Source: Lachnospiraceae bacterium
GTDB lineage: Bacteria; Bacillota; Clostridia; Lachnospirales; Lachnospiraceae
Reading direction: 5' to 3'
Assembly (NCBI GenBank): GCA_017482205.1
Contig: JAFUNK010000024.1
Location: 239,861 to 303,860 of the forward strand
DNA length: 64,000 nucleotides
The notes below the pieces were generated by a model. The model worked only from the letters and a program-made list of their open reading frames with translations. It searched no databases and had not been told where the DNA came from. Shown here piece by piece: positions 1 to 64,000 of the stretch; within the stretch, counting starts at the first letter, position 1, and every line of letters starts with the position of its first letter. Made by a program: the position numbers and the translations under genes.

Positions 1-1217
1 GCGGCGGCACACTGACTGCGGATTTGCAGAGCTGGTGGGCGAAAGTACGCAAAAAGGAAGACCCCAATCTGAAAATAGGGGAAGAGGCAGTAGAGAAAAA
101 AGAATTCTGGGCGTTGAACGGTATTAATCTGGAAGTTAAAAAAGGAGAAACGTTAGGTATTATCGGTGCCAATGGTGCCGGAAAGTCCACACTCTTAAAA
201 GTCCTTTCCAGAGTTACCGCTCCTACGGATGGTGAAGTGAAAATCAAAGGCCGTATTTCCAGTATGCTGGAAGTGGGTACAGGCTTTCACGGAGAATTGA
301 CGGGACGTGAAAATATTTATTTAAACGGTGCTATCTTGGGAATGAGCCGTAAGGAAGTAGATGCCAAGATGGAAGATATTATAGAGTTCTCTGAGTGCCG
401 TAAATTTATTGACACTCCGGTTAAGAGATATTCTTCCGGTATGTATGTAAAACTGGCATTTGCGGTGGCAGCACACTTAGATTCCGAGATTCTGGTTATG
501 GATGAAGTGCTGGCTGTAGGCGATATGAAGTTTCAGGAAAAATGTCTTGGAAAGATGGGGGATGTGGCAGACAAAGAAGGACGTACTGTTCTGTATGTAA
601 GCCACAATATGAATACAATCCAGCAGCTTTGCAGCCGATGCATAGTATTGGATAAAGGCAGAATTATTTATGACGGAGATGTAGAAGAGGCTATCCGCAT
701 TTATATGGGAACGGTTAAGGAATCTCCTACGGTTGTGGACTTGCGGGAACTGCCGCGTGCGGAGGAGCATGCAAGCGGTATCGTGAAGATGAGAACACTG
801 GAAGTACTGGATACGCAGAACAGCGTATTTGAAATGGATAGTAAGCTGCGGTTTAAACTGACATATTTTACCGAATTTGATGATTTGGAACTGCATATCA
901 GGATATCGTTCCAATATGCAGACGGCAGTCCGGTTACAATGATTATGACGGAAAAACCGTTCCGCAGCCACAAGGATAGAGAAGAGTCGGTTATTTTTGA
1001 AGTGGATACTAAAAAAATAGTTCCCGGAAAATATACGATGAACATTATTTTATACGAGATTAACCAGTTTGGCACCTATAGAAACTGTGACGGGGTCAAG
1101 GATGCGTATTGCTTTGAAATCGCAAAGAACCCTCAGCGTATGAAAAACATTGAGTGGAGCCACAGATACTGGGGACATGTTATGATGGATGCGGTGGAAA
1201 TTATTTCCGAGCCGTAG
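1..1217 (+). CDS. Wzt/TagH-type polysaccharide ABC transporter ATP-binding protein (5' end outside window)
   Basis: ATPase subunit of a polysaccharide ABC exporter that drives export of a lipid-linked glycan across the membrane. The frame is open to the left edge: codons before the TTG at 24 read GGTLTAD and continue into a typical linker, so the true start lies upstream and the gene is cut by the window. Counting from that TTG, Walker A GANGAGKST is at 48-56, the signature YSSGM at 136-140, Walker B ILVMDE at 156-161 and the switch His (YVSHN) near 194. Residues about 240-397 form a C-terminal extension like the carbohydrate-binding domain of Wzt. Its permease partner should be just upstream. 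It is a different gene from the second Wzt at 57168. Confidence 0.9.
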   Translation, partial: GGTLTADLQSWWAKVRKKEDPNLKIGEEAVEKKEFWALNGINLEVKKGETLGIIGANGAGKSTLLKVLSRVTAPTDGEVKIKGRISSMLEVGTGFHGELTGRENIYLNGAILGMSRKEVDAKMEDIIEFSECRKFIDTPVKRYSSGMYVKLAFAVAAHLDSEILVMDEVLAVGDMKFQEKCLGKMGDVADKEGRTVLYVSHNMNTIQQLCSRCIVLDKGRIIYDGDVEEAIRIYMGTVKESPTVVDLRELPRAEEHASGIVKMRTLEVLDTQNSVFEMDSKLRFKLTYFTEFDDLELHIRISFQYADGSPVTMIMTEKPFRSHKDREESVIFEVDTKKIVPGKYTMNIILYEINQFGTYRNCDGVKDAYCFEIAKNPQRMKNIEWSHRYWGHVMMDAVEIISEP

Positions 1218-1287
1218 AAAGAAATCGATTGGGAAGAATATTATAATTCCCGCAAGCATGGCAGACACAAAAAAGAGGAAGAGATAT

Positions 1288-2388
1288 ATGGACAGGATTC
1301 ATCCTGGAAAAGTAAAACTTTTTTTTGAACAATTAAATAATGCGCCGATTCGCTATTTGTTGGTTAAAAATATAGATGATTATCTGCCGGACAATTTGTA
1401 TGCAGGACAGGATATCGATATTATGGTACATCCCGAAGACAGGGAATGCCTGCAGGCATTGTTAGCTGACGAGGGATTTGAACGCAACATTCATCTGGAA
1501 AAAAGCAGGACAACCGGATATACCCTGGAGGGAGAGATGGATGAAACACACTGCTTTCAAAAAGAAGGCATGATTATAGACGTGTGTTATCAGCTATATG
1601 TCAATGGGTTACAACGGGGAAGTGTTTTTTCCTTGCATCAGGATATACAGAAGGATATCTGGGAGAAACGTCAGTGGAATGCAGAAAAAGGCTGGTATCA
1701 GCTGGATGAGGAAAATCTGCTTGCCTATTGCATTGCAAGATGTGTATTTGATAAAAAGAGTTTCCCACTCGGGTATCTGACGGAAATAGAGAAAAGAAGC
1801 GGACTGTTGGAAAAAGAAAGTGTACAAAAAAAACTATATACGGTTTTCTCTGATTTTACGCCTAATTTGTTTGGATTGCTTGAAACAAAGCAATACGAAA
1901 ATATTAGGGAAGCATATGTAAATAACTGGTATTCCGGTTTACAGAAGGGAAAGAATGGTAATCCCGGAGCGGGTGGACTGGAAAAATTGTTTGCCAAAGC
2001 CCCCTTTTTTACGGCAGAAGAGTTGCTGCAACTGCCGGCGGAATTTCTGGGGAAAATCAATGTCATGTTACCGGACTTAAGAAGTGCACAGCGAGAAGAG
2101 GTAGAACTGGGGAGCCTGTTAATCAGGGAAAAAAACGTTCTGCGAATTCCTCATTATGTACAGATTAGAAAATCCCGGGCACTCTTAAAGAACAGGGAAA
2201 GTGATTTGCCCAAAGATAGTACGGATATGATGATAGTATTTAACAATCAGACAATTATCCGGGAAGGCGTACAAAGTGCAGTCAGAAAATACCGGGAGTG
2301 CGGAGAATGTAAAGTATCCGTAGTGCATTTTTATTTTAAAGACAATAAATATAATATGTCAAAGCAGCCGAGATGGTTTTTTGGTTAA
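1288..2388 (+). CDS. nucleotidyltransferase-like protein of a polysaccharide locus
   Basis: A 366-residue soluble protein. Its N-terminal part carries 'GQDIDIMV', the pattern of a minimal nucleotidyltransferase (Gly followed by DxD metal ligands) preceded by 'RYLLVKN', as in the nucleotidyltransferase-like proteins often found in capsule and teichoic-acid loci. The substrate is unknown. I place the start at the ATG at 1288, preceded by GAGGAAGAG at a normal distance. An open frame reaches back to 1189 and overlaps the previous gene, but ATGs at 1189 and 1258 lack a well-spaced Shine-Dalgarno. The next gene also ends in a nucleotidyltransferase-like segment, so the two may act together. Function is inferred from a short motif only. 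Confidence 0.6.
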   Translation: MDRIHPGKVKLFFEQLNNAPIRYLLVKNIDDYLPDNLYAGQDIDIMVHPEDRECLQALLADEGFERNIHLEKSRTTGYTLEGEMDETHCFQKEGMIIDVCYQLYVNGLQRGSVFSLHQDIQKDIWEKRQWNAEKGWYQLDEENLLAYCIARCVFDKKSFPLGYLTEIEKRSGLLEKESVQKKLYTVFSDFTPNLFGLLETKQYENIREAYVNNWYSGLQKGKNGNPGAGGLEKLFAKAPFFTAEELLQLPAEFLGKINVMLPDLRSAQREEVELGSLLIREKNVLRIPHYVQIRKSRALLKNRESDLPKDSTDMMIVFNNQTIIREGVQSAVRKYRECGECKVSVVHFYFKDNKYNMSKQPRWFFG

Positions 2389-2430
2389 AAAGGCACGCCC
2401 ATTAATAGATTAGGAAAGGGAAGCGGAGTC

Positions 2431-3939
2431 ATGGATAAGCAGGATGTAAGCTGGCAGGATAAATTCCCCTATTGTTTGTTGACAAAATACTTTATTCAGG
2501 AAAACGGCATTACAGAAGATACACCTTATGAAGTAAAAGAAATGTCTGCCCGTGAGCTGCTTGTACCTGAACGTATTGATTTAATGGCAAAGTGGTTATA
2601 TATCGCGGCTGTCGAAAACAATATGGATATGCAGGGATTGAAACAACTCTACAAAAGGCATATTGAAGCTTTTTCGATGGGAACATTTACCGAACCGGGA
2701 ACAGATACAAAAAATACGATTGAAAAATATTTTGAAGAATTTGAAGAGATTATTTCCGGTATTAAAACAGAAGGGTTTAATGCGGATGTGTCCATGGTTC
2801 CCATGGGGAGGGATAATGTGATACTGGACGGCGCACACAGGTGTGCCAGTGCAGCGTATTTTGACAAAAAGGTTACGGTTATTTATTTTAAAGATTTATA
2901 TAGAGATTATGGAACGGATTTTTTTAGAAAGAGACTTCTGGATGAAGAATATCTGGATCAGATGGTGTTACAGTATTGCGGTCTGAAAGAAAATTTGTTT
3001 TTTGCGTGCCTTTGGCCGGCGGGAAACAGGGAATTGAAGGAACGGGCAATCGATGTGATTTCCGATAAATGCGGTAAGATTGTGTATCAACGGGAAATTA
3101 GGCTTACCTATCCGGCAATGCGAAACTTTATGATTCAGATATACGGACATCAGGCGTGGGTAGGAACGGTAGAAAACCGGCACGCAGGAGTGGATGAAAA
3201 GGTAAGAAATTGTTATGGGGACAATCCGATGACGATTGTGTTGTTCCATTGTGACAGTTTGGATAAGGTTTTGGAAACCAAGCAGAAAATCAGGGATATT
3301 TACCGGATAGAAAATCATTCCGTGCATATTACGGACAATGATGAAGAAACAAGGATGCTGGCAAATATTCTGCTCAATAAAAATTCATTGCATTTGATTA
3401 AATCAGGGGATCTGGATTATTCGGGTGAAGTGAATGCATTGGTCAAACGTGTCAATGCGGAGAATGCAGGGATAGTGGATGATGTTATTGTGGAACCGGA
3501 AGGCACAAAAGCAATTTACGGACTTGCACCGGTGGGTGGTGATATAAAGGTACTGACACTGGCTGAACTGGCAGAAAGAGCGGATATACAGAAACTGGGA
3601 AAATCTGCCTATGACTTATTGTACAATCCGCAGAATTACCTGGTGTTTAACGGAGTTAAGTTTTTTAGTCTGGAAAATGCAAAGAAATGGGAAAAGGTGA
3701 CAAAGTCGTGGAACGAGAGAATAAGTTTCCAAAGAATTGGATACCGGATTAAGTTTTCTTTGTTAAATATAAATGTAGTGCAAAAGATAAAAGGTAGTTT
3801 GGGCAGACGACGGAAACGCCGCTATACAGAAAAGAAAAAATTTACTGTATGGGCAAAAGAAAAAATAATCCGTATTCTGGAAAAATTACATCTGCTCAAT
3901 CCGGCTCTTAAAGTGTTGCACTTTATAAAAAGACAATAA
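2431..3939 (+). CDS. protein with ParB/Srx-like and nucleotidyltransferase-like segments, unknown role
   Basis: A 502-residue protein I cannot name. Residues 121-152 contain 'NVILDGAHRCASA' (DGAHR at 133-137), the nucleotide-binding pattern of the ParB/sulfiredoxin fold (compare DGxHRxxA in ParB). Residues 355-415 have 'GGDIKVL' and 'NPQNYLVFNGVKFFSL', a pattern known from the nucleotidyltransferase-like domains of capsule proteins that use DID...NP..yf.fnGlKF. The C-terminus (430-502) is strongly basic (RRRKRR at 459-464). No signal peptide or membrane segment is visible. It sits between a nucleotidyltransferase-like gene and a membrane transferase gene, so a role in modifying the glycopolymer is plausible but unproven. 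Confidence 0.5.
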   Translation: MDKQDVSWQDKFPYCLLTKYFIQENGITEDTPYEVKEMSARELLVPERIDLMAKWLYIAAVENNMDMQGLKQLYKRHIEAFSMGTFTEPGTDTKNTIEKYFEEFEEIISGIKTEGFNADVSMVPMGRDNVILDGAHRCASAAYFDKKVTVIYFKDLYRDYGTDFFRKRLLDEEYLDQMVLQYCGLKENLFFACLWPAGNRELKERAIDVISDKCGKIVYQREIRLTYPAMRNFMIQIYGHQAWVGTVENRHAGVDEKVRNCYGDNPMTIVLFHCDSLDKVLETKQKIRDIYRIENHSVHITDNDEETRMLANILLNKNSLHLIKSGDLDYSGEVNALVKRVNAENAGIVDDVIVEPEGTKAIYGLAPVGGDIKVLTLAELAERADIQKLGKSAYDLLYNPQNYLVFNGVKFFSLENAKKWEKVTKSWNERISFQRIGYRIKFSLLNINVVQKIKGSLGRRRKRRYTEKKKFTVWAKEKIIRILEKLHLLNPALKVLHFIKRQ

Positions 3940-3959
3940 GAGAGGCTGGAGGTAAAGGC

Positions 3960-5666
3960 GTGCTGAAGAAAAAGAATTTTTTTGTTGCGATGTTAATAAC
4001 ATTTTTAATTACTTTTATGTGGTTGGTTTTTGGACCTGCAGAAATCTTTTTTGCAAATGTGACAGAGTTTGATTTTATATACGGTGAATTTTTCTGGCAC
4101 ATGGCAGTGATTACTATTGTCGTAACGCTTGTAGTATCTTTACTGGTGCTGATTTTACCCGAAAAAGTTTCGAGAGCTTTGTTGTCGGTCATGTTTGCAC
4201 TTGCCGTAATGAGTTATATTCAGGTGATGTTTTTTAACCAAAAGCTGGACCTTTTGGGAGAAAGTGCGGAAGGATATGAATTGCAGACCGGTAAAGCGGT
4301 TTTCAATCTGATTATATGGATTGTGATTTGTCTGGCGGTTATTGTATTGGCGTATCTTAAAAAAGATATCTGGAAAAAACTTGTGCTGGGAGCATCCGGA
4401 TTTTTGCTTGCGATTCAGGCCGTGGCATATGTTTCCCTTCTCTTGACCGCAGATGAGGAAGCGTACAAGCGTCCGGACGGATTTTGGATGCTGTCGGGAG
4501 AAGAACAATATGTGGTTTCAGGGGAAGAAAATATTATTATTTTTGTCTTAGACTGCTTTAATAACCAATATGTAGATATCATGAATGAAGCATATCCGGG
4601 ATCAACGGACTTCCTGCATGATTTTACCTATTATAACAATGCGGATTGTACCTATTATGGAACATTTCCATCCCTGCCGCATATGTTGACCGGCTGTGAA
4701 GTGAGGGAGGATATGACGGTAAATGATTGGTGCAGTTGGATATGGGACAATGAAAAAACGAACAGTTTTTACGAGGGTTTACAGACCAATAACTATATCA
4801 CGAATATTTATACTGCAGATGCACAGGTTTTGGTGGGGACGAACCCCAAAGGGATTCTTAGCGGTAAGATTAACAATGCAGTGAATTCCTCCGCAGAGAT
4901 GGAAGTGGACTATGAATTGTTAATTCAGACTTTGATGAAAATGTCCGGATATCGGTTAGTGCCCGACCTGTTCAAAGGATATCTGTATACGGATATTGAT
5001 GAATATGAAAGTATTGTGCGTTTAAAAGAAAATCCTATCAATTACAATAACTATGATTATTATGAGAGATTGGTAGAGCAAAAATTATCTATAAATGAAG
5101 AACATAATTATTTTATTGTGGAGCATTTAGTGGGAACGCACAGTTATTCCACAGACGAGTTTGGACATTATAGCGAAGATGCGGTGCTGGCGGATACTGC
5201 AAAGGGCTGTATGGTAATTGTGGAGGAATATCTGAACCAGTTAAAGGAACTGGGAGTTTATGACAATTCAACCATCATAATTACCTCAGATCATGGTGTG
5301 GAGGATGAATCTCAGGTGATCTTCTTTGTGAAGCAACCGGGAGAGAGCCATGAGGAATCACCGATAACCAGTGCACCTATTGCACATACAGAACTTCTGC
5401 CTACGATAGCACAGGCAGCAGGTATGAATCCCGGTGAATATGGTCAGACCATCTATGATTTTGGGGACGGAGAAGAAAGAGAGCGAACCGTTTGGGTAAG
5501 AACTTTTGATGATGCTTATCCGTCCGTACCCTGTTATACGGGGGATAAAGAGGGAAGTTCCAATGTATATTACGGATATAGTTATGTTGGTAACCTGCAG
5601 GATTTACTGGAACAAATCGGTTCCGGTCCCGCCCAGATTATGGAAATGAAAGATTCTCATTATTAA
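3960..5666 (+). CDS. membrane-anchored sulfatase/LtaS-fold transferase or hydrolase
   Basis: A 568-residue protein of the alkaline-phosphatase superfamily (sulfatase, phosphoglycerol transferase and phosphoethanolamine transferase fold). About four transmembrane helices lie at 8-30, 47-66, 72-92 and 115-133, with another hydrophobic stretch at 141-162, followed by an external catalytic domain. Candidate active-site residues are D198 ('FVLDCF'), T235 in 'GTFPSLPHMLTG' at the nucleophile position, H394 and the 'TSDHG' motif with D444-H445. It starts with GTG at 3960 behind a perfect GGAGG seven bases upstream. It precedes the small YIDP-type protein and the YidC-TagF-like fusion, and this trio looks like an anionic-polymer or headgroup-transfer unit. 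AEP or glycerol phosphate are possible cargoes; the sequence does not decide. Confidence 0.8.
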   Translation: MLKKKNFFVAMLITFLITFMWLVFGPAEIFFANVTEFDFIYGEFFWHMAVITIVVTLVVSLLVLILPEKVSRALLSVMFALAVMSYIQVMFFNQKLDLLGESAEGYELQTGKAVFNLIIWIVICLAVIVLAYLKKDIWKKLVLGASGFLLAIQAVAYVSLLLTADEEAYKRPDGFWMLSGEEQYVVSGEENIIIFVLDCFNNQYVDIMNEAYPGSTDFLHDFTYYNNADCTYYGTFPSLPHMLTGCEVREDMTVNDWCSWIWDNEKTNSFYEGLQTNNYITNIYTADAQVLVGTNPKGILSGKINNAVNSSAEMEVDYELLIQTLMKMSGYRLVPDLFKGYLYTDIDEYESIVRLKENPINYNNYDYYERLVEQKLSINEEHNYFIVEHLVGTHSYSTDEFGHYSEDAVLADTAKGCMVIVEEYLNQLKELGVYDNSTIIITSDHGVEDESQVIFFVKQPGESHEESPITSAPIAHTELLPTIAQAAGMNPGEYGQTIYDFGDGEERERTVWVRTFDDAYPSVPCYTGDKEGSSNVYYGYSYVGNLQDLLEQIGSGPAQIMEMKDSHY

Positions 5667-5746
5667 ATACGACAGAGGATTAAAATCAAGTAACTTTTGG
5701 AGATATTATATAAAAATACAATTTTTATTAAAGGAGATAAATTGCT

Positions 5747-6004
5747 ATGAGAAAAATTATTGGTTGGACATTTTCGTTTTTGTATTTCTTTTCCTGTTTC
5801 TTTATGTTGTTTTCTGTTCCGGTGCATGCGTATATTGACCCTTCAGCAGTAACATACATTATTCAGGGTGTTGCAGGTGTGTTGATTGCCTTGGGAGCAG
5901 CTTTTGCAATCTTCCGTCACAAAATAGCAGCTCTGTTTAAAAAGAAGAAGACCGAAGAGGAAGAAGAAAATAAGATTGAATTTAAGGATGTAGAAGAAGA
6001 GTAA
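5747..6004 (+). CDS. small membrane protein with signal sequence and acidic tail
   Basis: An 85-residue protein: a hydrophobic signal segment (residues 4-28, ending VHA), then 'YIDPSAVTYIIQGVAG', a transmembrane helix at about 33-53, a basic stop (FRHKIAALFKKKK) and a very acidic tail (EEEEENKIEFKDVEEE). Small YIDP proteins of this kind are often found beside sulfatase-fold transferases in Gram-positive polysaccharide loci. They have no assigned activity that I know of. The start has a clear AAGGAG. It ends 10 bases before the YidC-TagF-like fusion, suggesting one transcript and possibly one membrane complex. Confidence 0.75.
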   Translation: MRKIIGWTFSFLYFFSCFFMLFSVPVHAYIDPSAVTYIIQGVAGVLIALGAAFAIFRHKIAALFKKKKTEEEEENKIEFKDVEEE

Positions 6005-6013
6005 GAGGAAAAT

Positions 6014-7882
6014 ATGAGTGCGATTATGAATGCCATAGTTGATGGGCTGGTCTGGCTGATTAACGGTTGTTATGCAGTGTGCCATAATTACTGGATAGCG
6101 ATTTTGATTTTTACATTTTTGACAAAAGTGATTTTACTGCCACTGTCTGTATGGGTACAGAAGAATTCTATCAAAACTGTACGGATGCAGCCTGAAATCA
6201 ATCGGATTAAGGCGAAGTACTGGGGGAATAATGATAAAATTTCAGAGGAGCAGTACAAATTATTTAAAAGAGAAAAATACAGTCCTTTTGTGGATTTGAT
6301 TCCGTTATTTGTACAACTTGCTCTTTTGATGGGTGTTGTAGAGGCTGTAAAAAAGGGCACCGATTTGACAGCAGTTCCTATTGAGGTTTTGGGAATTACG
6401 CTTCTGGTGCCGGTTATTGCGGCTTTATCAGCTTTTTTTATGTGTTATGTGCAGAATAAGATAAATGTATTGCAGGCAGAGCAGGGGGCATTTAACAAGT
6501 ACGGTACTCTGATATTTTCTGTGGCATTATCTTTGTATCTGGGCTTTTTTGTATCAATAGGAGTTGGTGTATATTGGATATACAGCAATGTCCTTTCAGT
6601 AGTACAGCTTGTCCTTTTGAATATTTGGATTAATCCCAAAAAGTATATTGATTATGAGGCATTAGAGGCAAGTAAAGAAGAACTAAAAAAAGCCAAACAG
6701 TTTATGACTCCTAAGAAAAAGGAAGAGCGCAGTAAAGAGTGCCGCAAGAAGGAGAAAGAAGATTACAAGAAATTTCTTTCAGGACCGAAGAAACGGTTGG
6801 TATTTTACTCCGAGAGAAATGGTTTTTATAAATACTACAAAAACATTATCGAGGAAATTATCCGTCGGACCAATATTGTAGTGCATTATATTACCAGTGA
6901 CCCGGAAGATGCGGTTTTTGCTTTGGAAAGTGAACAGTTTAAGCCCTATTATATCGGCGACAACAAGATGATTGTTCTTATGATGAAAATGGAAACGGAT
7001 ATCATGGTCATGACGACCCCCGACCTGGAGAATTTTCAGCTTAAGCGTTCCTATGTTAAAAAAGATATAGAATATATATATGTGCCGCATGATGTAAACA
7101 GTTCGAATCTGACTTTCCACAAAAATGCGCTGGATCATTTTGATACGATATTTGCTTCCGGCTACAAGAATAAAGAGGAAATTCAGGAGAGAGAAAAGCA
7201 GTATAATCTTCCTGCCAAAAATATTGTGGAATGGGGATCCTGTGTAATTGATGATATGACAGAAGCTTATGCTAAAATGCAGGAGGAAGAACAGCAGGTA
7301 CAGGATAAAAAGACTATATTGATAGCACCTTCATGGCAGAAGGACAATATTATGGACTCCTGTATTGAAAATTTGCTGGATTCTTTAAAAGGACTGAATT
7401 ATCGGATTGTTGTACGTCCACATCCACAGTATGTCCGCCATTTTGAGGCAAGAATAGACTCCTTGATACAAAAATACGGACCGGGCGTGGAGATACAGAA
7501 AGATTTTTCTTCCAACCGTACGGTATACATGGCAGATTTACTGGTGACGGACTGGTCCAGTATTGCTTTTGAGTATGCATTTTCTACCTTGAAGCCGGTA
7601 TTGTTTATCAATACCCCTATGAAGGTTGTCAATGAAGATTACAAGGAATTGAAAACAGTCCCCATTGATATTGAACTCAGGGATAAAGTGGGTATTTCAA
7701 TAGAAGAAGATGAAACAGCGAAATTACCTGAAGCGGTGGAAGAACTTTTGTATGCAGAGAAGTTTTCCAAAGAGGCTATGAAGCAGCTGCGGGATTCTTA
7801 TATTTATAATGTGGGTAACAGTGGAAAAATCGGTGCGAAGTATATTATACAGAGACTGGTTGAAAAAACACATAAAAAATAA
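6014..7882 (+). CDS. fusion of YidC/Oxa1-like insertase domain with CDP-glycerol glycerophosphotransferase-like domain
   Basis: A 622-residue two-part protein. Residues 1-205 are YidC2/Oxa1-like: a helix near 25-46, a cytoplasmic hairpin with 'MQPEINRIKAKYW' (58-70), and helices near 93-112, 125-147, 164-186 and 188-206. At the place of the conserved groove arginine ('LIRLLILP' in Bacillus SpoIIIJ) this protein has Lys38 ('LTKVILLP'). A charged linker (210-255) leads to residues 258-622, which resemble TagF/TarF enzymes that move alditol phosphate from a CDP donor: 'YVPHDVNSSN' near 357-365, 'RPHP' at 468-471 and 'VTDWSSIAFEYAF' at 511-523. The reading frame is continuous, so the fusion is real in this sequence. 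It follows the small membrane protein and precedes the phosphonate genes. The acceptor and donor are unknown. Confidence 0.85.
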   Translation: MSAIMNAIVDGLVWLINGCYAVCHNYWIAILIFTFLTKVILLPLSVWVQKNSIKTVRMQPEINRIKAKYWGNNDKISEEQYKLFKREKYSPFVDLIPLFVQLALLMGVVEAVKKGTDLTAVPIEVLGITLLVPVIAALSAFFMCYVQNKINVLQAEQGAFNKYGTLIFSVALSLYLGFFVSIGVGVYWIYSNVLSVVQLVLLNIWINPKKYIDYEALEASKEELKKAKQFMTPKKKEERSKECRKKEKEDYKKFLSGPKKRLVFYSERNGFYKYYKNIIEEIIRRTNIVVHYITSDPEDAVFALESEQFKPYYIGDNKMIVLMMKMETDIMVMTTPDLENFQLKRSYVKKDIEYIYVPHDVNSSNLTFHKNALDHFDTIFASGYKNKEEIQEREKQYNLPAKNIVEWGSCVIDDMTEAYAKMQEEEQQVQDKKTILIAPSWQKDNIMDSCIENLLDSLKGLNYRIVVRPHPQYVRHFEARIDSLIQKYGPGVEIQKDFSSNRTVYMADLLVTDWSSIAFEYAFSTLKPVLFINTPMKVVNEDYKELKTVPIDIELRDKVGISIEEDETAKLPEAVEELLYAEKFSKEAMKQLRDSYIYNVGNSGKIGAKYIIQRLVEKTHKK

Positions 7883-7897
7883 AAAGGTGATTGGAAA

Positions 7898-9019
7898 ATG
7901 GTGAAAAGAAACATTTTATTAAATCCGGGGCCGGCAACGACTACTGATACGGTAAAGATGGCCCAGATTGTACCGGATATTTGTCCCAGAGAGAAAGAAT
8001 TTGTGGGTATTATGCGTGAACTGGAAAGTGATCTGGTGAAGATTGTGCATGGTGACCCCGAAGTTTATACGGCAGTACTTTTCTGTGGTTCAGGAACGAT
8101 CAATATGGATATCTGCTTAAATTCTTTATTGCCGGAAAATAAAAAAATTCTTGTCATCAATAATGGGGCTTATAGTAGCAGAGCCGTGGAAATCTGCGAA
8201 TATTATCAGTTGCCTCACATCAATTTGCGCCTTCCGGTAGACAGACAGCCTGATCTGAAAGTGGTGGAAGAGGTATTGGAAAGTAATCCGGATATTGCCT
8301 TGGTATACACAACACACCATGAGACAGGAACAGGTCTTTTGAATCCGGTTAGGGAAATCGGTGCACTGGTACATAAATACCAGGCAGTATTTGTGGTGGA
8401 TACCACTTCTACCTATGCAATGCGTCCTATTCATATCGCAGAAGATAATATTGATTTTTGCATGGCTTCTGCGCAGAAGGGTATTATGGGAATGACAGGA
8501 CTTTCTTATATTGTCGGAAGAAAAGCTGTGATTGAAGCATCAGCAGCATATCCGAAGCGTTCCTACTATTGTAACTTATATTTACAGTATGATTACTTTA
8601 AACAGCATGGAGAAATGCATTTTACGCCGCCTGTACAGGTTATTTATGCGGCAAAACAGGCGTTAAAGGAATATTTTGCAGAGGGCGAACAGGCAAAGTG
8701 GGAAAGACATACCCGTGTCTTTTCAGCCATTCGTACCGGGTTGGAAAAACTGGGATTTCGGATTTTTATTTCCGAAGATATACAGGCGGGTCTGGTAGCG
8801 GCTGCACTTTATCCCAATGATCCTAACTGGGAATTTGAAAAAATCCATGATTATTGCTATGAAAGAGGCTTTACGATTTATCCGGGAAAAGTAGAAAAGA
8901 TGGGAATGTTCCGCCTGTGTGCTTTAGGAGCGATTGATGAGAAAGACATTCAGGACTTTTTCGTAGTGTTTGAGGAGGCATTAAGAACGTATGGCGTGAA
9001 GGTGCCGGTAGAGTACTAA
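7898..9019 (+). CDS. phnW: 2-aminoethylphosphonate:pyruvate aminotransferase (biosynthetic direction likely)
   Basis: A 373-residue PLP-dependent class-V-type aminotransferase. It interconverts phosphonoacetaldehyde and 2-aminoethylphosphonate. Visible signs: N-terminal 'LLNPGPATTT' as in PhnW, cofactor-phosphate loop 'CGSGTINMD' (63-71), Asp168 in 'VVDTTS' and the Schiff-base Lys194 in 'ASAQKGIMG'. Next to PEP mutase and phosphonopyruvate decarboxylase, it should run toward AEP synthesis rather than degradation. The start follows an AAAGGTG site. An alanine-glyoxylate-type transaminase of the same fold is the main alternative, but the neighbours argue against it. Confidence 0.9.
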   Translation: MVKRNILLNPGPATTTDTVKMAQIVPDICPREKEFVGIMRELESDLVKIVHGDPEVYTAVLFCGSGTINMDICLNSLLPENKKILVINNGAYSSRAVEICEYYQLPHINLRLPVDRQPDLKVVEEVLESNPDIALVYTTHHETGTGLLNPVREIGALVHKYQAVFVVDTTSTYAMRPIHIAEDNIDFCMASAQKGIMGMTGLSYIVGRKAVIEASAAYPKRSYYCNLYLQYDYFKQHGEMHFTPPVQVIYAAKQALKEYFAEGEQAKWERHTRVFSAIRTGLEKLGFRIFISEDIQAGLVAAALYPNDPNWEFEKIHDYCYERGFTIYPGKVEKMGMFRLCALGAIDEKDIQDFFVVFEEALRTYGVKVPVEY

Positions 9020-9045
9020 ATATTGACTGCAAAGGGGATATACGG

Positions 9046-10341
9046 ATGAAAAAAGTATATACATGCTTTTGTACAGATGTAATTCACGAAGGACATTTGA
9101 ATATATTACGGGAAGCCGCAAAATACGGAGAAGTTATTGTAGGAGTATTGGCAGATGCTGCCATGGTTCGTTTTAACCGTTTTCCTACTATTTCACTGGA
9201 GCAAAGAATAGAAATTGTAAAAGCTACAGGACTGGCAGCCGAAGTGCTGGTGCAGAAAGATGTTATGTACGATGATATTCTTGGTGAGATAAAGCCAGAC
9301 TATGTCATTCATGGGGATAACTGGAAAGAAGGTCCCGAAAAGGCAATCCGTGAGAATGTGATTAAAAATCTGGCGGAGTATGGCGGAACATTGTTGGAGA
9401 TACCGTATACTTACAATGAAGAAGTAAAAAAGATAGATGATCGCATGAAAGAGAAACTGGCAATGCCGGAGTTTCGTCGTAAACGTTTGCGCCAGTTACT
9501 TACCATGCGCCCCATTGTTAAGACATTGGAGGTGCATTCTGGTTTAACCGGACTGATTGCAGAGAAGACTATTGTAGAGAGCAATGGAGAACTTGACCAG
9601 TTTGACGCTATGTGGATATCCAGTCTTTGTGATTCCACGGCAAAAGGAAAACCGGATATAGAACTGGTGGACATGTCTTCACGTATTCGTACAATTGATG
9701 ATGTTATGGATGTGACGACCAAGCCCATTATTCTGGATGGGGATACGGGCGGACTGATAGAGCATTTTGTATACAATGTACGCACCTTGGAGAGAATGGG
9801 CGTTTCGGCTGTTATTATAGAGGACAAGACGGGACTGAAGAAAAACTCTCTGTTTGGAACGGAAGTAGAGCAGACTCAGGACAGCATAGAGAATTTTTCT
9901 GCAAAAATCCGTGCAGGAAAGCAGGCGTTGCGTACAGAAGAATTTATGATAATAGCCAGAATTGAAAGTCTGATTCTGGAAAGAGGCATGGAAGATGCAT
10001 TGCAGCGTGCTTTTGCCTATGTAGAAGCCGGTGCGGACGGCATTATGATTCATTCCCGAAAAAAAGAACCGGATGAAATTATAAAGTTTTGTGAAGAGTT
10101 CAGAAAGAAAGATAAGAACACTCCGATAGTAGTGGTTCCGACATCCTTCAACAGTATCACAGAAGAAGAACTGGCAGCCGCCGGAGTCAATATTGTTATT
10201 TATGCAAATCAGTTGACGAGAAGTGCATTTCCGGCTATGCAGGAGACAGCAGTAGAGATTTTAAAGAATCATCGTGCATTGGAAGCAGATTCCAGATTGA
10301 TGCCATTTAAGGATATTATACGTTTGATTGATGAACTGTAA
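9046..10341 (+). CDS. pepM: phosphoenolpyruvate mutase with N-terminal nucleotidyltransferase domain
   Basis: A 431-residue two-domain enzyme. Residues 1-135 are a cytidylyltransferase-like domain related to TagD and PCT, with HxGH at 14-17 ('HEGHLNIL'). Residues 150-431 are PEP mutase: 'DGDTGG' (231-236), the Mg-binding acidic cluster and the gating loop 'EDKTGLKKNSLFG' (259-271), whose EDK...KxNS pattern separates mutases from isocitrate-lyase-type lyases. It rearranges PEP to phosphonopyruvate, the first committed step of nearly all known phosphonates. Fused nucleotidyltransferase-PepM proteins are known from other polysaccharide loci, such as the AepX type in Bacteroides. The stop overlaps the start region of the next gene by a few bases. 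Confidence 0.93.
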   Translation: MKKVYTCFCTDVIHEGHLNILREAAKYGEVIVGVLADAAMVRFNRFPTISLEQRIEIVKATGLAAEVLVQKDVMYDDILGEIKPDYVIHGDNWKEGPEKAIRENVIKNLAEYGGTLLEIPYTYNEEVKKIDDRMKEKLAMPEFRRKRLRQLLTMRPIVKTLEVHSGLTGLIAEKTIVESNGELDQFDAMWISSLCDSTAKGKPDIELVDMSSRIRTIDDVMDVTTKPIILDGDTGGLIEHFVYNVRTLERMGVSAVIIEDKTGLKKNSLFGTEVEQTQDSIENFSAKIRAGKQALRTEEFMIIARIESLILERGMEDALQRAFAYVEAGADGIMIHSRKKEPDEIIKFCEEFRKKDKNTPIVVVPTSFNSITEEELAAAGVNIVIYANQLTRSAFPAMQETAVEILKNHRALEADSRLMPFKDIIRLIDEL

Positions 10342-10354
10342 TAAAGGTGATAAG

Positions 10355-11047
10355 ATGAAAGAAATAGCAATACTGATGGCAGCGGGTATGGGAACCAGAA
10401 TGAGACCATTAACAGAAAGTAAGCCCAAACCCCTCATTGCAGTGCATGGGAAGCCAATGATAGAAACAGTTATAGAAGGACTTTTGACAAGGCCGGTAGA
10501 AGAAATCTATGTTGTTACGGGATATTTGGCAGAACAGTTTGGATATCTGCCGGAGAAGTACCCGCAGGTAAAACTGATTTGTAATCAGGCATACAGCAGC
10601 AAAAACAATATTTCTTCTGTGTATGCGGCAAGAGAGTGCTTGGAACTAGGAAATTGCTTTATTTGTGAATCGGATTTGTATATTGCAGATCAGACAATTT
10701 TCCAGAAAAACTTACCTCATTCCTGTTATTATGGAAGGATGCAGGCAGGGCATTCTGAGGACTGGACATTTTTTGTGCAAGATGAGAGAATAGTCCGGGT
10801 AGGTAAGGGGGGCGATGATACCTACAATATGGTGGGCGTTGCTTATTTTAGACAGAAGGAAGCACTTACCTTAAAGGCAGAGATTGAAAAAGCATATGAA
10901 AACGAAGAAAACAGTCAATTGTTCTGGGACGAAGTAGTAAATAACAATCTGGACAAACTGCCTTTGGCGATTGAGCCGGTGGAGGATGGTCAGTTGGTAG
11001 AAATTGATACGGTGGAGGAGCTTAGAAGAGTGAATGAAAGCAATTGA
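10355..11047 (+). CDS. CTP:2-aminoethylphosphonate (or phosphocholine-type) cytidylyltransferase, PntC/LicC-like
   Basis: A 230-residue nucleotidyltransferase of the sugar-1-phosphate family: signature 'AAGMGTRMRPLTESKPKPL' (9-27), 'KNNISSVYAAR' and a C-terminal 'EIDTVEEL'. The short LicC-like form with this KNNISS stretch activates small head groups (phosphocholine or AEP) as CDP or CMP conjugates. Between PepM and phosphonopyruvate decarboxylase its most likely product is CMP-AEP. I choose the ATG at 10355 because AAAGGTG precedes it; an upstream in-frame ATG at 10328 lies inside pepM. It overlaps the next gene by 14 bases, so translation is probably coupled. Confidence 0.8.
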   Translation: MKEIAILMAAGMGTRMRPLTESKPKPLIAVHGKPMIETVIEGLLTRPVEEIYVVTGYLAEQFGYLPEKYPQVKLICNQAYSSKNNISSVYAARECLELGNCFICESDLYIADQTIFQKNLPHSCYYGRMQAGHSEDWTFFVQDERIVRVGKGGDDTYNMVGVAYFRQKEALTLKAEIEKAYENEENSQLFWDEVVNNNLDKLPLAIEPVEDGQLVEIDTVEELRRVNESN

Positions 11048-12167
11048 GTTACTGACACGGATAGAGAATATGGGGATTGAGGTAGTTGCAGGTGTACCGG
11101 ATTCTACCCTCAAACAGTTCTGTGATGGCTTGCAGTTGTATGAAGGAAAGTTCAGGCATTATGTGACCGCCAACGAAGGCGCGGCAGTAGGTGTGGCGGT
11201 AGGAACCTATTTGGCAAGCGGTAAGCCTGCATGCGTGTATATGCAGAATTCCGGTATCGGAAACATTGTAAATCCGTTGGTATCTTTGGCGAATAAGGAT
11301 GTATACGGTATCCCTATGTTGTTTATTGTAGGCTGGAGAGGTGAGCCGGGTATCAAGGATGAGCCCCAGCATGTTTTTCAGGGAAAAATCACCTGTAAAC
11401 TCTTTGATACGCTGGAGGTGCCTTATGCGGTGATAGATAAAGAAACAACCGTAGAGGAATTGGATACTATATTGAGAAGAGCAGAGGAAGCATTTTTACA
11501 AAATTGCCAGTTTGCCATTATTGTAAAAAAAGACACTTTTGCGGCGGATAAAAAATTTATCTGGGAAAACGGAAATGCACTGGTGCGTGAAGAAGTGCTG
11601 GGAGAATTGTTACAGGTACTTCCTTCCGATGCATGCATTGTTTCAACTACAGGCAAAATTTCCAGAGAATTATATGAGCAGAGTAACAAGCTCTGGGGCA
11701 ATCATGACTTGATGTTTATGACAGTTGGCGGCATGGGGCATGCCTCCATGATAGCGTTTGGTATTGCAGCACAGAAACCGGATAAAACGGTGGTTTGTAT
11801 TGATGGGGATGGAGCGGCTCTGATGCATATGGGAGCATTGCCGTTTTTGGCATCCCATGCGCCTGAGAATTTTGTGCATATCATAATCAATAATCAGGCA
11901 CATGAGTCCGTGGGCGCGATGCCTACTGACTGTCAGCAGACAAATTTTGCGGCAATGGCAAAGACTGCGGGATATACTTCGGCAGAGAGAATTACAGATA
12001 TGAACGGGGTAAAAGAACTGCGGAATAAGTTGAACTGTGTAGAAGGACCTGTGTTATTTGAAATTATGGTATCGCTGGATTCAAGACCGGATTTGTCAAG
12101 ACCTGCGGAAACCGCAAGAGAAAACAGAGAAGTTTTTATGAAAAAATTATCTCCCAAAGGTGAGTAA
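11034..12167 (+). CDS. ppd: phosphonopyruvate decarboxylase
   Basis: A 377-residue thiamine-diphosphate enzyme that decarboxylates phosphonopyruvate to phosphonoacetaldehyde, the exergonic step that pulls the unfavourable mutase reaction forward. N-terminal 'GVPDSTLKQF' and 'TANEGAAVGVAVG' carry the conserved Glu48 that activates the cofactor. The TPP/Mg motif GDG...NN is visible as 'GDGAALMHMG' near residue 257 and 'IINNQAHESVG'. The length matches single-chain AepY/Ppd enzymes rather than acetolactate synthases (about 560). It overlaps pntC upstream and ends directly against the next gene (TAA then ATG). Confidence 0.93.
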   Translation: MKAIELLTRIENMGIEVVAGVPDSTLKQFCDGLQLYEGKFRHYVTANEGAAVGVAVGTYLASGKPACVYMQNSGIGNIVNPLVSLANKDVYGIPMLFIVGWRGEPGIKDEPQHVFQGKITCKLFDTLEVPYAVIDKETTVEELDTILRRAEEAFLQNCQFAIIVKKDTFAADKKFIWENGNALVREEVLGELLQVLPSDACIVSTTGKISRELYEQSNKLWGNHDLMFMTVGGMGHASMIAFGIAAQKPDKTVVCIDGDGAALMHMGALPFLASHAPENFVHIIINNQAHESVGAMPTDCQQTNFAAMAKTAGYTSAERITDMNGVKELRNKLNCVEGPVLFEIMVSLDSRPDLSRPAETARENREVFMKKLSPKGE

Positions 12168-13241
12168 ATGGAAGAGATGAATGGTCGTAAAAGGGATGTC
12201 CCTTTTCTGAGTGTTGTAGTACCTGCGTATAATGTAGAAAATTACATAAAACAGTGCGTGGACAGTATTCTGGAGCAGAGTTTTACGGATTTTGAACTTC
12301 TTCTGGTGGATGACGGTTCCAAGGATAATACCGGAAGCATCTGTGACAGTTATGCGGCTAAGGATGACCGTGTAAGGGTGTTGCACAAGGAAAATGGTGG
12401 TCTGGTAAGCGCCAGAAAAGCCGGTATTACTGCTGCCAAAGGGGATTATATTGCATATGTAGACGGAGACGACTGGATAGCACCGGAAATGTTTGAAACA
12501 CTGTGCTCTGTGGCGAAAAAAGAAAGTGCGGATATTGTGATTTCAGATTTTGTGATTGCACAGGGGGAAAACAGAAGCTTTCTTTCCCAGAATATGGATA
12601 GTGGTTGTTATGACAGAGCAATGTTATGTGAGCAGGTTTATCCGTACATGCTATGTAAAAACGAATATTTTGACTTTGGTTTTCAGCCTTCTCTCTGCAG
12701 TAAGATTTTCCGGAAAAGTATTCTGTTGGAGAATCAACTGGCAGTTAAGGAAAAAATTAAACTGGGTGAGGATGCAGCCTGTTTTTATCCCACCATTCTG
12801 GAAGCGGAAAGAATCGTTTATTTAAAAGAAAAATATTTTTATTATTACCGCATGCGGGAAACATCTATTTCCCATGCGATTATACGGTCTTTTTATACGG
12901 ATGAGATATTGACACTGATAGAGCATCTGCAGGAGCGGTTTGGCAGACATAAAGAACTATGGCCGGCTTTGAAAGGGCAGCTTTGGTTGTATGCATGCTA
13001 TATGTTTGATAATATGATTACCCCCTGTCTGGGAATTAAGTCGCTGTTTTTGACTAAGAATTTAAGAAAAGAGTTTTCTGTTATCAGAAACACCCGGGTA
13101 GGAAAAGAAGTACTGGCTTATTGCAAAAATGTGAGAACCTCTTCCAGAGCCAAACGGATTCTGGGAGTGATTGAAAAAGAGAGTTTTGTCGGAAAAGTTA
13201 ATTTGTATTTATTTTTCAGATATGAGAAAATGAAAAGATAA
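12168..13241 (+). CDS. family 2 glycosyltransferase
   Basis: A 357-residue cytosolic GT-A fold enzyme. The N-terminus 'SVVVPAYNVENYIKQCVDSI' and 'LLVDDGSKDNTG' (about residues 44-55) are the classical GT2 opening. 'YVDGDDWIAPEMFE' supplies the DxD metal site. No transmembrane helix is evident, and the C-terminal third is basic and probably membrane-associated. It begins at the base after the Ppd stop with AAAGGTGAG upstream, so it belongs to the phosphonate operon and may add a residue that carries AEP. Donor and acceptor cannot be read from sequence. Confidence 0.88.
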   Translation: MEEMNGRKRDVPFLSVVVPAYNVENYIKQCVDSILEQSFTDFELLLVDDGSKDNTGSICDSYAAKDDRVRVLHKENGGLVSARKAGITAAKGDYIAYVDGDDWIAPEMFETLCSVAKKESADIVISDFVIAQGENRSFLSQNMDSGCYDRAMLCEQVYPYMLCKNEYFDFGFQPSLCSKIFRKSILLENQLAVKEKIKLGEDAACFYPTILEAERIVYLKEKYFYYYRMRETSISHAIIRSFYTDEILTLIEHLQERFGRHKELWPALKGQLWLYACYMFDNMITPCLGIKSLFLTKNLRKEFSVIRNTRVGKEVLAYCKNVRTSSRAKRILGVIEKESFVGKVNLYLFFRYEKMKR

Positions 13242-13266
13242 TACCTGAAGCATAAAGAGGTGAAGT

Positions 13267-14820
13267 ATGGTCTGGATATTAAAAGTATTGGACAATATTG
13301 AAAGCAAAATTCAAAGTAAGTTTCATTTCAAAAAATGGAGCAGTATGCAGCTTTTACAGGCGGGAGTTATCGGAATCGGCATTGTACTGCTGATACCGTT
13401 GCTACTGGTCGGATGCTATAATCATATGTCCGGTGATGACTGGTACAATGCCAGATTTGTATACCATCAGATAATGGAAGGTTCATTTTCTATATGGAAA
13501 ATGCTTCAGGATATTTGGGCGGATTTGGTTGATTTGTATACAAGATGGTCATTTACCTATACCGGCTATTTTCTGTGCTATGTTATGCCGGCAGGTTTTG
13601 GAGAGCAGTTTACCTGGTTGCATACTGTCATATTATTGCTGGGTACAGTTGCGGGGATGTATTGTGCTTTTGTAAAGATGTTTATGCGTTGCCTGTCTAT
13701 GGAAAAAGTACATGCAAGAATCAGTACGATTTTGATGATGATTCTTATGATACAATATATGCCGTCACCTTTTGACGGGTTTTACTGGTGGTCGGGCAGC
13801 GTCAATAATACCTTTGGATTCTTTATCTCTATCCTGGGACTGGCGTTTTTCTGCAAACTATATCTTGATGGAACGGTAGTTAAGACCGGAAGCTGGGTTT
13901 TGCTGGGCATAGGCTTATTCTTAATAGCAGGAACCAGTTACGCTTCTGTGTTGGTATTACTGTGCAGTATGTTTCTGGTTGTGATTGATGCATGGCTTTA
14001 CAAAAAGCAAAATAAGAAGCAACGGATTATCTTAAGTGGGCTTCTGGTATGGTTTGTACTCTGTATCATATTTGCAATGACGGCACCCGGAAACGGTGTG
14101 AGATCAGATGCGCTTACGGAACTGGGAGCGATTGGCTATTCCCCTGTCAAAGCCATTATTATGGCATACTTGCGGGGCTTTGAACTGATTTATGAAAGCA
14201 TTAACGGAGCCACTTTGGTTCTGATAGCGGCAGTGTGTGCTGTTGCTGCACCCTATGTCATTCGGTATCGGCAGAAATGTAAACATCCGCTTATGGTACT
14301 GGCTGTGACATACAGTATTTATATCACTTCCTTTATTCCTACGCTGTATGCACAGGGAATTGCAGGTGAACCCAGAGTCAGAAACATCCAGTACTGGTAT
14401 AGTATTATTTGTATTGTCATAAATGTATTATATTGTCTGGGCTGGTATCTGAATAAGAAAAACATTGATAAAGAAGCCCGGTCCTTGGTGGTATACAAGA
14501 CGGAAATCATAGTAGTGCTGCTTGCATGCAGTATGGTCTTTATGTTGCAGAGCGAGCAGGAACCGGCTTCCAAGTCTGCCTTAAAGGGCTGGCTGATAGG
14601 TGAAGTGCAGCAGTTTGATGAAGAACTGGATGCAAGAGAAGAACTGTATCGGGGAAGCAGAGACGAGGAAGTTGTTGCAGAACAGTTGAGTGTGATTCCT
14701 GCAATTTTTGACGGTTATACGGATTTGCGGGAAGCAACATTTTGGATTAATGATCATGTAAAGGATTATTATAAGTTAAAACGAGTATATTCCAGTATAG
14801 ATGGACAAGTAGTAGAATAA
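13267..14820 (+). CDS. polytopic membrane protein, DUF6056-like, possible GT-C glycosyltransferase
   Basis: A 517-residue protein with roughly 10-11 transmembrane helices from residue 28 to about 430 and a soluble C-terminal tail. An external loop after the first helix holds 'NHMSGDDWYNARFV', an acidic pair in the position of the catalytic Asp of GT-C glycosyltransferases that use polyprenyl-phosphate sugars. A second loop reads 'PFDGFYWWSGSVNNTFG'. I recognise it as DUF6056-like from the GDD and WWSGSVNN patterns; the match is from memory. It follows a GT2 gene and precedes rfbF. A flippase or polymerase role is less likely but open. Confidence 0.65.
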   Translation: MVWILKVLDNIESKIQSKFHFKKWSSMQLLQAGVIGIGIVLLIPLLLVGCYNHMSGDDWYNARFVYHQIMEGSFSIWKMLQDIWADLVDLYTRWSFTYTGYFLCYVMPAGFGEQFTWLHTVILLLGTVAGMYCAFVKMFMRCLSMEKVHARISTILMMILMIQYMPSPFDGFYWWSGSVNNTFGFFISILGLAFFCKLYLDGTVVKTGSWVLLGIGLFLIAGTSYASVLVLLCSMFLVVIDAWLYKKQNKKQRIILSGLLVWFVLCIIFAMTAPGNGVRSDALTELGAIGYSPVKAIIMAYLRGFELIYESINGATLVLIAAVCAVAAPYVIRYRQKCKHPLMVLAVTYSIYITSFIPTLYAQGIAGEPRVRNIQYWYSIICIVINVLYCLGWYLNKKNIDKEARSLVVYKTEIIVVLLACSMVFMLQSEQEPASKSALKGWLIGEVQQFDEELDAREELYRGSRDEEVVAEQLSVIPAIFDGYTDLREATFWINDHVKDYYKLKRVYSSIDGQVVE

Positions 14821-14835
14821 AGGATAAAGAAAAAT

Positions 14836-15612
14836 ATGAAGGTAGTTATCTTAGCAGGAGGGTACGGTACCCGTATCAGTGAAGAAAGTTATTTAAAACC
14901 CAAACCTATGATAGAGATTGGCGGCAAACCTATATTGTGGCATATTATGAAAGAATATTCCCACTATGGTTTCAATGAGTTTATTATTTGCTGTGGCTAT
15001 AAGCAGCATGTGATAAAGGAATGGTTTGCGGACTATTATCTGCACAACAGCGATGTGACCTTTGATTTTACTGCGGATAATAAGATGACGGTACACAACA
15101 ATGTAACGGAACCATGGAAGGTGACATTGGTGGACACCGGACTGGACACCATGACCGGTGGCAGAGTGAAGCGTATTGAGAAGTATGTAGGTGATGAGAC
15201 CTTTATGCTGACTTACGGTGACGGCGTATCCGATGTGGATATTGCGGATTTGCTGGCATACCACAGAGAGCATGGCAAAATTGCTACGCTTACAGCTGTC
15301 AGACTGGAGCAGAGATTTGGTGTGTTGGATATTAACGATGATAGCAGGATTACATCTTTCAGAGAAAAGAGCGTAATAGACGGTAGCCGTATCAATGCCG
15401 GATATATGGTATTGGAGCCGGAGATATTTAAACATATAGATGGTGATTCTACGGTGTTTGAAAAAGAGCCTCTTGAAAGAGTGGCAGAGCAGGGTGGTCT
15501 TATGGCTTACAAGCACGACGGTTTCTGGCAGTGTATGGATACCAAACGTGAAAAAGAAAAGCTGGAAGCATTGTGGGATAGCGGAAAAGCACCCTGGAAG
15601 GTGTGGGCGTAA
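14836..15612 (+). CDS. rfbF: glucose-1-phosphate cytidylyltransferase
   Basis: A 258-residue enzyme that makes CDP-glucose from CTP and glucose-1-phosphate, the entry step to CDP-3,6-dideoxyhexoses. It shows 'LAGGYGTRISEESYLKPKP' (5-23), the RfbF/DdhA version of the nucleotidyltransferase signature, then 'GGKPILWHIM', 'TYGDGVSDVDI' and 'EKEPLERVA'. The length equals the family's usual 257 or so. Its partners RfbG (19395) and RfbH (20537) are in the same run. Glucose-1-phosphate can come from the mutase at 60630. Confidence 0.96.
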   Translation: MKVVILAGGYGTRISEESYLKPKPMIEIGGKPILWHIMKEYSHYGFNEFIICCGYKQHVIKEWFADYYLHNSDVTFDFTADNKMTVHNNVTEPWKVTLVDTGLDTMTGGRVKRIEKYVGDETFMLTYGDGVSDVDIADLLAYHREHGKIATLTAVRLEQRFGVLDINDDSRITSFREKSVIDGSRINAGYMVLEPEIFKHIDGDSTVFEKEPLERVAEQGGLMAYKHDGFWQCMDTKREKEKLEALWDSGKAPWKVWA

Positions 15613-15639
15613 GACCCGGAAGTTTGAAGGGATAGCAGG

Positions 15640-17343
15640 ATGAAAGTTTCGGACTATATTGTAGACTTCCTGATTAAAAAAGGAGTCAGTGATGTATTTG
15701 GATATCCCGGTGGAATGGTTACACATTTGATGGATTCCTTTGAAAAAAGAAAAACGGAAATAGCGGCCCATGTAAACTATCATGAACAGGGGGCTGCTTT
15801 TGCAGCCTGCGGATATGCGCAGGCTAGCGGAAAGACCGGCGTAGCTTATGCCACCAGTGGTCCGGGGGCTACAAATCTGATTACCGGTATTTGTCATGCG
15901 TGGTTTGACTCTGTGCCGGCGTTGTTTATTACCGGGCAGGTGAATACCTTTGAAGCCAAAGGGAAATATGCGGTACGCCAGAGGGGATTTCAGGAAACGG
16001 ATATTGTGGGCATGGTACAAGGAGTAACGAAGTATTGTACCTATATTGACAGTGTGGAAAAAATTACAGAGGAGCTGGAAAAGGCGTGGAGAATTGCACA
16101 GGAAGACCGTAAAGGACCTGTGCTTTTAGACGTTCCTATGAATATTTTCAGAAGTGAACTGGAAGTTACACAGGAACCGGACAATCCAGAACCGGAGAGA
16201 GTACAAAACGAGGCGGAATTTCCGGAAATACTGGATGCCCTTAAACTGGCGAAACGCCCTTGTATTGTGGCAGGAGCAGGAGTTAGAACACCGGAGTGCA
16301 GAAAAAAAATTGCGGAAGCGGTAGCGAAACTGAATATTCCTGTAGTTACCAGTATGATTGCAGTAGACCTGTTGCCTGATGCGGGTGCAGACGGATATGG
16401 ATTTATTGGTGCCTACGGCAGTCGGACGGCAAATTTTATTGTAGCCAAGAGCGATTTGGTATTGACTTTGGGGGCAAGACTGGATGTGCGGCAGGTCGGC
16501 GGGAAAAGAGAAAATTTTGCACCGGATGCTAAAATTATCCGTGTAGATATAGATCCGGGAGAACTGACATATAAGGTCAGGGAAGGCGAGATGGATATAC
16601 AGGCAGATGCTGGGGGCGTATTGCAATATCTTGCGGCACAATGGGAGAAACCAGCAGATTATTTTGCAGAGTGGCTGGCTGTATGTGACAATATTAAGAA
16701 CTCTCTTGAAGGTATGGATGACAGAAACGCGAACCACCTGGTAAGGGCACTCAGTGATAAGATACCTGCAGAGTGTGTGGTGACTGCGGATGTAGGACAG
16801 AATCAGGTATGGGTGGCTCAGTCTTTCGAGGCAAGGCGGGGACAGCAGATTTTGTTTTCTGGTGGTCATGGTGCCATGGGATATTCCCTGCCGGCAGCGA
16901 TTGGTGCGCATTACGGAGCAGGTAAAACGGTTGTCAGCTTTAACGGCGACGGCGGTTTTCAGATGAATATACAGGAGTTACAGTTTATTGCAAGAGAAAA
17001 ACTGCCTGTAAAGGTAATTGTTTTTAACAACTATGCATTGGGAATGATCAGACATTTTCAGGAGATGTATTTTGAGAGTCATTTTTCCCAAACGGTATTG
17101 GGAAACGGTTATGATGTACCGGACTTGCAAAAAATAGCAGAGGCATATGGACTGGATTACTATCGGTATGCGACTGAACAGGAAATAGACGGAAAATTTA
17201 TGCAAGACAGTGGGCCGGCTTTGGTGGAGGTTGTGCTGGATGAACCGACCTATGTATTTCCAAAGTTGGAATTCGGAAAGCCCAATCAGGATCAGGAACC
17301 GTTAATTGACAGAAAAGAGTTTGACAGATTGATGGATTTGTAA
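15640..17343 (+). CDS. YerE-like thiamine-diphosphate enzyme (acetolactate-synthase family)
   Basis: A 567-residue member of the acetolactate synthase/pyruvate oxidase family: 'DVFGYPGGMVTHLMDSF' at the start, cofactor-activating Glu49 in 'NYHEQGAAFAACGYA', and the GDG...NN cofactor motif as 'FNGDGGFQMNIQEL' followed by 'VFNNYALGMI'. Nothing else for branched-chain amino-acid synthesis is nearby, and the gene sits inside a CDP-3,6-dideoxyhexose set. In Yersinia, YerE of this family adds the two-carbon unit of pyruvate to the 4-keto group of CDP-3,6-dideoxyhexulose to make the branched sugar yersiniose. I infer the same chemistry here. A plain acetolactate synthase is the alternative. Confidence 0.75.
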   Translation: MKVSDYIVDFLIKKGVSDVFGYPGGMVTHLMDSFEKRKTEIAAHVNYHEQGAAFAACGYAQASGKTGVAYATSGPGATNLITGICHAWFDSVPALFITGQVNTFEAKGKYAVRQRGFQETDIVGMVQGVTKYCTYIDSVEKITEELEKAWRIAQEDRKGPVLLDVPMNIFRSELEVTQEPDNPEPERVQNEAEFPEILDALKLAKRPCIVAGAGVRTPECRKKIAEAVAKLNIPVVTSMIAVDLLPDAGADGYGFIGAYGSRTANFIVAKSDLVLTLGARLDVRQVGGKRENFAPDAKIIRVDIDPGELTYKVREGEMDIQADAGGVLQYLAAQWEKPADYFAEWLAVCDNIKNSLEGMDDRNANHLVRALSDKIPAECVVTADVGQNQVWVAQSFEARRGQQILFSGGHGAMGYSLPAAIGAHYGAGKTVVSFNGDGGFQMNIQELQFIAREKLPVKVIVFNNYALGMIRHFQEMYFESHFSQTVLGNGYDVPDLQKIAEAYGLDYYRYATEQEIDGKFMQDSGPALVEVVLDEPTYVFPKLEFGKPNQDQEPLIDRKEFDRLMDL

Positions 17344-17377
17344 AATACTATATATAGTCGGGGAAACAGGAAAGCAA

Positions 17378-18442
17378 ATGGGACAGCATATTATCGAAGC
17401 AGATTTAGAGGATATTTTTGATAGAAAAATTCCGTGGGAGCGTTTGGAAAATAAAACGATTCTGATTACGGGTGCATATGGAATGCTGGCGTCTTATATG
17501 GTGTTTATGCTTATGTATCTGAATGAGAAGAAAGGAATGCACATCCGTATTATAGCGCAGGTACGTTCCTTGGAAAAGTTTGAAAAAAGATTTGGTTCTG
17601 TAACCAAATATCCTTATCTGCGAGTTTGTACAGACTCTCTGGATGAGCCATTACAGATAGAGGAAGATGTGCATTATATTATTCATGCAGCCAGTCTGGC
17701 TAGTCCCCAGCACTATAGTGTGTGCCCTGTTGAGGTGTTGAAACCCAATGTAATCGGGCAGTATCATTTGCTGGAACTTGCAGCCCAAAAGCAGGTGGAA
17801 GGTTATCTGCTTTTCAGCACCAGTGATATTTATGGTGTGGTAAAGGGCGTGGAGACCATAGGCGAAAACGATTATGGCAGTATGGATACACTGGATATCC
17901 ACAATTGTTACAGCGAAAGTAAGCGGATGGCTGAGGCTATGTGTAAGGCATGGTATCACCAGAAGCAGGTGCCGGTAAAAATAGTGCGGATTTGGCACAC
18001 CTATGCACCGACGATGGACATCGAAAATGACCCTAGGGTATTTGCTTCTTTTGTAAAGAATATTGTGCACAATCAGGATATTGTGATGAAGAGCGATGGC
18101 AGTGCCAAGAGAAGCTTCTGTTATATTGCAGATGCCATTGCCGGATATTTCACAGTACTGTTGTGCGGGGAAAGCGGGCAGGCTTATAACGTCTGCAACA
18201 CAGAAGCATTTTTAAGTATCGGGGAATTGGCAGAAAAACTGACAGAATTATATCCTGAAAAGGGACTGCGGGTAGTGCGGCAGGAGAGAAAAAAGGATGA
18301 TACCTATGTAGAAAATACGGTGGCAAACTATATACCGCCCGATAACAGTAAGCTAAAAGGACTGGGATGGTATGCGGCATATGATGTTTCTACAGGGTTT
18401 AAAAGAGTCATAGAAAGTATTTGTAACCACCAAAATACTTAG
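17378..18442 (+). CDS. extended SDR (NAD(P)-dependent sugar epimerase/reductase)
   Basis: A 354-residue Rossmann-fold enzyme. The nucleotide-binding motif is 'TGAYGMLASYM', with Ala instead of the third Gly of TGxxGxxG. The catalytic pair is in 'NCYSESKRMAE' (YxxxK with S-E-S), and 'RIWHTYAPTMD' follows as in UDP-glucuronate decarboxylase-like SDRs. It is placed between the YerE-like ligase and the GtrB-like transferase. In the yersiniose pathway a YerF reductase acts after YerE on the new two-carbon branch, so this SDR could be that reductase. It could equally be an abequose/paratose-type 4-reductase. Family sure, substrate inferred. Confidence 0.75.
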   Translation: MGQHIIEADLEDIFDRKIPWERLENKTILITGAYGMLASYMVFMLMYLNEKKGMHIRIIAQVRSLEKFEKRFGSVTKYPYLRVCTDSLDEPLQIEEDVHYIIHAASLASPQHYSVCPVEVLKPNVIGQYHLLELAAQKQVEGYLLFSTSDIYGVVKGVETIGENDYGSMDTLDIHNCYSESKRMAEAMCKAWYHQKQVPVKIVRIWHTYAPTMDIENDPRVFASFVKNIVHNQDIVMKSDGSAKRSFCYIADAIAGYFTVLLCGESGQAYNVCNTEAFLSIGELAEKLTELYPEKGLRVVRQERKKDDTYVENTVANYIPPDNSKLKGLGWYAAYDVSTGFKRVIESICNHQNT

Positions 18443-18452
18443 GAGAAGCAAA

Positions 18453-19391
18453 ATGAAGAAAATAAGTATATTGATTCCAACTTACAATGAAATTGAAAAT
18501 GTAGAACCACTGAGCGTTGCCATTATTGAAGAAATGCAGAAAATGCCTCAGTATAATTATGAGATTGTTTTCATCGATAACAATTCTCAGGATGGTACAA
18601 GGGAAAAATTAAAGCAGCTTTGTGCGGGAAATAAAAAAATCAAGGCTATTCTGAATGCTAAAAACTTCGGGCAAAACAATTCCCCTTATTACGGATTGTT
18701 GCAGACTACCGGTGACTGCGCCATTTTGATGTGTGCAGATTTTCAGGACCCCATCGATATGATTCCAAAGCTGGTTGCAGAGTGGGAGAATGGTTACAAG
18801 ATTGTCAGTGCCATTAAAACCACCAGTAAAGAGAATAAGTTTATGCGTTTCCTGCGTACCTGCTACTATAAGTTAATTAAGAAGTTTTCCGATGTGGAAC
18901 AGATAGAACATTTTACCGGTTTCGGATTGTATGATAAGGCATTTTTAGAAGTACTTAGGGATTTGAAGGATCCGACACCTTTTCTGCGCGGTATTGTAGC
19001 GGAGTTGGGCTTTAAGAGAAAAGAAATTCCCTATGAGCAGCAGCGAAGAAGAGCAGGAAAGACCAAGAATAATTTTTATTCCCTTTACGATATTGCGATG
19101 TTAAGCTTTACTTCATACACAAAGATTGGTCTGCGTCTTGCTACCTTTATCGGATTTATTATTGCGGCAGTCAGCGTAATAATAGCGCTTGTATATCTGG
19201 TGCTGAAACTGATATACTGGAATACATTTTTTATGGGAACGGCACCGATTTTGATAGGCATGTTCTTTTTGGGAGCGGTACAGCTTATTTTCTTAGGATT
19301 GATAGGGGAATATATTTTGAGTATTAATCAGCGTGTCATGAACCGTCCTTTGGTTATTGAAGAAGAACGTATTAACTTTGAAGAGGAGTAA
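18453..19391 (+). CDS. GtrB/DPM-like polyprenyl-phosphate glycosyltransferase
   Basis: A 312-residue GT2 enzyme with two C-terminal transmembrane helices (about 229-257 and 264-291), the layout of GtrB and ArnC, which load a sugar onto undecaprenyl phosphate for use outside the membrane. Catalytic features are 'ILIPTYNEIENVEPL', 'FIDNNSQDGTRE', 'MCADFQDPIDMI' and 'QQRRRAGKTKNN' (RxxRxxGxSK/N type). It sits between the SDR and RfbG, so the loaded sugar may be the branched or 3,6-dideoxy sugar made by this operon. RfbG starts four bases after its stop. Confidence 0.85.
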   Translation: MKKISILIPTYNEIENVEPLSVAIIEEMQKMPQYNYEIVFIDNNSQDGTREKLKQLCAGNKKIKAILNAKNFGQNNSPYYGLLQTTGDCAILMCADFQDPIDMIPKLVAEWENGYKIVSAIKTTSKENKFMRFLRTCYYKLIKKFSDVEQIEHFTGFGLYDKAFLEVLRDLKDPTPFLRGIVAELGFKRKEIPYEQQRRRAGKTKNNFYSLYDIAMLSFTSYTKIGLRLATFIGFIIAAVSVIIALVYLVLKLIYWNTFFMGTAPILIGMFFLGAVQLIFLGLIGEYILSINQRVMNRPLVIEEERINFEEE

Positions 19392-19394
19392 AAT

Positions 19395-20453
19395 ATGTTG
19401 GATTTTTATAAAGGCAAGAAAGTACTGGTAACCGGACATACCGGTTTTAAAGGCAGTTGGATGTGTCAGGTGTTGCTGGAAGCAGGTGCGTGTATTACAG
19501 GTTATGCACTGGAACCGCCTACGCAACCGGGCTTGTTTGATTTGGCAGGTCTGGGAGAACAGATGAATTCTGTAACCGGTGATATCAGGGATTTGGATAA
19601 GCTTGCAAAAGTGTTTGCAGAAGCAAAGCCCGAAATTGTTGTTCATATGGCGGCACAACCCATTGTAAGAGAATCTTACAAAAACCCCGTTTATACCTAT
19701 GATGTGAATGTAATGGGTACTGTGAATGTGATGGAATGTATTCGGCAGACAGAGTCTGTGCGTTCCGTTGTCAATGTAACTACTGACAAGGTGTACTTAA
19801 ACAAAGAATGGCCATGGGGGTATCGGGAAAATGAAGAATTAAACGGATTTGACCCTTATTCCAACAGTAAGTCCTGTTCGGAGTTAGTGACTGCAAGTTA
19901 TAAGAATTCTTTCTTGAATGAAAAGAACATTGCAGTGACTACTGCACGTGCCGGAAATGTAATCGGCGGCGGAGATTTTGCACCGGACCGTATTATACCG
20001 GATTGTATCCGTGCAGCAGAAGAAAATAGGGATATTATTGTGAGAAACCCTCATTCTATCAGACCTTACCAGCATGTGTTGGAACCGGTTATGGCGTACC
20101 TCTTAATGGCAGAAAAGCAATATCTGGATATACAATGTGCAGGCAGTTACAATATAGGACCGGAAGATACCGATTGTTTGACAACGGGTGAACTGGCAGA
20201 TACATTTTGCAACACATGGAAAAAGGTTACCGGCCAGGAAATCAAGTGGATAAATCAGTATGACGGTGGTCCTCACGAAGCAGGGATACTGCGTTTAGAT
20301 TGTTCCAAGATAAAGCGGACTTTGGGTTGGAAACCTGTGTGGAATGTGCAGCAGGCCATCGAAAAAATAGTAGAGTGGCAGTATGCGTACCGAAACGGTG
20401 AGAATGCAGGCGACTGCATGGTGAGACAGATTAAAGAATATCAGGAATTTTAG
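19395..20453 (+). CDS. rfbG: CDP-glucose 4,6-dehydratase
   Basis: A 352-residue extended SDR that converts CDP-glucose to CDP-4-keto-6-deoxyglucose. 'VLVTGHTGFKGSWM' near residues 10-23 is the diagnostic RfbG/DdhB nucleotide motif. 'AAQPIVRESYKNP', 'VTTDKVYLNKEWPWGYRE' and 'DPYSNSKSCSE' (YxxxK) complete the active site. Length and sequence are typical. With RfbF and RfbH it defines the CDP-3,6-dideoxyhexose route. Confidence 0.95.
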   Translation: MLDFYKGKKVLVTGHTGFKGSWMCQVLLEAGACITGYALEPPTQPGLFDLAGLGEQMNSVTGDIRDLDKLAKVFAEAKPEIVVHMAAQPIVRESYKNPVYTYDVNVMGTVNVMECIRQTESVRSVVNVTTDKVYLNKEWPWGYRENEELNGFDPYSNSKSCSELVTASYKNSFLNEKNIAVTTARAGNVIGGGDFAPDRIIPDCIRAAEENRDIIVRNPHSIRPYQHVLEPVMAYLLMAEKQYLDIQCAGSYNIGPEDTDCLTTGELADTFCNTWKKVTGQEIKWINQYDGGPHEAGILRLDCSKIKRTLGWKPVWNVQQAIEKIVEWQYAYRNGENAGDCMVRQIKEYQEF

Positions 20454-20459
20454 AGCCGT

Positions 20460-20510
20460 AAAAAATTGTTTATAACAAAAAATGGTTTGCAACAAAAAAA
20501 TTGTTTGTAA
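20460..20510 (+). repeat. three imperfect 17-bp tandem repeats upstream of rfbH
   Basis: Three consecutive 17-base units, each an A-run followed by T(T/G)GTTT and a TAAC, GCAAC or GTAA end, fill the spacer between rfbG and rfbH (20460-20476, 20477-20493, 20494-20510). Units 1 and 2 differ at three or four bases, and unit 3 is the closest to unit 1. They do not encode anything. They may be a slippage product or a binding array. The regularity is visible directly; a function is not. Confidence 0.6.
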
Positions 20511-20536
20511 AGAAATGGCAGAATGAGAGGAACAAT

Positions 20537-21880
20537 ATGTTTGAAGGATTATCAGAAGCACAGGCAAAAGAACAGATATTAGAACTGGTAGGTGAGTACT
20601 GTGAGAAGTATCATGGACCGAAAAAAGAATTTGAAGCGGGAGATAGAATTCCTTATGCTTCCCGCGTTTATGATAAGGCGGAGATGACCAATCTGGTGGA
20701 CAGCTCTCTGGAATTCTGGTTGACTTCCGGCAGATATACGGATGAATTTGAAAAGAAATTTGCGGAATATCTGGGTGTGAGATTTTGTTCACTGGTAAAC
20801 TCAGGTTCTTCTGCAAATTTAATTGGTTTTATGACACTGACGTCACCTTTGCTTGGGGAACGTGCAGTGAAACGAGGGGATGAGGTCATTACTGTGGCAG
20901 CAGGATTCCCTACAACGGTAGCACCGGTGATTCAGTATGGAGCAGTGCCGGTTTTTGTGGATGTGACCATTCCTCAGTATAATATTGATGTAACGAAATT
21001 GGAAGAAGCATATTCACCCAAAACCAAGGCAGTTATGATTGCTCATACGTTAGGCAATCCTTTTGATTTAAAAGCGGTAAAAGAATTCTGTGATAAGCAC
21101 AATTTATGGTTGGTAGAAGATAACTGTGATGCCCTTGGCTCTCAGTATGTAATTGACGGAGAGGAAAAACTTACAGGCACTGTCGGTGATATCGGTACAT
21201 CCAGTTTTTATCCGCCCCATCATATGACCATGGGTGAAGGTGGTGCAGTTTATACCAACAATGCACTGTTAAATAAAATTATCCGTTCTTTCAGGGACTG
21301 GGGAAGGGACTGTGTATGTCCTTCCGGATGTGACAATTTGTGTGGACATCGTTTTGACAGACAGTACGGAGAACTACCTTTGGGATATGACCACAAGTAT
21401 GTATATTCTCACTTTGGTTACAATCTGAAGGCGACAGATATGCAGGCGGCGATAGGTTGTGCCCAGCTAGAGAAATTTCCTTCCTTTGTGGAGAAAAGAA
21501 GACACAACTTTGCACGTTTAAGAGCAGCACTGGAATGCGTTTCCGATAAGCTGATTTTACCGGAAGCATGTGAAAATGCAAATCCCAGCTGGTTTGGCTT
21601 TTTGATTACCTGCCGGGAGGGAGTAGACAGGAATGCAGTGGTGCAGTATGTAGAAGATAAGGGCGTTCAGACCCGAATGCTTTTTGCTGGCAATCTGATT
21701 AAACATCCCTGCTTTGATGAAATGCGTAAAGCCGGTACGGGGTATCGCATAGTTGGAAAACTGGAAAATACAGACCGTATTATGAAGGATACCTTCTGGG
21801 TAGGCGTTTATCCGGGTATGACGGATGAGATGACTGATTATATGGCGGCAATGATTATAGAGGCACTTAAGGGAGCGTAA
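20537..21880 (+). CDS. rfbH: CDP-4-keto-6-deoxyglucose 3-dehydrase (E1, PMP and [2Fe-2S] dependent)
   Basis: A 447-residue enzyme removing the C3 hydroxyl of CDP-4-keto-6-deoxyglucose. It belongs to the DegT/AHBA aminotransferase fold, but the PLP lysine is replaced by histidine: 'SSFYPPHHMTMGEGG' (222-236, His228/229), as in Yersinia E1 and Salmonella RfbH. The iron-sulfur cysteines are C197, C259, C261 and C269, with the CxC and CX7C spacing of E1. I place the start at the ATG at 20537 with AGAGG six bases upstream, which gives the usual RfbH N-terminus; an in-frame start at 20501 is in the repeat region. The partner reductase RfbI/DdhD is not in the window. Confidence 0.95.
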   Translation: MFEGLSEAQAKEQILELVGEYCEKYHGPKKEFEAGDRIPYASRVYDKAEMTNLVDSSLEFWLTSGRYTDEFEKKFAEYLGVRFCSLVNSGSSANLIGFMTLTSPLLGERAVKRGDEVITVAAGFPTTVAPVIQYGAVPVFVDVTIPQYNIDVTKLEEAYSPKTKAVMIAHTLGNPFDLKAVKEFCDKHNLWLVEDNCDALGSQYVIDGEEKLTGTVGDIGTSSFYPPHHMTMGEGGAVYTNNALLNKIIRSFRDWGRDCVCPSGCDNLCGHRFDRQYGELPLGYDHKYVYSHFGYNLKATDMQAAIGCAQLEKFPSFVEKRRHNFARLRAALECVSDKLILPEACENANPSWFGFLITCREGVDRNAVVQYVEDKGVQTRMLFAGNLIKHPCFDEMRKAGTGYRIVGKLENTDRIMKDTFWVGVYPGMTDEMTDYMAAMIIEALKGA

Positions 21881-21882
21881 AA

Positions 21883-23640
21883 ATGGCAATATCTAAAAGA
21901 AGAACAGTATTAAGACTTTTGGAAATTATACTGATGTGGTATGCGGTGCATATGCAGTTTTTGGTTACTGTTGAACATGGAAGGGCAATAGTGGAAACCG
22001 GTGTGGTGATATTGCTTTTGCTGGTATCCGCATATGTAGAACAAAAGGGCTGGACGGAAAATTACAAAGGCCGTTTTCTGCCGGCTTTTTTTGCCATTTG
22101 TCTGATGCTTGGTGACAGTTATATCCGTACACAAAGCGGCGGCAACTGGATGGGAACGGGAAATCCCTTTAAAATGTGTTGTATCTTTTTGGGACTGACA
22201 TTGCTTATAAGAAAAGGGATTGTCCTTTTTACCACGGGTTATGAAAAAGTAACACAGTTTAATTATGAAAATACAATTATCAAAAAGTTAAAACAACATT
22301 GCTTCCGAAATGTATTTATTCTGTTGCTGGTTGTGTGGTTACCGATTATTATTTTAAGTTATCCGGGCAATCTTTGGGCAGATGCCAACTGGCAGTTGCG
22401 TCAGGGACTGGGAATTGATACTTTGTACGGACATCATCCTCTGGCAAGTACGTTGATGATGAGCGGTATTGTAAAGATATTCTATTTTTTGACCGGAACT
22501 TATGATGTAGGTTTGTTTGTATATGTGTGTGTACAGGCGGTGCTGTTGGCAGCGGCACTGGCGGGAACCATTGCGTGGCTGAATAAAAATGGCAGCAGTA
22601 ACGGAATGCTGTTGACTGTTTTGCTGATATATATTTTGTCACCTATGTATTCCAATGCAGTATCCACTGCGATGAAAGATGTTCCTTATATAGCATTTGT
22701 GATTATGTATATTATTATGCTGGCAGAGTTAAGTCATAATAAAGGAAAGCTTTCCAGTTGGAAATTCGGAATAGCGATGGTTTTGATAGAGTTGTTACTG
22801 TCCCTTTTTAGGCATAATGGTATTTGCATAGTGGTGCTGGCTGGTATGGCGGCACTGGTTGTCTGGTGGAAGAGTATTACCGGAAAGCAGAAGATACAGT
22901 TGATTATTTATCTGATACTGGCACCGGCAATTCTGTTGAAACTGACAAACGGAGCTATGGCAAGTGCATTTTCTGCCCAGACCATGGGTAGTAAAGGTGA
23001 GATTTTATCTTTGCCTTTCCAGCAGACTGCACGCTACCTTACATTGTATGAAGAGGAATTAACAGAAGAAGAAAGAGCAGTTTACGATACTGTTTTAAAA
23101 GATGTAGATTTAGTTGTTGAAAGTTACAATCCCGACACGGCAGACCCGGTAAAGCTTCTGTACCAGGATGTTTTGTGGAAAGATTTGTTTGCTTATGCAG
23201 AATGTTATGTAAAAGGATTTTTCCGCCACCCCGGAGTTTACTTTGATGCATTCTTTGCACATATTTACGGTTGGTTTGACCCGGGAGCGAGCAATGCAAT
23301 CAGGTATACCGGAGAATTAGAAGTTTTTGAAACAACAGAATTATTTGAGGGGTCAGATGAACTTCTGGTAAAAGCGTATGAAAAGGCAGATGAGTTCTTT
23401 CTGTTTTCCATCTTGCAAAATGTGGGCATATATACATGGGCATTGTTTGTTCTGGCAGGAAGAGTATTACGTCTGAATTTTAAGAAGATAGTGGTGTTAA
23501 TTCCCCTGGGAGTATGTTTGCTGATTTGTATGGTTTCACCATGCTTTTATAATCATCCCAGATATGCATGGCCTATTATGTTTACAATTCCGTTCCTTTA
23601 TGGTGTAATGGCATTAAGCAAAAAGAGTGAAAACAAATAA
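21883..23640 (+). CDS. polytopic membrane protein, DUF6020-like, possible GT-C glycosyltransferase
   Basis: A 585-residue protein with about 11-12 transmembrane helices. A long external loop after residue 150 reads 'ILSYPGNLWADANWQLRQG' followed by 'GHHPLASTLMM', and later 'AMKDVPYIAFV' and 'LLSLFRHNGI', patterns I associate with DUF6020 membrane proteins. The acidic first loop and His pair are like those of GT-C enzymes that use polyprenyl-phosphate sugars. It starts two bases after rfbH with AAGGGAG, so it is co-translated with the dideoxysugar genes. With the GtrB-like gene it could transfer that sugar outside the cell. Family call moderate, activity inferred. Confidence 0.65.
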   Translation: MAISKRRTVLRLLEIILMWYAVHMQFLVTVEHGRAIVETGVVILLLLVSAYVEQKGWTENYKGRFLPAFFAICLMLGDSYIRTQSGGNWMGTGNPFKMCCIFLGLTLLIRKGIVLFTTGYEKVTQFNYENTIIKKLKQHCFRNVFILLLVVWLPIIILSYPGNLWADANWQLRQGLGIDTLYGHHPLASTLMMSGIVKIFYFLTGTYDVGLFVYVCVQAVLLAAALAGTIAWLNKNGSSNGMLLTVLLIYILSPMYSNAVSTAMKDVPYIAFVIMYIIMLAELSHNKGKLSSWKFGIAMVLIELLLSLFRHNGICIVVLAGMAALVVWWKSITGKQKIQLIIYLILAPAILLKLTNGAMASAFSAQTMGSKGEILSLPFQQTARYLTLYEEELTEEERAVYDTVLKDVDLVVESYNPDTADPVKLLYQDVLWKDLFAYAECYVKGFFRHPGVYFDAFFAHIYGWFDPGASNAIRYTGELEVFETTELFEGSDELLVKAYEKADEFFLFSILQNVGIYTWALFVLAGRVLRLNFKKIVVLIPLGVCLLICMVSPCFYNHPRYAWPIMFTIPFLYGVMALSKKSENK

Positions 23641-23669
23641 GGGATATGTTTTGAGGAATGAGGCTAACC

Positions 23670-24797
23670 ATGAAATATGATAAGATTATAATTGGGGCAG
23701 GACTGTATGGTCTTTATGCTGCGTTGTATTGCGGGAAACGAGGAGAACACGTATTGGTGCTGGAGTGTGATTCGGCACCTTTTCGTCGTGCAACCTATAT
23801 TAACCAGGCGAGGGTGCATCAGGGATATCATTATCCACGGTCCTTGTCTACTGCCATGAAATCGGCAGGGTATTTTGAAAGGTTTAACAGGGACTATAGC
23901 TTTTGCATTAACAGAGAATTTGAAAAGATATATGCAACTTCCTCGGAATATTCATGGTCCAATGGAGAGCAGTTTAAAAAATTCTGTGAAGCGGCTAATA
24001 TTCCCTGTGAAGAACTGCATCCTAGCAGATATTTTAAAAGCGGAATGTGTGATGGTGCATTCTTGACCAGAGAATATACCTATGATGCCATGATACTGAG
24101 AGATTACTTTACAGAAGAACTCAGTAAGTTAAAAAACGTTGAAATTTGGTACAACATAAATATCCGGAATATTGCCAAGCTGTCAGATGTGTATGAATTG
24201 GTGTTGGAAGACGGCAGGATTTGTCAGACTGGCTTTCTGTTGAATGCTACCTATGCTTCCACCAATCAGATATTGGACATGCTGGGATTTGAAAAGTTTA
24301 AGATTAAATATGAGCTTTGCGAGATTATTTTGTGTGATGTAAATGATAATCTGAGGGATTATGGGTTTACGGTTATGGACGGTCCGTTCTTTTCCATTAT
24401 GCCTTTCGGTAAGACGGGGCTGCATTCCTTGACATCTGTGACCTTTACACCACATACTACAAGTTATGACCCAACACCTGTGTTTGCATGTCAGAGTAAG
24501 AGTCAGAACTTGTGCAATGCGGCACATTTAGGGAATTGTAATGATTGTGCGGGAAAACCTGAGACAGCGTTTCCGTATATGGCAAATCTGGCAAGAAAAT
24601 ATTTAAGGAAAGAGTATGAATTTGAATATAAGGATTCGCTCTTTTCAATGAAACCCATATTGATGAGTTCGGAAATAGATGATTCAAGACCGACTGTAGT
24701 AAGGGTATACTCTAAAAACCCGACCTGTGTCGGTGTATTATCCGGTAAGATAAATACGGTGTATGATTTGGATGAGGTGTTATGCGATGGGCAATAA
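23670..24797 (+). CDS. FAD-dependent oxidoreductase (DAO fold) with a four-cysteine insert
   Basis: A 375-residue flavoprotein. 'KIIIGAGLYGLYAALYC' (5-21) is the dinucleotide-binding motif, 'VLVLECD' ends the second strand, and 'NQARVHQGYHYPRS' resembles sugar-modifying DAO proteins. Near residues 270-295 four cysteines are spaced CX7CX7CX2C, a pattern fit for a zinc or iron-sulfur site and not part of the standard fold. I choose the ATG at 23670 with GAGG six bases upstream; the ATG at 23658 has its GAGG too close. It shares 11 bases with the next gene. The substrate is unknown, and a nucleotide-linked or lipid-linked sugar is likely from context. Confidence 0.75.
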   Translation: MKYDKIIIGAGLYGLYAALYCGKRGEHVLVLECDSAPFRRATYINQARVHQGYHYPRSLSTAMKSAGYFERFNRDYSFCINREFEKIYATSSEYSWSNGEQFKKFCEAANIPCEELHPSRYFKSGMCDGAFLTREYTYDAMILRDYFTEELSKLKNVEIWYNINIRNIAKLSDVYELVLEDGRICQTGFLLNATYASTNQILDMLGFEKFKIKYELCEIILCDVNDNLRDYGFTVMDGPFFSIMPFGKTGLHSLTSVTFTPHTTSYDPTPVFACQSKSQNLCNAAHLGNCNDCAGKPETAFPYMANLARKYLRKEYEFEYKDSLFSMKPILMSSEIDDSRPTVVRVYSKNPTCVGVLSGKINTVYDLDEVLCDGQ

Positions 24798-25728
24798 GGA
24801 ACAGAACTTTATCTCTGCGGTTGTTTATGTGCACAATGCAGCAGACAGAATAGAGCAGTTTTTACAAACAATTATAAATGTATTGGAAGAGAACTTTTCC
24901 CACTCTGAAATCATTTGTGTCAATGACTTTTCCAATGATGAGAGTCTGGAAGTGATAAAGAAAGTAAGCAAATTCGCAAAGCAGACAACGGTTTCGGTGT
25001 TGAACATGAGTTATTTTCACGGTATGGAAACTGCCATGAATGCAGGTGTGGATATTGCTATCGGGGATTTTGTATTTGAATTTGATACAACCATACAGGA
25101 TTTTGAAAGCGAAGAAATCCTGAAGGTATACCGTAAATCGCTGGAAGGATATGATATTGTAAGTGCTTCGCCGGATAAAAAGCAGAAATTGACTTCTTCC
25201 TTGTTTTATTATGTATTTGATAAGTTTACGGTTTCTTCCTATCAGTTTTCTACGGAAAGTTTCAGAATATTGAGCCGGAGGGTTATTAACCGTATTAGCA
25301 GTATGAATAAAACTGTTCCGTACAGAAAAGCCATTTATGCTAATTGCGGACTTAAAACAGCCAATATCCGATATACGGTCAAATCGGCAGAAAAGAAGTA
25401 CAAGTCTGATAAAACAGAGAATAAATACAGGAAAACACTGGCTACGGATACGTTGATTTTGTTTACGGAAGTAGGCTTTCGCTTTTCCATGGTAATGACT
25501 GCACTGATGATGCTGGTTGCTGCATTTATGGCAGTATATGCGGTAGTAATATATTTGTTAAGTAAGCCGGTAGCCGGTTGGACAACCACCATTTTGTTCC
25601 TGGCATTGGCATTTTTCGGCTTGTTCGGCATTTTAACAATTGTAATCAAGTATTTGCAGATTTTGGTCAATCTGGTATTTAAGAGAAAGAGATACAGTTT
25701 TGAAAGTATTGAAAAATTAACAAAGTAA
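24787..25728 (+). CDS. GtrB-like family 2 glycosyltransferase
   Basis: A 313-residue GT2 enzyme with two C-terminal transmembrane helices (about 232-258 and 268-296), the layout of polyprenyl-phosphate glycosyltransferases. 'ISAVVYVHNAADRIEQFL', 'CVNDFSNDESLE' and 'FEFDTTIQDFESEE' stand where the usual PxYNE, DDxSxD and DxDxxD motifs lie. The first motif and the metal motif are diverged (V-H-N and D-T-T), which may mean altered donor use. The start at 24787 is supported by GAGG nine bases upstream and overlaps the flavoprotein gene. Confidence 0.75.
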   Translation: MGNKEQNFISAVVYVHNAADRIEQFLQTIINVLEENFSHSEIICVNDFSNDESLEVIKKVSKFAKQTTVSVLNMSYFHGMETAMNAGVDIAIGDFVFEFDTTIQDFESEEILKVYRKSLEGYDIVSASPDKKQKLTSSLFYYVFDKFTVSSYQFSTESFRILSRRVINRISSMNKTVPYRKAIYANCGLKTANIRYTVKSAEKKYKSDKTENKYRKTLATDTLILFTEVGFRFSMVMTALMMLVAAFMAVYAVVIYLLSKPVAGWTTTILFLALAFFGLFGILTIVIKYLQILVNLVFKRKRYSFESIEKLTK

Positions 25729-25737
25729 GGAGCATGT

Positions 25738-26658
25738 ATGATTGCATTAGTAGGTTATACAGGATTCGTAGGAAGTAATATTTATGCAGCAGGAAAAGTG
25801 GATAAGGTGTTCAATTCCCAAAATATTGAAGAAGCATACGGTTTGTGTCCGGAACTGCTGATATATGCAGGCTTACGTGCAGAAAAATTTCTGGCAAATA
25901 CTATGCCCCAAAAGGATATGGAGTTAATTGTTCAGGCACAGGAAAACATTAGAAAGATAGCACCCAAAAAACTGGTCTTGATATCTACGATAGATGTATT
26001 TAAAAATCCCTTACAGGTAGATGAAAAATCTGAGATAGATTGTGAAGACTTACATGCGTACGGTTATAATAGATACAGACTTGAGTGCTGGGTAAGAGAA
26101 AATTACCCCGATGCATTGATTATCAGGTTGCCCGGACTATTTGGGATTAATTTGAAGAAAAATTTTATTTATGATTTTATTCATGTGATTCCGTCTCTGT
26201 TAAAGAAAGATAAATTTGAAGAACTGGCAGAAAAAGACAGGGATATTACAGATTTTTATGAGTTGCAGGACAATGGTTTTTACAAGTGCCGTGTACTGGA
26301 TAAAACAGAGGAGGCGGAATTAAAAGGTAAATTTAAAAAGCTGGAATTTACGGCCCTTAATTTTACCGATAGCCGTAATGTGTATCAGTTTTATCCGTTG
26401 GACAGACTGTGGGATGATATCCAAAGGGCATTACGGGCAGGGCTTCTTTTATGGCACCCTGCGACAGAACCGGTTTTGGTGTCTGAGTTGTACAGGGCAT
26501 TGACTGGAACCGATTTTGTGAATGAGTTGCCCGGAAAGCCGGTGTATTATGATTATCGAACCATATATGCGGAGATTTTTGGCGGAAAAGACGGTTATAT
26601 CAGTACCGGAGGGCAGATAACAGATAAAATCGTAGAGTTTGTGAGAGGACAGGAATGA
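25738..26658 (+). CDS. short-chain dehydrogenase-like protein with Tyr-xxx-Arg catalytic site
   Basis: A 306-residue Rossmann protein. 'MIALVGYTGFVGSNI' is a complete nucleotide motif (GxxGxxG). 'VLISTIDVFKNP' holds the Ser/Thr strand, and 'HAYGYNRYRLECW' aligns with the usual YGxSKxxxE, but with Arg in place of the catalytic Lys. It may be a sugar dehydrogenase or reductase with altered chemistry, or a non-catalytic binder. The stop overlaps the next start by four bases (ATGA). The neighbours (flavoprotein, isomerase, two GTs) suggest a dedicated sugar pathway. Confidence 0.7.
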   Translation: MIALVGYTGFVGSNIYAAGKVDKVFNSQNIEEAYGLCPELLIYAGLRAEKFLANTMPQKDMELIVQAQENIRKIAPKKLVLISTIDVFKNPLQVDEKSEIDCEDLHAYGYNRYRLECWVRENYPDALIIRLPGLFGINLKKNFIYDFIHVIPSLLKKDKFEELAEKDRDITDFYELQDNGFYKCRVLDKTEEAELKGKFKKLEFTALNFTDSRNVYQFYPLDRLWDDIQRALRAGLLLWHPATEPVLVSELYRALTGTDFVNELPGKPVYYDYRTIYAEIFGGKDGYISTGGQITDKIVEFVRGQE

Positions 26659-27443
26659 AACTGGCAATATCAAACATAGCTTGGACAGAAGAAAAAGATA
26701 TAGATGTGTACGACCTGATGAAAAAATACGGATTTACAGGATTGGAAATTGCCCCTACCCGAATTTTTCCACAGGCACCCTATGATGATTTGGAGAGTGC
26801 ATACAGATGGAAGGAAGATTTGCTTCATAATACAGGCTTTGTGGTGCCGTCCATGCAGTCAATCTGGTTTGGCAGACAGGAAAAACTGTTTGGAACAGAA
26901 ACAGAGAAAAACATACTGTTAGAATATACCAAAAAAGCCATTGCATTTGCCGAAAGCATCGGGTGTACCAATCTGGTATTCGGCTGCCCTAAAAACAGAT
27001 GTGTTCCAGAAGGCAGAAGTGCAGATGAGGCAGTGGATTTTTTTAGAGAACTGGGTGAGCATGCAGCAGCGAAGAATACTGTTATAGGTATGGAAGCGAA
27101 TCCCCCCATATATAATACTAATTATATGAACACTACCATGGAAGCATTTGCACTGATTGAACAGGTACAGTCCGCAGGATTTAAGTTAAATCTGGATTTG
27201 GGAACCATGCTGGAAAATAAGGAGAAGGCAGAATGGTTGGAAGGTAAGGTGGGGCTGATTAATCATGTGCACGTCAGTGAACCGGGACTAAAGATTATAG
27301 AAAAGAGACATTTACATGAGGAAATAGCGGCAATTTTAAAAGGAGGCAGCTATGCGGGGTACATTTCCATTGAGATGGGAAAACAAGACGATTTAAAGAA
27401 CATTGAAGAATGCATGCATTATGTAAAGGAGACTTTTGGATGA
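26655..27443 (+). CDS. TIM-barrel sugar (phosphate) isomerase/epimerase
   Basis: A 262-residue AP-endonuclease-2-type barrel, the fold of IolE, hydroxypyruvate isomerase and tagatose epimerase. Expected metal ligands are visible: Glu in 'VIGMEANPP', Asp in 'LNLDLGTM', His in 'NHVHVSEPG' and Glu in 'ISIEMGKQ'. 'GLEIAPTRIF' near residue 30 fits the first substrate-binding strand. In this operon it probably isomerises or epimerises a sugar or sugar acid intermediate. It overlaps the genes on both sides by four bases, a sign of tight co-translation. Confidence 0.8.
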   Translation: MKLAISNIAWTEEKDIDVYDLMKKYGFTGLEIAPTRIFPQAPYDDLESAYRWKEDLLHNTGFVVPSMQSIWFGRQEKLFGTETEKNILLEYTKKAIAFAESIGCTNLVFGCPKNRCVPEGRSADEAVDFFRELGEHAAAKNTVIGMEANPPIYNTNYMNTTMEAFALIEQVQSAGFKLNLDLGTMLENKEKAEWLEGKVGLINHVHVSEPGLKIIEKRHLHEEIAAILKGGSYAGYISIEMGKQDDLKNIEECMHYVKETFG

Positions 27444-28231
27444 TATATGAAAAGCAGCAGGGAGTACCGGCGTTTGAAAGCGCAGAGTATGCACCTAAGT
27501 GTCAGGAATATGTTGTTTTAATTCCCATCATTAATGAGGGGAAAAGAATACATAGGGAACTGGAAAGAGCATGTCGGCACAATATTGATAAGTGTGCGGA
27601 TATTGTGATTTGTGATGGTGGCTCCACAGATGGCTGTACAGAAGAAAAGAAATTGAAGACACTTGGTGTAAACACTTTGCTTGTAAAGAAAGATACCGGA
27701 AAGCAGGGTGCACAGTTGCGCATGGGCATCTGGTGGGCCTTACAGCGGGGCTATAAAGGAATTATTACTGTTGATGGAAATAATAAAGACAGTATAGAGG
27801 ATGTTCCGCGTTTTATTGAAAAATTGGAAGAAGGGTATGATTTTGTGCAAGGTTCCCGGTTTGTGAAAGGCGGAAAGGCAATCAACACCCCTCTGTTGAG
27901 ACTGGTTTCGGTCAGACTTTTACATGCACCGGTCATTTCTCTGACGGCGGGACAGTGGTTTACGGATACCACAAATGCGTACAGAGGATATTCGGTGAGA
28001 TACCTTAAGGATAAAAGAGTGCAGCCGCTCAGAGATATTTTTATGACATATGAGTTGCTGGCATATTTGTCGGTAAGGGCAACGCAGCTTGGATACAAGG
28101 CATGTGAGATACCTGTGACCAGACGGTATCCAAAGAAAGGAAAGGTGCCTACAAAAATCAGTTTCTTAAAGGGAAACGGAGAATTGTTAAAGATTCTTTT
28201 CGCAAATTTATTCAGAAGATATAATCCATAA
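27440..28231 (+). CDS. family 2 glycosyltransferase (DPM-like, soluble)
   Basis: A 263-residue GT2 enzyme: 'YVVLIPIINEGKRIHREL', 'ICDGGSTDGCTEEK', 'TVDGNNKDSIEDVPRFI' (D-x-D-like metal site) and 'FVQGSRFVKGGKAINTP'. No C-terminal transmembrane pair is present, unlike the GtrB-like members of this locus. The ATG at 27440 overlaps the previous stop (ATGA) and has AAGGAG upstream; an open frame extends back to 27410. It is the last gene of the 23670-28231 module. Confidence 0.85.
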   Translation: MIYEKQQGVPAFESAEYAPKCQEYVVLIPIINEGKRIHRELERACRHNIDKCADIVICDGGSTDGCTEEKKLKTLGVNTLLVKKDTGKQGAQLRMGIWWALQRGYKGIITVDGNNKDSIEDVPRFIEKLEEGYDFVQGSRFVKGGKAINTPLLRLVSVRLLHAPVISLTAGQWFTDTTNAYRGYSVRYLKDKRVQPLRDIFMTYELLAYLSVRATQLGYKACEIPVTRRYPKKGKVPTKISFLKGNGELLKILFANLFRRYNP

Positions 28232-28359
28232 ACAACGGAGAGTGTGTTAGGGAAAGCGGAGATGTAAAACAGAGAAATATATTGTCAGGGGACTTTATAT
28301 GAGGTGGAATGAGTGTCGGAAAATATAGGACACAGTTTGTAGAAATAGAGGGATGTAGA

Positions 28360-29565
28360 ATGAATAGAAGTAAGAGAGCTCAGACAACAGCGTGGTTGGT
28401 ATTGATATTTTTAATTGTGGTGGTCATTGCTGCCATTCTTTTTCTTTCAAAAGGATATAGAGAATATTTGAAGGATTATGATGAATTTCAGGCATATAAA
28501 GAGTATATGCAGGCATTGGAAGAGGGAAGAGAAAACAATGATGATTTTTTAGATAATGATTTTGTACAGAATGACAACTCTTCGGATGTGATTGAAAACC
28601 AGCCTGCGGTATCAGAAAATCAGGGTGACGTATCAGAAAATCAAGTGCAGGAACCGGATAATACAGGTGAGGTAACGCCGCAACCTGTTGGAGAAGTGTT
28701 ATCGGGGTCAAAGGAAATTACCGATGTCAGCGGCAATGTGCTTTGGCAGGCAAATATGGTAACGGAAGAAGAGGCTGCGTTGATACGAAGTTATGTGGAA
28801 GAACGTAACGAAGTTTATACATGGGCTAATTCTTATGAAAAGACTATGAAGATTAATGAGCTGGATAATTTGATTTTAGATACAGCAGCCTGTACGTTCC
28901 CGAATGTACAAATTAATTTTGTGGGTGATAGCATTACAGAAGGTGTTGGCGGCGCTGTGGATGCAAGCGGTAATACGATTAGTTATGTCAATTATGTGCA
29001 GGAAGAATTGCAATTCGGATATGCCATTAACAATGGACTGGCAGGGCGTATGATAGCGGCATACACTACTAATACGGAGCTTTCCATGGAAAAAAATCAT
29101 GATGGATTATTTGGCAGTGATTCAGAAATTGTAGTTTTTTATATGGGACTTAATGATTATCTGACTCCGGAAGAAGTGAAAAATTATGGCGTAATAGATT
29201 ATACAACAGGCGGATATAGAGGTCAGTTACATCAGTGGGTTAAAAAGTTTTCAGCAGATTATCCTAATACGGAATTTTTCTTTGTAACGACATATCAGGT
29301 TGAACTGCCGAATCCCACACAGAAGTATATCAACTTTAATGGTGTTCCCACGTTGGATGATTATATGGAACCGCAACGCGGGCTGGCAGCACAATATGGC
29401 TATCCCGTGATAGAGCTTTACAGTACGGGATTTATGGACATGCATGATGCACAGACAGCAGAAAGTTTTCTGGCAGACAGTACACATCCTAATGATGCAG
29501 GGTATCGTATTTTGGGAGAACATATTGCAGCTGAAATAGTATTGTACTATTTGGGCATTTCCTAA
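28360..29565 (+). CDS. membrane-anchored SGNH/GDSL hydrolase
   Basis: A 401-residue protein with an N-terminal signal anchor (about residues 10-32), a spacer with SENQ repeats (SENQGDVSENQ), and an external SGNH domain. Block I is 'NFVGDSITEGVGG' (Ser near 190), block III 'YMGLNDYLTPEE' and block V 'LADSTHPNDAGY' (Asp-x-x-His near 373-376). SGNH enzymes of this type remove or transfer acyl groups on cell-surface glycans. I take the ATG at 28360 with GAGGG seven bases before; an alternative in-frame ATG at 28309 would add 17 residues before the anchor. It could edit O-acetylation of the polymer whose acyltransferase is at 36804. Confidence 0.85.
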   Translation: MNRSKRAQTTAWLVLIFLIVVVIAAILFLSKGYREYLKDYDEFQAYKEYMQALEEGRENNDDFLDNDFVQNDNSSDVIENQPAVSENQGDVSENQVQEPDNTGEVTPQPVGEVLSGSKEITDVSGNVLWQANMVTEEEAALIRSYVEERNEVYTWANSYEKTMKINELDNLILDTAACTFPNVQINFVGDSITEGVGGAVDASGNTISYVNYVQEELQFGYAINNGLAGRMIAAYTTNTELSMEKNHDGLFGSDSEIVVFYMGLNDYLTPEEVKNYGVIDYTTGGYRGQLHQWVKKFSADYPNTEFFFVTTYQVELPNPTQKYINFNGVPTLDDYMEPQRGLAAQYGYPVIELYSTGFMDMHDAQTAESFLADSTHPNDAGYRILGEHIAAEIVLYYLGIS

Positions 29566-29690
29566 GAGTGATATTCCTTAAAGACAGTAAACCATAGAAA
29601 AGCAATCTGCCGGAAGAACAAGAAACTGATTCCAAGTGACAGAAATATTTTCGGCGGGGAAATGTCTGAATGGAGCAGATAGTTTAACAT

Positions 29691-29707
29691 TGTAACTTGG
29701 TTGTAAC
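29691..29707 (+). promoter_or_regulatory. WalR-like tandem hexamer site
   Basis: TGTAAC, five bases, TGTAAC: two identical hexamers with an 11-bp period. This fits the published WalR (YycF) consensus TGTWAH-N5-TGTWAH at every position. It lies about 118 bases before the XRE gene start, in the 259-base gap after the SGNH gene. No WalR gene is visible in the window, so the assignment rests on the motif. Confidence 0.5.
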
Positions 29708-29746
29708 AGTTTACGACTCTGACAACATAAATAATATGAAGTCATA

Positions 29747-29784
29747 GTAAACATATTTACTAAAATGATAATAAATATGTTTAC
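29747..29784. promoter_or_regulatory. 13-bp inverted repeat, probable operator of the XRE gene
   Basis: GTAAACATATTTA at 29747-29759 is repeated as its exact reverse complement at 29772-29784 with a 12-base spacer. Each arm is itself nearly palindromic, so two half-operators may be present, with centres 25 bp apart. It ends 40 bases before the probable start of the XRE regulator, the usual place for autoregulation by a small HTH repressor. There is no T-run, so it is not a terminator. Confidence 0.6.
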
Positions 29785-29824
29785 CATGATAGACTTTAGA
29801 AAAGCTTATTTATGTGGTAAGGGT

Positions 29825-30034
29825 ATGGATTATAGAATTCGAATGAGAAATCTGCGTGAAGACCATGATAAAACGCAGAAAGAAATTGCAGAATTGTTGG
29901 GAACTTCACAAACCATGTATTCCCGCTATGAGCGTGGTGCAAATGAAATGCCCATCAGGGCATTGGTTACATTGTGCCATTATTATGATGTGTCGGCGGA
30001 TTATTTATTAGGGTTATCAAACAGGAAAAGATAA
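29825..30034 (+). CDS. small XRE-family helix-turn-helix regulator
   Basis: A 69-residue Cro/C1-type protein: 'RMRNLREDHDKTQKEIAELL', recognition helix region 'GTSQTMYSRYERGANEMP', and 'LCHYYDVSADYLLGLSNR' at the end, a near-complete HTH_3 domain with no effector domain. The start is uncertain: the ATG at 29825 gives the standard N-terminus, but its AAGGG is very close; in-frame ATGs exist at 29765, 29777 and 29786. It probably controls itself through the inverted repeat upstream, and perhaps the following gene or the polysaccharide genes. Confidence 0.85.
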   Translation: MDYRIRMRNLREDHDKTQKEIAELLGTSQTMYSRYERGANEMPIRALVTLCHYYDVSADYLLGLSNRKR

Positions 30035-30062
30035 AGTATTATCAGAAACTAGGGTGTATAAT

Positions 30063-30114
30063 AACAACACGGGTGGAATGAGCGTGATGCGCGGGAAGCC
30101 GGTGTTGTTTTTTT
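30063..30114 (+). terminator. probable intrinsic terminator after the XRE gene
   Basis: AACAACAC at 30063-30070 pairs with GTGTTGTT at 30102-30109, and a run of seven T follows from 30108. The interior of about 31 bases is GC-rich and can form a smaller hairpin. It sits 29 bases past the XRE stop. The long loop lowers confidence. A TATAAT at 30057-30062 overlaps the left edge but has no good -35. Confidence 0.5.
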
Positions 30115-30166
30115 GGTCAATTATGACTTGTTTAAAAATGGGCAATTAGGAATGGAGGAAAAAAGA

Positions 30167-31111
30167 ATGTTGTATTCAGTGATGCGTGAGGGGAAGGATT
30201 ATTATGTCAGTCTGCATGGAGAATGGATATTGAGACACCCACAGGCAGATAAGAAGGAGTGGAATTTTTTGACCGGAAGGGCGGAAACAGATGTGTTTCG
30301 GGAAATGGAGCAGGAAAACTTGTGTGGGGAGAGGCTTTTTCTGGATTTTTCCTATATAGAAGAACTGGCGGAAGGGAGTGGCGATGCACTGGTATATTTG
30401 TTAAAACAATTGCTTGATAGAGAAAGCGAAGTGTATCTGCTGAATGTGAAAATGGTATGTGCCGATGATATCAAAACGTTGCTTTTAAACGAAGAAATTG
30501 CGTATGAGGAAGAGACAACAGGCGAAGGGAACTATTGCTTTGGGGTGATAAGAAAGGCAGAACCGGTACGGGTGTTGACGACTTTGGAACGCATGGAATG
30601 TATAGAACGGATTCATAAGGAAAATTTATTGATTTTAATGGAAGAAGGATCGCAGGGAAAGTTCTTTGATTTGGAAAGACTATTGGCAGATGAAGAGTTT
30701 TGCCTGCAATATTTCTTTTATAAGCTGGCGGTAAAGCTGGTGGTGCAAGGTGTGGTTTCTATGTATCCAAAAGAAAATAGGAATATAGGAGTAATGCCGG
30801 TTCATAAGAATGCAGATGTATTGGCGGAGAAACTGGCAGATTTGTTGGGTATAACGGTGCTTACAGGAGATAATACTAAAAAGCAAAAAGAGATACAGAC
30901 GGTTATTTTGACAAGGGATGTGATACATATGTCTTATGAAATCAGTCGTCCGACAATGAAACTGGCAGAAAATAATGTGGTGGTAAAGGGTGTTGTATGT
31001 CTGGTGGATATTCATACGGGGTTGGGTCAAAGGAAAGAGTATATCAGTCTTTATACCATTGATTTCAGTAAAGGAATTGGATATCGCCTGCATAAAAAGA
31101 AATTATCATAA
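30167..31111 (+). CDS. uncharacterised protein with STAS-like N-terminal region
   Basis: A 314-residue soluble protein without recognised full-length family. Residues about 1-115 have the beta/alpha pattern of a STAS or anti-sigma-antagonist domain: 'RLFLDFSYIEELAEGSGDALVYLL' stands where STAS proteins have a strand-loop-helix with the regulatory serine, here in GSGD. The C-terminal half has 'LAEKLADLLGI' and 'GVVCLVDIHTGLGQ', which recalls the phosphoribosyltransferase phosphate loop (VDDxxxTG) but lacks the acidic pair. The start at 30167 has GGAGG eight bases upstream. It lies between the XRE gene and a promoter for the next cluster, so it may be regulatory. Confidence 0.5.
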   Translation: MLYSVMREGKDYYVSLHGEWILRHPQADKKEWNFLTGRAETDVFREMEQENLCGERLFLDFSYIEELAEGSGDALVYLLKQLLDRESEVYLLNVKMVCADDIKTLLLNEEIAYEEETTGEGNYCFGVIRKAEPVRVLTTLERMECIERIHKENLLILMEEGSQGKFFDLERLLADEEFCLQYFFYKLAVKLVVQGVVSMYPKENRNIGVMPVHKNADVLAEKLADLLGITVLTGDNTKKQKEIQTVILTRDVIHMSYEISRPTMKLAENNVVVKGVVCLVDIHTGLGQRKEYISLYTIDFSKGIGYRLHKKKLS

Positions 31112-31138
31112 AAGGTTCTAAAAAATTGTGGTAAAAAG

Positions 31139-31167
31139 ATGACTTTTCAGGGGATTGATGGTATAAT
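31139..31167 (+). promoter_or_regulatory. sigma-A-type promoter for the 31221 cluster
   Basis: -35 ATGACT (31139-31144), 17-base spacer, -10 TATAAT (31162-31167), preceded by TGG giving an extended -10 (TGnTATAAT). It lies 54 bases before the dehydratase start. Together with the preceding unrelated gene it suggests a new transcription unit beginning here. Confidence 0.6.
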
Positions 31168-31220
31168 AAACAAAATGTGTGCATTAGCAGAGCCGTTAAA
31201 GCGGCGGAATGAGAGGAATT

Positions 31221-32228
31221 ATGTTAAATAATAAAGCAATATTGGTTACCGGAGGAACCGGTTCTTTTGGAAAAGCTTTTACCAGATACGTATTAAACCA
31301 TTATGATCCTAAGAAGATTATTATTTATTCCAGAGATGAATTTAAACAGTTTTTGATGCAGAATGAATTTAGGGCAGAGTTTCCTGAAAAGATGAGCAAG
31401 CTTCGTTTTTTTATCGGAGATGTACGTGACAAAGAAAGACTGACCAGAGCACTGGATGGTGTGGACTATGTGATTCATGCGGCTGCATTGAAGCAGGTGC
31501 CTGCCTGCGAATACAATCCCGCAGAAGCTATCAAGACCAATATTAACGGTGCACAGAATGTGATTGATGCCTGTCTGGATACCAATGTCAAAAAGGTTGT
31601 GGCACTTTCTACCGACAAGGCAGTAAACCCTGTGAACCTTTACGGAGGTACCAAGCTGGTTTCGGACAAGCTGTTTATTGCAGCAAATGCATATGCGGGC
31701 GATAAGGATATTAATTTTTCTATCGTACGTTATGGCAATGTGGCAGGAAGCCGTGGTTCCGTTATTCCCTTTTTTAAGAATATTTTGGAAAACGGCGGAA
31801 AGGAACTGCCTATTACCGATTATCGTATGACACGTTTCTGGATTAGCCTGAAGCAGGGTGTGGAGCTGGTAATTAAGGCCTTGGAAGAAGCAAAGGGTGG
31901 TGAAACCTTTATTTCCAAAATTCCTTCTTTCAAGATTACGGATTTGGCAGAGGCCATGGCACCCGGCATGCCGACAAAGGAAGTGGGTATCAGAGAGGGC
32001 GAAAAACTCCATGAAATTATGGTTACCGTAGAAGATGCTCCTACTACTTATGAATATGATAAGCATTTTATCGTCTATCCCCAGATGGTGTGGAGTGAAA
32101 GAAGAAAAGCAGTACCTACCGGTAAGAAAGTACCGGAGGGATTTTCTTATAGTTCTGACAACAACGCGGAGTGGCTTTCTGTAGAAGAAATCAGAGATTT
32201 ATTGGCAGAGATGAGTGAAGAAGCATAA
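31221..32228 (+). CDS. UDP-N-acetylglucosamine 4,6-dehydratase, PseB/CapE-type
   Basis: A 335-residue extended SDR of the short soluble type. 'AILVTGGTGSFGKAFTRYVL' is the PseB/FlaA1 nucleotide motif. 'AALKQVPACEYNPAEAIKTN' and 'STDKAVNPVNLYGGTK' (Asp-Lys and YxxxK) are the dehydratase active site, and 'RYGNVAGSRGSVIPFF' is typical. It makes a UDP-4-keto-6-deoxy-HexNAc. No PseC-type partner with a UDP-specific signature was recognised in the window; the WecE-type aminotransferase at 39746 is usually dTDP-specific. The start at 31221 has AGAGG upstream; an in-frame ATG at 31209 lacks one. Confidence 0.9.
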   Translation: MLNNKAILVTGGTGSFGKAFTRYVLNHYDPKKIIIYSRDEFKQFLMQNEFRAEFPEKMSKLRFFIGDVRDKERLTRALDGVDYVIHAAALKQVPACEYNPAEAIKTNINGAQNVIDACLDTNVKKVVALSTDKAVNPVNLYGGTKLVSDKLFIAANAYAGDKDINFSIVRYGNVAGSRGSVIPFFKNILENGGKELPITDYRMTRFWISLKQGVELVIKALEEAKGGETFISKIPSFKITDLAEAMAPGMPTKEVGIREGEKLHEIMVTVEDAPTTYEYDKHFIVYPQMVWSERRKAVPTGKKVPEGFSYSSDNNAEWLSVEEIRDLLAEMSEEA

Positions 32229-32256
32229 AAAAATATAAGGGACATTACGTCATTTG

Positions 32257-32288
32257 CATAAGCACTCAGACCGGGTGCTTATGTTTTT
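32257..32288 (+). terminator. intrinsic terminator or attenuator after the 4,6-dehydratase gene
   Basis: CATAAGCAC (32257-32265) pairs perfectly with GTGCTTATG (32275-32283) around a nine-base loop, followed by five T. It stands 28 bases after the stop and 22 bases before the next ATG, so transcripts may be partly terminated between the dehydratase and the GT2 gene. Confidence 0.75.
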
Positions 32289-32310
32289 AAGGAGAAGGAG
32301 ATAGAGTTTC

Positions 32311-33249
32311 ATGGATAAGATTGCAATACTGATACCTTGTTATAATGAAGAAAAAACGATTGCCAAGGTAATAAAGGATGCCAAGGAGGCATTGCCGGAG
32401 GCAACTGTTTACGTATACGATAACAATTCTAAAGATAAAACGGTGGAGTTGGCAACAGAGGCAGGTGCTGTTGTGCGACATGAATACAAGCAGGGTAAAG
32501 GTAATGTAGTGCGTCGTATGTTTCGTGAAATAGAGGCAGAATGTTATCTGATGATAGACGGAGATGATACGTATCCCTTAAATTGTGCCCGGGAAATGGT
32601 AGAAGGTGTGTTGGAACGGCATGCGGATATGGTGGTAGGGGACAGGCTTTCATCTACTTATTTTTCAGAAAACAAGCGCCCTTTCCACAATTTTGGAAAC
32701 AGTCTGGTACGTTCTACCATTAATCGTTTGTTTAAGTCGGATATCAAGGATATTATGACAGGATATCGTGCGTTCAGCTACGAATTTGTTAAGACATTCC
32801 CGGTATTTTCCTCAGGATTCCAGATTGAAACGGAGATGACCATTCATGCAGTTAATTACCGGATGCAGGTGGAAAATGTAATTGTGGATTACAGGGACAG
32901 ACCAGAAGGCAGTGTATCCAAACTGAATACCTATTCGGATGGCATGAGGGTATTGTTTAAAATTGTACAGTTGTTTAAAACATACAGGCCCATGGGATTT
33001 TTTGGAAGCATCAGTTTGTTATTGTTTCTGATTGCATTGATACTTATGTGCCCTGTACTGGCTGAATATTTTGCAACAGGGCTGGTACCTCGTTTCCCTA
33101 CATTGATTGTAAGCGTCTGCATGGGGCTGGCTGCCCTGCAATGTTTCTTTTCCGGTATTTTCTTATCGGAGATGATGTGGAAAGACAGGAGAGATTTTGA
33201 GTACAGAATCAATTGTGTATCTGCGAGAAAGGGAGAACATTTGAAATGA
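32311..33249 (+). CDS. family 2 glycosyltransferase with C-terminal membrane pair (GtrB-like)
   Basis: A 312-residue enzyme: 'IAILIPCYNEEKTIAKVI', 'YVYDNNSKDKTVELA', 'CYLMIDGDDTYPL' (DGDD metal site) and 'MTGYRAFSYEFVKTFP', then two transmembrane helices at about 227-252 and 262-286. This is the architecture of polyprenyl-phosphate sugar synthases. The next gene overlaps its stop (ATGA). Donor unknown. Confidence 0.87.
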   Translation: MDKIAILIPCYNEEKTIAKVIKDAKEALPEATVYVYDNNSKDKTVELATEAGAVVRHEYKQGKGNVVRRMFREIEAECYLMIDGDDTYPLNCAREMVEGVLERHADMVVGDRLSSTYFSENKRPFHNFGNSLVRSTINRLFKSDIKDIMTGYRAFSYEFVKTFPVFSSGFQIETEMTIHAVNYRMQVENVIVDYRDRPEGSVSKLNTYSDGMRVLFKIVQLFKTYRPMGFFGSISLLLFLIALILMCPVLAEYFATGLVPRFPTLIVSVCMGLAALQCFFSGIFLSEMMWKDRRDFEYRINCVSARKGEHLK

Positions 33250-36236
33250 TGCAGCATTTGTTTTTGCAACAGAGTTATCAGGATTGCTGGGAAGCATATG
33301 AAAAAAGTCTGGGAAGCGACCATTATATCAAGTGGGACTATGTGGTGTTGACGGCTTCTAATGAAGCACAGGCAGAAGGCTATCGTAAGCAGATTGCATA
33401 TCGTATAAAAGAAAATTATCTTCCGGCCGGTACAAAATATATTGTGTTGGCGGACCCGGAGGGGAAAAGAGTTGGTTCCGGCGGAGCAACCTTGAACGTA
33501 TTGCGTTTTTTGGCAGAAGATATGGGAGGCGGTACGGAGCTTTTTGCAGGGAAACGAATTTTGGTAATTCATTCCGGTGGAGACAGTAAGCGTGTGCCCC
33601 AGTATAGCGCCTGCGGCAAGATTTTTTCTCCTGTACCCAGACAGCTTGCAGACGGCAGAACATCAACCTTGTTTGATGAGTTTATTATTGGCATGGCAGG
33701 CGTGGCAGGAAGATTGAAGGAAGGGATGTTAGTGCTTTCCGGAGATGTATTGCTGTTGTTTAATCCTTTGCAGATTGATTTTTCTTTTTCCGGGGCGGCA
33801 GCATTATCCATTAAGGAACCGGTTTCTGTCGGAAAAAATCATGGGGTATTTTTAAGTAATGGGGAAAATTATGTGGGCCGCTTCCTACACAAACAGTCAG
33901 AGGAACAACTGCGTGCTTGCGGTGCGGTTAACAGCAACGGTTGTGTGGATTTAGATACGGGTGCGGTTGCTTTGGACGTAGGACTGATGCAGGCATTGTA
34001 TGGGCTGATTAGTACAGGCGGTGTGGTAAATAAAGAGAAGTTTAACCGTTTTGTCAATGAAGATGTCCGTATCAGTTTTTATGGGGACTTTTTGTATCCT
34101 TTGGCAGAAGCAGCTACTTTAGAGGACTATTACAAAGAAGCAGGTGAGGGGGAAATCAATGCGAACCTTCTTGCCTGCAGAAAAGAGATTTGGGAAGCTA
34201 TTTCCGGGTTCCGTATGCGTCTTCTCAGCCTGACACCCGCAGAATTTATCCATTTTGGTACAACTGCCGAGTTGTTAAAGCTGGTAACGGAAGAGGTAAC
34301 GGATTATAAGTTCTTAGGCTGGGAAAAACAGGTCGGAAGCAATGTGGCACATGTAAATTATGCAGTGCACAACAGCTTAATTTTGGAAGGTGCCATGATA
34401 GGTGCAGGAGCCTATGTGGAAAATTCTTTTCTGGATGCAGACAGTCGTGTGGGCAATGGCAGTATTGTCAGTGGAATTGCACTTGCGGGAGAAAAACAGT
34501 CAGTGCCGGCAGGTGTAGTAATGCATGGCTTGAAATTAGAAAATGGAAAGTATGTCGTTCGTGTATATGAGGTAAAGGACAATCCCAAGGATACCTGTGG
34601 AAAGGTAATGAGCGGTACGATTGTGCAAATGTTGGGTAGCGATACAGCGTTATGGGATGCTCCCGTATATCCGATGTGCGATACTATGCAAGAAGCTGTG
34701 CATGCAGCATTTGTTGCATACCGCATGATGAAGGGTTTTGCTTCCGTAGAAGAGAAGACATGGTGGAAGGAATGCGAAAAGTGCAGTCTGTGTGAGAGCT
34801 TTAATAGGGCGGATGTGGATGCGGCTGCTGCATGGGAAGCTGATCTTAGGGAAAAGATTGCAATACAGAAAATGGTGGACTGTCTCAAACGCGAGATGAG
34901 CTGGCAGTGTGCAATGGAACCCTTTGGGAAAAAGGGTATCGTACAGAGTCAGGCCGCACAGCTGGTGGAATTGGCAAAAAACACAGATTTCAAGACGGCA
35001 ATCCGTATTTATTATGCATTGAGGAGCGATGCCAAAAAGAGGGGACTTCCCTTTGAAGCTTATGAGGAGGCATGCTTTGGTGCCATTAGTGAGGCTGTGT
35101 ATGAAAGCGGCAGACAGCATGTACATTATAGGGAACAATTTGCTTTTAAGAAAGATATGTCGCATGTAGAACTGCCTGTCAGAGTAAACTGGGGCGGCGG
35201 CTGGACGGATACCCCTCCACATTGTCTGGAAAAAGGCGGTACGGTTGTCAATGCGGCAATTAAGTTAAACGGTATCCTGCCTGTACAGGTAACGGTACGT
35301 AAAATAGATGCGTTAAAGATTGAAGTGGCAAGTGAGGACGTAGGTGTATTCGGTGAATTGCATGCGTTGGAAGAGGTTAGGGACTGTCACAATCCCTATG
35401 ATGCGTTTGCCCTGCATAAAGCAGCACTGTTGGCATGCGGTGTAATTCCCATGGAAGAGAACGGACAGAACGAAACCTTACAGGATATTTTAAAACGCCT
35501 GGGAGGCGGACTGTTCCTTTCTACTCAGGTAATTGGTATCCCCAAGGGGTCAGGACTGGGCACCAGCAGTATTTTGGCAGGTGCGTGTGTAAAGGCCATT
35601 TTTGATATTATGGGAGAAGAAGTGGCAGAAGATGCCTTGTATGACATTGTGCTCTGCATGGAACAGATTATGAGTACCGGCGGCGGTTGGCAGGATCAGG
35701 TTGGTGGCTTGACGCCCGGTATTAAGTACATTACAACAGAACCAGGGATTGCCCAGCATATCAAGGTACAGAAGGTGGATATCAGTGAGGACACAAAAGA
35801 AGAGCTGCAGGACAGATTTGCATTGATTTATACCGGACAGAGAAGACTGGCAAGAAATCTGCTCAGAGATGTGGTAGGCAATTATGTGGGCGGCAGAAAA
35901 GAGTCTTTAGATGCTTTGTTCCAGATGCAGCGAGTGGCGGCGCTGATGCGCTTTGAACTGGAAAAAGGCAATATTGACGGACTGGCAAGTCTGTTAAATA
36001 TTCATTGGGAGTTGTCCAAGCAGTTGGATGAAGGTTCTACCAATACCTGTATTGAACAGATATTCAGAGCCTGTGAAGATATGATTGCGGGCAAATTTAT
36101 AGCAGGAGCCGGCGGAGGCGGATTTTTACAGGTAATATTAAAGCACAATGTGACGAAAGAAAAACTGCGTGCAAGACTGCACGAAGTATTCCAAGACAGT
36201 GGCGTAGATGTCTGGGAAAGTGAATTTTTGTGGTAA
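33246..36236 (+). CDS. fkp: bifunctional L-fucokinase / GDP-L-fucose pyrophosphorylase
   Basis: A 996-residue salvage enzyme that phosphorylates L-fucose and converts fucose-1-phosphate to GDP-fucose. The N-terminal guanylyltransferase half has 'GKRVGSGGATLNVL' (73-86) and 'HSGGDSKRVPQYSACGKIF'. A beta-helix-like middle follows. The C-terminal GHMP kinase has 'PVRVNWGGGWTDTPPH', 'PKGSGLGTSSILAGACV' (motif 2) and 'FIAGAGGGGFLQVIL' (motif 3). The length is close to the 950-residue Bacteroides FKP. The start at 33246 overlaps the upstream stop (ATGA) with AGGGAG ten bases before. A heptose- or other sugar-specific relative cannot be excluded. It implies use of external, for example host-derived, fucose. 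Confidence 0.9.
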   Translation: MMQHLFLQQSYQDCWEAYEKSLGSDHYIKWDYVVLTASNEAQAEGYRKQIAYRIKENYLPAGTKYIVLADPEGKRVGSGGATLNVLRFLAEDMGGGTELFAGKRILVIHSGGDSKRVPQYSACGKIFSPVPRQLADGRTSTLFDEFIIGMAGVAGRLKEGMLVLSGDVLLLFNPLQIDFSFSGAAALSIKEPVSVGKNHGVFLSNGENYVGRFLHKQSEEQLRACGAVNSNGCVDLDTGAVALDVGLMQALYGLISTGGVVNKEKFNRFVNEDVRISFYGDFLYPLAEAATLEDYYKEAGEGEINANLLACRKEIWEAISGFRMRLLSLTPAEFIHFGTTAELLKLVTEEVTDYKFLGWEKQVGSNVAHVNYAVHNSLILEGAMIGAGAYVENSFLDADSRVGNGSIVSGIALAGEKQSVPAGVVMHGLKLENGKYVVRVYEVKDNPKDTCGKVMSGTIVQMLGSDTALWDAPVYPMCDTMQEAVHAAFVAYRMMKGFASVEEKTWWKECEKCSLCESFNRADVDAAAAWEADLREKIAIQKMVDCLKREMSWQCAMEPFGKKGIVQSQAAQLVELAKNTDFKTAIRIYYALRSDAKKRGLPFEAYEEACFGAISEAVYESGRQHVHYREQFAFKKDMSHVELPVRVNWGGGWTDTPPHCLEKGGTVVNAAIKLNGILPVQVTVRKIDALKIEVASEDVGVFGELHALEEVRDCHNPYDAFALHKAALLACGVIPMEENGQNETLQDILKRLGGGLFLSTQVIGIPKGSGLGTSSILAGACVKAIFDIMGEEVAEDALYDIVLCMEQIMSTGGGWQDQVGGLTPGIKYITTEPGIAQHIKVQKVDISEDTKEELQDRFALIYTGQRRLARNLLRDVVGNYVGGRKESLDALFQMQRVAALMRFELEKGNIDGLASLLNIHWELSKQLDEGSTNTCIEQIFRACEDMIAGKFIAGAGGGGFLQVILKHNVTKEKLRARLHEVFQDSGVDVWESEFLW

Positions 36237-36251
36237 GTAGAAAGGAATGAT

Positions 36252-36758
36252 ATGACAGAGGAAATTTATCTTCGCCCCATGACTAAAGAGGATACGGACA
36301 ATATTATCCGTTGGCGCAATAGTGATGAGGTACGTAAGCGTTTTATTTACCAGAAGCCTTTTACGAGGGAATCTCACGAGAACTGGATAAAAACCATGAT
36401 TGATACCGGAGAAGCCGTGCAGATGATTATCTGTCTAAAGGATGGAGATGTGCCTGTGGGCTCTGTGTACATCAGGGATATTGACACTACACATCATAAA
36501 GGTGAGTACGGTATTTTTATCGGTGAAGAAAGTGCCAGAGGAAAAGGCGTAGGCACGGCTGCTGCAAAGCAGATGATAGAGTATGCTTTTAAAGAGTTAA
36601 AGCTCCACCGCTTGTTTTTGCGGGTTTTTGCAGATAATGAGAGGGCAATTAAGAGTTATGAAAAGGCGGGGTTCTGTAAAGAGGCATACTTAAAAGATGA
36701 TGTGTGTATTGACGGAAAATATTGTGACATGGTATTGATGGCTGTTGTTGCTGATTAA
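36252..36758 (+). CDS. GNAT-family N-acetyltransferase (RimJ/PseH-like)
   Basis: A 168-residue acetyltransferase. 'LRPMTKEDTDNIIRWRNSDEV' starts the fold, 'GIFIGEESARGKGVGTAA' is the acetyl-CoA pyrophosphate loop (R/QxxGxG/A), and 'LKLHRLFLRVFADNERAIKSYEKAGF' is typical of the RimJ/RimL-PseH group. Near a 4,6-dehydratase and a sugar aminotransferase it probably N-acetylates a 4-amino-4,6-dideoxy sugar nucleotide, as WecD or PseH do. Exact substrate not readable. Confidence 0.85.
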   Translation: MTEEIYLRPMTKEDTDNIIRWRNSDEVRKRFIYQKPFTRESHENWIKTMIDTGEAVQMIICLKDGDVPVGSVYIRDIDTTHHKGEYGIFIGEESARGKGVGTAAAKQMIEYAFKELKLHRLFLRVFADNERAIKSYEKAGFCKEAYLKDDVCIDGKYCDMVLMAVVAD

Positions 36759-36803
36759 AACGGTTGTATATTGGTACTTTGGGAAAAATGAAGGGAACTG
36801 TAC

Positions 36804-38006
36804 ATGGGTAAACAGACAAGCATGGACTTCACACAGGGGATAACACAAAAATTACATAGTCCGGACAAAGAGCGTATGGCAAATCTGGAGCTTTTGCGTA
36901 TAGTTTCCATGCTGTTTGTTGTGGTACTGCATTTTATTGGAAAGAGTAGTAATCATCCCGCACTTACAGATACAGAGATGGAGGCATGGGAATACGGAGC
37001 GTGGGCATTGGAGTCCCTTGCCATTGTGGCAGTAAATGTGTATATGTTGCTTTCCGGTTATCTGCTGTCAGGCACTACCTTTAAGGTAAAGAGGCTGTTA
37101 CAGCTATGGTTACAGCTTTTGTTTTACAGTGCCGGTGTAGGAATCGTAGCGGCGATGTTTGGATATATTCCTACGGAAGGAATTTCTGTTTATTATCTGG
37201 CACAGTTGTTTTTGCCTGTATCCACTAATCATTATTGGTTTATGACGGCTTATGTGCTGATGTATCTGTTTTTACCAATTTTGATGGCAGGTGTGGGCAG
37301 GTTAAGTAAAAAGCAGTTTCAAATTGTATTGTGTTTGTTGTTTTTTGTATTCTGTGGTATGAAATCCATATCGCCCATTAAACTGACAACGGACATGCAG
37401 GGATATGATTGTATCTGGTATCTGTGTATGGCTTTGCTGGCAGCATATATACGGTTGTATGGTATTCCTTTCTTTAAAAATAAAAAGAGAAGTCTGCTGG
37501 TATATCTGGTATCGGCAGCAGCTATTTTCGGTATCAGTCTGTTGTTCAGATATATTTATATACAGACCGGTAAACTGAGTGATATTGTAACGGTGTGTTA
37601 CAATTACAATCATATACTGGTAGTGTTTGCTAGTGTGGGATTCTTTTATTTGTTTTTACATATGCAGATAAAACCCGGATTGTTAAGCCGTTTGGTTTGC
37701 TGGATGGCACCGTACACACTTGGTGTGTATTTGTGGCATGAAAATATTGCCATCCGCTATGAGTGGCCTTTGTGGATACAAAACTTTCTTGGTGGAGCAA
37801 CGGAAGGTGTGCAGTGGTTTTTTGCACTGAGTATCAGTGTGGCAGCGGTGTTTATTATTGGTATCTGTCTGGATATGGTAAGAGGTGTTTTGTTTAAAGG
37901 GGGACACAAACTGTTGTCATTTATAAAACCGTACAGAAAACTGGATATGTGGCTTTCGGGACTGGTGATTGATGTGAAAGAAGGTAAACAGGAAAATGAC
38001 AAATAA
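36804..38006 (+). CDS. membrane acyltransferase, acyltransferase-3 family
   Basis: A 400-residue protein with about 10 transmembrane helices. Residues 28-45 read 'MANLELLRIVSMLFVVVLH' with the catalytic-type His at the end of helix 1, followed by 'VNVYMLLSGYLLSG', the standard start of OafA/WecH-type acyltransferases that move acetyl groups to glycans across the membrane. 'YTLGVYLWHENI' near the C-terminus is the family's last conserved segment. It begins with AAGGGA and overlaps the next gene by 11 bases. It probably O-acetylates the exported polymer, and the SGNH protein at 28360 could oppose it. Confidence 0.9.
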   Translation: MGKQTSMDFTQGITQKLHSPDKERMANLELLRIVSMLFVVVLHFIGKSSNHPALTDTEMEAWEYGAWALESLAIVAVNVYMLLSGYLLSGTTFKVKRLLQLWLQLLFYSAGVGIVAAMFGYIPTEGISVYYLAQLFLPVSTNHYWFMTAYVLMYLFLPILMAGVGRLSKKQFQIVLCLLFFVFCGMKSISPIKLTTDMQGYDCIWYLCMALLAAYIRLYGIPFFKNKKRSLLVYLVSAAAIFGISLLFRYIYIQTGKLSDIVTVCYNYNHILVVFASVGFFYLFLHMQIKPGLLSRLVCWMAPYTLGVYLWHENIAIRYEWPLWIQNFLGGATEGVQWFFALSISVAAVFIIGICLDMVRGVLFKGGHKLLSFIKPYRKLDMWLSGLVIDVKEGKQENDK

Positions 38007-39753
38007 ACCAAGGAAAAATTGGTATGCTGTTTTACAAAATTATATATTTCCATTGATATTATTGCTGTATCCCCTGCGTCATGTCTGTATAGGATTGGAT
38101 TTGCGTGATACGGGCTATAACTATGCCAATCTGCGGTATATGGGACTGGATAATATGGACCCTATGTGGATGTTTTCTACTTATCTGGCGAATGTGGTAG
38201 GGCATTTCCTGACAATGCTTCCCGGCGGTCATACCTTGTTGGGGCTGAATATATATACTGCCTTTTCGGTAAGTGGTATGGCACTTTTGGGGTATTATTT
38301 TTGTGTGAGGAAGTTGGATATGCCGTCTTCCCTTGCCTTTTTAGGCGAATTTGTAGCTATTAGTCTTTGCTGGGCACCTACGGCAGTGATGTATCATTAC
38401 TTGACTTATGTGCTTTTTTTAGTAGGTGCGGTATTGATGTATCAGGGACTGGTAAAAGAAAAACCAAAGCTCTTGGTGTTGGCGGGAGTAGCATTGGGAA
38501 GCAATATTTTTGTGAGATTTCCCAATTTAACGGAGGCAGCATTAATAGTAGCACTTTGGGGGTATGGTATTTTTAAACGTAAAAAACCGATACAGGTGGC
38601 AAAGGAAACCGGTTTTTGCCTGTTGGGATATGTGGGTGCGGTAGCAATATTTTTAGGCTATATTTCTTTAAGGTACGGTTTTTCTTATTATACGGATGCT
38701 ATTGCAAGTTTGTTTGGCATGACCCAAACAGCTACGGATTATAAAGCAACCTCGATGTTGAGCGGCATTTTTACATGGTATACCAAAAATCTGTATTGGG
38801 TTATCAGGATTGCATTTTTTATGGTATTGGGAATTGCGGTAGCTATACCGTTCCCGAAGAAATTTCGTAAAATAAAGGCAGTGGCGGCGGTTATTTGTGC
38901 CATAGCGGCAATTGTTTGGCTGTATAGCAGAAAATTCTGCAGTTTGGAATTTGATACTTATGCTTCCATGCTGTTACCGGCCATTTTGTTTTTGATGCTG
39001 ACATTGTTTATTTGTCTGGTACAGATAGTCAGAAGGGGGGCAACACCGGAAGAAAGACTGCTTGCCATGGTGGTTGCTATTATTGTATTTTTCACCTCCA
39101 TAGGCAGTAACAACGGTTTGTACCCAAGTATCAATAACCTGTTTCTGGCAGCACCGTATGTATTTTGGATGGTGTGGAGATTTTGCCGGTACAGTGCAGA
39201 AAAAACAGCAGTTGTGTTGTTTCCTGCAAAGGCTGTATGTGTGGCGTTTCTTTGTGTGTTTTTATTTCAGAGTATCGGGTTCGGTACGGGGTTTGTGTTT
39301 GTAGAATCTAAAGGTGCAAAAAATACCGATACAAAAATTGAAAATAATGATATACTAAAAGGAATCTATATGAGTGCAGAACGTGCCGGGTGGCTGAGTA
39401 CCATTACAGATTATGTGGAAAAGAACGGTTTGAAGGGTAAAGAGGTTATTTTGTACGGTGATATTCCCGGTATGAGTTTTTATCTGGATATGCCGTCTGC
39501 ATTTAATCCATGGAGTGATTTGGCTTCATACAGCTTTTCTTCCATGGAAGCGGCAATGGCAGAACTGGAAACAGAAATTGTTGGTGGTGGGGAATATCCG
39601 GTAGTGCTTTTGGATAAGGCCGTCTGGGAAAAAGATGTTGAAGACCCTAAAATGGATTTGATAACAGCTTATATGGATGAATATGAATATATACTAACCT
39701 TTGAAAATGATAAATTTGCTTTGTATGAAGCAGAAAAGAGGAATTATGATTAA
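37996..39753 (+). CDS. polytopic membrane protein, possible GT-C glycosyltransferase
   Basis: A 585-residue protein with about 11-12 transmembrane helices up to residue about 435 and a soluble external C-terminal domain ending in a 'ENDKFALYEAEK' strand. The first external loop, 'IGLDLRDTGYNYANLRYM', places acidic residues (D36, D39) right after helix 1 like the catalytic loop of GT-C enzymes. I cannot assign a Pfam name. It overlaps the acyltransferase upstream and the aminotransferase downstream, so it is co-translated with sugar-modifying genes. Confidence 0.6.
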   Translation: MTNKPRKNWYAVLQNYIFPLILLLYPLRHVCIGLDLRDTGYNYANLRYMGLDNMDPMWMFSTYLANVVGHFLTMLPGGHTLLGLNIYTAFSVSGMALLGYYFCVRKLDMPSSLAFLGEFVAISLCWAPTAVMYHYLTYVLFLVGAVLMYQGLVKEKPKLLVLAGVALGSNIFVRFPNLTEAALIVALWGYGIFKRKKPIQVAKETGFCLLGYVGAVAIFLGYISLRYGFSYYTDAIASLFGMTQTATDYKATSMLSGIFTWYTKNLYWVIRIAFFMVLGIAVAIPFPKKFRKIKAVAAVICAIAAIVWLYSRKFCSLEFDTYASMLLPAILFLMLTLFICLVQIVRRGATPEERLLAMVVAIIVFFTSIGSNNGLYPSINNLFLAAPYVFWMVWRFCRYSAEKTAVVLFPAKAVCVAFLCVFLFQSIGFGTGFVFVESKGAKNTDTKIENNDILKGIYMSAERAGWLSTITDYVEKNGLKGKEVILYGDIPGMSFYLDMPSAFNPWSDLASYSFSSMEAAMAELETEIVGGGEYPVVLLDKAVWEKDVEDPKMDLITAYMDEYEYILTFENDKFALYEAEKRNYD

Positions 39754-40873
39754 TTTTAATGTGCCTCCCTGCACCGGCAAAGAATTGGAATATATTGCGA
39801 AGGCTGTAAAAAACCAGAAAATCTGTGGGGACGGAGAATTTACCAAAAAGTGTGATGCATGGATTGAAGAAAAGACAGGTACAAAAAAGAGCCTGCTTAC
39901 CACTTCCTGCACCCATGCACTGGAATTGGCAGCCCTCCTGGCGGATATTAAGCCCGGCGATGAAGTGATTATGCCTGCCTATACCTTTGTGTCCACTGCA
40001 GATGCGTTTGTGTTGCGTGGTGCAGTGCCGGTGTTTGTGGATATCAGGCCGGACACCATGAATATAGATGAAAAGTTGATAGAAGCAGCGGTTACCGAGA
40101 AGACTAAATGTATCGCACCGGTACATTATGCAGGTGTTTCCTGTGAAATGGATACTATTATGGATATTGCGAAAAGACATAATCTGGCAGTGATAGAGGA
40201 TGCTGCACAGGGAATTATGTCTACCTATAAGGGAAAGGCACTGGGAACCTTTGGTGACTTTGGGTGCTTTTCTTTCCATGAGACCAAGAATTACAGTATG
40301 GGTGAGGGTGGTGCCCTGTTAATCCGAGATGAAAAGCATATTGAGAATGCAGAAATTATTCGTGAAAAGGGAACAAACCGTTCTAAATATTTCAGAGGAC
40401 AGATTGATAAGTATACATGGGTAAATTTCGGTTCTTCTTATTTGCCCAGCGATATGAATGCTGCTTACTTGTATGCCCAGTTAGAAATGGCAGAGGAAAT
40501 TGCAGCAGACAGAATGGCAAGCTGGAACCGTTATTATGAGGCACTGACACCGTTAGCTGAGGCAGGTAAGATAGAACTGCCTTATGTACCTGCGGATTGT
40601 GAGCATAATGCACATATGTTTTATATAAAAACGGCTGATTTGGAAGAAAGAACACGTTTGATTACTTTCCTAAAAGAAAATGATATTTTGGCGGTGTTCC
40701 ACTATATTCCTTTGCATACGGCACCTGCGGGACAAAAGTTTGGACGATTCCACGGTGAGGATAAATATACCACAACGGAGAGCGAAAGACTTTTAAGGCT
40801 GCCTATGTATTATGGCTTGAAGGCAGAGGAAGTGGATTATATCTGCAATAAAGTAAAAGAGTTTTATCGATAG
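39746..40873 (+). CDS. wecE: dTDP-4-amino-4,6-dideoxy-hexose transaminase (WecE/RffA-type)
   Basis: A 375-residue PLP aminotransferase of the DegT/DnrJ/EryC1 family. The opening 'MINFNVPPCTGKELEYI', then 'GDGEFTKKCDAWIE', 'MPAYTFVSTADAFVLRGA', 'VHYAGVSCEMD' and 'CFSFHETKNYSMGEGGA' (Schiff-base Lys after HET) follow E. coli WecE closely. WecE makes dTDP-4-amino-4,6-dideoxygalactose (Fuc4N) from the RfbB product, and RfbA and RfbB are at 53290 and 47443. The start at 39746 has AGAGG and matches WecE; the frame opens earlier at 39701. It overlaps the preceding gene by eight bases. Confidence 0.9.
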   Translation: MINFNVPPCTGKELEYIAKAVKNQKICGDGEFTKKCDAWIEEKTGTKKSLLTTSCTHALELAALLADIKPGDEVIMPAYTFVSTADAFVLRGAVPVFVDIRPDTMNIDEKLIEAAVTEKTKCIAPVHYAGVSCEMDTIMDIAKRHNLAVIEDAAQGIMSTYKGKALGTFGDFGCFSFHETKNYSMGEGGALLIRDEKHIENAEIIREKGTNRSKYFRGQIDKYTWVNFGSSYLPSDMNAAYLYAQLEMAEEIAADRMASWNRYYEALTPLAEAGKIELPYVPADCEHNAHMFYIKTADLEERTRLITFLKENDILAVFHYIPLHTAPAGQKFGRFHGEDKYTTTESERLLRLPMYYGLKAEEVDYICNKVKEFYR

Positions 40874-40896
40874 ATAAAGACTGACGGGAGGGCAAT

Positions 40897-41958
40897 ATGC
40901 CGGTTTTACAGATTCTGGTGCTGCTATTCTTTATGGTGCTGGTACCCCTGGCTCTGGGAGCAGGGGTGTCTGCTTTTATACGGGAAATGGAAAGAAATAT
41001 TTGTTTTATGTGGGTGGCGGGGTATCTGATTATGTTTGCCGTTTTTCAGATAATATGTGTCCCCATGATTATGAAATTCTGTCTACTGACGTCGCTGGTA
41101 TGGGTGTTTGGTATTATATGTGTAATTTTAGCAATGGTTGGCGGCGGTATATGGTTTGTTAAAGTAAGCAGAACGGTTTCCCTGCGGGTAGTCGGGAAGA
41201 AGGAAAGAAATAAGGCAGGGCTGGTTTTGTGGGCAGTATTCGGAATTCTGCTTTTGATACAGCTTGTAGCGGCTATCTTCATGGTGTGCGGAGATGGCGA
41301 TGATGCTTTTTACGTGGCAGCTGCTACCGTGGCAGACGGAAGTGACAAAATGTATTTGTATCTTCCTTATGTGGGTGGAACCACCAAGCTGGATTATCGA
41401 CATGTATTGGCACCGCTGCCTATGTTTATTGCTTTTCTTAGTAGAGTGACAGGGTTTCACACGGCGGCATTGGCACATACCGGTATGCAGGTGTTTCTGA
41501 TTCCGGTTACGTATGGTATCTATGGCCTTATTGGTGACAGGTTGTTTAAGGGAAAGAAAAACGCAGTTGCTATATTTATGATTTTTGTGGCAATTGTCAT
41601 TATGTGGGGAAATGTGTCTGTTTATACCTCAGAAACCTTTTTGTTGACACGAACCAGACAGGGTAAAGCGTCACTTGCCAATTTAGCAATTCCGGCATTG
41701 GTTTTGCTGATGTATATGGTAGGCGAGAGACTGGCTGAAAAAAAGAAAGTAGAAAAAGCGTTGTGGGTAATGGTTTTTGCGGCTATAACGGCAGCATGTC
41801 TGTGTAGTTCCTTTGGCGGCTTTTTGATGGCTCTTTTATTGGGGGTTATCGGTCTTTGCATGATAGTAACTTATAAGAGGTGGTCATTGATTGTACCGCT
41901 TTTTATCAGTGTAATTCCGGCGGCAGTTTACAGTTTAATGTATGTGGTGCTTGGGTAA
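40897..41958 (+). CDS. membrane protein, N-terminal part of a probably interrupted DUF6077-like gene
   Basis: A 353-residue open frame with about nine transmembrane helices, ending at TAA (41956-41958) directly after a helix. 'VCGDGDDAFYVAAATVADG' in the large external loop and 'LDYRHVLAPLPMFIAFL' are patterns I associate with DUF6077-type membrane proteins, in which the acidic loop again resembles GT-C catalytic loops. The next 255 codons continue in the same frame without a break and look like the rest of the same protein. It has a strong GGGAGG ribosome site. As it stands the product would lack its last helices and external tail. Confidence 0.65.
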   Translation: MPVLQILVLLFFMVLVPLALGAGVSAFIREMERNICFMWVAGYLIMFAVFQIICVPMIMKFCLLTSLVWVFGIICVILAMVGGGIWFVKVSRTVSLRVVGKKERNKAGLVLWAVFGILLLIQLVAAIFMVCGDGDDAFYVAAATVADGSDKMYLYLPYVGGTTKLDYRHVLAPLPMFIAFLSRVTGFHTAALAHTGMQVFLIPVTYGIYGLIGDRLFKGKKNAVAIFMIFVAIVIMWGNVSVYTSETFLLTRTRQGKASLANLAIPALVLLMYMVGERLAEKKKVEKALWVMVFAAITAACLCSSFGGFLMALLLGVIGLCMIVTYKRWSLIVPLFISVIPAAVYSLMYVVLG

Positions 41959-42726
41959 GTGGGAGCTTATTATATGTGGAATGAAATTGTGGCTTTTTAT
42001 GAAGGATATGTGGGGACGGGCATGCTGGCAGCTTTGTTTCTGGCGGCAGAGGTTTATTTATTTGTAACGGAGAAAAATAAAACTACAAGAATTATTTTAT
42101 TGTATGTACCTGTTCTTTTACTAGTATTGTTTTTTTCTCCCCTGTTTGCAAAGATAGTGTTTGCCTTTACGGGGGATGAAATTTACTGGCGCATTTTATG
42201 GCTTGTTCCGGTGGTGCCGGTGTTAGCTTATGCGGCTTGTAAAATTATAATTTCAATAAACGGAAAGAAAAAAATAGTTGCAGGCGTTGTCATGGCACTT
42301 GTTCTAATGGTGTCAGGACGGCTGGTATATAAAAATCCGGGTTTTATAAAAGCAGAGAATGCATATCATATACCGCAGGCAGTGGTGAATTTGTGTGATG
42401 CAATCCGTGGAGAAGAGCATGTAATGGCAGCCTTTCCGGTGGAGCATTTGTATTATGTGCGTCAATATACGGAGAGTATTAATATGGCGTACGGGCGGGA
42501 AATGTTGAGGTCTGACTGGGGGGCGAAAAACAGATTGTACGATTTACTCCTGCTTCCGGTATTGGAGGTAGAGGAGATAGTGGGGGAATTAAGAAGCCGG
42601 CAGTGTGAATATGTCATATTCTCGGAAGAAAAGGAATTGAACGGAGCATTTGAGAATTACGATTTTGAGTTTTTTTATGAAACTGACGGATATGTGGTAT
42701 ATCGGGATGCATTGTATGGGAGATAG
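41959..42726 (+). CDS. membrane protein, C-terminal part of the same interrupted gene
   Basis: In-frame continuation of the preceding gene beyond a single TAA. It can start at GTG 41959 or, more plausibly, at ATG 41974, which has GGGAG about ten bases upstream, so reinitiation is conceivable. It holds three to four transmembrane helices, then a soluble external domain ending 'FFYETDGYVVYRDALYG', the same kind of tail seen in the protein at 37996. Alone it has no known role. Either the full gene is inactivated by a recent nonsense change, or two chains assemble, or the stop is read through. Confidence 0.55.
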   Translation: MGAYYMWNEIVAFYEGYVGTGMLAALFLAAEVYLFVTEKNKTTRIILLYVPVLLLVLFFSPLFAKIVFAFTGDEIYWRILWLVPVVPVLAYAACKIIISINGKKKIVAGVVMALVLMVSGRLVYKNPGFIKAENAYHIPQAVVNLCDAIRGEEHVMAAFPVEHLYYVRQYTESINMAYGREMLRSDWGAKNRLYDLLLLPVLEVEEIVGELRSRQCEYVIFSEEKELNGAFENYDFEFFYETDGYVVYRDALYGR

Positions 42727-42730
42727 GAAA

Positions 42731-42829
42731 TAAAGGGGCTGTTGAAAAATAGGCTGGTTTCCGAAACGTTTGTAAAAAAGATTTCTTTGCAAATGATTCG
42801 GAAACTGCTATTTTACAACAGCCCTTTTA
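42731..42829. repeat. palindromic repeat element A, acting as convergent terminator
   Basis: GGGCTGTTG (42736-42744) pairs with CAACAGCCC (42816-42824), and the pairing continues inward through AAAATAG/CTATTTT and GTTTCCGAA/TTCGGAAAC, giving a long hairpin with T-runs at the outside on both strands. It fills the space between two convergent genes. The same sequence occurs at 63806-64000. A shorter piece (GAAACTGCTATTTT) occurs at 47378-47391. Confidence 0.8.
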
Positions 42830-42830
42830 T

Positions 42831-43802
42831 TTAATAGATAATAGTATAGGCTTCCAGAGCATCTTCCATTCTGCCGGCAATTACCTTTCTGCCATCCAGA
42901 TTTAAATGTCTATGGTCGATTAAATACTGAGGAGCAATATCTTCGTGAATGCTGCCGTACAGGTTATCAACAAAGGTAACGCCTAAACGACTTGCGGTAT
43001 CAGCCTGGTTGAAAACATAAGTGGAAAGATAATCGGCATATGCCTTTTTATCACTGCTGACCAATTCACCGTTTTCATCAAAACCGTAAGCGTAGGAAGG
43101 CGACATTACAATGACTCTTATCCAAGGGTAGGTTTCCTGAATAAGGGAGATACCTGCTGCCATGGAGCCGTTAAAGGTAGTTACATCCGTAAAATTGTCA
43201 GGATTGATAACAGGGTGACTGGAAATATAGTCCATGCCGTCATACATAATGAAAATGGCATCTACGGTAGTGAAATCAATGGATTGTAATAAGGCAACGG
43301 ATTCTTCGATGTCTACCGGAACGGACATGGCGTTGAATGCCTGCTCTACCATTTCATCATTGTCCTGGGTGAAAATGGTGGATAAATAATAAAAACTAAA
43401 AGCGTCCATCGGATAAATATCAGGGTTAAAAGGGTAACATTTGGAAGCCATACAGGAGTCCATGATGGAACAATTGTATACAGTGGCACCGGTTGCTTCA
43501 GCAAATAAATTGCAAAGGTTTTCAGAAGAATTCCGGTCATCGGAAAAAGGTGCATTTCCGAAGCATACTACAGTAGTTACACCATCATCCGCCGGAAATG
43601 TACCATCATCTTCCGACATAAGGGGCAGGAAGTTGTCCAATGGCTGGATTTCTGCATTTTCAGGCGTGGGAATCTTATCAATATCCTCCTGTGTGATGAT
43701 ATTGCCAAATCCCCAGAATTTACGGACAATAATCACGATAATCACAATTGCCACGATGGCAAAAATAATATGCGGATTTATTCTGAATTTTTTCTTTTCC
43801 AT
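42831..43802 (-). CDS. membrane-anchored SGNH-like protein with altered nucleophile site
   Basis: A 323-residue protein, the only gene read from the minus strand. A signal anchor lies at residues 11-27. The external domain has 'VVCFGNAPFSDDR' where block I (GDS) should be, with Gly82-Asn83-Ala84, so the usual catalytic Ser is absent. The C-terminal 'DHRHLNLDG' keeps the Asp-x-x-His pair (D296, H299). 'IMYDGMDY' replaces the GxND block. It may be a catalytically changed or binding-only member. AAAGGATG stands before the start. A possible minus-strand -10 (ATTATA on the plus strand at 43852-43857) is upstream, without a clear -35. Confidence 0.7.
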   Translation of the reverse strand: MEKKKFRINPHIIFAIVAIVIIVIIVRKFWGFGNIITQEDIDKIPTPENAEIQPLDNFLPLMSEDDGTFPADDGVTTVVCFGNAPFSDDRNSSENLCNLFAEATGATVYNCSIMDSCMASKCYPFNPDIYPMDAFSFYYLSTIFTQDNDEMVEQAFNAMSVPVDIEESVALLQSIDFTTVDAIFIMYDGMDYISSHPVINPDNFTDVTTFNGSMAAGISLIQETYPWIRVIVMSPSYAYGFDENGELVSSDKKAYADYLSTYVFNQADTASRLGVTFVDNLYGSIHEDIAPQYLIDHRHLNLDGRKVIAGRMEDALEAYTIIY

Positions 43803-43908
43803 AGTATCATCCTTTCTTTTGGAAAAAATTGCTTGTACATATAATTGTACTATTATATGAAAAAACTGTCCAGTTTAGTTGAGAAGATTTAATAAAATAT
43901 AAAGAAAT

Positions 43909-43925
43909 GATACAAAGAGGATACA
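43909..43925. promoter_or_regulatory. tandem hexamer site (TGTATC-N5-TGTATC on the minus strand)
   Basis: GATACA, five bases, GATACA on the plus strand, an 11-bp repeat of the kind bound by OmpR-family response regulators. Read on the minus strand it is TGTATC-N5-TGTATC, differing from the WalR consensus only at position 5 of each hexamer. It lies about 75 bases before the -35 of the GH25 gene. The same arrangement occurs before the LCP gene at 62516-62532. Confidence 0.5.
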
Positions 43926-43999
43926 AAAACACGGAAAATGGTATCATGGAACTTCATAAAAAAATAAGAAATTGGAAAAGATTAGAGCGGGTGTTACCC

Positions 44000-44028
44000 T
44001 TGATGATGCTGTATAGAAATGGTATAAT
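44000..44028 (+). promoter_or_regulatory. sigma-A-type promoter of the GH25 surface protein gene
   Basis: -35 TTGATG (44000-44005), 17-base spacer, -10 TATAAT (44023-44028), preceded by TGG (extended -10). The expected start is about 35 bases before the ATG at 44069. This gives the gene its own strong promoter in the 266-base gap after the divergent SGNH-like gene. Confidence 0.75.
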
Positions 44029-44068
44029 GTTACGGAATTGTTAAACAGTATAAAGGATGTGAGGAAAC

Positions 44069-47000
44069 ATGAAAAAATTGTTTAACCGTGCAAAGAATTT
44101 CCGAGAGGAAGAAGAATTGCAGTGGGACGACTTAGATGATATGGGTGGCGAAGAATATTATGCCGATGAAGCAGAAGATGACGAAGAGTACTACGCCGAC
44201 GGCGCGGAGTATGAGGAAGAATACTATGCCGATGAAGAAGGCGAAGAGTATTACGCTGACGAGATAGAAAGTGACGAAGAGTACTATGCCGATGAAGAAG
44301 GCGAAGAGTATTACGCTGACGAGATAGAAAGCGACGAAGAATACTATGCCGATGAAGAAGGCGAAGAGTATTACGCTGACGAGGTAGAAGGCGACGAAGA
44401 ATACTATGCTGATGAAGAAGGCGAAGAGTATTACGCTGACGAGGTAGAAGGCGACGAAGAATACTATGCCGATGAAGAAGACGAAGAGTATTACGCTGAC
44501 GAGATAGAAGGCGACGAAGAATACTATGCTGATGAAGAAGAGGATGCCTACTACGCCGACGACGAGGAAGAAGACCTTTATTATGAAGAGGATTCCGACG
44601 ACGGAGATGTTATAGTACCGTGGAGTGCTAAAAAAGAGGACAATATTCTCAGTAGACTGTGGTTAAAATTAGTACATATGGAAACCATGGATAAAGTAAT
44701 GGTCTCCACGGGGATTCTGGTATTGGTGCTGGCGGTGATTACCTGCAGTGTTTTTGCAGGTGCCAATGTGATAAACAGAGAGGTGGCATCCTTCAATTCG
44801 TTGGGAGACCAGATTTTAAGCATCAATCTGATTGGCGAGCATGGTCTGACTGCAGTGGCGGATGCACAACTGGCAAGGCAGGAAGCAGCAGATGCCATTG
44901 AGCAGGAAGAAGAAAATACAGAATACAATGAGTCTGAGTACAGCAGGGAAGTTGTGGTAGCTTTGAATATGACTTCCGTAGAAAAGGACCTTAAAATTAA
45001 ATTCGTAAACCGCAAGACAAATAAGCTGATTGCAAATGTACCGTTTTCTGTTACGGTGGTAACACCGGATGGAGATGAAGAGGTCTGGACCGATGAGGAT
45101 ATGGACGGTATTATTTACAAGGCAGAAATTACACCCGGTGATTACAGGATTACGATGAATGCACTGGAGGATGAGAAGTACGAAGATTATATTATTCTGA
45201 CAGATACCCAGAAGGTAAATGTAAAGAAAGAAATTGCGTATGAGAAGATAGAGGTTGCCGATGAAATCAGGGATGAGTCGGAAATCGATGCGGAGGAAGA
45301 GGATACTAAGGAAAATGAACTGGAAATAGAATCCACATTGCAGGACACCGTAAGCTGGGTAGAATCTACGAAGACGGTTATCAGTTCAGTGTATACGGCA
45401 GTGCCGAAAACTTCTGTGGCAGATCCGCTGACTACGGCAAGAGGGATGTCTTTTATGAGAACGTCTTCCGTGTCGGACCCGAATGCAGCTACTCCGGCAC
45501 CTGAGATAACACCTACGCCTACGCCGGAGGTAACTCCTACACCTACGCCGGAAGTGACGCCCACGCCTACACCGGAGGTAACCCCTACGCCTACACCGGA
45601 AGTAACCCCTACTCCTACGCCGGAGGCATCAATAGCACCGGTATTAACGGGTGTGACATTGGATAAGACGGAACTGAGTCTGGAAAAAGATAAAACAGAA
45701 CAATTGGCAGCAACGGTAACACCGGCGGAAATAGAGTGTGAACTGGTATGGAGTTCTTCTGATGAAACGGTTGTTAAAGTAGATGAAAATGGAAAGGTAA
45801 CGGCTTTAAAGGCAGGTACGGCGACCATTACGGTTAAGGCAACTGCCGGAGAAACCACCGTAGAGGCAACGTGTAAGGTTACGGTAACAGAGGCGAAGGA
45901 GACTCGCACCCTTACATTAAGTGCTGAGAAATTATTGTTGACTACCGGCGGTGGTGCCAAGGATATTACCGTAACTATCGGTAATTCGGTGACCGGTGGA
46001 AGTGTGGCAGGAACGATTACGGCAAAAAGTGATAATGAGTCCGTGGCAACGGTTGTAGTAGGAACTACCACAAATGGTACGGCGAAAATTACCATTACGC
46101 CCAAGGGACTCGGTACGGCTGTTATTACGGTAGGAATTGACGGAGCAACCGGCTTGGAAAAGACCTGTACCGTAACCGTAGCAGCCAGAAGTATGACGAT
46201 GGCTACCACGACGGCAACCATTTTATCCGGCACAAATAAAGAAATACAGGCAGAGATTACCGGTACAGGCGGAGCGGTTACCGCAACATCTTCTAACACG
46301 GCAGTGGCAACAGCGACAGTGACTACTTCTACCGCAAATGGAAAGACTACCGCAAAGATTGTAATTAACGGTGTGGCTGCTGGTTCTGCCACAATTACCG
46401 TAAAATATGTAGAGAATGGTCTGGAACTGGTAAAAACCTGTACAGTTACGGTAAAGAGCAGCAGTAATAAGTTGGTCAGCAAGGACAACAAGCAGTTATA
46501 TGTATTGGTTTCTGAGGGCAATTACAGAGAAGCAACCTATGCGGATTATTATAATACAGCCATTACTACCTTTTATATAAAAACAGAGGGTGTGGTGAAG
46601 TATACCGGTTGGCAGACCTTGGACGGTAAGGTGTATTACTATGATGCCAGCGGTAAATATGTGACCGGTGAACAGGTTATTCAGGGAGCTAAATACAATT
46701 TTGCCAGTGATGGTTCTCTGGTGGTGGGAAGCGGTACTTTTGGTATCGATGTATCCAAGTGGAATACGGTTACCGACTGGAATGCGGTAAAGAATTCCGG
46801 CGTGAATTATGTTATTATCCGATGTGGTTACAGAGGCTCATCCACCGGTGCGTTGGTTGTAGACCCTAAGTTTGAACAATATATCGAAGGTGCTACGGCA
46901 GCAGGATTAAAGGTCGGTGTTTACTTCTTCTCACAGGCGGTGAATAACAGAGAAGCGGTGGAAGAAGCATCCATGGTGCTGGAATTGATAGAAGATTACA

Positions 47001-47326
47001 GAATTTCCTATCCGGTATATTTGGATGTGGAGTCTTCCGGCGGCCGTGCAGACGGTATCAGTGTGGCTACCAGAACAGAGGTGATTAAGACCTTCTGTGA
47101 AACCATTCAGAATGCAGGTTATACAGCAGGTGTGTATGCGAATAAGAACTGGCTGACCAATAAGATTGACGCGTCACAGCTTGGCAGATATAAAATCTGG
47201 CTGGCGCAGTATGCGGCAGAGCCCACTTACAGCGGCAGATATGATATGTGGCAGTATTCTGAAAGCGGCAAGGTAACCGGCATTAAGGGAAATGTAGACT
47301 TAAATATCAGTTATCTGGGCTACTGA
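44069..47326 (+). CDS. large membrane-anchored GH25 muramidase with Tyr-acidic repeats and Ig-like domains
   Basis: A 1085-residue protein. In order: an N-terminal cytoplasmic tail whose residues 28-165 hold 14 copies of YYAD in a 10-residue, strongly acidic repeat; one transmembrane helix at about 213-235 (no cleavable signal and no LPXTG); a SpaA-like segment beginning 'SVEKDLKIKFVNRKTNK'; a Thr-Pro-Glu linker (TPTPEV repeats); a Big_2 domain ('GVTLDKTELSLEKDKTEQL') plus two more Ig-like units; a cell-wall-binding-type repeat ('GWQTLDGKVYYYDASGKY'); and a GH25 lysozyme domain from about 893 ('GIDVSKWN', catalytic 'YLDVES', 'DMWQYSESG'). It should cut peptidoglycan outside the membrane while displaying the tail inside. 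It is paralogous to the protein at 54149. Confidence 0.9.
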   Translation: MKKLFNRAKNFREEEELQWDDLDDMGGEEYYADEAEDDEEYYADGAEYEEEYYADEEGEEYYADEIESDEEYYADEEGEEYYADEIESDEEYYADEEGEEYYADEVEGDEEYYADEEGEEYYADEVEGDEEYYADEEDEEYYADEIEGDEEYYADEEEDAYYADDEEEDLYYEEDSDDGDVIVPWSAKKEDNILSRLWLKLVHMETMDKVMVSTGILVLVLAVITCSVFAGANVINREVASFNSLGDQILSINLIGEHGLTAVADAQLARQEAADAIEQEEENTEYNESEYSREVVVALNMTSVEKDLKIKFVNRKTNKLIANVPFSVTVVTPDGDEEVWTDEDMDGIIYKAEITPGDYRITMNALEDEKYEDYIILTDTQKVNVKKEIAYEKIEVADEIRDESEIDAEEEDTKENELEIESTLQDTVSWVESTKTVISSVYTAVPKTSVADPLTTARGMSFMRTSSVSDPNAATPAPEITPTPTPEVTPTPTPEVTPTPTPEVTPTPTPEVTPTPTPEASIAPVLTGVTLDKTELSLEKDKTEQLAATVTPAEIECELVWSSSDETVVKVDENGKVTALKAGTATITVKATAGETTVEATCKVTVTEAKETRTLTLSAEKLLLTTGGGAKDITVTIGNSVTGGSVAGTITAKSDNESVATVVVGTTTNGTAKITITPKGLGTAVITVGIDGATGLEKTCTVTVAARSMTMATTTATILSGTNKEIQAEITGTGGAVTATSSNTAVATATVTTSTANGKTTAKIVINGVAAGSATITVKYVENGLELVKTCTVTVKSSSNKLVSKDNKQLYVLVSEGNYREATYADYYNTAITTFYIKTEGVVKYTGWQTLDGKVYYYDASGKYVTGEQVIQGAKYNFASDGSLVVGSGTFGIDVSKWNTVTDWNAVKNSGVNYVIIRCGYRGSSTGALVVDPKFEQYIEGATAAGLKVGVYFFSQAVNNREAVEEASMVLELIEDYRISYPVYLDVESSGGRADGISVATRTEVIKTFCETIQNAGYTAGVYANKNWLTNKIDASQLGRYKIWLAQYAAEPTYSGRYDMWQYSESGKVTGIKGNVDLNISYLGY
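44221..44520 (+). repeat. five 60-bp tandem repeats inside the GH25 gene
   Basis: Five nearly identical 60-base units, with further partial units on both sides, each encoding two YYAD blocks (20 residues). Copies differ mainly at third positions and at GAA/GTA and AGC/GGC changes, so the array has expanded recently and may vary in length between strains. It is coding throughout and stays in frame. Confidence 0.9.
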
Positions 47327-47340
47327 TAGCCTACAGAGAG

Positions 47341-47369
47341 TTGACGAAATAGCAGTTTAATGGGATACT
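47341..47369 (+). promoter_or_regulatory. candidate promoter of rfbB
   Basis: -35 TTGACG (47341-47346), 17-base spacer, -10 GATACT (47364-47369), 74 bases before the rfbB ATG. The left arm of the hairpin listed separately lies within the spacer, so one element may serve both ends of this 116-base gap. Confidence 0.45.
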
Positions 47370-47390
47370 GTTATATAGAAACTGCTATTT
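47347..47390. terminator. perfect 12-bp hairpin between the GH25 gene and rfbB
   Basis: AAATAGCAGTTT (47347-47358) pairs perfectly with AAACTGCTATTT (47379-47390) over a 20-base loop. The right arm and its flank match the right arm of palindromic element A (42731-42829), so this may be a shortened copy used as a terminator of the GH25 gene. The T-tract is short (TTTTGTT). Confidence 0.55.
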
Positions 47391-47442
47391 TGTTATATAA
47401 AAATGTGCAACAGAAATACTTTAGAAAAGAGAGGATCTTTTT

Positions 47443-48528
47443 ATGAGAACTTATTTGGTAACAGGCGGTGCCGGTTTTATCGGTTCCAACTACATTCATT
47501 ATATGTTTAAAAAGTATGGGGATACCATCAGAATTATCAATGTGGATGCTTTGACCTATGCAGGCAATCCGGAAAATTTAAAAGCAGTAGAGAACAAGAG
47601 TAATTATACTTTTGTAAGGGCAAATATCTGTGATAAAGAAGCTATCCGCAAGATTTTTGCAGAAAATGATATTGACCGGGTGGTTCATTTTGCAGCGGAA
47701 AGCCATGTGGACAGAAGTATCAAAAATCCTGAGGTTTTCGTGCAGACCAATGTACTGGGAACTGCAGTTATGTTAAACTGTGCCAAAGAAGCTTGGGAGT
47801 TACCGGATGGTACTTTTAAAGCAGACAAGAAATTTTTACATGTATCTACCGATGAGGTGTACGGTTCTCTGCCCGATGATGAAAACGCATTCTTTTATGA
47901 GACCACACCCTACGACCCTCACAGCCCTTACTCTGCAAGTAAGGCAAGCTCCGATATGTTGGTAAAGGCATATATGGATACCTACAAATTTCCTGCAAAT
48001 ATTACCAACTGTTCCAATAACTACGGTCCTTACCAGTTCCCGGAGAAGCTGATTCCGCTCATTATCAACAATGCTTTACAGGGCAAGAAACTGCCTGTAT
48101 ACGGAGATGGTAAGAACGTAAGAGACTGGTTGTATGTAGAGGACCATGCAAAGGCTATCGACATGGTACAGGAACAGGGTAAGCTGTTTGAAACCTACAA
48201 TGTGGGCGGACATAATGAAAAGCAGAACATCGAAATTATCAATATTATTCTGGAAACCTTACAGGAAATGCTGCCGGAAGGTGATGAGAGAAAAGCATAT
48301 ATCAATCAGGATTTGATTACTTATGTGGAAGACCGCAAGGGTCACGACAGACGTTATGCGATTGCACCTGATAAGATTAAGGCTGATTTGGGCTGGTATC
48401 CGGAAACGATGTTTAAAGAGGGTATTAAGAAAACCATCGCATGGTATTTTGCAAATGAAGACTGGATGAAGAATGTAACAAGTGGTGATTATCAGAAATA
48501 CTATGATGATATGTACGGAGCAAAATAG
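47443..48528 (+). CDS. rfbB: dTDP-glucose 4,6-dehydratase
   Basis: A 361-residue extended SDR converting dTDP-glucose to dTDP-4-keto-6-deoxyglucose. 'YLVTGGAGFIGSNYIHYM' (3-20), 'HFAAESHVDRSI', 'VSTDEVYGSLPDDENAFF' (the Asp-Glu pair of dehydratases), 'PYSASKASSDML' (YxxxK) and 'NCSNNYGPYQFPEKLIPL' are all standard RmlB. Its product can go to RfbC for rhamnose or to WecE (39746) for Fuc4N. The start has AGAGAGGAT. Confidence 0.97.
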   Translation: MRTYLVTGGAGFIGSNYIHYMFKKYGDTIRIINVDALTYAGNPENLKAVENKSNYTFVRANICDKEAIRKIFAENDIDRVVHFAAESHVDRSIKNPEVFVQTNVLGTAVMLNCAKEAWELPDGTFKADKKFLHVSTDEVYGSLPDDENAFFYETTPYDPHSPYSASKASSDMLVKAYMDTYKFPANITNCSNNYGPYQFPEKLIPLIINNALQGKKLPVYGDGKNVRDWLYVEDHAKAIDMVQEQGKLFETYNVGGHNEKQNIEIINIILETLQEMLPEGDERKAYINQDLITYVEDRKGHDRRYAIAPDKIKADLGWYPETMFKEGIKKTIAWYFANEDWMKNVTSGDYQKYYDDMYGAK

Positions 48529-48560
48529 TAAAAGCAGATATATTGCAAAAGGCAAGAAGC

Positions 48561-48584
48561 GGGAACGGTTTTATAACTGTTCCC
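48561..48584. other. hairpin upstream of the double-GT2 gene
   Basis: GGGAACGGTT (48561-48570) pairs with AACTGTTCCC (48575-48584) with one G-U pair and a four-base TTAT loop. CAAG/CTTG flanks can extend it. No T-run follows, so it is more likely an RNA processing or stability element than a terminator. It lies 42 bases before the ATG at 48627. Confidence 0.5.
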
Positions 48585-48626
48585 ACTTGGCGTATAAGTA
48601 ATAATAAAGTGACGGAAGGAATACTT

Positions 48627-51161
48627 ATGCAGGACTACAATTTTAAACCGGAGACTCTCAGGTTTCATTTGACAAAAAATAATACGGTCATTTTGCGTGG
48701 TTGGTATCGTGAGAATAATCCTGAAAACCGACATGTCGAAATCTGGTTGGATGGAGAAAACCTGCCTTTTAAAGAAGAAAAAAAGAGCGGCGTGGAAATT
48801 CGTCAGAAGTATCTGGCATATATGGCGAATGTAAATGAGGAATTGGTATACGAAATCATATTGCCGGCTGACTGGAGAAGAAAAAAAACTCTGCAAATAA
48901 AGTGTAAAGGAATGCAGGAATGCAAGACAGTACAGTCATATCCCATTAAAAAATTGATTAAAATGGCGGAAAGCGTTGAGTATTATATTGAAACGGAAAA
49001 TGTTTCAGCAGAGCAGATAACTCTCAGTGGTTGGGCCATGAGCAATGAAAAAATAAATTTTGCGGTTTATGATGCTTCCGGAAAAAGAATAGAAAACAGT
49101 ATAGAGAGATATTATCGTAAGGATGTGGCAGCTGTTTTTGAAGAGTCAGAAAGTAATTATGAAGCAGGATTTAAAATCGTTTTCAGGCGGGGAAAGAGTG
49201 CATCTTTCAGGTTGGTGATGACTGATAATAAAAAACAGAGTGTGTATAAAAACACATATTCCGCCATGAAAGCAGGGAAGAAAAAGAAGGGTGCCGGATT
49301 TTTTCAGAAAGTAACGGCCTATTATCAGAGAAACGGTTTTAAGGCGACATTGCTTCGGGCGAAGACAAAATTGTTAAAGCAGCCGGAAAATGATTATAAC
49401 CAGTGGAGAAAGCGGTATCTGATTACAGAGGAGGAACTGGAGGCACAGAGAAAGACTGTTTTTGCAGACGGTCCAAAATTTTCTATCGTGATTCCGCTCT
49501 ACAAAACACCGGAAAAGTATCTGTGTGAAATGGTGGATTCCATTATTGCCCAGACTTATACAAACTGGGAGCTATGTTTATCCGATGGCGGCGGAAAAGA
49601 AAGTACCCTGAAACCACTTTTGGAAAAGTATGGGGCACAGGATAAGAGAATTTGTTTCCGCGTATCGGAGGAAAGTCTTAAGATTGCGGACAATACCAAT
49701 GCGGCACTGGAAATGATAACCGGTGATTATATTGTATTTGCTGACCATGATGATATTATGCCGCCTGAGGCACTGTATGAATGTGCCAAGGCTATTGCAG
49801 CAGACAGAAGCATTGATATGATTTATTCGGATGAAGACAAAGTGGATATGGCGGGAAAAACCTATTTTGAGCCAAACTTCAAGCCGGATATCAATATTGA
49901 TTTGCTACGCAGTATGAATTATATTTGTCACTTATGCGTGGTAAAAAAGGAACTGCTTTATAAGGCAGGCATGTTACGTGGCGAATTCGATGGTGCACAG
50001 GACTATGATTTTATCCTGCGTTGTGTAGAAAAAGCAGAGCATATCCACCATATTCCTAAGGTGCTGTATCACTGGCGTTGCCATTTGGATTCCACGGCTT
50101 CTAATCCGGAAAGTAAGCTCTATGCGTTTGAGGCAGGAAAGAGAGCATTGGAAGAGCATTACCGTAGAATGGGTATTCCGGCAAAGGTGGAGCATAGCAA
50201 TTATTACGGCATGTACCACACTATTTATGAGTGGGAAGAAAAACCGCTGGTTTCGGTACTGATTCCTAACAAGGACCATATTGAGGACTTAAAGAAATGT
50301 GTGGATTCGTTAGTGGAAAAATCCACTTACCGGAACTTTGAAATTGTGATTATAGAAAATAACAGTACCGAAGAAAGAACCTTTGCGTATTATGAGGAAC
50401 TGGCAGGAAAACCTTATACGGCTGATGAGGCGGTAGAGGGTATCATGGGAACTCCGGCTGCGGTACAGGCAGAAGAAGCGGTATCGGCAGCGCAGGCAGA
50501 AAGCGGCGTTTTGGTGCGGATAGTGACTTGGAAGGATGCCTTTAACTACTCTGCCATTAACAATTTTGGTGCAAAGTATGCCAAGGGCGACTACTTCCTG
50601 TTGTTGAACAACGATACCGAGTTAATCAGTCCCGATGCCCTAAAAGAAATGCTTGGTTACTGTATGCGTGAGGATGTAGGTATTGTAGGTGCCAAGTTAA
50701 ATTATGAGGACGATACCATTCAGCATGCGGGCGTGGTAATCGGTTTTGGCGGTATTGCGGGACATACCTTCATCGGCTCTTCCCGATATGATTTGGGTTA
50801 TCAGGGCAGAATTGTATGTGCACAGGATTATTCTGCGGTGACGGCAGCATGTCTTTTGACGGACAGGGCTTCCTTTGAAGCAGTGGGCGGACTGACAGAG
50901 GAATTGCAGGTGGCCTTTAACGATATTGATTATTGTATGAAGGTAAGGGCACTGGGGAAGCTGGTGGTATACAATCCTTATGCAGAACTGTATCACTATG
51001 AGTCCAAGTCCAGAGGCTTGGAGGATACACCGGAAAAGGTAGCGAGATTTAACAGGGAAATAGCGGCTTTCCAAAAGAGATGGCCGGATATTTTAAAGAG
51101 CGGTGACCCGTACTTTAATCCTAATTTAAGTTTGGACAAGGCGGATTTTTCTTTAAAATAA
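48627..51161 (+). CDS. double-domain family 2 glycosyltransferase
   Basis: An 844-residue enzyme with an N-terminal beta-rich segment (about 1-220) followed by two GT2 domains. The first starts near residue 285 with 'FSIVIPLYKTPEKYLCEMV' and has 'FADHDDIMPPEALYE'. The second starts near 545 with 'LVSVLIPNKDHIEDLKKCV' and has 'LLNNDTELISPDALKEML' and 'DIDYCMKVRALG'. Two-GT proteins of this type add alternating sugars in rhamnan- and O-antigen-like chains. The start at 48627 has GGAAGG seven bases upstream; the frame opens earlier at 48543. It is closely related to the next gene. Confidence 0.88.
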   Translation: MQDYNFKPETLRFHLTKNNTVILRGWYRENNPENRHVEIWLDGENLPFKEEKKSGVEIRQKYLAYMANVNEELVYEIILPADWRRKKTLQIKCKGMQECKTVQSYPIKKLIKMAESVEYYIETENVSAEQITLSGWAMSNEKINFAVYDASGKRIENSIERYYRKDVAAVFEESESNYEAGFKIVFRRGKSASFRLVMTDNKKQSVYKNTYSAMKAGKKKKGAGFFQKVTAYYQRNGFKATLLRAKTKLLKQPENDYNQWRKRYLITEEELEAQRKTVFADGPKFSIVIPLYKTPEKYLCEMVDSIIAQTYTNWELCLSDGGGKESTLKPLLEKYGAQDKRICFRVSEESLKIADNTNAALEMITGDYIVFADHDDIMPPEALYECAKAIAADRSIDMIYSDEDKVDMAGKTYFEPNFKPDINIDLLRSMNYICHLCVVKKELLYKAGMLRGEFDGAQDYDFILRCVEKAEHIHHIPKVLYHWRCHLDSTASNPESKLYAFEAGKRALEEHYRRMGIPAKVEHSNYYGMYHTIYEWEEKPLVSVLIPNKDHIEDLKKCVDSLVEKSTYRNFEIVIIENNSTEERTFAYYEELAGKPYTADEAVEGIMGTPAAVQAEEAVSAAQAESGVLVRIVTWKDAFNYSAINNFGAKYAKGDYFLLLNNDTELISPDALKEMLGYCMREDVGIVGAKLNYEDDTIQHAGVVIGFGGIAGHTFIGSSRYDLGYQGRIVCAQDYSAVTAACLLTDRASFEAVGGLTEELQVAFNDIDYCMKVRALGKLVVYNPYAELYHYESKSRGLEDTPEKVARFNREIAAFQKRWPDILKSGDPYFNPNLSLDKADFSLK

Positions 51162-51175
51162 AGAGAGTGGATAAC

Positions 51176-53071
51176 ATGAAAATCACATGGTACAAGATTA
51201 AAAAAGGACTGAAATATTTAAAACATTACGGTCCTAAAAAATTTATAGTGCGCTTAAAGGAGCGGCTGGAGCCCCAAGAGGTGCCCTACGGTCCTTGGTA
51301 TGAAAAGCATAAGGCGACAGCGGCAGAACTGGAAAGGCAGAGAACGGATGCAGAGACGTGGGCAAACAAACCGGTAGTGAGTATCTGTGTGCCTTTGTAT
51401 AAGACCAAGGAAGCGGATTTGGGACAGATGATTGCCTCCGTACAGGCACAAAGCTATCCCTATTGGGAGCTTTGTCTGGCAGACGGTACGCCCGATGACA
51501 GTGTGGAAAAGCTGGTAAGACAGTGGAGTGAAAGCGATAAGAGGATTGTATATAAGCATCTGGAAGAAAACTTAGGGATTGCGGACAATACCAATGCGGC
51601 ATTTGCCATGGCAGGCGGAGAATGGATTGGGCTGCTTGACCATGATGATATTTTGGCACCGGATGCTTTGTATGAGGTGCTTGCGGCAGCAGGTGTAAGT
51701 CCCGTGGCAGCATCTAAGGTATGGGAGAGCGGAAGACAGGCAGAATATGCAGAAGTGGTTTATACGGATGAGGATAAAATCAGTGTGGACGCAAAAGAGC
51801 ATTTCCAGCCTCATTTTAAGCCGGATTACAATTTGGATTTGCTTCGTTCCAACAATTACATTACCCATTTCTTTGTAGTAAAGAGAGCCATTGTGGAAGA
51901 AGTGGGCGGCTTTCAAAAGGAGTTTGACGGTGCTCAGGACTACGATTTTATTTTAAAATGTACCTGTGCGGCAAAGCGGACTGCCCATGTGCCCAGAATG
52001 CTGTATCACTGGAGAGTGTCGCCTGAGTCCACGGCGGACAATCCTGCAAGCAAATTATATGCTTTTGAAGCAGGAAAACGTGCCATTGAAGCGGATTTGG
52101 AAAGAAACGGCGTAAAAGCCGAGGTCAGCCATACGCCGGACTATGGTTTTTATCGGGTAAAATATACGTTGACGGATACCCCTCTTGTGTCGATTATTAT
52201 TCCCAACAAGGATGAGGCGGTAACACTTAAGAAGTGTATTGCCTCCATACAAAAGAGCAGTTATCAAAATTATGAAGTGATTATTGTAGAAAATAACAGT
52301 ACGGAAGCGGAGACCTTTGCGTATTATGAAAAGCTGACAGGGCAGCCTTATGACGCAGATAAGGTCTGCGAAGGAGTGCTGACGGGAAGGAAGAATAATC
52401 TGTCTGCGGGAAATGCCGTGAAGGTGGTAACGTGGAAGGGGATTTTTAATTATTCTGCCATTAACAATTTTGGCGTGCAGTATGCCAAGGGTGAGTATCT
52501 GGTGCTTTTAAATAACGATATTGAGCTGATTACTGCGGACTGGTTGGAGGAAATGCTGGCCAACTGTCTGAGAAAGGAAGTGGGTATCGTAGGTGCCAAA
52601 TTATTGTATGATGACAATACGGTGCAGCATGCGGGAATTGTAGTGGGTATCGGCGGTATTGCGGCAAATATGTTTACAGGGCTTAAGGCAGAGCGGGACG
52701 GCTATATGCATAAGGCGTCCCTGCAGATGAATTATAGTGCGGTCACGGCTGCGTGTCTGATGGTAGAAACGGCAATTTATAAAGCGGTTGGCGGTCTCAC
52801 CGAGGAACTGACCGTAGCATTTAATGATGTGGATTTCTGCTTAAAGGTCAGAAAAGCCGGTTATCTGGTGGTATACAATCCTGCCGTCAAGGCTTATCAC
52901 TATGAGTCCAAGTCCAGAGGGGCAGAGGATACCCCGGAAAAGATTGCAAGGTTTGAAAGGGAAATTGCTTATATGAAAGAGCATTGGCCTGACATTTTAA
53001 AGGATGGCGATCCCTATTATAATAAGTGTCTGACTTTGAATAAGACCAATTACAGTATCAAACCTTTGTAA
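51176..53071 (+). CDS. double-domain family 2 glycosyltransferase, paralogue of the preceding gene
   Basis: A 631-residue protein with the same two GT2 domains but without the N-terminal beta-rich segment: 'VSICVPLYKTKEADLGQMI', 'LLDHDDILAPDALYEVL', then 'LVSIIIPNKDEAVTLKKCI', 'LLNNDIELITADWLEEML' and 'DVDFCLKVRKAG'. Many blocks are identical to its neighbour ('YHYESKSRG', 'GDPY'), so a tandem duplication followed by divergence is likely. I take the ATG at 51176; a GTG three codons earlier is too near its purine stretch. It probably builds the main chain exported by Wzm/Wzt. Confidence 0.88.
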   Translation: MKITWYKIKKGLKYLKHYGPKKFIVRLKERLEPQEVPYGPWYEKHKATAAELERQRTDAETWANKPVVSICVPLYKTKEADLGQMIASVQAQSYPYWELCLADGTPDDSVEKLVRQWSESDKRIVYKHLEENLGIADNTNAAFAMAGGEWIGLLDHDDILAPDALYEVLAAAGVSPVAASKVWESGRQAEYAEVVYTDEDKISVDAKEHFQPHFKPDYNLDLLRSNNYITHFFVVKRAIVEEVGGFQKEFDGAQDYDFILKCTCAAKRTAHVPRMLYHWRVSPESTADNPASKLYAFEAGKRAIEADLERNGVKAEVSHTPDYGFYRVKYTLTDTPLVSIIIPNKDEAVTLKKCIASIQKSSYQNYEVIIVENNSTEAETFAYYEKLTGQPYDADKVCEGVLTGRKNNLSAGNAVKVVTWKGIFNYSAINNFGVQYAKGEYLVLLNNDIELITADWLEEMLANCLRKEVGIVGAKLLYDDNTVQHAGIVVGIGGIAANMFTGLKAERDGYMHKASLQMNYSAVTAACLMVETAIYKAVGGLTEELTVAFNDVDFCLKVRKAGYLVVYNPAVKAYHYESKSRGAEDTPEKIARFEREIAYMKEHWPDILKDGDPYYNKCLTLNKTNYSIKPL

Positions 53072-53120
53072 GCAGTAGTTTTCTGGGAAAAAGGCTGCTT
53101 ATAGAAAACGTAGTTTTTTA

Positions 53121-53149
53121 TAGGCATTTTATGGAAAATATGTTACAAT
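53121..53149 (+). promoter_or_regulatory. candidate promoter of rfbA
   Basis: -35 TAGGCA (53121-53126), 17-base spacer, -10 TACAAT (53144-53149) with TGT in front (extended -10). The transcript would start just before the structured element at 53159-53256, so that element would be the 5' leader of rfbA. Confidence 0.5.
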
Positions 53150-53158
53150 GTACGCGAA

Positions 53159-53256
53159 GCGAAAATCAAGCGACGCTATAAGCGGCATTTGATTTTCGCC
53201 GCGATAATGAGCAAATCGTCTGCGTAGCAGACAGTAAGCACGTAGTGCGGATTTGC
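53159..53256. repeat. structured spacer element with a long hairpin and a three-way junction
   Basis: GCGAAAATCAA (53159-53169) pairs perfectly with TTGATTTTCGC (53189-53199), with an inner CGC-TATAA-GCG. Next, GCAAATC (53211-53217) pairs with GATTTGC (53250-53256) and encloses two small hairpins with the same GTA loop: GTCTGC/GCAGAC (53218-53232) and GCAC/GTGC (53238-53248). It is GC-richer than its surroundings and non-coding. It could be a mobile palindromic element or an RNA leader. Confidence 0.7.
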
Positions 53257-53289
53257 GAATGTATGACATGAATTAGAAGGAGAACTTTC

Positions 53290-54159
53290 ATGAAGGGAAT
53301 TATTTTGGCCGGAGGCTCCGGCACCAGACTGTATCCGTTGACTAAGGCAATTTCTAAGCAGATTATGCCGGTTTACGACAAGCCTATGATTTATTATCCG
53401 CTGTCTACGCTGATGTTGGCAGGTATCAGGGAAGTGCTGATTATTTCTACTCCCAGAGATTTGCCGGTATTTGAAGAACTTTTAGGAGATGGCAGCCAGC
53501 TTGGTATGAAGTTTTCTTATGCAGTACAGGAGCAGCCCAGAGGACTGGCAGATGCGTTTATTATTGGGGAAGAGTTTATCGGTAATGACAGAGTGGCACT
53601 GGTGCTGGGAGACAATATTTTCTATGGTCAGAGCTTTTCAAAGCTTTTACGTGAAGTGGCATCCAGAGAAAAGGGAGCGACTATTTTCGGCTATTATGTA
53701 AGAGACCCCAGAGAATACGGTGTAGTAGAGTTTGATGAAAACGGAAAGGCTCTTTCCATTGAAGAAAAGCCCGAACATCCCAAGAGCAATTATGCAGTGC
53801 CGGGGCTGTATTTCTATGATAATGATGTAGTAGAAATTGCTAAAAATGTAAAGCCTTCCGCAAGAGGGGAAATTGAAATTACCAGTATCAACAATGAATA
53901 CTTAAACAGAGGCACACTCAGGGTAGAAACCATGGGCAGAGGCTTTGCATGGCTGGATACCGGTAACCATGATGCACTGCTTGATGCAGCAGACTTTGTG
54001 GCAGCGTTCCAGAAGAGACAGGGACTTTATGTTTCCTGTATTGAAGAGATTGCGTATAAGAGAGGCTTTATTACAAAGGAACAGCTTTTGGCATTGGCTG
54101 AACCGTTGATGAAGACCAATTACGGTAAATATTTGGTAGAGGTTGCGAATGGACTCTAA
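53290..54159 (+). CDS. rfbA: glucose-1-phosphate thymidylyltransferase
   Basis: A 289-residue enzyme forming dTDP-glucose. '[20 protein letters not shown]' (3-22), '[19 protein letters not shown]', '[17 protein letters not shown]', 'LGDNIFYG' and '[17 protein letters not shown]' are textbook RmlA. It uses glucose-1-phosphate, probably from the mutase at 60630, and feeds RfbB (47443). The 5' region carries a structured element that may affect its expression. Its last 11 bases overlap the following GH25 gene. Confidence 0.97.
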
Positions 54160-55408
54160 ATTAAAGCGGTTGACAATTCTGGCAGCCTGTTCCGTACTGG
54201 TATTGGTGGCGTTGGTAGTGGTGCTGTTAAACGGTGGTATAGACACCGGACGTCCGGGTATGGCGACGATAACACCTTCGCCCACTCCTGCACAGAGTGA
54301 CGGTATGATATACCAGAATGGGCAGATTGGAAATGATTTGTCAGCTTTTTTGGAAGATAATACTTTTTTTGACCCGGAAAGAAATGAATTTCTGGAAGAT
54401 TTGCAGGCAGAGCAGAACAGACTGTCTCTGATAGTCACTTCCATAGAGAAGGACTTGCGTATCCAGATTGTGGACAAGGATAACAACCCGGTTATGGGAG
54501 AGAGCTTTTTTGTAACGCTTTCCGATATAGGGGAGTACAAAGACCTGGATAAGGACGGTATTATTTATATCGGGGATTTGCCTGCAGGTGAATATACGGT
54601 TTCCTTAAAGCCAATAGAAGGGTATAATGTACCTTCCGGCGGCACAAGGGTATTGGTAAAAGAAAAAGTAGAATATGTGGTTATCAATGACATTTCACTG
54701 CTGATGAAGACGGAAGCTGATATTGATGCACTGGCAGAGGATACTGCGCAAGTTGTGGAAGACGGTGACCGGACGGAAATTAAAGGGGCACAGACCCTGA
54801 CCGGCAATGCTGTTATGGGTATTGATGTGTCCAAGTGGCAGGGAGAAATTGACTGGGACAAGGTAAAGAACGACGGCGTGGAATTTGTTATTATCCGTTG
54901 CGGATACAGAGGTTCTTCTACCGGTGCATTGGTTGTGGACCCGTATTTTGAGCAGAATATCAGAGGTGCTACAGCAGCAGGACTGGATGTGGGTGTATAT
55001 TTCTTTACCCAGGCCATCAATCAGGTGGAAGCGGTGGAAGAAGCCAGTATGGTGGTGCAACTGATAGAGGAATATGACCTGACTTATCCGGTGTTTATTG
55101 ATACGGAGGGAGCAGGCGGAGACGGACGCGCTGACGGACTGGATGTGGAAACCAGAACATTGGTCTGCGAGGCATTCTGTACTACCGTAAAAAATGCAGG
55201 CTATGAGGCAGGTGTATATGCCAGCCGTAATTGGTACAATAACAAGGTGGATGCGGATACATTGGACAAATTTGTTATCTGGCTTGCGGAATACCGTAGT
55301 GTACCGTTGTATCAGGGATATTACAATATGTGGCAGTATACCTCCAAGGGTAGTATCGACGGTATTGAAGGAAATGTAGATTTGAATATCAGTTATTTAG
55401 GTTATTAG
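54149..55408 (+). CDS. membrane-anchored GH25 muramidase, smaller paralogue
   Basis: A 419-residue protein: N-terminal anchor helix (about 7-27), a short Pro/Thr spacer, a SpaA-like segment ('[18 protein letters not shown]') and a C-terminal GH25 domain from about 220 ('[17 protein letters not shown]', '[18 protein letters not shown]', catalytic 'FIDTEGAGG', 'MWQYTSKGS'). It matches the protein at 44069 over both segments but lacks the acidic repeats, Ig-like domains and wall-binding repeat. The ATG at 54149 lies in the end of rfbA with GAGG upstream. Coupling to rfbA suggests wall cutting is coordinated with polymer synthesis. Confidence 0.9.
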
Positions 55409-55486
55409 GGGTTGTAAGACATGTCGCGAAACGTGACGGCAACGATGAAAAGGAGCATGTGCTTAAGGCACAGAATGTGAGGAAAA

Positions 55487-56041
55487 ATGGGTAAGATTAC
55501 AGTTGAAACTTGTGAAATTGAAGGATTAAAGGTTATTACACCGCAGGTGTTCGGCGATGCCAGAGGATATTTTGTAGAAACCTACAATTATAATGATTAT
55601 AAAGAGGCAGGCATCGACCAGATTTTTGTACAGGATAACCAGTCTGCTTCCAAGAGGGGTGTATTGCGTGGGCTGCATTTCCAGAAGGAGTTTCCGCAGG
55701 ATAAATTGGTAAGAGTGATTAAAGGCGAAGTGTTTGATGTGGCGGTGGATTTACGTCCAGATTCTCCTACTTTTGGAAAGTGGCACGGCGTGCTTTTGAC
55801 AGAGGAAAACAAAAAGCAGTTTTTTGTACCGAAGAATTTTGCTCATGGTTTTTTGGTGTTGTCTGATTATGCGGAATTCTGCTACAAATGTACGGACTTT
55901 TACCATCCCAATGACGAGGGCGGACTGATGTGGAACGACCCGGATATCGGCGTGGAATGGCCCTTACAGGAAGGCGTGGAACTGACTTTTTCCGAAAAGG
56001 ATACCAAGTGGCCCAGCTTTAAAGAGTATACACAGCAGTAA
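55487..56041 (+). CDS. rfbC: dTDP-4-dehydrorhamnose 3,5-epimerase
   Basis: A 184-residue cupin epimerase. 'VITPQVFGDARGYFVETYN', 'FVQDNQSASKRGVLRGLHFQ' (catalytic His at the end), 'VRVIKGEVFDVAVDLR' and 'FVPKNFAHGFLVLSD' are the RmlC hallmarks, and the length is typical. With RfbA and RfbB it makes dTDP-4-keto-L-rhamnose. The last enzyme, RfbD, is not in the window. Confidence 0.96.
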   Translation: MGKITVETCEIEGLKVITPQVFGDARGYFVETYNYNDYKEAGIDQIFVQDNQSASKRGVLRGLHFQKEFPQDKLVRVIKGEVFDVAVDLRPDSPTFGKWHGVLLTEENKKQFFVPKNFAHGFLVLSDYAEFCYKCTDFYHPNDEGGLMWNDPDIGVEWPLQEGVELTFSEKDTKWPSFKEYTQQ

Positions 56042-56081
56042 AGCTTATTTTAACGTATTACAACAGTAGGCAGGAGCAGTC

Positions 56082-57071
56082 ATGAAGAAATTATCCAAAA
56101 GAGCCGTCATAGCCCTGTTTTGTATTGTGGCATGTATAGTGGCAGCAATTATTATTATTCATCATAATCCCCTGGCAGACCAACAGGAGGAACTTATTAA
56201 AAAAATAATTTCCTGTGTGGTAATTGCCGTTTCCTGTGTGGCATTTGGTGTTTTGTATGACAAGATATCGGTGTTGCCGGTGGAACTTTACCAGAACAGA
56301 CATCTTATCTGGAAACTGGCTAAAAATGATTTTAGAAAGAGATATGCCGGTTCATGGATGGGAGCAGTATGGGCAATGGTGCAGCCGGTGGTAACGGTGG
56401 TAATGTACTGGCTGGTGTTTGATGTGATTATGCATGGTGCGGGAACGGCTATGCGAGGCGGTGGAGAAATCCCGTTTGTACTGTTTCTGACTGCAGGTCT
56501 GGTGCCGTGGTTTTATTTTACGGAAGCACTCAGTAATGGCACAATGGCACTGGTGGAATACAATTACTTAGTAAAAAAAGTAGTATTTAAAATCAGTATT
56601 TTACCTATTATTAAGGTAATTGGTGCTACTTTTATTCATATTTTCTTTGCAGGCATTTTGCTGGTGGTGGCAATGCTTTACGGCTATATGCCTACGCCCT
56701 ATGCTTTACAGATTATTTATTACAGCTTTTGTACTTTTGTATTGGTGCTGGCGTTGAGCTATACGACATGTGCTTTACAGGTTTTTATGAAGGATATTGC
56801 ACAGATTATCAATATTGTTTTACAAATTGGCATGTGGGCAACTCCTATTATGTGGGATTTTGGGGCCATCAGTCCTATGTGGGCAAAGATTTTAAAATTA
56901 AATCCTATGGTATATGTTGTAAACGGATACCGCAGTGCGATTTATAATCATACATGGTTCTTTGAAGATTTTTATTCTACCATGTATTTCTGGATTTTTA
57001 CAGTGGTGCTGTTTGGCATCGGAGCTTTGATATTTAAACGGTTAAAGGTGCATTTTGCGGATGTAATGTAA
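56082..57071 (+). CDS. polysaccharide ABC transporter permease (Wzm/TagG-type)
   Basis: A 329-residue membrane protein. Two extra N-terminal helices (8-26 and 42-60) precede the typical ABC2 region: amphipathic 'LIWKLAKNDFRKRYAGSWMG' and about six helices, with 'GLVPWFYFTEAL', 'LVKKVVFKISILPIIKV' and 'NPMVYVVNGYRSAIYN' conserved. It exports a lipid-linked polymer together with the ATPase at 57168. The two additional N-terminal helices are unusual for Wzm. The start has AGGAG. Confidence 0.92.
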   Translation: MKKLSKRAVIALFCIVACIVAAIIIIHHNPLADQQEELIKKIISCVVIAVSCVAFGVLYDKISVLPVELYQNRHLIWKLAKNDFRKRYAGSWMGAVWAMVQPVVTVVMYWLVFDVIMHGAGTAMRGGGEIPFVLFLTAGLVPWFYFTEALSNGTMALVEYNYLVKKVVFKISILPIIKVIGATFIHIFFAGILLVVAMLYGYMPTPYALQIIYYSFCTFVLVLALSYTTCALQVFMKDIAQIINIVLQIGMWATPIMWDFGAISPMWAKILKLNPMVYVVNGYRSAIYNHTWFFEDFYSTMYFWIFTVVLFGIGALIFKRLKVHFADVM

Positions 57072-57167
57072 CAGACCTGCAGCATAAAAAATATTGGAGG
57101 CAGCAGGAGTGATGTGTAAGCTAATCCGTAGAGGAAAGCGATACATTGTAACAGATTGTGAGGAAAG

Positions 57168-58457
57168 ATGGAAACAAAGGAAAGAAAACCTGCGATACAG
57201 GTAAAAAATCTGAAAAAGGTATATAAACTGTATAATAAGCCCTCAGACAGGTTTAAAGAGGCCTTTGGTCTGGCAAAGGGAAAGTTTAAGGAACACTATG
57301 CTTTAAATGGAATCAATCTGGAAATTTTTCAGGGAGAGACTGTGGGAATTATCGGGACCAACGGCTCCGGTAAATCTACCATTTTGAAAATAATAACAGG
57401 CGTTCTTAATCCTACGGAGGGCGAGGTCGAGGTAAGCGGACGCATCTCGGCATTGCTTGAACTGGGTGCCGGCTTCAATATGGAATACAATGGTATTGAA
57501 AATGTATATTTAAACGGTACCATGATGGGCTTTTCTGAAAAGGAAATTGAAAAGAAACTGCCGGATATTTTGCAGTTTGCGGATATAGGAGATTATGTGT
57601 ATCAGCCTGTAAAAACCTATTCCAGCGGTATGTTTGTACGTCTGGCTTTTGCAGTGGCTATCAATATTGAACCTGAGATTTTAATTGTAGATGAAGCGTT
57701 ATCGGTAGGAGATGTATTCTTTCAGGCGAAGTGCTATCGCAAGTTTGAGGAATTTAAGAAACTGGGTAAAACCATTGTTTTCGTAAGCCACGATTTGAGC
57801 AGTATCAGTAAATATTGTGACAGGGTATATCTGTTAAATCAGGGTAATCTTTTGGGCGAAGGCAGTGCCAAGGAAATGATAGATGCTTACAAGCAGGTAC
57901 TGGTAGGACAATATGAAGTACCGGAAGGAGAAGAAACTGTACATGTACCGCAGGCGGCACTGAACCCGGAGCTTTTGGAGTATGGTGATAAGCAGGCAGA
58001 AATCGAAGAGTTTTATATTACGGATGAAAAAGGTATTAAGACTACTGCGGTTATTAAGGGAACGATGTTCAATATACATGTTAAAGTACGATTTAATAAT
58101 AGAATAGTAGCGCCTATATTTGCTTTTTCTATTAAAAATATCAGAGGTACGGAAATTACAGGTACAAATACCATGGTGGAAAAGGCTTTCTTGGAACCGG
58201 TGGAAAAAGACAGCGTAAAAGAAGTAACTTTTACCCAGAAAATGAGTTTGCAGGGTGGAGAATACCTGCTGTCGTTGGGGGTAACAGGTTATGCAGGAGA
58301 AGAATTTCAGGTTTACCACAGACTGTATGATGTAGTGAATATTACAGTGGTATCTGATAAAGATACCGTAGGCTATTATGATATGGATTCGACTATTGAG
58401 ATTAAGGATGTGAAGGCCCAAAATGGTCGCGTCATTCCTTACAGACAGGAAGCATAG
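57168..58457 (+). CDS. polysaccharide ABC transporter ATPase with carbohydrate-binding C-terminus (Wzt)
   Basis: A 429-residue ATPase. Walker A GTNGSGKST is at 63-71, signature YSSGM at 151-155 and Walker B ILIVDE at 171-176, followed by the switch region 'FVSHDLSSISKYC'. Residues about 265-425 form a Wzt-type beta-sandwich ('FNIHVKVRFNNRIVAPIF', 'GGEYLLSLGVTG') which in Gram-negative systems recognises the modified end of the glycan. It lies between Wzm and the methyltransferase-kinase, exactly the setting where such recognition is expected. The start follows GAGGAAAG. Confidence 0.93.
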   Translation: METKERKPAIQVKNLKKVYKLYNKPSDRFKEAFGLAKGKFKEHYALNGINLEIFQGETVGIIGTNGSGKSTILKIITGVLNPTEGEVEVSGRISALLELGAGFNMEYNGIENVYLNGTMMGFSEKEIEKKLPDILQFADIGDYVYQPVKTYSSGMFVRLAFAVAINIEPEILIVDEALSVGDVFFQAKCYRKFEEFKKLGKTIVFVSHDLSSISKYCDRVYLLNQGNLLGEGSAKEMIDAYKQVLVGQYEVPEGEETVHVPQAALNPELLEYGDKQAEIEEFYITDEKGIKTTAVIKGTMFNIHVKVRFNNRIVAPIFAFSIKNIRGTEITGTNTMVEKAFLEPVEKDSVKEVTFTQKMSLQGGEYLLSLGVTGYAGEEFQVYHRLYDVVNITVVSDKDTVGYYDMDSTIEIKDVKAQNGRVIPYRQEA

Positions 58458-58466
58458 GAGATTTTC

Positions 58467-60524
58467 ATGACAGAACAGATAGGAAAAATCAAACTGGATT
58501 TGACCCACTATCCCGGCGAGGATTTTTATTGTGACGGTCAGATAGAGGACGAACTTTTAGAAATTACCAAAAATTATGCGGAAATAGAGTATCAGCGGAT
58601 TATAGAGGAAAAGGCAAGCTGGCCCATACTCTATCATTTGTCTCCTTTGAGAGAGAATATTGTGGACTGGATACCTATGGAAAAGACGGCAAAGGTGTTG
58701 GAAGTGGGAAGCGGTTGCGGTGCCATTACCGGTGCTTTATCCAGAAAAGCAGGAGAGGTAGTCTGCGTGGACTTGTCTAAGAAACGCAGTCTGATCAATG
58801 CGTACCGCCACAGTGAATGTGAAAATGTCACGATTCATGTAGGTAATTTTAAGGACATTGAGCCGGATTTGTCTGCTGATTTTGATTATATCTGTTTGAT
58901 TGGTGTGTTTGAGTACGGTCAGAGTTATATGGGCACGGACAAGCCCTTTGAAGAGTTTTTAAACATTATTATGAAGCATCTGGCACCGGGCGGACGGGTT
59001 GTCATTGCCATAGAAAATAAGTATGGACTGAAGTATTTTGCCGGCTGTAAGGAAGACCATTTAGGAACCTATTTTTCAGGCATTGAAAATTATGCCGATG
59101 GCGGCGGGGTGCGGACTTTTTCCAGAAAAGGTCTTGAAAATATTTTTTCTGCCTGCGGTGTAAAGAATTATACCTTTTATTATCCCTATCCGGATTACAA
59201 GTTTATGACGACGGTATACTCGGATGCATATCAGCCGGGCAAAGGAGAACTTTCCAATAACCTGCGCAATTTTGACAGGGAGCGAATGCTTTTATTTGAT
59301 GAGAAGCATGCCTTTGACGGTATTGTAGAGGACAATCTGTTTTCTGTTTTTGCCAATTCTTACGAGGTGATTATTGGAGATGGCTTTGATGTAAAATATG
59401 CCAAGTATTCTAATGACAGAGCACCGGAGTACCGTATCCGTACAGAAATTTCAAGAGATGACGAGGGCGTCACTGTGGTTAAAAAACACCCGTTATGCGA
59501 GGTGGCAAAGGAACATGTCCGGGGAATGGAAGTGGCATATCACAATTTGCAGGAGCGTTATAAGGGCGGAAATATTGCTATTAACAAATGCGAACTCCAT
59601 GAAGAAGAAAATGATATGTGGGCTTCGTTTGAATTTCTGGAAGGCAGACTTCTGTCGGAAATGCTGGATGAATGTCTGGAAAAAGATGATATCAATAAAT
59701 TCCATGCGTTATTTAAAGAGTATGTGGAGAGAACCGGCTACAATGCAGAATATCCGGTGGCGGATTTTGACCTTATTTTTGCTAATATTATGGTTTCCGG
59801 AGATAAGTGGAGTATTATTGATTATGAGTGGACCTTTGGTAAGGCAGTGGACGTAAAAGAATTGGCTTTCCGTGCAGTGTATTGCTATCTTCTGGAAGAT
59901 GAGAAACGAAATAAATTAAATGTAGATTTAATTCTACAAGAATTGGGTATTACAGAAGAGGAAGCGGCTTATTTTAGAGAACAGGAAATGGATTTCCAGA
60001 AGTTTGTAACAGGTAAGCACCATTCTATGTCGGAAATGCGCAATCGCATTGGTTGTCAGATAATACAACCGGTTAAATGGTTTGAACGTTACAAAGATAT
60101 TCAGAGGGTTAATCGTGTGCAAATTTATGAAGACAGGGGCGACGGGCTTTCAGAAGAAAAGTCTTATTTTGTGCCGGAAGCTTATGTGAGTGAACAGGAA
60201 GTGGAATTTACCTTGAATGTGGATGGAGATGTGCAGATGTTGCGTATAGACCCTTCCCAAGATTGCTGCGTGGTACGGATTGAGGAACTGGTGTTTAATG
60301 GAAAAGCAGTACCTGTTACCGATAAGAAAATTTTTTATACAAACGGTAAAGTTTTAAAGCCCGGTGCAGGTGCGGTGTTTGCAACACAAGATCCTAATAT
60401 ATACATTAAGGTATCCGAGCTTGACAGGCAGGCAGCCAATATCCTTTATGCCCGCATGACAGTGGTAAGACTTCCGGTGGCGGTGGCACAGGATATGGCC
60501 GCTAACGTTAAAAAGATATTTTAA
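58467..60524 (+). CDS. methyltransferase-kinase-like protein, WbdD-like chain terminator candidate
   Basis: A 685-residue protein. Residues 70-235 are a class I SAM-dependent methyltransferase ('VLEVGSGCGAITGAL' at 77-91). Residues about 295-480 look like a protein-kinase-fold domain: Lys in 'VTVVKKHPL' (335-343), hinge 'FEFLEGR' (388-394), catalytic-loop 'DLIFAN' (Asp435...Asn440) and 'SIIDYEW' (Asp452 at the DFG position). The last 150 residues are beta-rich. This order matches WbdD of E. coli O9a, which methylates and phosphorylates the chain end and so fixes its length. A coiled-coil ruler as in WbdD is not evident. Placed directly after Wzm and Wzt. Confidence 0.75.
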   Translation: MTEQIGKIKLDLTHYPGEDFYCDGQIEDELLEITKNYAEIEYQRIIEEKASWPILYHLSPLRENIVDWIPMEKTAKVLEVGSGCGAITGALSRKAGEVVCVDLSKKRSLINAYRHSECENVTIHVGNFKDIEPDLSADFDYICLIGVFEYGQSYMGTDKPFEEFLNIIMKHLAPGGRVVIAIENKYGLKYFAGCKEDHLGTYFSGIENYADGGGVRTFSRKGLENIFSACGVKNYTFYYPYPDYKFMTTVYSDAYQPGKGELSNNLRNFDRERMLLFDEKHAFDGIVEDNLFSVFANSYEVIIGDGFDVKYAKYSNDRAPEYRIRTEISRDDEGVTVVKKHPLCEVAKEHVRGMEVAYHNLQERYKGGNIAINKCELHEEENDMWASFEFLEGRLLSEMLDECLEKDDINKFHALFKEYVERTGYNAEYPVADFDLIFANIMVSGDKWSIIDYEWTFGKAVDVKELAFRAVYCYLLEDEKRNKLNVDLILQELGITEEEAAYFREQEMDFQKFVTGKHHSMSEMRNRIGCQIIQPVKWFERYKDIQRVNRVQIYEDRGDGLSEEKSYFVPEAYVSEQEVEFTLNVDGDVQMLRIDPSQDCCVVRIEELVFNGKAVPVTDKKIFYTNGKVLKPGAGAVFATQDPNIYIKVSELDRQAANILYARMTVVRLPVAVAQDMAANVKKIF

Positions 60525-60570
60525 ACTGAAAAATATTTATGAAATATGTAGTATAAATAGCGGATTTTTC

Positions 60571-60599
60571 TTTAAAAGTAAGAGGTAATCTGTTATACT
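60571..60599 (+). promoter_or_regulatory. sigma-A-type promoter of the phosphoglucomutase gene
   Basis: -35 TTTAAA (60571-60576), 17-base spacer, -10 TATACT (60594-60599) with TGT in front (extended -10). It sits 31 bases before the ATG at 60630 in a 105-base gap and so gives the mutase its own transcription start after the exporter operon. Confidence 0.7.
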
Positions 60600-60629
60600 A
60601 ATAATAAATAATGAATCAGGAGGATAACG

Positions 60630-62351
60630 ATGGATTATCAGAGCAAATACCAGTTTTGGCTGGAAAATGATTATTTTGACGAGGATACCAAAAAAGAACT
60701 TGCGGCTATCCGTGATGATGAGAAAGAAATAGAAGACCGTTTTTACAGAGATTTGGAATTTGGTACCGGTGGTCTGCGTGGCGTTATCGGCGCAGGTACT
60801 AACCGCATGAATGTTTATACTGTACGTAAGGCAAGCCAGGGTCTTGCAAATTATATTATCAAACAGGGCGGCAGTGAAAAGGGTGTTGCAATTGCTTACG
60901 ACTCCAGAAGAATGTCTCCCGAATTTGCAGATACAGCAGCTTGTTGTATGGCAGCAAACGGCATCAAGGCGTATGTATTTGACAGCCTTCGTCCTACACC
61001 TGAGCTTTCTTTTGCACTGCGTAAGTTAGGTTGTATTTCCGGTATTGTAATTACCGCAAGCCACAACCCGCCTGAGTACAATGGTTACAAGGTATACTGG
61101 GAGGATGGCGCACAGATTACCGCTCCTAAGGACAAAGAAATCATTGCAGAAGTAAATGCAATTGAAGATTACAATACAGTTAAGACCATGGATAAAGCTG
61201 CTGCTATGGAAGCAGGCTTGTATGAAGTCATCGGTAAAGAAATTGATGATGCATACATGGAAGAATTAAAGAAGCAGATTATTCATCCTGAAATCATTTC
61301 AGAAGTGGCGGATGATATTAAGATTGTATACACTCCTCTTTGTGGTACAGGTAATCTTCCTGTCAGAAGAGTGCTTTCCGAACTGGGCTTCAAGCATGTA
61401 TATGTAGTACCGGAACAGGAAAATCCGGATCCGAACTTTACCACACTGGAATATCCTAACCCGGAAGATCCTAAGGCATTTACATATGCCCTCCGTCTGG
61501 CAAAAGAAAAGGATGCAGACATCGTTCTGGCAACCGACCCCGATGCAGACCGTCTGGGTGTATATGCAAAAGATACAAAGACCGGAGAATATGTACCGTT
61601 CACTGGCAATATGTCCGGTATGCTGATTGCAGAATATATTTTAAGAGAAAAGACCAAGAATAATACCATGCCGGAAAATCCTGCACTGGTAACTACCATT
61701 GTAACCACCAATATGGCTGAAGTTATTACCAAGGCTTACGGTGTGAAGATGATTGAAGTTCTGACCGGATTTAAGTTTATCGGTGAACAGATTAAGTTCT
61801 TCGAAGAGACCGGTTCCAACAATTATGTATTCGGTCTGGAAGAAAGCTACGGTTGTCTGGCAGGTACACACTCCAGAGATAAGGATGCCTGCGTAGCAGT
61901 TATGTGCCTCTGTGAAGTGGCTGCATACTGCAAGAAGGAAGGTAAAACTCTGTGGGATATGATGGTAGAAATGTACGAGAAGTACGGCTACTTCAAAGAA
62001 ACCCAGTACACCATTACCTTAAAGGGTCTGGACGGCGCAAAACAGATTGCAGCAATTATGGATAAGCTTCGTCAGAATCCGCCCAAAGCAATCGGTGACT
62101 TAAAGGTTCTTCGTTTCAGAGACTATCAGGAAGACAGAATCGTGGATATGGAAACCGGTGCAGTAACACCTACCGGCCTGCCTAAGTCCAATGTACTGTA
62201 CTTCGAACTGCCTGACAACTTCTGGTGTTGTGCACGTCCTTCCGGTACAGAGCCTAAGATTAAGTTCTACATGGGTGTAACCGGCAAGAGCATTCAGGAT
62301 ACCGAAGAGAAGGTAGAGAAGCTGACTGAAGATTTAAAGGCTTTGATTTAA
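60630..62351 (+). CDS. pgcA: phosphoglucomutase (phosphohexomutase family)
   Basis: A 573-residue alpha-D-phosphohexomutase interconverting glucose-6-phosphate and glucose-1-phosphate. The phosphoserine loop 'TASHNPPEYNGYK' has Ser144, the metal loop 'TDPDADRLGV' follows, 'GLEESYGCLAG' is the sugar-binding loop, and 'CARPSGTEPKIKFYMG' is the phosphate-binding end. Length and motifs fit the PgcA/YhxB type. It would supply glucose-1-phosphate to RfbA and RfbF. A phosphomannomutase role is possible. The start has a perfect AGGAGG. Codon use is more biased (many GTA, GAA, AAG) than in the sugar genes, as expected for a highly expressed housekeeping enzyme. Confidence 0.93.
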   Translation: MDYQSKYQFWLENDYFDEDTKKELAAIRDDEKEIEDRFYRDLEFGTGGLRGVIGAGTNRMNVYTVRKASQGLANYIIKQGGSEKGVAIAYDSRRMSPEFADTAACCMAANGIKAYVFDSLRPTPELSFALRKLGCISGIVITASHNPPEYNGYKVYWEDGAQITAPKDKEIIAEVNAIEDYNTVKTMDKAAAMEAGLYEVIGKEIDDAYMEELKKQIIHPEIISEVADDIKIVYTPLCGTGNLPVRRVLSELGFKHVYVVPEQENPDPNFTTLEYPNPEDPKAFTYALRLAKEKDADIVLATDPDADRLGVYAKDTKTGEYVPFTGNMSGMLIAEYILREKTKNNTMPENPALVTTIVTTNMAEVITKAYGVKMIEVLTGFKFIGEQIKFFEETGSNNYVFGLEESYGCLAGTHSRDKDACVAVMCLCEVAAYCKKEGKTLWDMMVEMYEKYGYFKETQYTITLKGLDGAKQIAAIMDKLRQNPPKAIGDLKVLRFRDYQEDRIVDMETGAVTPTGLPKSNVLYFELPDNFWCCARPSGTEPKIKFYMGVTGKSIQDTEEKVEKLTEDLKALI

Positions 62352-62412
62352 AAATAAGATACAGATTTTGCATATTTAAAAACCGATTAAAAATAAGTAT
62401 ATGTGAAATACT

Positions 62413-62444
62413 AAAACTGCCGTGGCTTGCTACGGCAGTTTTTT
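62413..62444 (+). terminator. intrinsic terminator after the phosphoglucomutase gene
   Basis: AAAACTGCCGT (62413-62423) pairs perfectly with ACGGCAGTTTT (62432-62442) over an eight-base loop, ending in a run of six T. It is the clearest terminator in the window. Confidence 0.92.
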
Positions 62445-62515
62445 AACGGAGCGACCCGTCGCAAGCGGACTCCTTTCAAAATTTGGTAAAAAATTAACAA
62501 CATAGATGAACAAAT

Positions 62516-62532
62516 GATACAAAAATGATACA
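62516..62532. promoter_or_regulatory. tandem hexamer site upstream of the LCP gene
   Basis: GATACA, five bases, GATACA, the same 11-bp arrangement as at 43909-43925; on the minus strand TGTATC-N5-TGTATC. It lies 114 bases before the LCP ATG at 62646, in a 294-base gap that otherwise holds the terminator and a small GC-rich hairpin near 62450-62474. No convincing -35/-10 pair was found between this site and the gene. Confidence 0.5.
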
Positions 62533-62645
62533 AAATATGACTATTCTGTATTTGCAAGTGACGTGTTACACATACTAAAATGCTGATATACGTCGCAATA
62601 CAGGCCGGAAATCCGACCGGAAGAGAAGGCAAGGAGAAGGGAAAA

Positions 62646-63788
62646 ATGGCAAACAACGGAAATCAGTCTACTGCAAAGAATACATCGAAAAGGACAAAAC
62701 GTAAGAAAAGAAACAGAATGATTATTTTTGCAGTAGAAATTGTAGTAATTGCATTATTATTGGGAGCATTGTGGATGCTTAAAGACTTTGGTACCGCTAA
62801 CACACCGCCGAGCGGTGAGGGTCAAGAGGCAGGAACGAAAGGACCTACCATCCTGGATGTAGACTTTGATGAGGATAATCTGGCAATTAATGATCAGATT
62901 TTAGAGAAACCTGAAATTATGGAGGGCTACTGGAATATTGCATTGTTTGGTGTAGATTCCAGAACTGGAGAGTTGGTAAAGGGAACTTTGAGTGACGCTA
63001 TTATGATTGCTTCTGTTAACTTATCAACAGGTGATATTAAGCTGGTAAGTATTTATCGTGACACATACCTGAATTTGGGTAATGACAAATACGGTAAATG
63101 TAATTCTGCATATAGTTATGGTGGTGCGGAACAGGCAATTAAGATGTTAAACATGAATCTGGATATGAACATTACAGAGTTCGTAACAGTAGGTTTTGAC
63201 GGTTTGGCTGCAACCATTGATGCACTGGGTGGTGTATGGTTGGATGTAGATGAGGAAGAACTGGAACATATTAATAACTACCAGAAGACTATGGCAGAGG
63301 ATATGCAGGTGTCTTATGTTCCTGTAGAAGAAACCGGTTATCAGTTGTTAAACGGTTTACAGGCAACGGCATATTGCCGTATCCGTTACAGAACAGGTAA
63401 CGATTTTGCAAGAGCAGCAGCACAACGTGAAGTGTTACAGGCAATTGCCGATGAAGCAAAGAAAGCAGATTTGGCAACTCTGACAAGAGTTATTAATGAT
63501 GTGTCACCTTATGTATATACATCTTTCAGTATGGATGAAATTCTGGAGTTGGCAAAGGACGCTGCAAAATATAATTTGGTAGATACCACCGGTTTCCCTC
63601 AGTCTGATATGAGAGGAACAGCAACTCTGGGTGCAAAGGGTAGTTGTGTATATGCAGTGGATTTGGAAGACAATGTAAAGTGGTTACATGAGTATCTGTT
63701 CGGTGAAGTGGATTATGAGCCTTCTGATGCAGTAAAAGAATACTCAGACATTATCCATGATTTTGTTGGACAGTATGTAGAATTTTAA
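62646..63788 (+). CDS. LytR-CpsA-Psr (LCP) family glycopolymer ligase
   Basis: A 380-residue protein with a basic cytoplasmic start (KRTKRKKRNR), one anchor helix (about 26-45) and an external LCP domain: 'IALFGVDSRTG', 'SDAIMIASVNLSTGDIKLVSIYRDT' with the lipid-phosphate-binding Arg, 'FDGLAATIDALGGVWLDV' and 'YCRIRYRTGNDFARAAAQREVL' with the Arg cluster. LCP enzymes move undecaprenyl-linked wall polymers to peptidoglycan. The ATG at 62646 has AAGGAG; an in-frame ATG lies at 62580. It closes the locus functionally: the exported glycan can be fixed to the wall here. Confidence 0.93.
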   Translation: MANNGNQSTAKNTSKRTKRKKRNRMIIFAVEIVVIALLLGALWMLKDFGTANTPPSGEGQEAGTKGPTILDVDFDEDNLAINDQILEKPEIMEGYWNIALFGVDSRTGELVKGTLSDAIMIASVNLSTGDIKLVSIYRDTYLNLGNDKYGKCNSAYSYGGAEQAIKMLNMNLDMNITEFVTVGFDGLAATIDALGGVWLDVDEEELEHINNYQKTMAEDMQVSYVPVEETGYQLLNGLQATAYCRIRYRTGNDFARAAAQREVLQAIADEAKKADLATLTRVINDVSPYVYTSFSMDEILELAKDAAKYNLVDTTGFPQSDMRGTATLGAKGSCVYAVDLEDNVKWLHEYLFGEVDYEPSDAVKEYSDIIHDFVGQYVEF

Positions 63789-63805
63789 TATTTGAAGAAA
63801 AAACG

Positions 63806-64000
63806 GGGCTGTTGCAAAATGGCAGTTTCCGAATTGTTTGTAAAAAGTTTCTTTGCAGACACGCTCTCGCTCGTGCCGAACGTAACGGTACTACGCATTC
63901 TCCTTCGCAAAATTGCTCGTAGAATGCAAGTGCCGACGTCCGCCAAAGGTCTGCGCCGGAAAGCTTTTTACAAACGATTCGGAAACCAGCCTATTTTGCA
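63806..64000. repeat. palindromic repeat element B with internal insertion, cut by the window edge
   Basis: GGGGCTGTTG at 63806 starts a copy of element A. The arms at 63826-63848 and 63965-63987 are 23 bases each and match as reverse complements at 22 positions. Between them lies about 115 bases of GC-rich sequence with its own hairpins (for example CACGCTCTCGCTCGTG at 63861-63876 and CATTCT/AGAATG around 63897-63927). It follows the LCP gene and may act as terminator. No open reading frame fits it, so it would be a non-autonomous element. Confidence 0.75.

Follow-up and report, generated by a model that had tools for sequence, protein, structure and literature searches.

The window, a 64,000-nucleotide stretch of a Lachnospiraceae contig, contains a gene whose product joins a YidC-like membrane domain to a TagF-like transferase domain. 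The initial annotation had placed the two parts in one continuous frame directly before phosphonate genes, and both statements held. The frame runs from 6014 to 7882 and codes for 622 residues, in which the Pfam models 60KD_IMP and Glyphos_transf both matched over cut-off; phnW follows after 15 bases, and all four genes for 2-aminoethylphosphonate (AEP) and CMP-AEP lie downstream. These four donor genes (phnW, pepM, a PntC-type gene, and ppd) all fit into the 4.3 kb that follow the fusion and are spaced by −14 to 26 bases. The order on the + strand is the LtaS-like gene, then the YIDP open reading frame at 5747–6004, which was overlooked in the first reading of the window, and then the fusion. 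The parts of the locus are as follows.

3960..5666, + strand: LtaS-like membrane phosphotransferase (PF01663, E 3.6e-08; PF00884, E 4.1e-06)
5747..6004, + strand: small "YIDP" membrane protein, 85 residues (open reading frame; own profile)
6014..7882, + strand: YidC-TagF fusion protein, 622 residues (single open reading frame, no internal stops)
6089..6622, + strand: YidC/Oxa1-like domain of the fusion, residues 26–203 (PF02096, E 4.5e-29; alignment to YidC structures)
6125–6127, + strand: codon of the groove residue Lys38, inside the YidC/Oxa1-like domain
6758..7879, + strand: TagF-like transferase domain of the fusion, about residues 249–622 (PF04464, E 5.6e-15; motif comparison)
7088–7090, + strand: His359, TagF-like domain
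7091–7093, + strand: residue 360, TagF-like domain, compared against donor genes
7421–7423, + strand: His470, TagF-like domain
7898..9019, + strand: 2-aminoethylphosphonate aminotransferase, PhnW/AepZ type (TIGR03301, E 8.4e-136, over cut-off)
9046..10341, + strand: phosphoenolpyruvate mutase (PepM) with an N-terminal cytidylyltransferase-like domain (TIGR02320, E 4e-125, over cut-off; PF01467, E 4.6e-11)
10328..11047, + strand: PntC/LicC-type nucleotidyltransferase, profile match from 10355 (PF12804, E 1.7e-12; PF00483, E 2.6e-13)
11034..12167, + strand: phosphonopyruvate decarboxylase, ppd (TIGR03297, E 4.5e-133, over cut-off)

The pepM, ppd, phnW, and PntC-type genes are thus all present, with TIGR02320, TIGR03297, TIGR03301, PF12804, and PF00483 over cut-off. 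The nucleotidyltransferase, named PntC from its context and from the family reported in PMC6697681, is of the PntC type and a putative producer of CMP-AEP.

The two halves of the fusion protein

In the Pfam search, the 60KD_IMP model (PF02096) matched residues 26–203 with 102 bits against a cut-off of 35 (E 4.5e-29), over profile positions 1–162 of 163. NCBIfam YidC models matched the first half as well, below their cut-offs, and a phmmer comparison with solved structures returned YidC entries only, up to E 0.01. The YidC-like character claimed for the N-terminal half was thus confirmed, as was the assignment of the groove arginine position to Lys38, which aligned to Arg366 of E. coli YidC (phmmer alignment, residue number counted by hand). 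Hydropathy alone placed core transmembrane (TM) segments at residues 28–44, 93–109, 125–141, 166–182, and 186–202, with a sixth, weak segment at 7–23, and gave a hairpin of 48 residues, 11 of them Lys or Arg. YidC signature residues were strongly conserved in 57 fusions. The groove column contained Lys in 20 and Arg in one of 21 sampled fusions, and Lys or Arg in 29 of 30 separate YidC copies from the phylum; the 13 separate copies of the Lachnospiraceae family had Tyr (six), Arg (three), Lys (two), and Asn (two). In proteins in which YidC is joined to an LtaS-like domain, the column was Asn or Gln in 11 of 11, with no Lys or Arg.

A further PF02096 gene was present in all 14 well-completed genomes that carry the fusion (at least 90% complete, little contaminated), as one frame of 419–471 residues in 13 of them and as two pieces in G135. 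Since complete carriers also have a separate YidC, the fusion YidC is an accessory paralogue and not the housekeeping insertase. The fusion was the only YidC seen in the window's own genome (74% complete) and in G251 (79% complete). A short YidC of G664 (L179) looks housekeeping by its neighbours, as read from translations. A tree was built from 75 YidC domains; in it, the fusion, YidC-LtaS, separate family, and separate phylum copies each lay on one side of a well-supported branch. YidC-TagF and YidC-LtaS proteins were on separate long branches, yet one origin was not rejected (AU p 0.488), and the recruitment of YidC to the two fused kinds counts as one or two events.

The Glyphos_transf model (PF04464) matched residues 386–552 with 55.6 bits against a cut-off of 22.1 (E 5.6e-15); the match was partial, covering profile positions 142–308 of 367. 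An hhalign comparison of the transferase half with canonical PF04464 proteins gave a probability of 97.5%. A PDB search with the transferase profile returned nothing at E 0.01 and, up to E 10, a single chance match (E 1.6). The initial annotation had described a loss of the WHG motif, with PHDVNSSN (residues 358–365) in its place. The motif is indeed altered to PHD, with W and G replaced, but the catalytic residue itself is kept: His359 was aligned by MAFFT with the His of WHG in six of six canonical PF04464 proteins. The first catalytic His being retained, the loss of WHG is therefore not a loss of the catalytic His. His470 also aligned with His in all six. In TagF, H444 and H584 are the residues known to matter (PMC5974469). 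Both catalytic His were kept in 14 of 14 fusions and nine of nine sister proteins compared; Pro439, Asp513, and Ser515 were likewise common to the fusion and the six canonical proteins, and both His, Asp513, and Ser515 were invariant in the 57 fusions. The Gly of WHG was present in most phosphate-type and many unassigned relatives. The closest relative among the proteins compared was a sister family of TagF-like proteins of about 420 residues that start with YIDPGTGSML (27% identity to the fusion transferase, hhalign E 3e-47); a single TM segment was predicted in the one sister protein examined.

Distribution, donor genes, and residue 360

Among 299 genomes of the Lachnospiraceae family, the fusion was found in 16, in 19 copies (four of them in G283; contig ends truncate those in G216 and G251), and relatives with both halves were 70 to 43% identical. 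Chance or assembly error as the source of the fusion is excluded by this recurrence of both halves in 16 of 299 genomes. The sister TagF-like protein occurred in 14 of the 299. A GTDB scan yielded at least 556 stretches encoding some relative, and both halves were present in all of the best 80 of these at least 556 (L130 with a frame break); the titles of the best 80 named Lachnospiraceae in most cases, Oscillospiraceae or other Clostridia in some, and just "bacterium" in a few. Without the four duplicates L085, L110, L112, and L124, the comparison covered 95 fusion loci, the window among them; two further pairs, 97–98% identical in transferase DNA, remain in this set. L050 is a decayed fragment.

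The protein occurred in two further families in a class-level draw of 391 genomes. In a phylum-level draw of 398 genomes, four genomes outside the family matched, three with the transferase half and one with YidC, and none of the four contained the fusion. Outside the family, L226 had pepM, ppd, a cytidylyltransferase, a weak dehydrogenase match, and a YIDP open reading frame some kb from the fusion, and L227 had YIDP and LtaS-like matches. L178, from another family of the phylum, had AEP genes together with a TagF-like protein of the fusion's kind and no YidC or YIDP match within the 15 kb examined; thus, YidC is not indispensable to the chemistry.

At the genome level, pepM (over cut-off) was found in 10 of the 16 fusion genomes versus 21 of the 283 genomes without it (Fisher p 1.7e-7); when genomes with the sister protein were added to the carriers, the counts were 14 of 29 versus 17 of 270 (p 2.2e-8). 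Near the 19 copies of the family survey, within 10 kb of fetched flank, there was an AEP set in seven cases, a hydroxyethylphosphonate-type set (pepM, ppd, and a PsrA-like dehydrogenase) in one, a cytidylyltransferase fused to a CobD-like decarboxylase in three, a cytidylyltransferase-choline kinase in one, another cytidylyltransferase in two, and no donor genes in five. The best model for the CobD-like decarboxylase, in the two scanned with NCBIfam, was TIGR01140, below cut-off. These shares of donor types are fairer than those from the best 80 GTDB loci, because the latter were chosen by likeness to an AEP-type query. In the AEP-biased set, pepM or a cytidylyltransferase of the LicC/PntC kind was found in 41 of the 50 loci whose flanks reach 8 kb or more in each direction; 24 of the 95 loci, many of them on short contigs, had no donor module by the thresholds used. 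The modules with CobD or choline kinase presumably make CDP-ethanolamine or CDP-choline, and gene context argues for donors other than CDP-glycerol or CDP-ribitol. The question of whether homologues occur mostly without phosphonate genes had a divided answer: pepM lay near eight of the 19 copies, and somewhere in the genome in 10 of 16 cases. The proposed link to CMP-AEP thus stood as a co-occurrence (pepM, p 1.7e-7), and AEP did not stand as the sole donor type. Exchangeable donor modules suggest a general way for commensals to vary zwitterionic surface groups.

Residue 360, which follows His359, had the highest mutual information within the transferase domain. A phosphonate or phosphate module was assigned in 61 fusion loci, few of which are independent: all 44 phosphonate loci had a residue other than Gly at position 360, and 16 of the 17 phosphate loci had Gly. 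Before the count, L129 and L142 were reassigned by hand to CobD and L138 to hydroxyethylphosphonate; L122, which has Gly at this position and pepM and ppd about 5–6 kb off, but neither phnW nor a dehydrogenase, was not counted among the 44. The exception among phosphate loci was L042, with Trp. The tree contained four independent pairs, of which three agreed, none disagreed, and one was equal (p 0.25, significance being unreachable). For 26 loci without an assigned module, the rest of the genome contained pepM for 11 of 14 non-Gly loci versus three of 12 Gly loci (p 0.016); the values were eight of 11 versus three of 12 (p 0.039) after removal of three loci with phnW at a contig edge, and 11 of 14 versus seven of 19 (p 0.033) after the addition of seven family-survey loci, the rows of these tables being related and not independent. 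For CobD or choline-kinase loci, pepM was found elsewhere in the genome in one of 13. L226, from another family, has Tyr at this position with pepM beside it, in agreement with the rule. Position 360 offers a residue-level prediction of donor choice. Carried over to the sister family, the rule failed: L186, with AEP genes, has Ala like several choline-kinase loci.

Partner proteins and domain arrangements

The 85-residue YIDP protein consists of a signal-peptide-like start ending in VHA, followed by YIDPSAVTYIIQGVAG, one TM segment, and a charged tail; the window's copy matched no Pfam or NCBIfam family over cut-off. A profile of our own matched 87 of the 95 fusion loci, all on the fusion's strand and 79 within 300 bases, and gave no match in the other eight; since it was built from fusion loci, the figure of 87 of 95 is descriptive, and weight lies on the tight spacing and on the control set, in which none of 94 loci (693 kb; loci holding fusion pieces left out) matched. 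The distance to the fusion exceeded 1.5 kb in five loci (L044, L102, L126, L137, and L138); in L126 and L137, an LtaS part of the same frame lies between YIDP and YidC-TagF. The YIDP motif is similar to the beginning of the sister TagF-like proteins (hhalign 94.6% versus 3.7% for a reversed control, with both sides cut at YIDP, which favours a match). The sister system has its YIDP segment at the head of the TagF-like protein and its YidC on the LtaS-like protein, so that a YidC-YIDP pair is present in both systems. The YIDP protein of L034 just passed the Inovirus Coat protein B model (E 4.8e-05, 23.7 bits versus a cut-off of 23.5), which matched none of the other seven YIDP proteins scanned. 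A signal peptidase S26 gene was seen near 21 of the 95 fusions.

The product of 3960–5666 has five predicted TM segments followed by an alkaline-phosphatase-superfamily domain. Residues D198, T235, H389, H394, D444, and H445 were invariant in an alignment of 32 LtaS-like relatives; by analogy, we take T235 to be the Thr nucleophile and the others to be metal ligands. The best PDB matches of the LtaS-like profile were LtaS entries (2w5q/2w5r), and 4uoo also matched. With the NCBIfam LTA synthase model NF053595, the product scored 15.3 bits, far below the cut-off of 970. In 12 genomes, 11 of 23 LtaS-like places were within 10 kb of a fusion, where 0.21 were expected, and nine of 15 fusion copies were served; two of the 12 fusion genomes had no match to an LtaS-like gene at E 1e-5.

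In 59 of the 95 loci, YidC-TagF was accompanied by an LtaS-like gene within 10 kb, separate except that in three of these the two share a frame; no such gene was found within 10 kb in the remaining 36, many of them on short contigs. In a second arrangement, a YidC-LtaS protein adjoined a separate TagF-like gene at 14 of 16 places by coordinate comparison; the other two places are both in G004. Single open frames occurred in the order YidC-TagF-LtaS (L114) and LtaS-YidC-TagF (L126 and L137); the L137 frame runs to the locus end, and its transferase was found by our own profile, not by Pfam. When ten YidC-LtaS proteins from nine loci were scanned with Pfam, PF02096 was over cut-off in all ten, and the Sulfatase model was over cut-off in five, weaker in four, and absent in one; our LtaS-like profile, partly built from these proteins, matched all ten. 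YidC was present in every fusion order seen. In each domain order, hydropathy and Lys/Arg counts agreed with a transferase inside and an LtaS-like domain outside. In L126 and L137, one YidC segment did not reach the hydropathy threshold. The YidC, TagF-like, and LtaS-like domains appear to form a recurring machine that probably adds small charged groups, for example aminoethylphosphonate, to the cell surface. The membrane platform or lipid-acceptor groove of the initial annotation is a candidate role for the insertase fold, and the recurring partners favour a dedicated envelope machine over a lone enzyme.

Proposed mechanism and comparison with known systems

From the domains, catalytic residues, recurring partners, and donor genes, all of which are read from sequence, we infer the activities that follow. 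The fusion is rather probably a membrane-bound phosphonyl/phosphoryl-alcohol transferase of the envelope that uses CMP-AEP, its YidC-like part coupling it to the LtaS-like enzyme outside. CMP-AEP would be made by the four genes directly downstream, and the cytosolic TagF-like domain would take AEP from it and hand it to a membrane-borne acceptor; in relatives, the genes next to the fusion would determine the donor of this domain, probably CMP-hydroxyethylphosphonate, CDP-ethanolamine, or CDP-choline. The YidC-like domain would be the membrane part that couples this inside step to an outside step, carried out by the LtaS-like transferase with its Thr nucleophile, and the YIDP protein would regularly accompany the machine.

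For YidC, the likeliest function may be to serve a relay that runs through a lipid intermediate, because the transferase is predicted to be inside, the LtaS-like enzyme outside, and YidC is present in every fusion order; insertion of the YIDP protein is the main rival. In this favoured relay, which is the least secure part of the proposal, the transferase would form lipid-linked AEP in the inner leaflet, the YidC-like groove would let the lipid cross or would present it, and the LtaS-like enzyme would move AEP onto a surface glycan. In its full form, which we put forward tentatively, the YidC/Oxa1 fold has been turned into a trans-bilayer part: the TagF-like domain at the inner face would load AEP (or phosphoethanolamine, phosphocholine, or hydroxyethylphosphonate) on a lipid, the groove would move or present that lipid to the outer face, the headgroup would be transferred to surface glycans by the LtaS-like enzyme, and YIDP would be a gate or guide.

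The rival reading, which we consider unlikely, is that of a dedicated insertase: the YidC-like domain would insert and hold the YIDP protein, and perhaps the LtaS-like protein, its substrate being protein instead of lipid, with the transferase merely tethered and the surface still decorated. Small single-span membrane proteins are a typical kind of YidC client, and a small protein with one likely span is encoded within 300 bases of the fusion in 79 of 95 loci. The signature residues of YidC are well conserved, down to the hairpin predicted on the cytosolic side and the charge in the groove, the YidC-YIDP pair is retained in the fusion and sister systems alike, and the weak match of the L034 YIDP protein to inovirus coat protein B (23.7 bits versus 23.5) points in the same direction. 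However, insertion alone leaves the fusion of YidC to enzymes unexplained, complete genomes have a separate YidC in any case, the YidC-LtaS proteins lack the groove charge, and the pair is more than 1.5 kb apart in the five loci named above.

A YidC-like domain that only tethers a soluble transferase, with no role in transport or insertion, would fit the single predicted TM segment of the sister TagF-like protein examined and the lack of a YidC match in L178, but such a passive anchor would hardly be expected to show the strong conservation of YidC signature residues seen in 57 fusions, and in the sister system YidC is joined to the LtaS-like protein too (one or two recruitments, AU p 0.488); we regard it as quite improbable. 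Membership in PF04464 would also allow an ordinary TagF-type glycerophosphotransferase that uses CDP-glycerol and lies beside phosphonate genes by chance. The genome-level association with pepM (p 1.7e-7), the pepM or LicC/PntC-type cytidylyltransferase genes near 41 of 50 fusions with full flanks, and a motif next to the catalytic His that is altered in parallel with donor class across the fusion family make this highly improbable.

If the lipid-intermediate relay is true, the missing transferase step of bacterial phosphonate tailoring would be supplied, and the fusion would be, to our knowledge, the first Oxa1-family member in lipid-linked headgroup transfer rather than protein insertion. 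The question is thereby raised whether the Oxa1 fold, known for protein insertion, has been adapted to lipid or glycan chemistry. No description of a YidC-TagF fusion was found in the open-access literature that was searched, and searches on CDP-ethanolamine with CobD and on CMP-AEP or phosphonoglycan turned up nothing recognised as a YidC-TagF system. "Insertases Scramble Lipids" (PMC10462046) was dropped as support for a lipid role of YidC, since YidC, Oxa1, and EMC do not occur in its text. Because the enzyme domains belong to known families, we treat the system as a new combination of known parts, in which the combination and the use of YidC appear new.

With TagF/TarF/TarL-like enzymes (PF04464), the fusion shares both catalytic His as well as Asp and Ser in the C-terminal motif; it differs in the replaced W and G of WHG, in an Arg in place of the Lys two residues before the second His, in the fused YidC, and in donor genes that point to CMP-AEP or CDP-aminoalcohols and not to CDP-glycerol. 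A full-length domain match and the charged groove residue are shared with YidC/Oxa1 insertases (PF02096; YidC2 in Gram-positives), and hydropathy suggests a cytosolic hairpin and five core TM segments beside the sixth, weak one, whereas the fusion is an accessory paralogue with its own tree branch and a C-terminal transferase of about 370 residues. The neighbouring enzyme resembles LtaS-type transferases in its invariant Thr and metal-ligand-type positions and in having LtaS as the best PDB match of its profile; unlike them, it is directly fused to YidC or YidC-TagF in some relatives, and the 3960–5666 product is far below the NCBIfam LTA synthase cut-off.

In the Lic pathway of pneumococcus, LicC and LicD serve to place phosphocholine on teichoic acid. 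A cytidylyl-activated zwitterionic headgroup for surface polymers would be common to both systems, and some fusion relatives have a cytidylyltransferase-choline kinase; the transferase here, however, is TagF-like and membrane-fused. The Pnt phosphonyl tailoring pathway (PMC6697681) is matched by the complete set of four AEP/CMP-AEP genes that directly follows the fusion. In that paper, LicD-like phosphotransferases or glycosyltransferases are named as neighbours, whereas here the neighbouring candidate is the YidC-TagF fusion. The steps after AEP and its activation are there called enigmatic, and the YidC-TagF family is a concrete candidate transferase for these steps in gut-type Clostridia.

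Cytidylyltransferase fusions and neighbours

At three loci of relatives, a LicC/PntC-like nucleotidyltransferase is joined in a single protein to a CobD-like or aminotransferase-fold domain:

L033:10599-12422, joined protein
L034:7884-9689, joined protein
L035:6214-8076, joined protein

These proteins could perhaps carry out CDP-ethanolamine or CDP-aminopropanol synthesis within one polypeptide. At L045, L111, and L133, the YidC-TagF fusion is adjoined by a cytidylyltransferase with a class-V (PhnW-like) or HisC-like aminotransferase (the PhnW-like match of the L045 class-V enzyme is below the cut-off); such neighbours perhaps provide one more kind of activated headgroup. Genome G283 carries four fusion copies (L041, L042, L043, and L044), whose neighbours differ from copy to copy: a HisC-like aminotransferase, a cytidylyltransferase-choline kinase, cytidylyltransferases, and a hydroxyethylphosphonate-type set.

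Signal peptidase and secreted-looking proteins

A signal peptidase S26 gene was found near the fusion in 21 of the 95 fusion loci, for example:

L035:8107-8733, signal peptidase S26 gene

In the small membrane YIDP proteins, small residue-x-Ala often immediately precedes YIDP. The peptidase is a candidate processing enzyme for the YIDP protein.

Translations of two window genes were inspected by eye, and the C-terminal halves of the products are similar:

44069-47326, large secreted-looking protein with an acidic EEYYADE repeat region
54143-55408, second large secreted-looking protein

A remnant and a standalone TagF-like protein

A fusion remnant, lying next to broken LtaS-like pieces, is present in genome G255 (L050:5519-7950); the initial part of the YidC half is left as a 109-residue ORF. 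In genome G670, from a different family, an AEP operon (L178:4676-10464) includes a TagF-like protein standing alone, along with membrane proteins of weak likeness to LtaS. No YidC or YIDP match was obtained within the L178 stretch searched. The standalone protein is 33% identical to the TagF-like half of the fusion.
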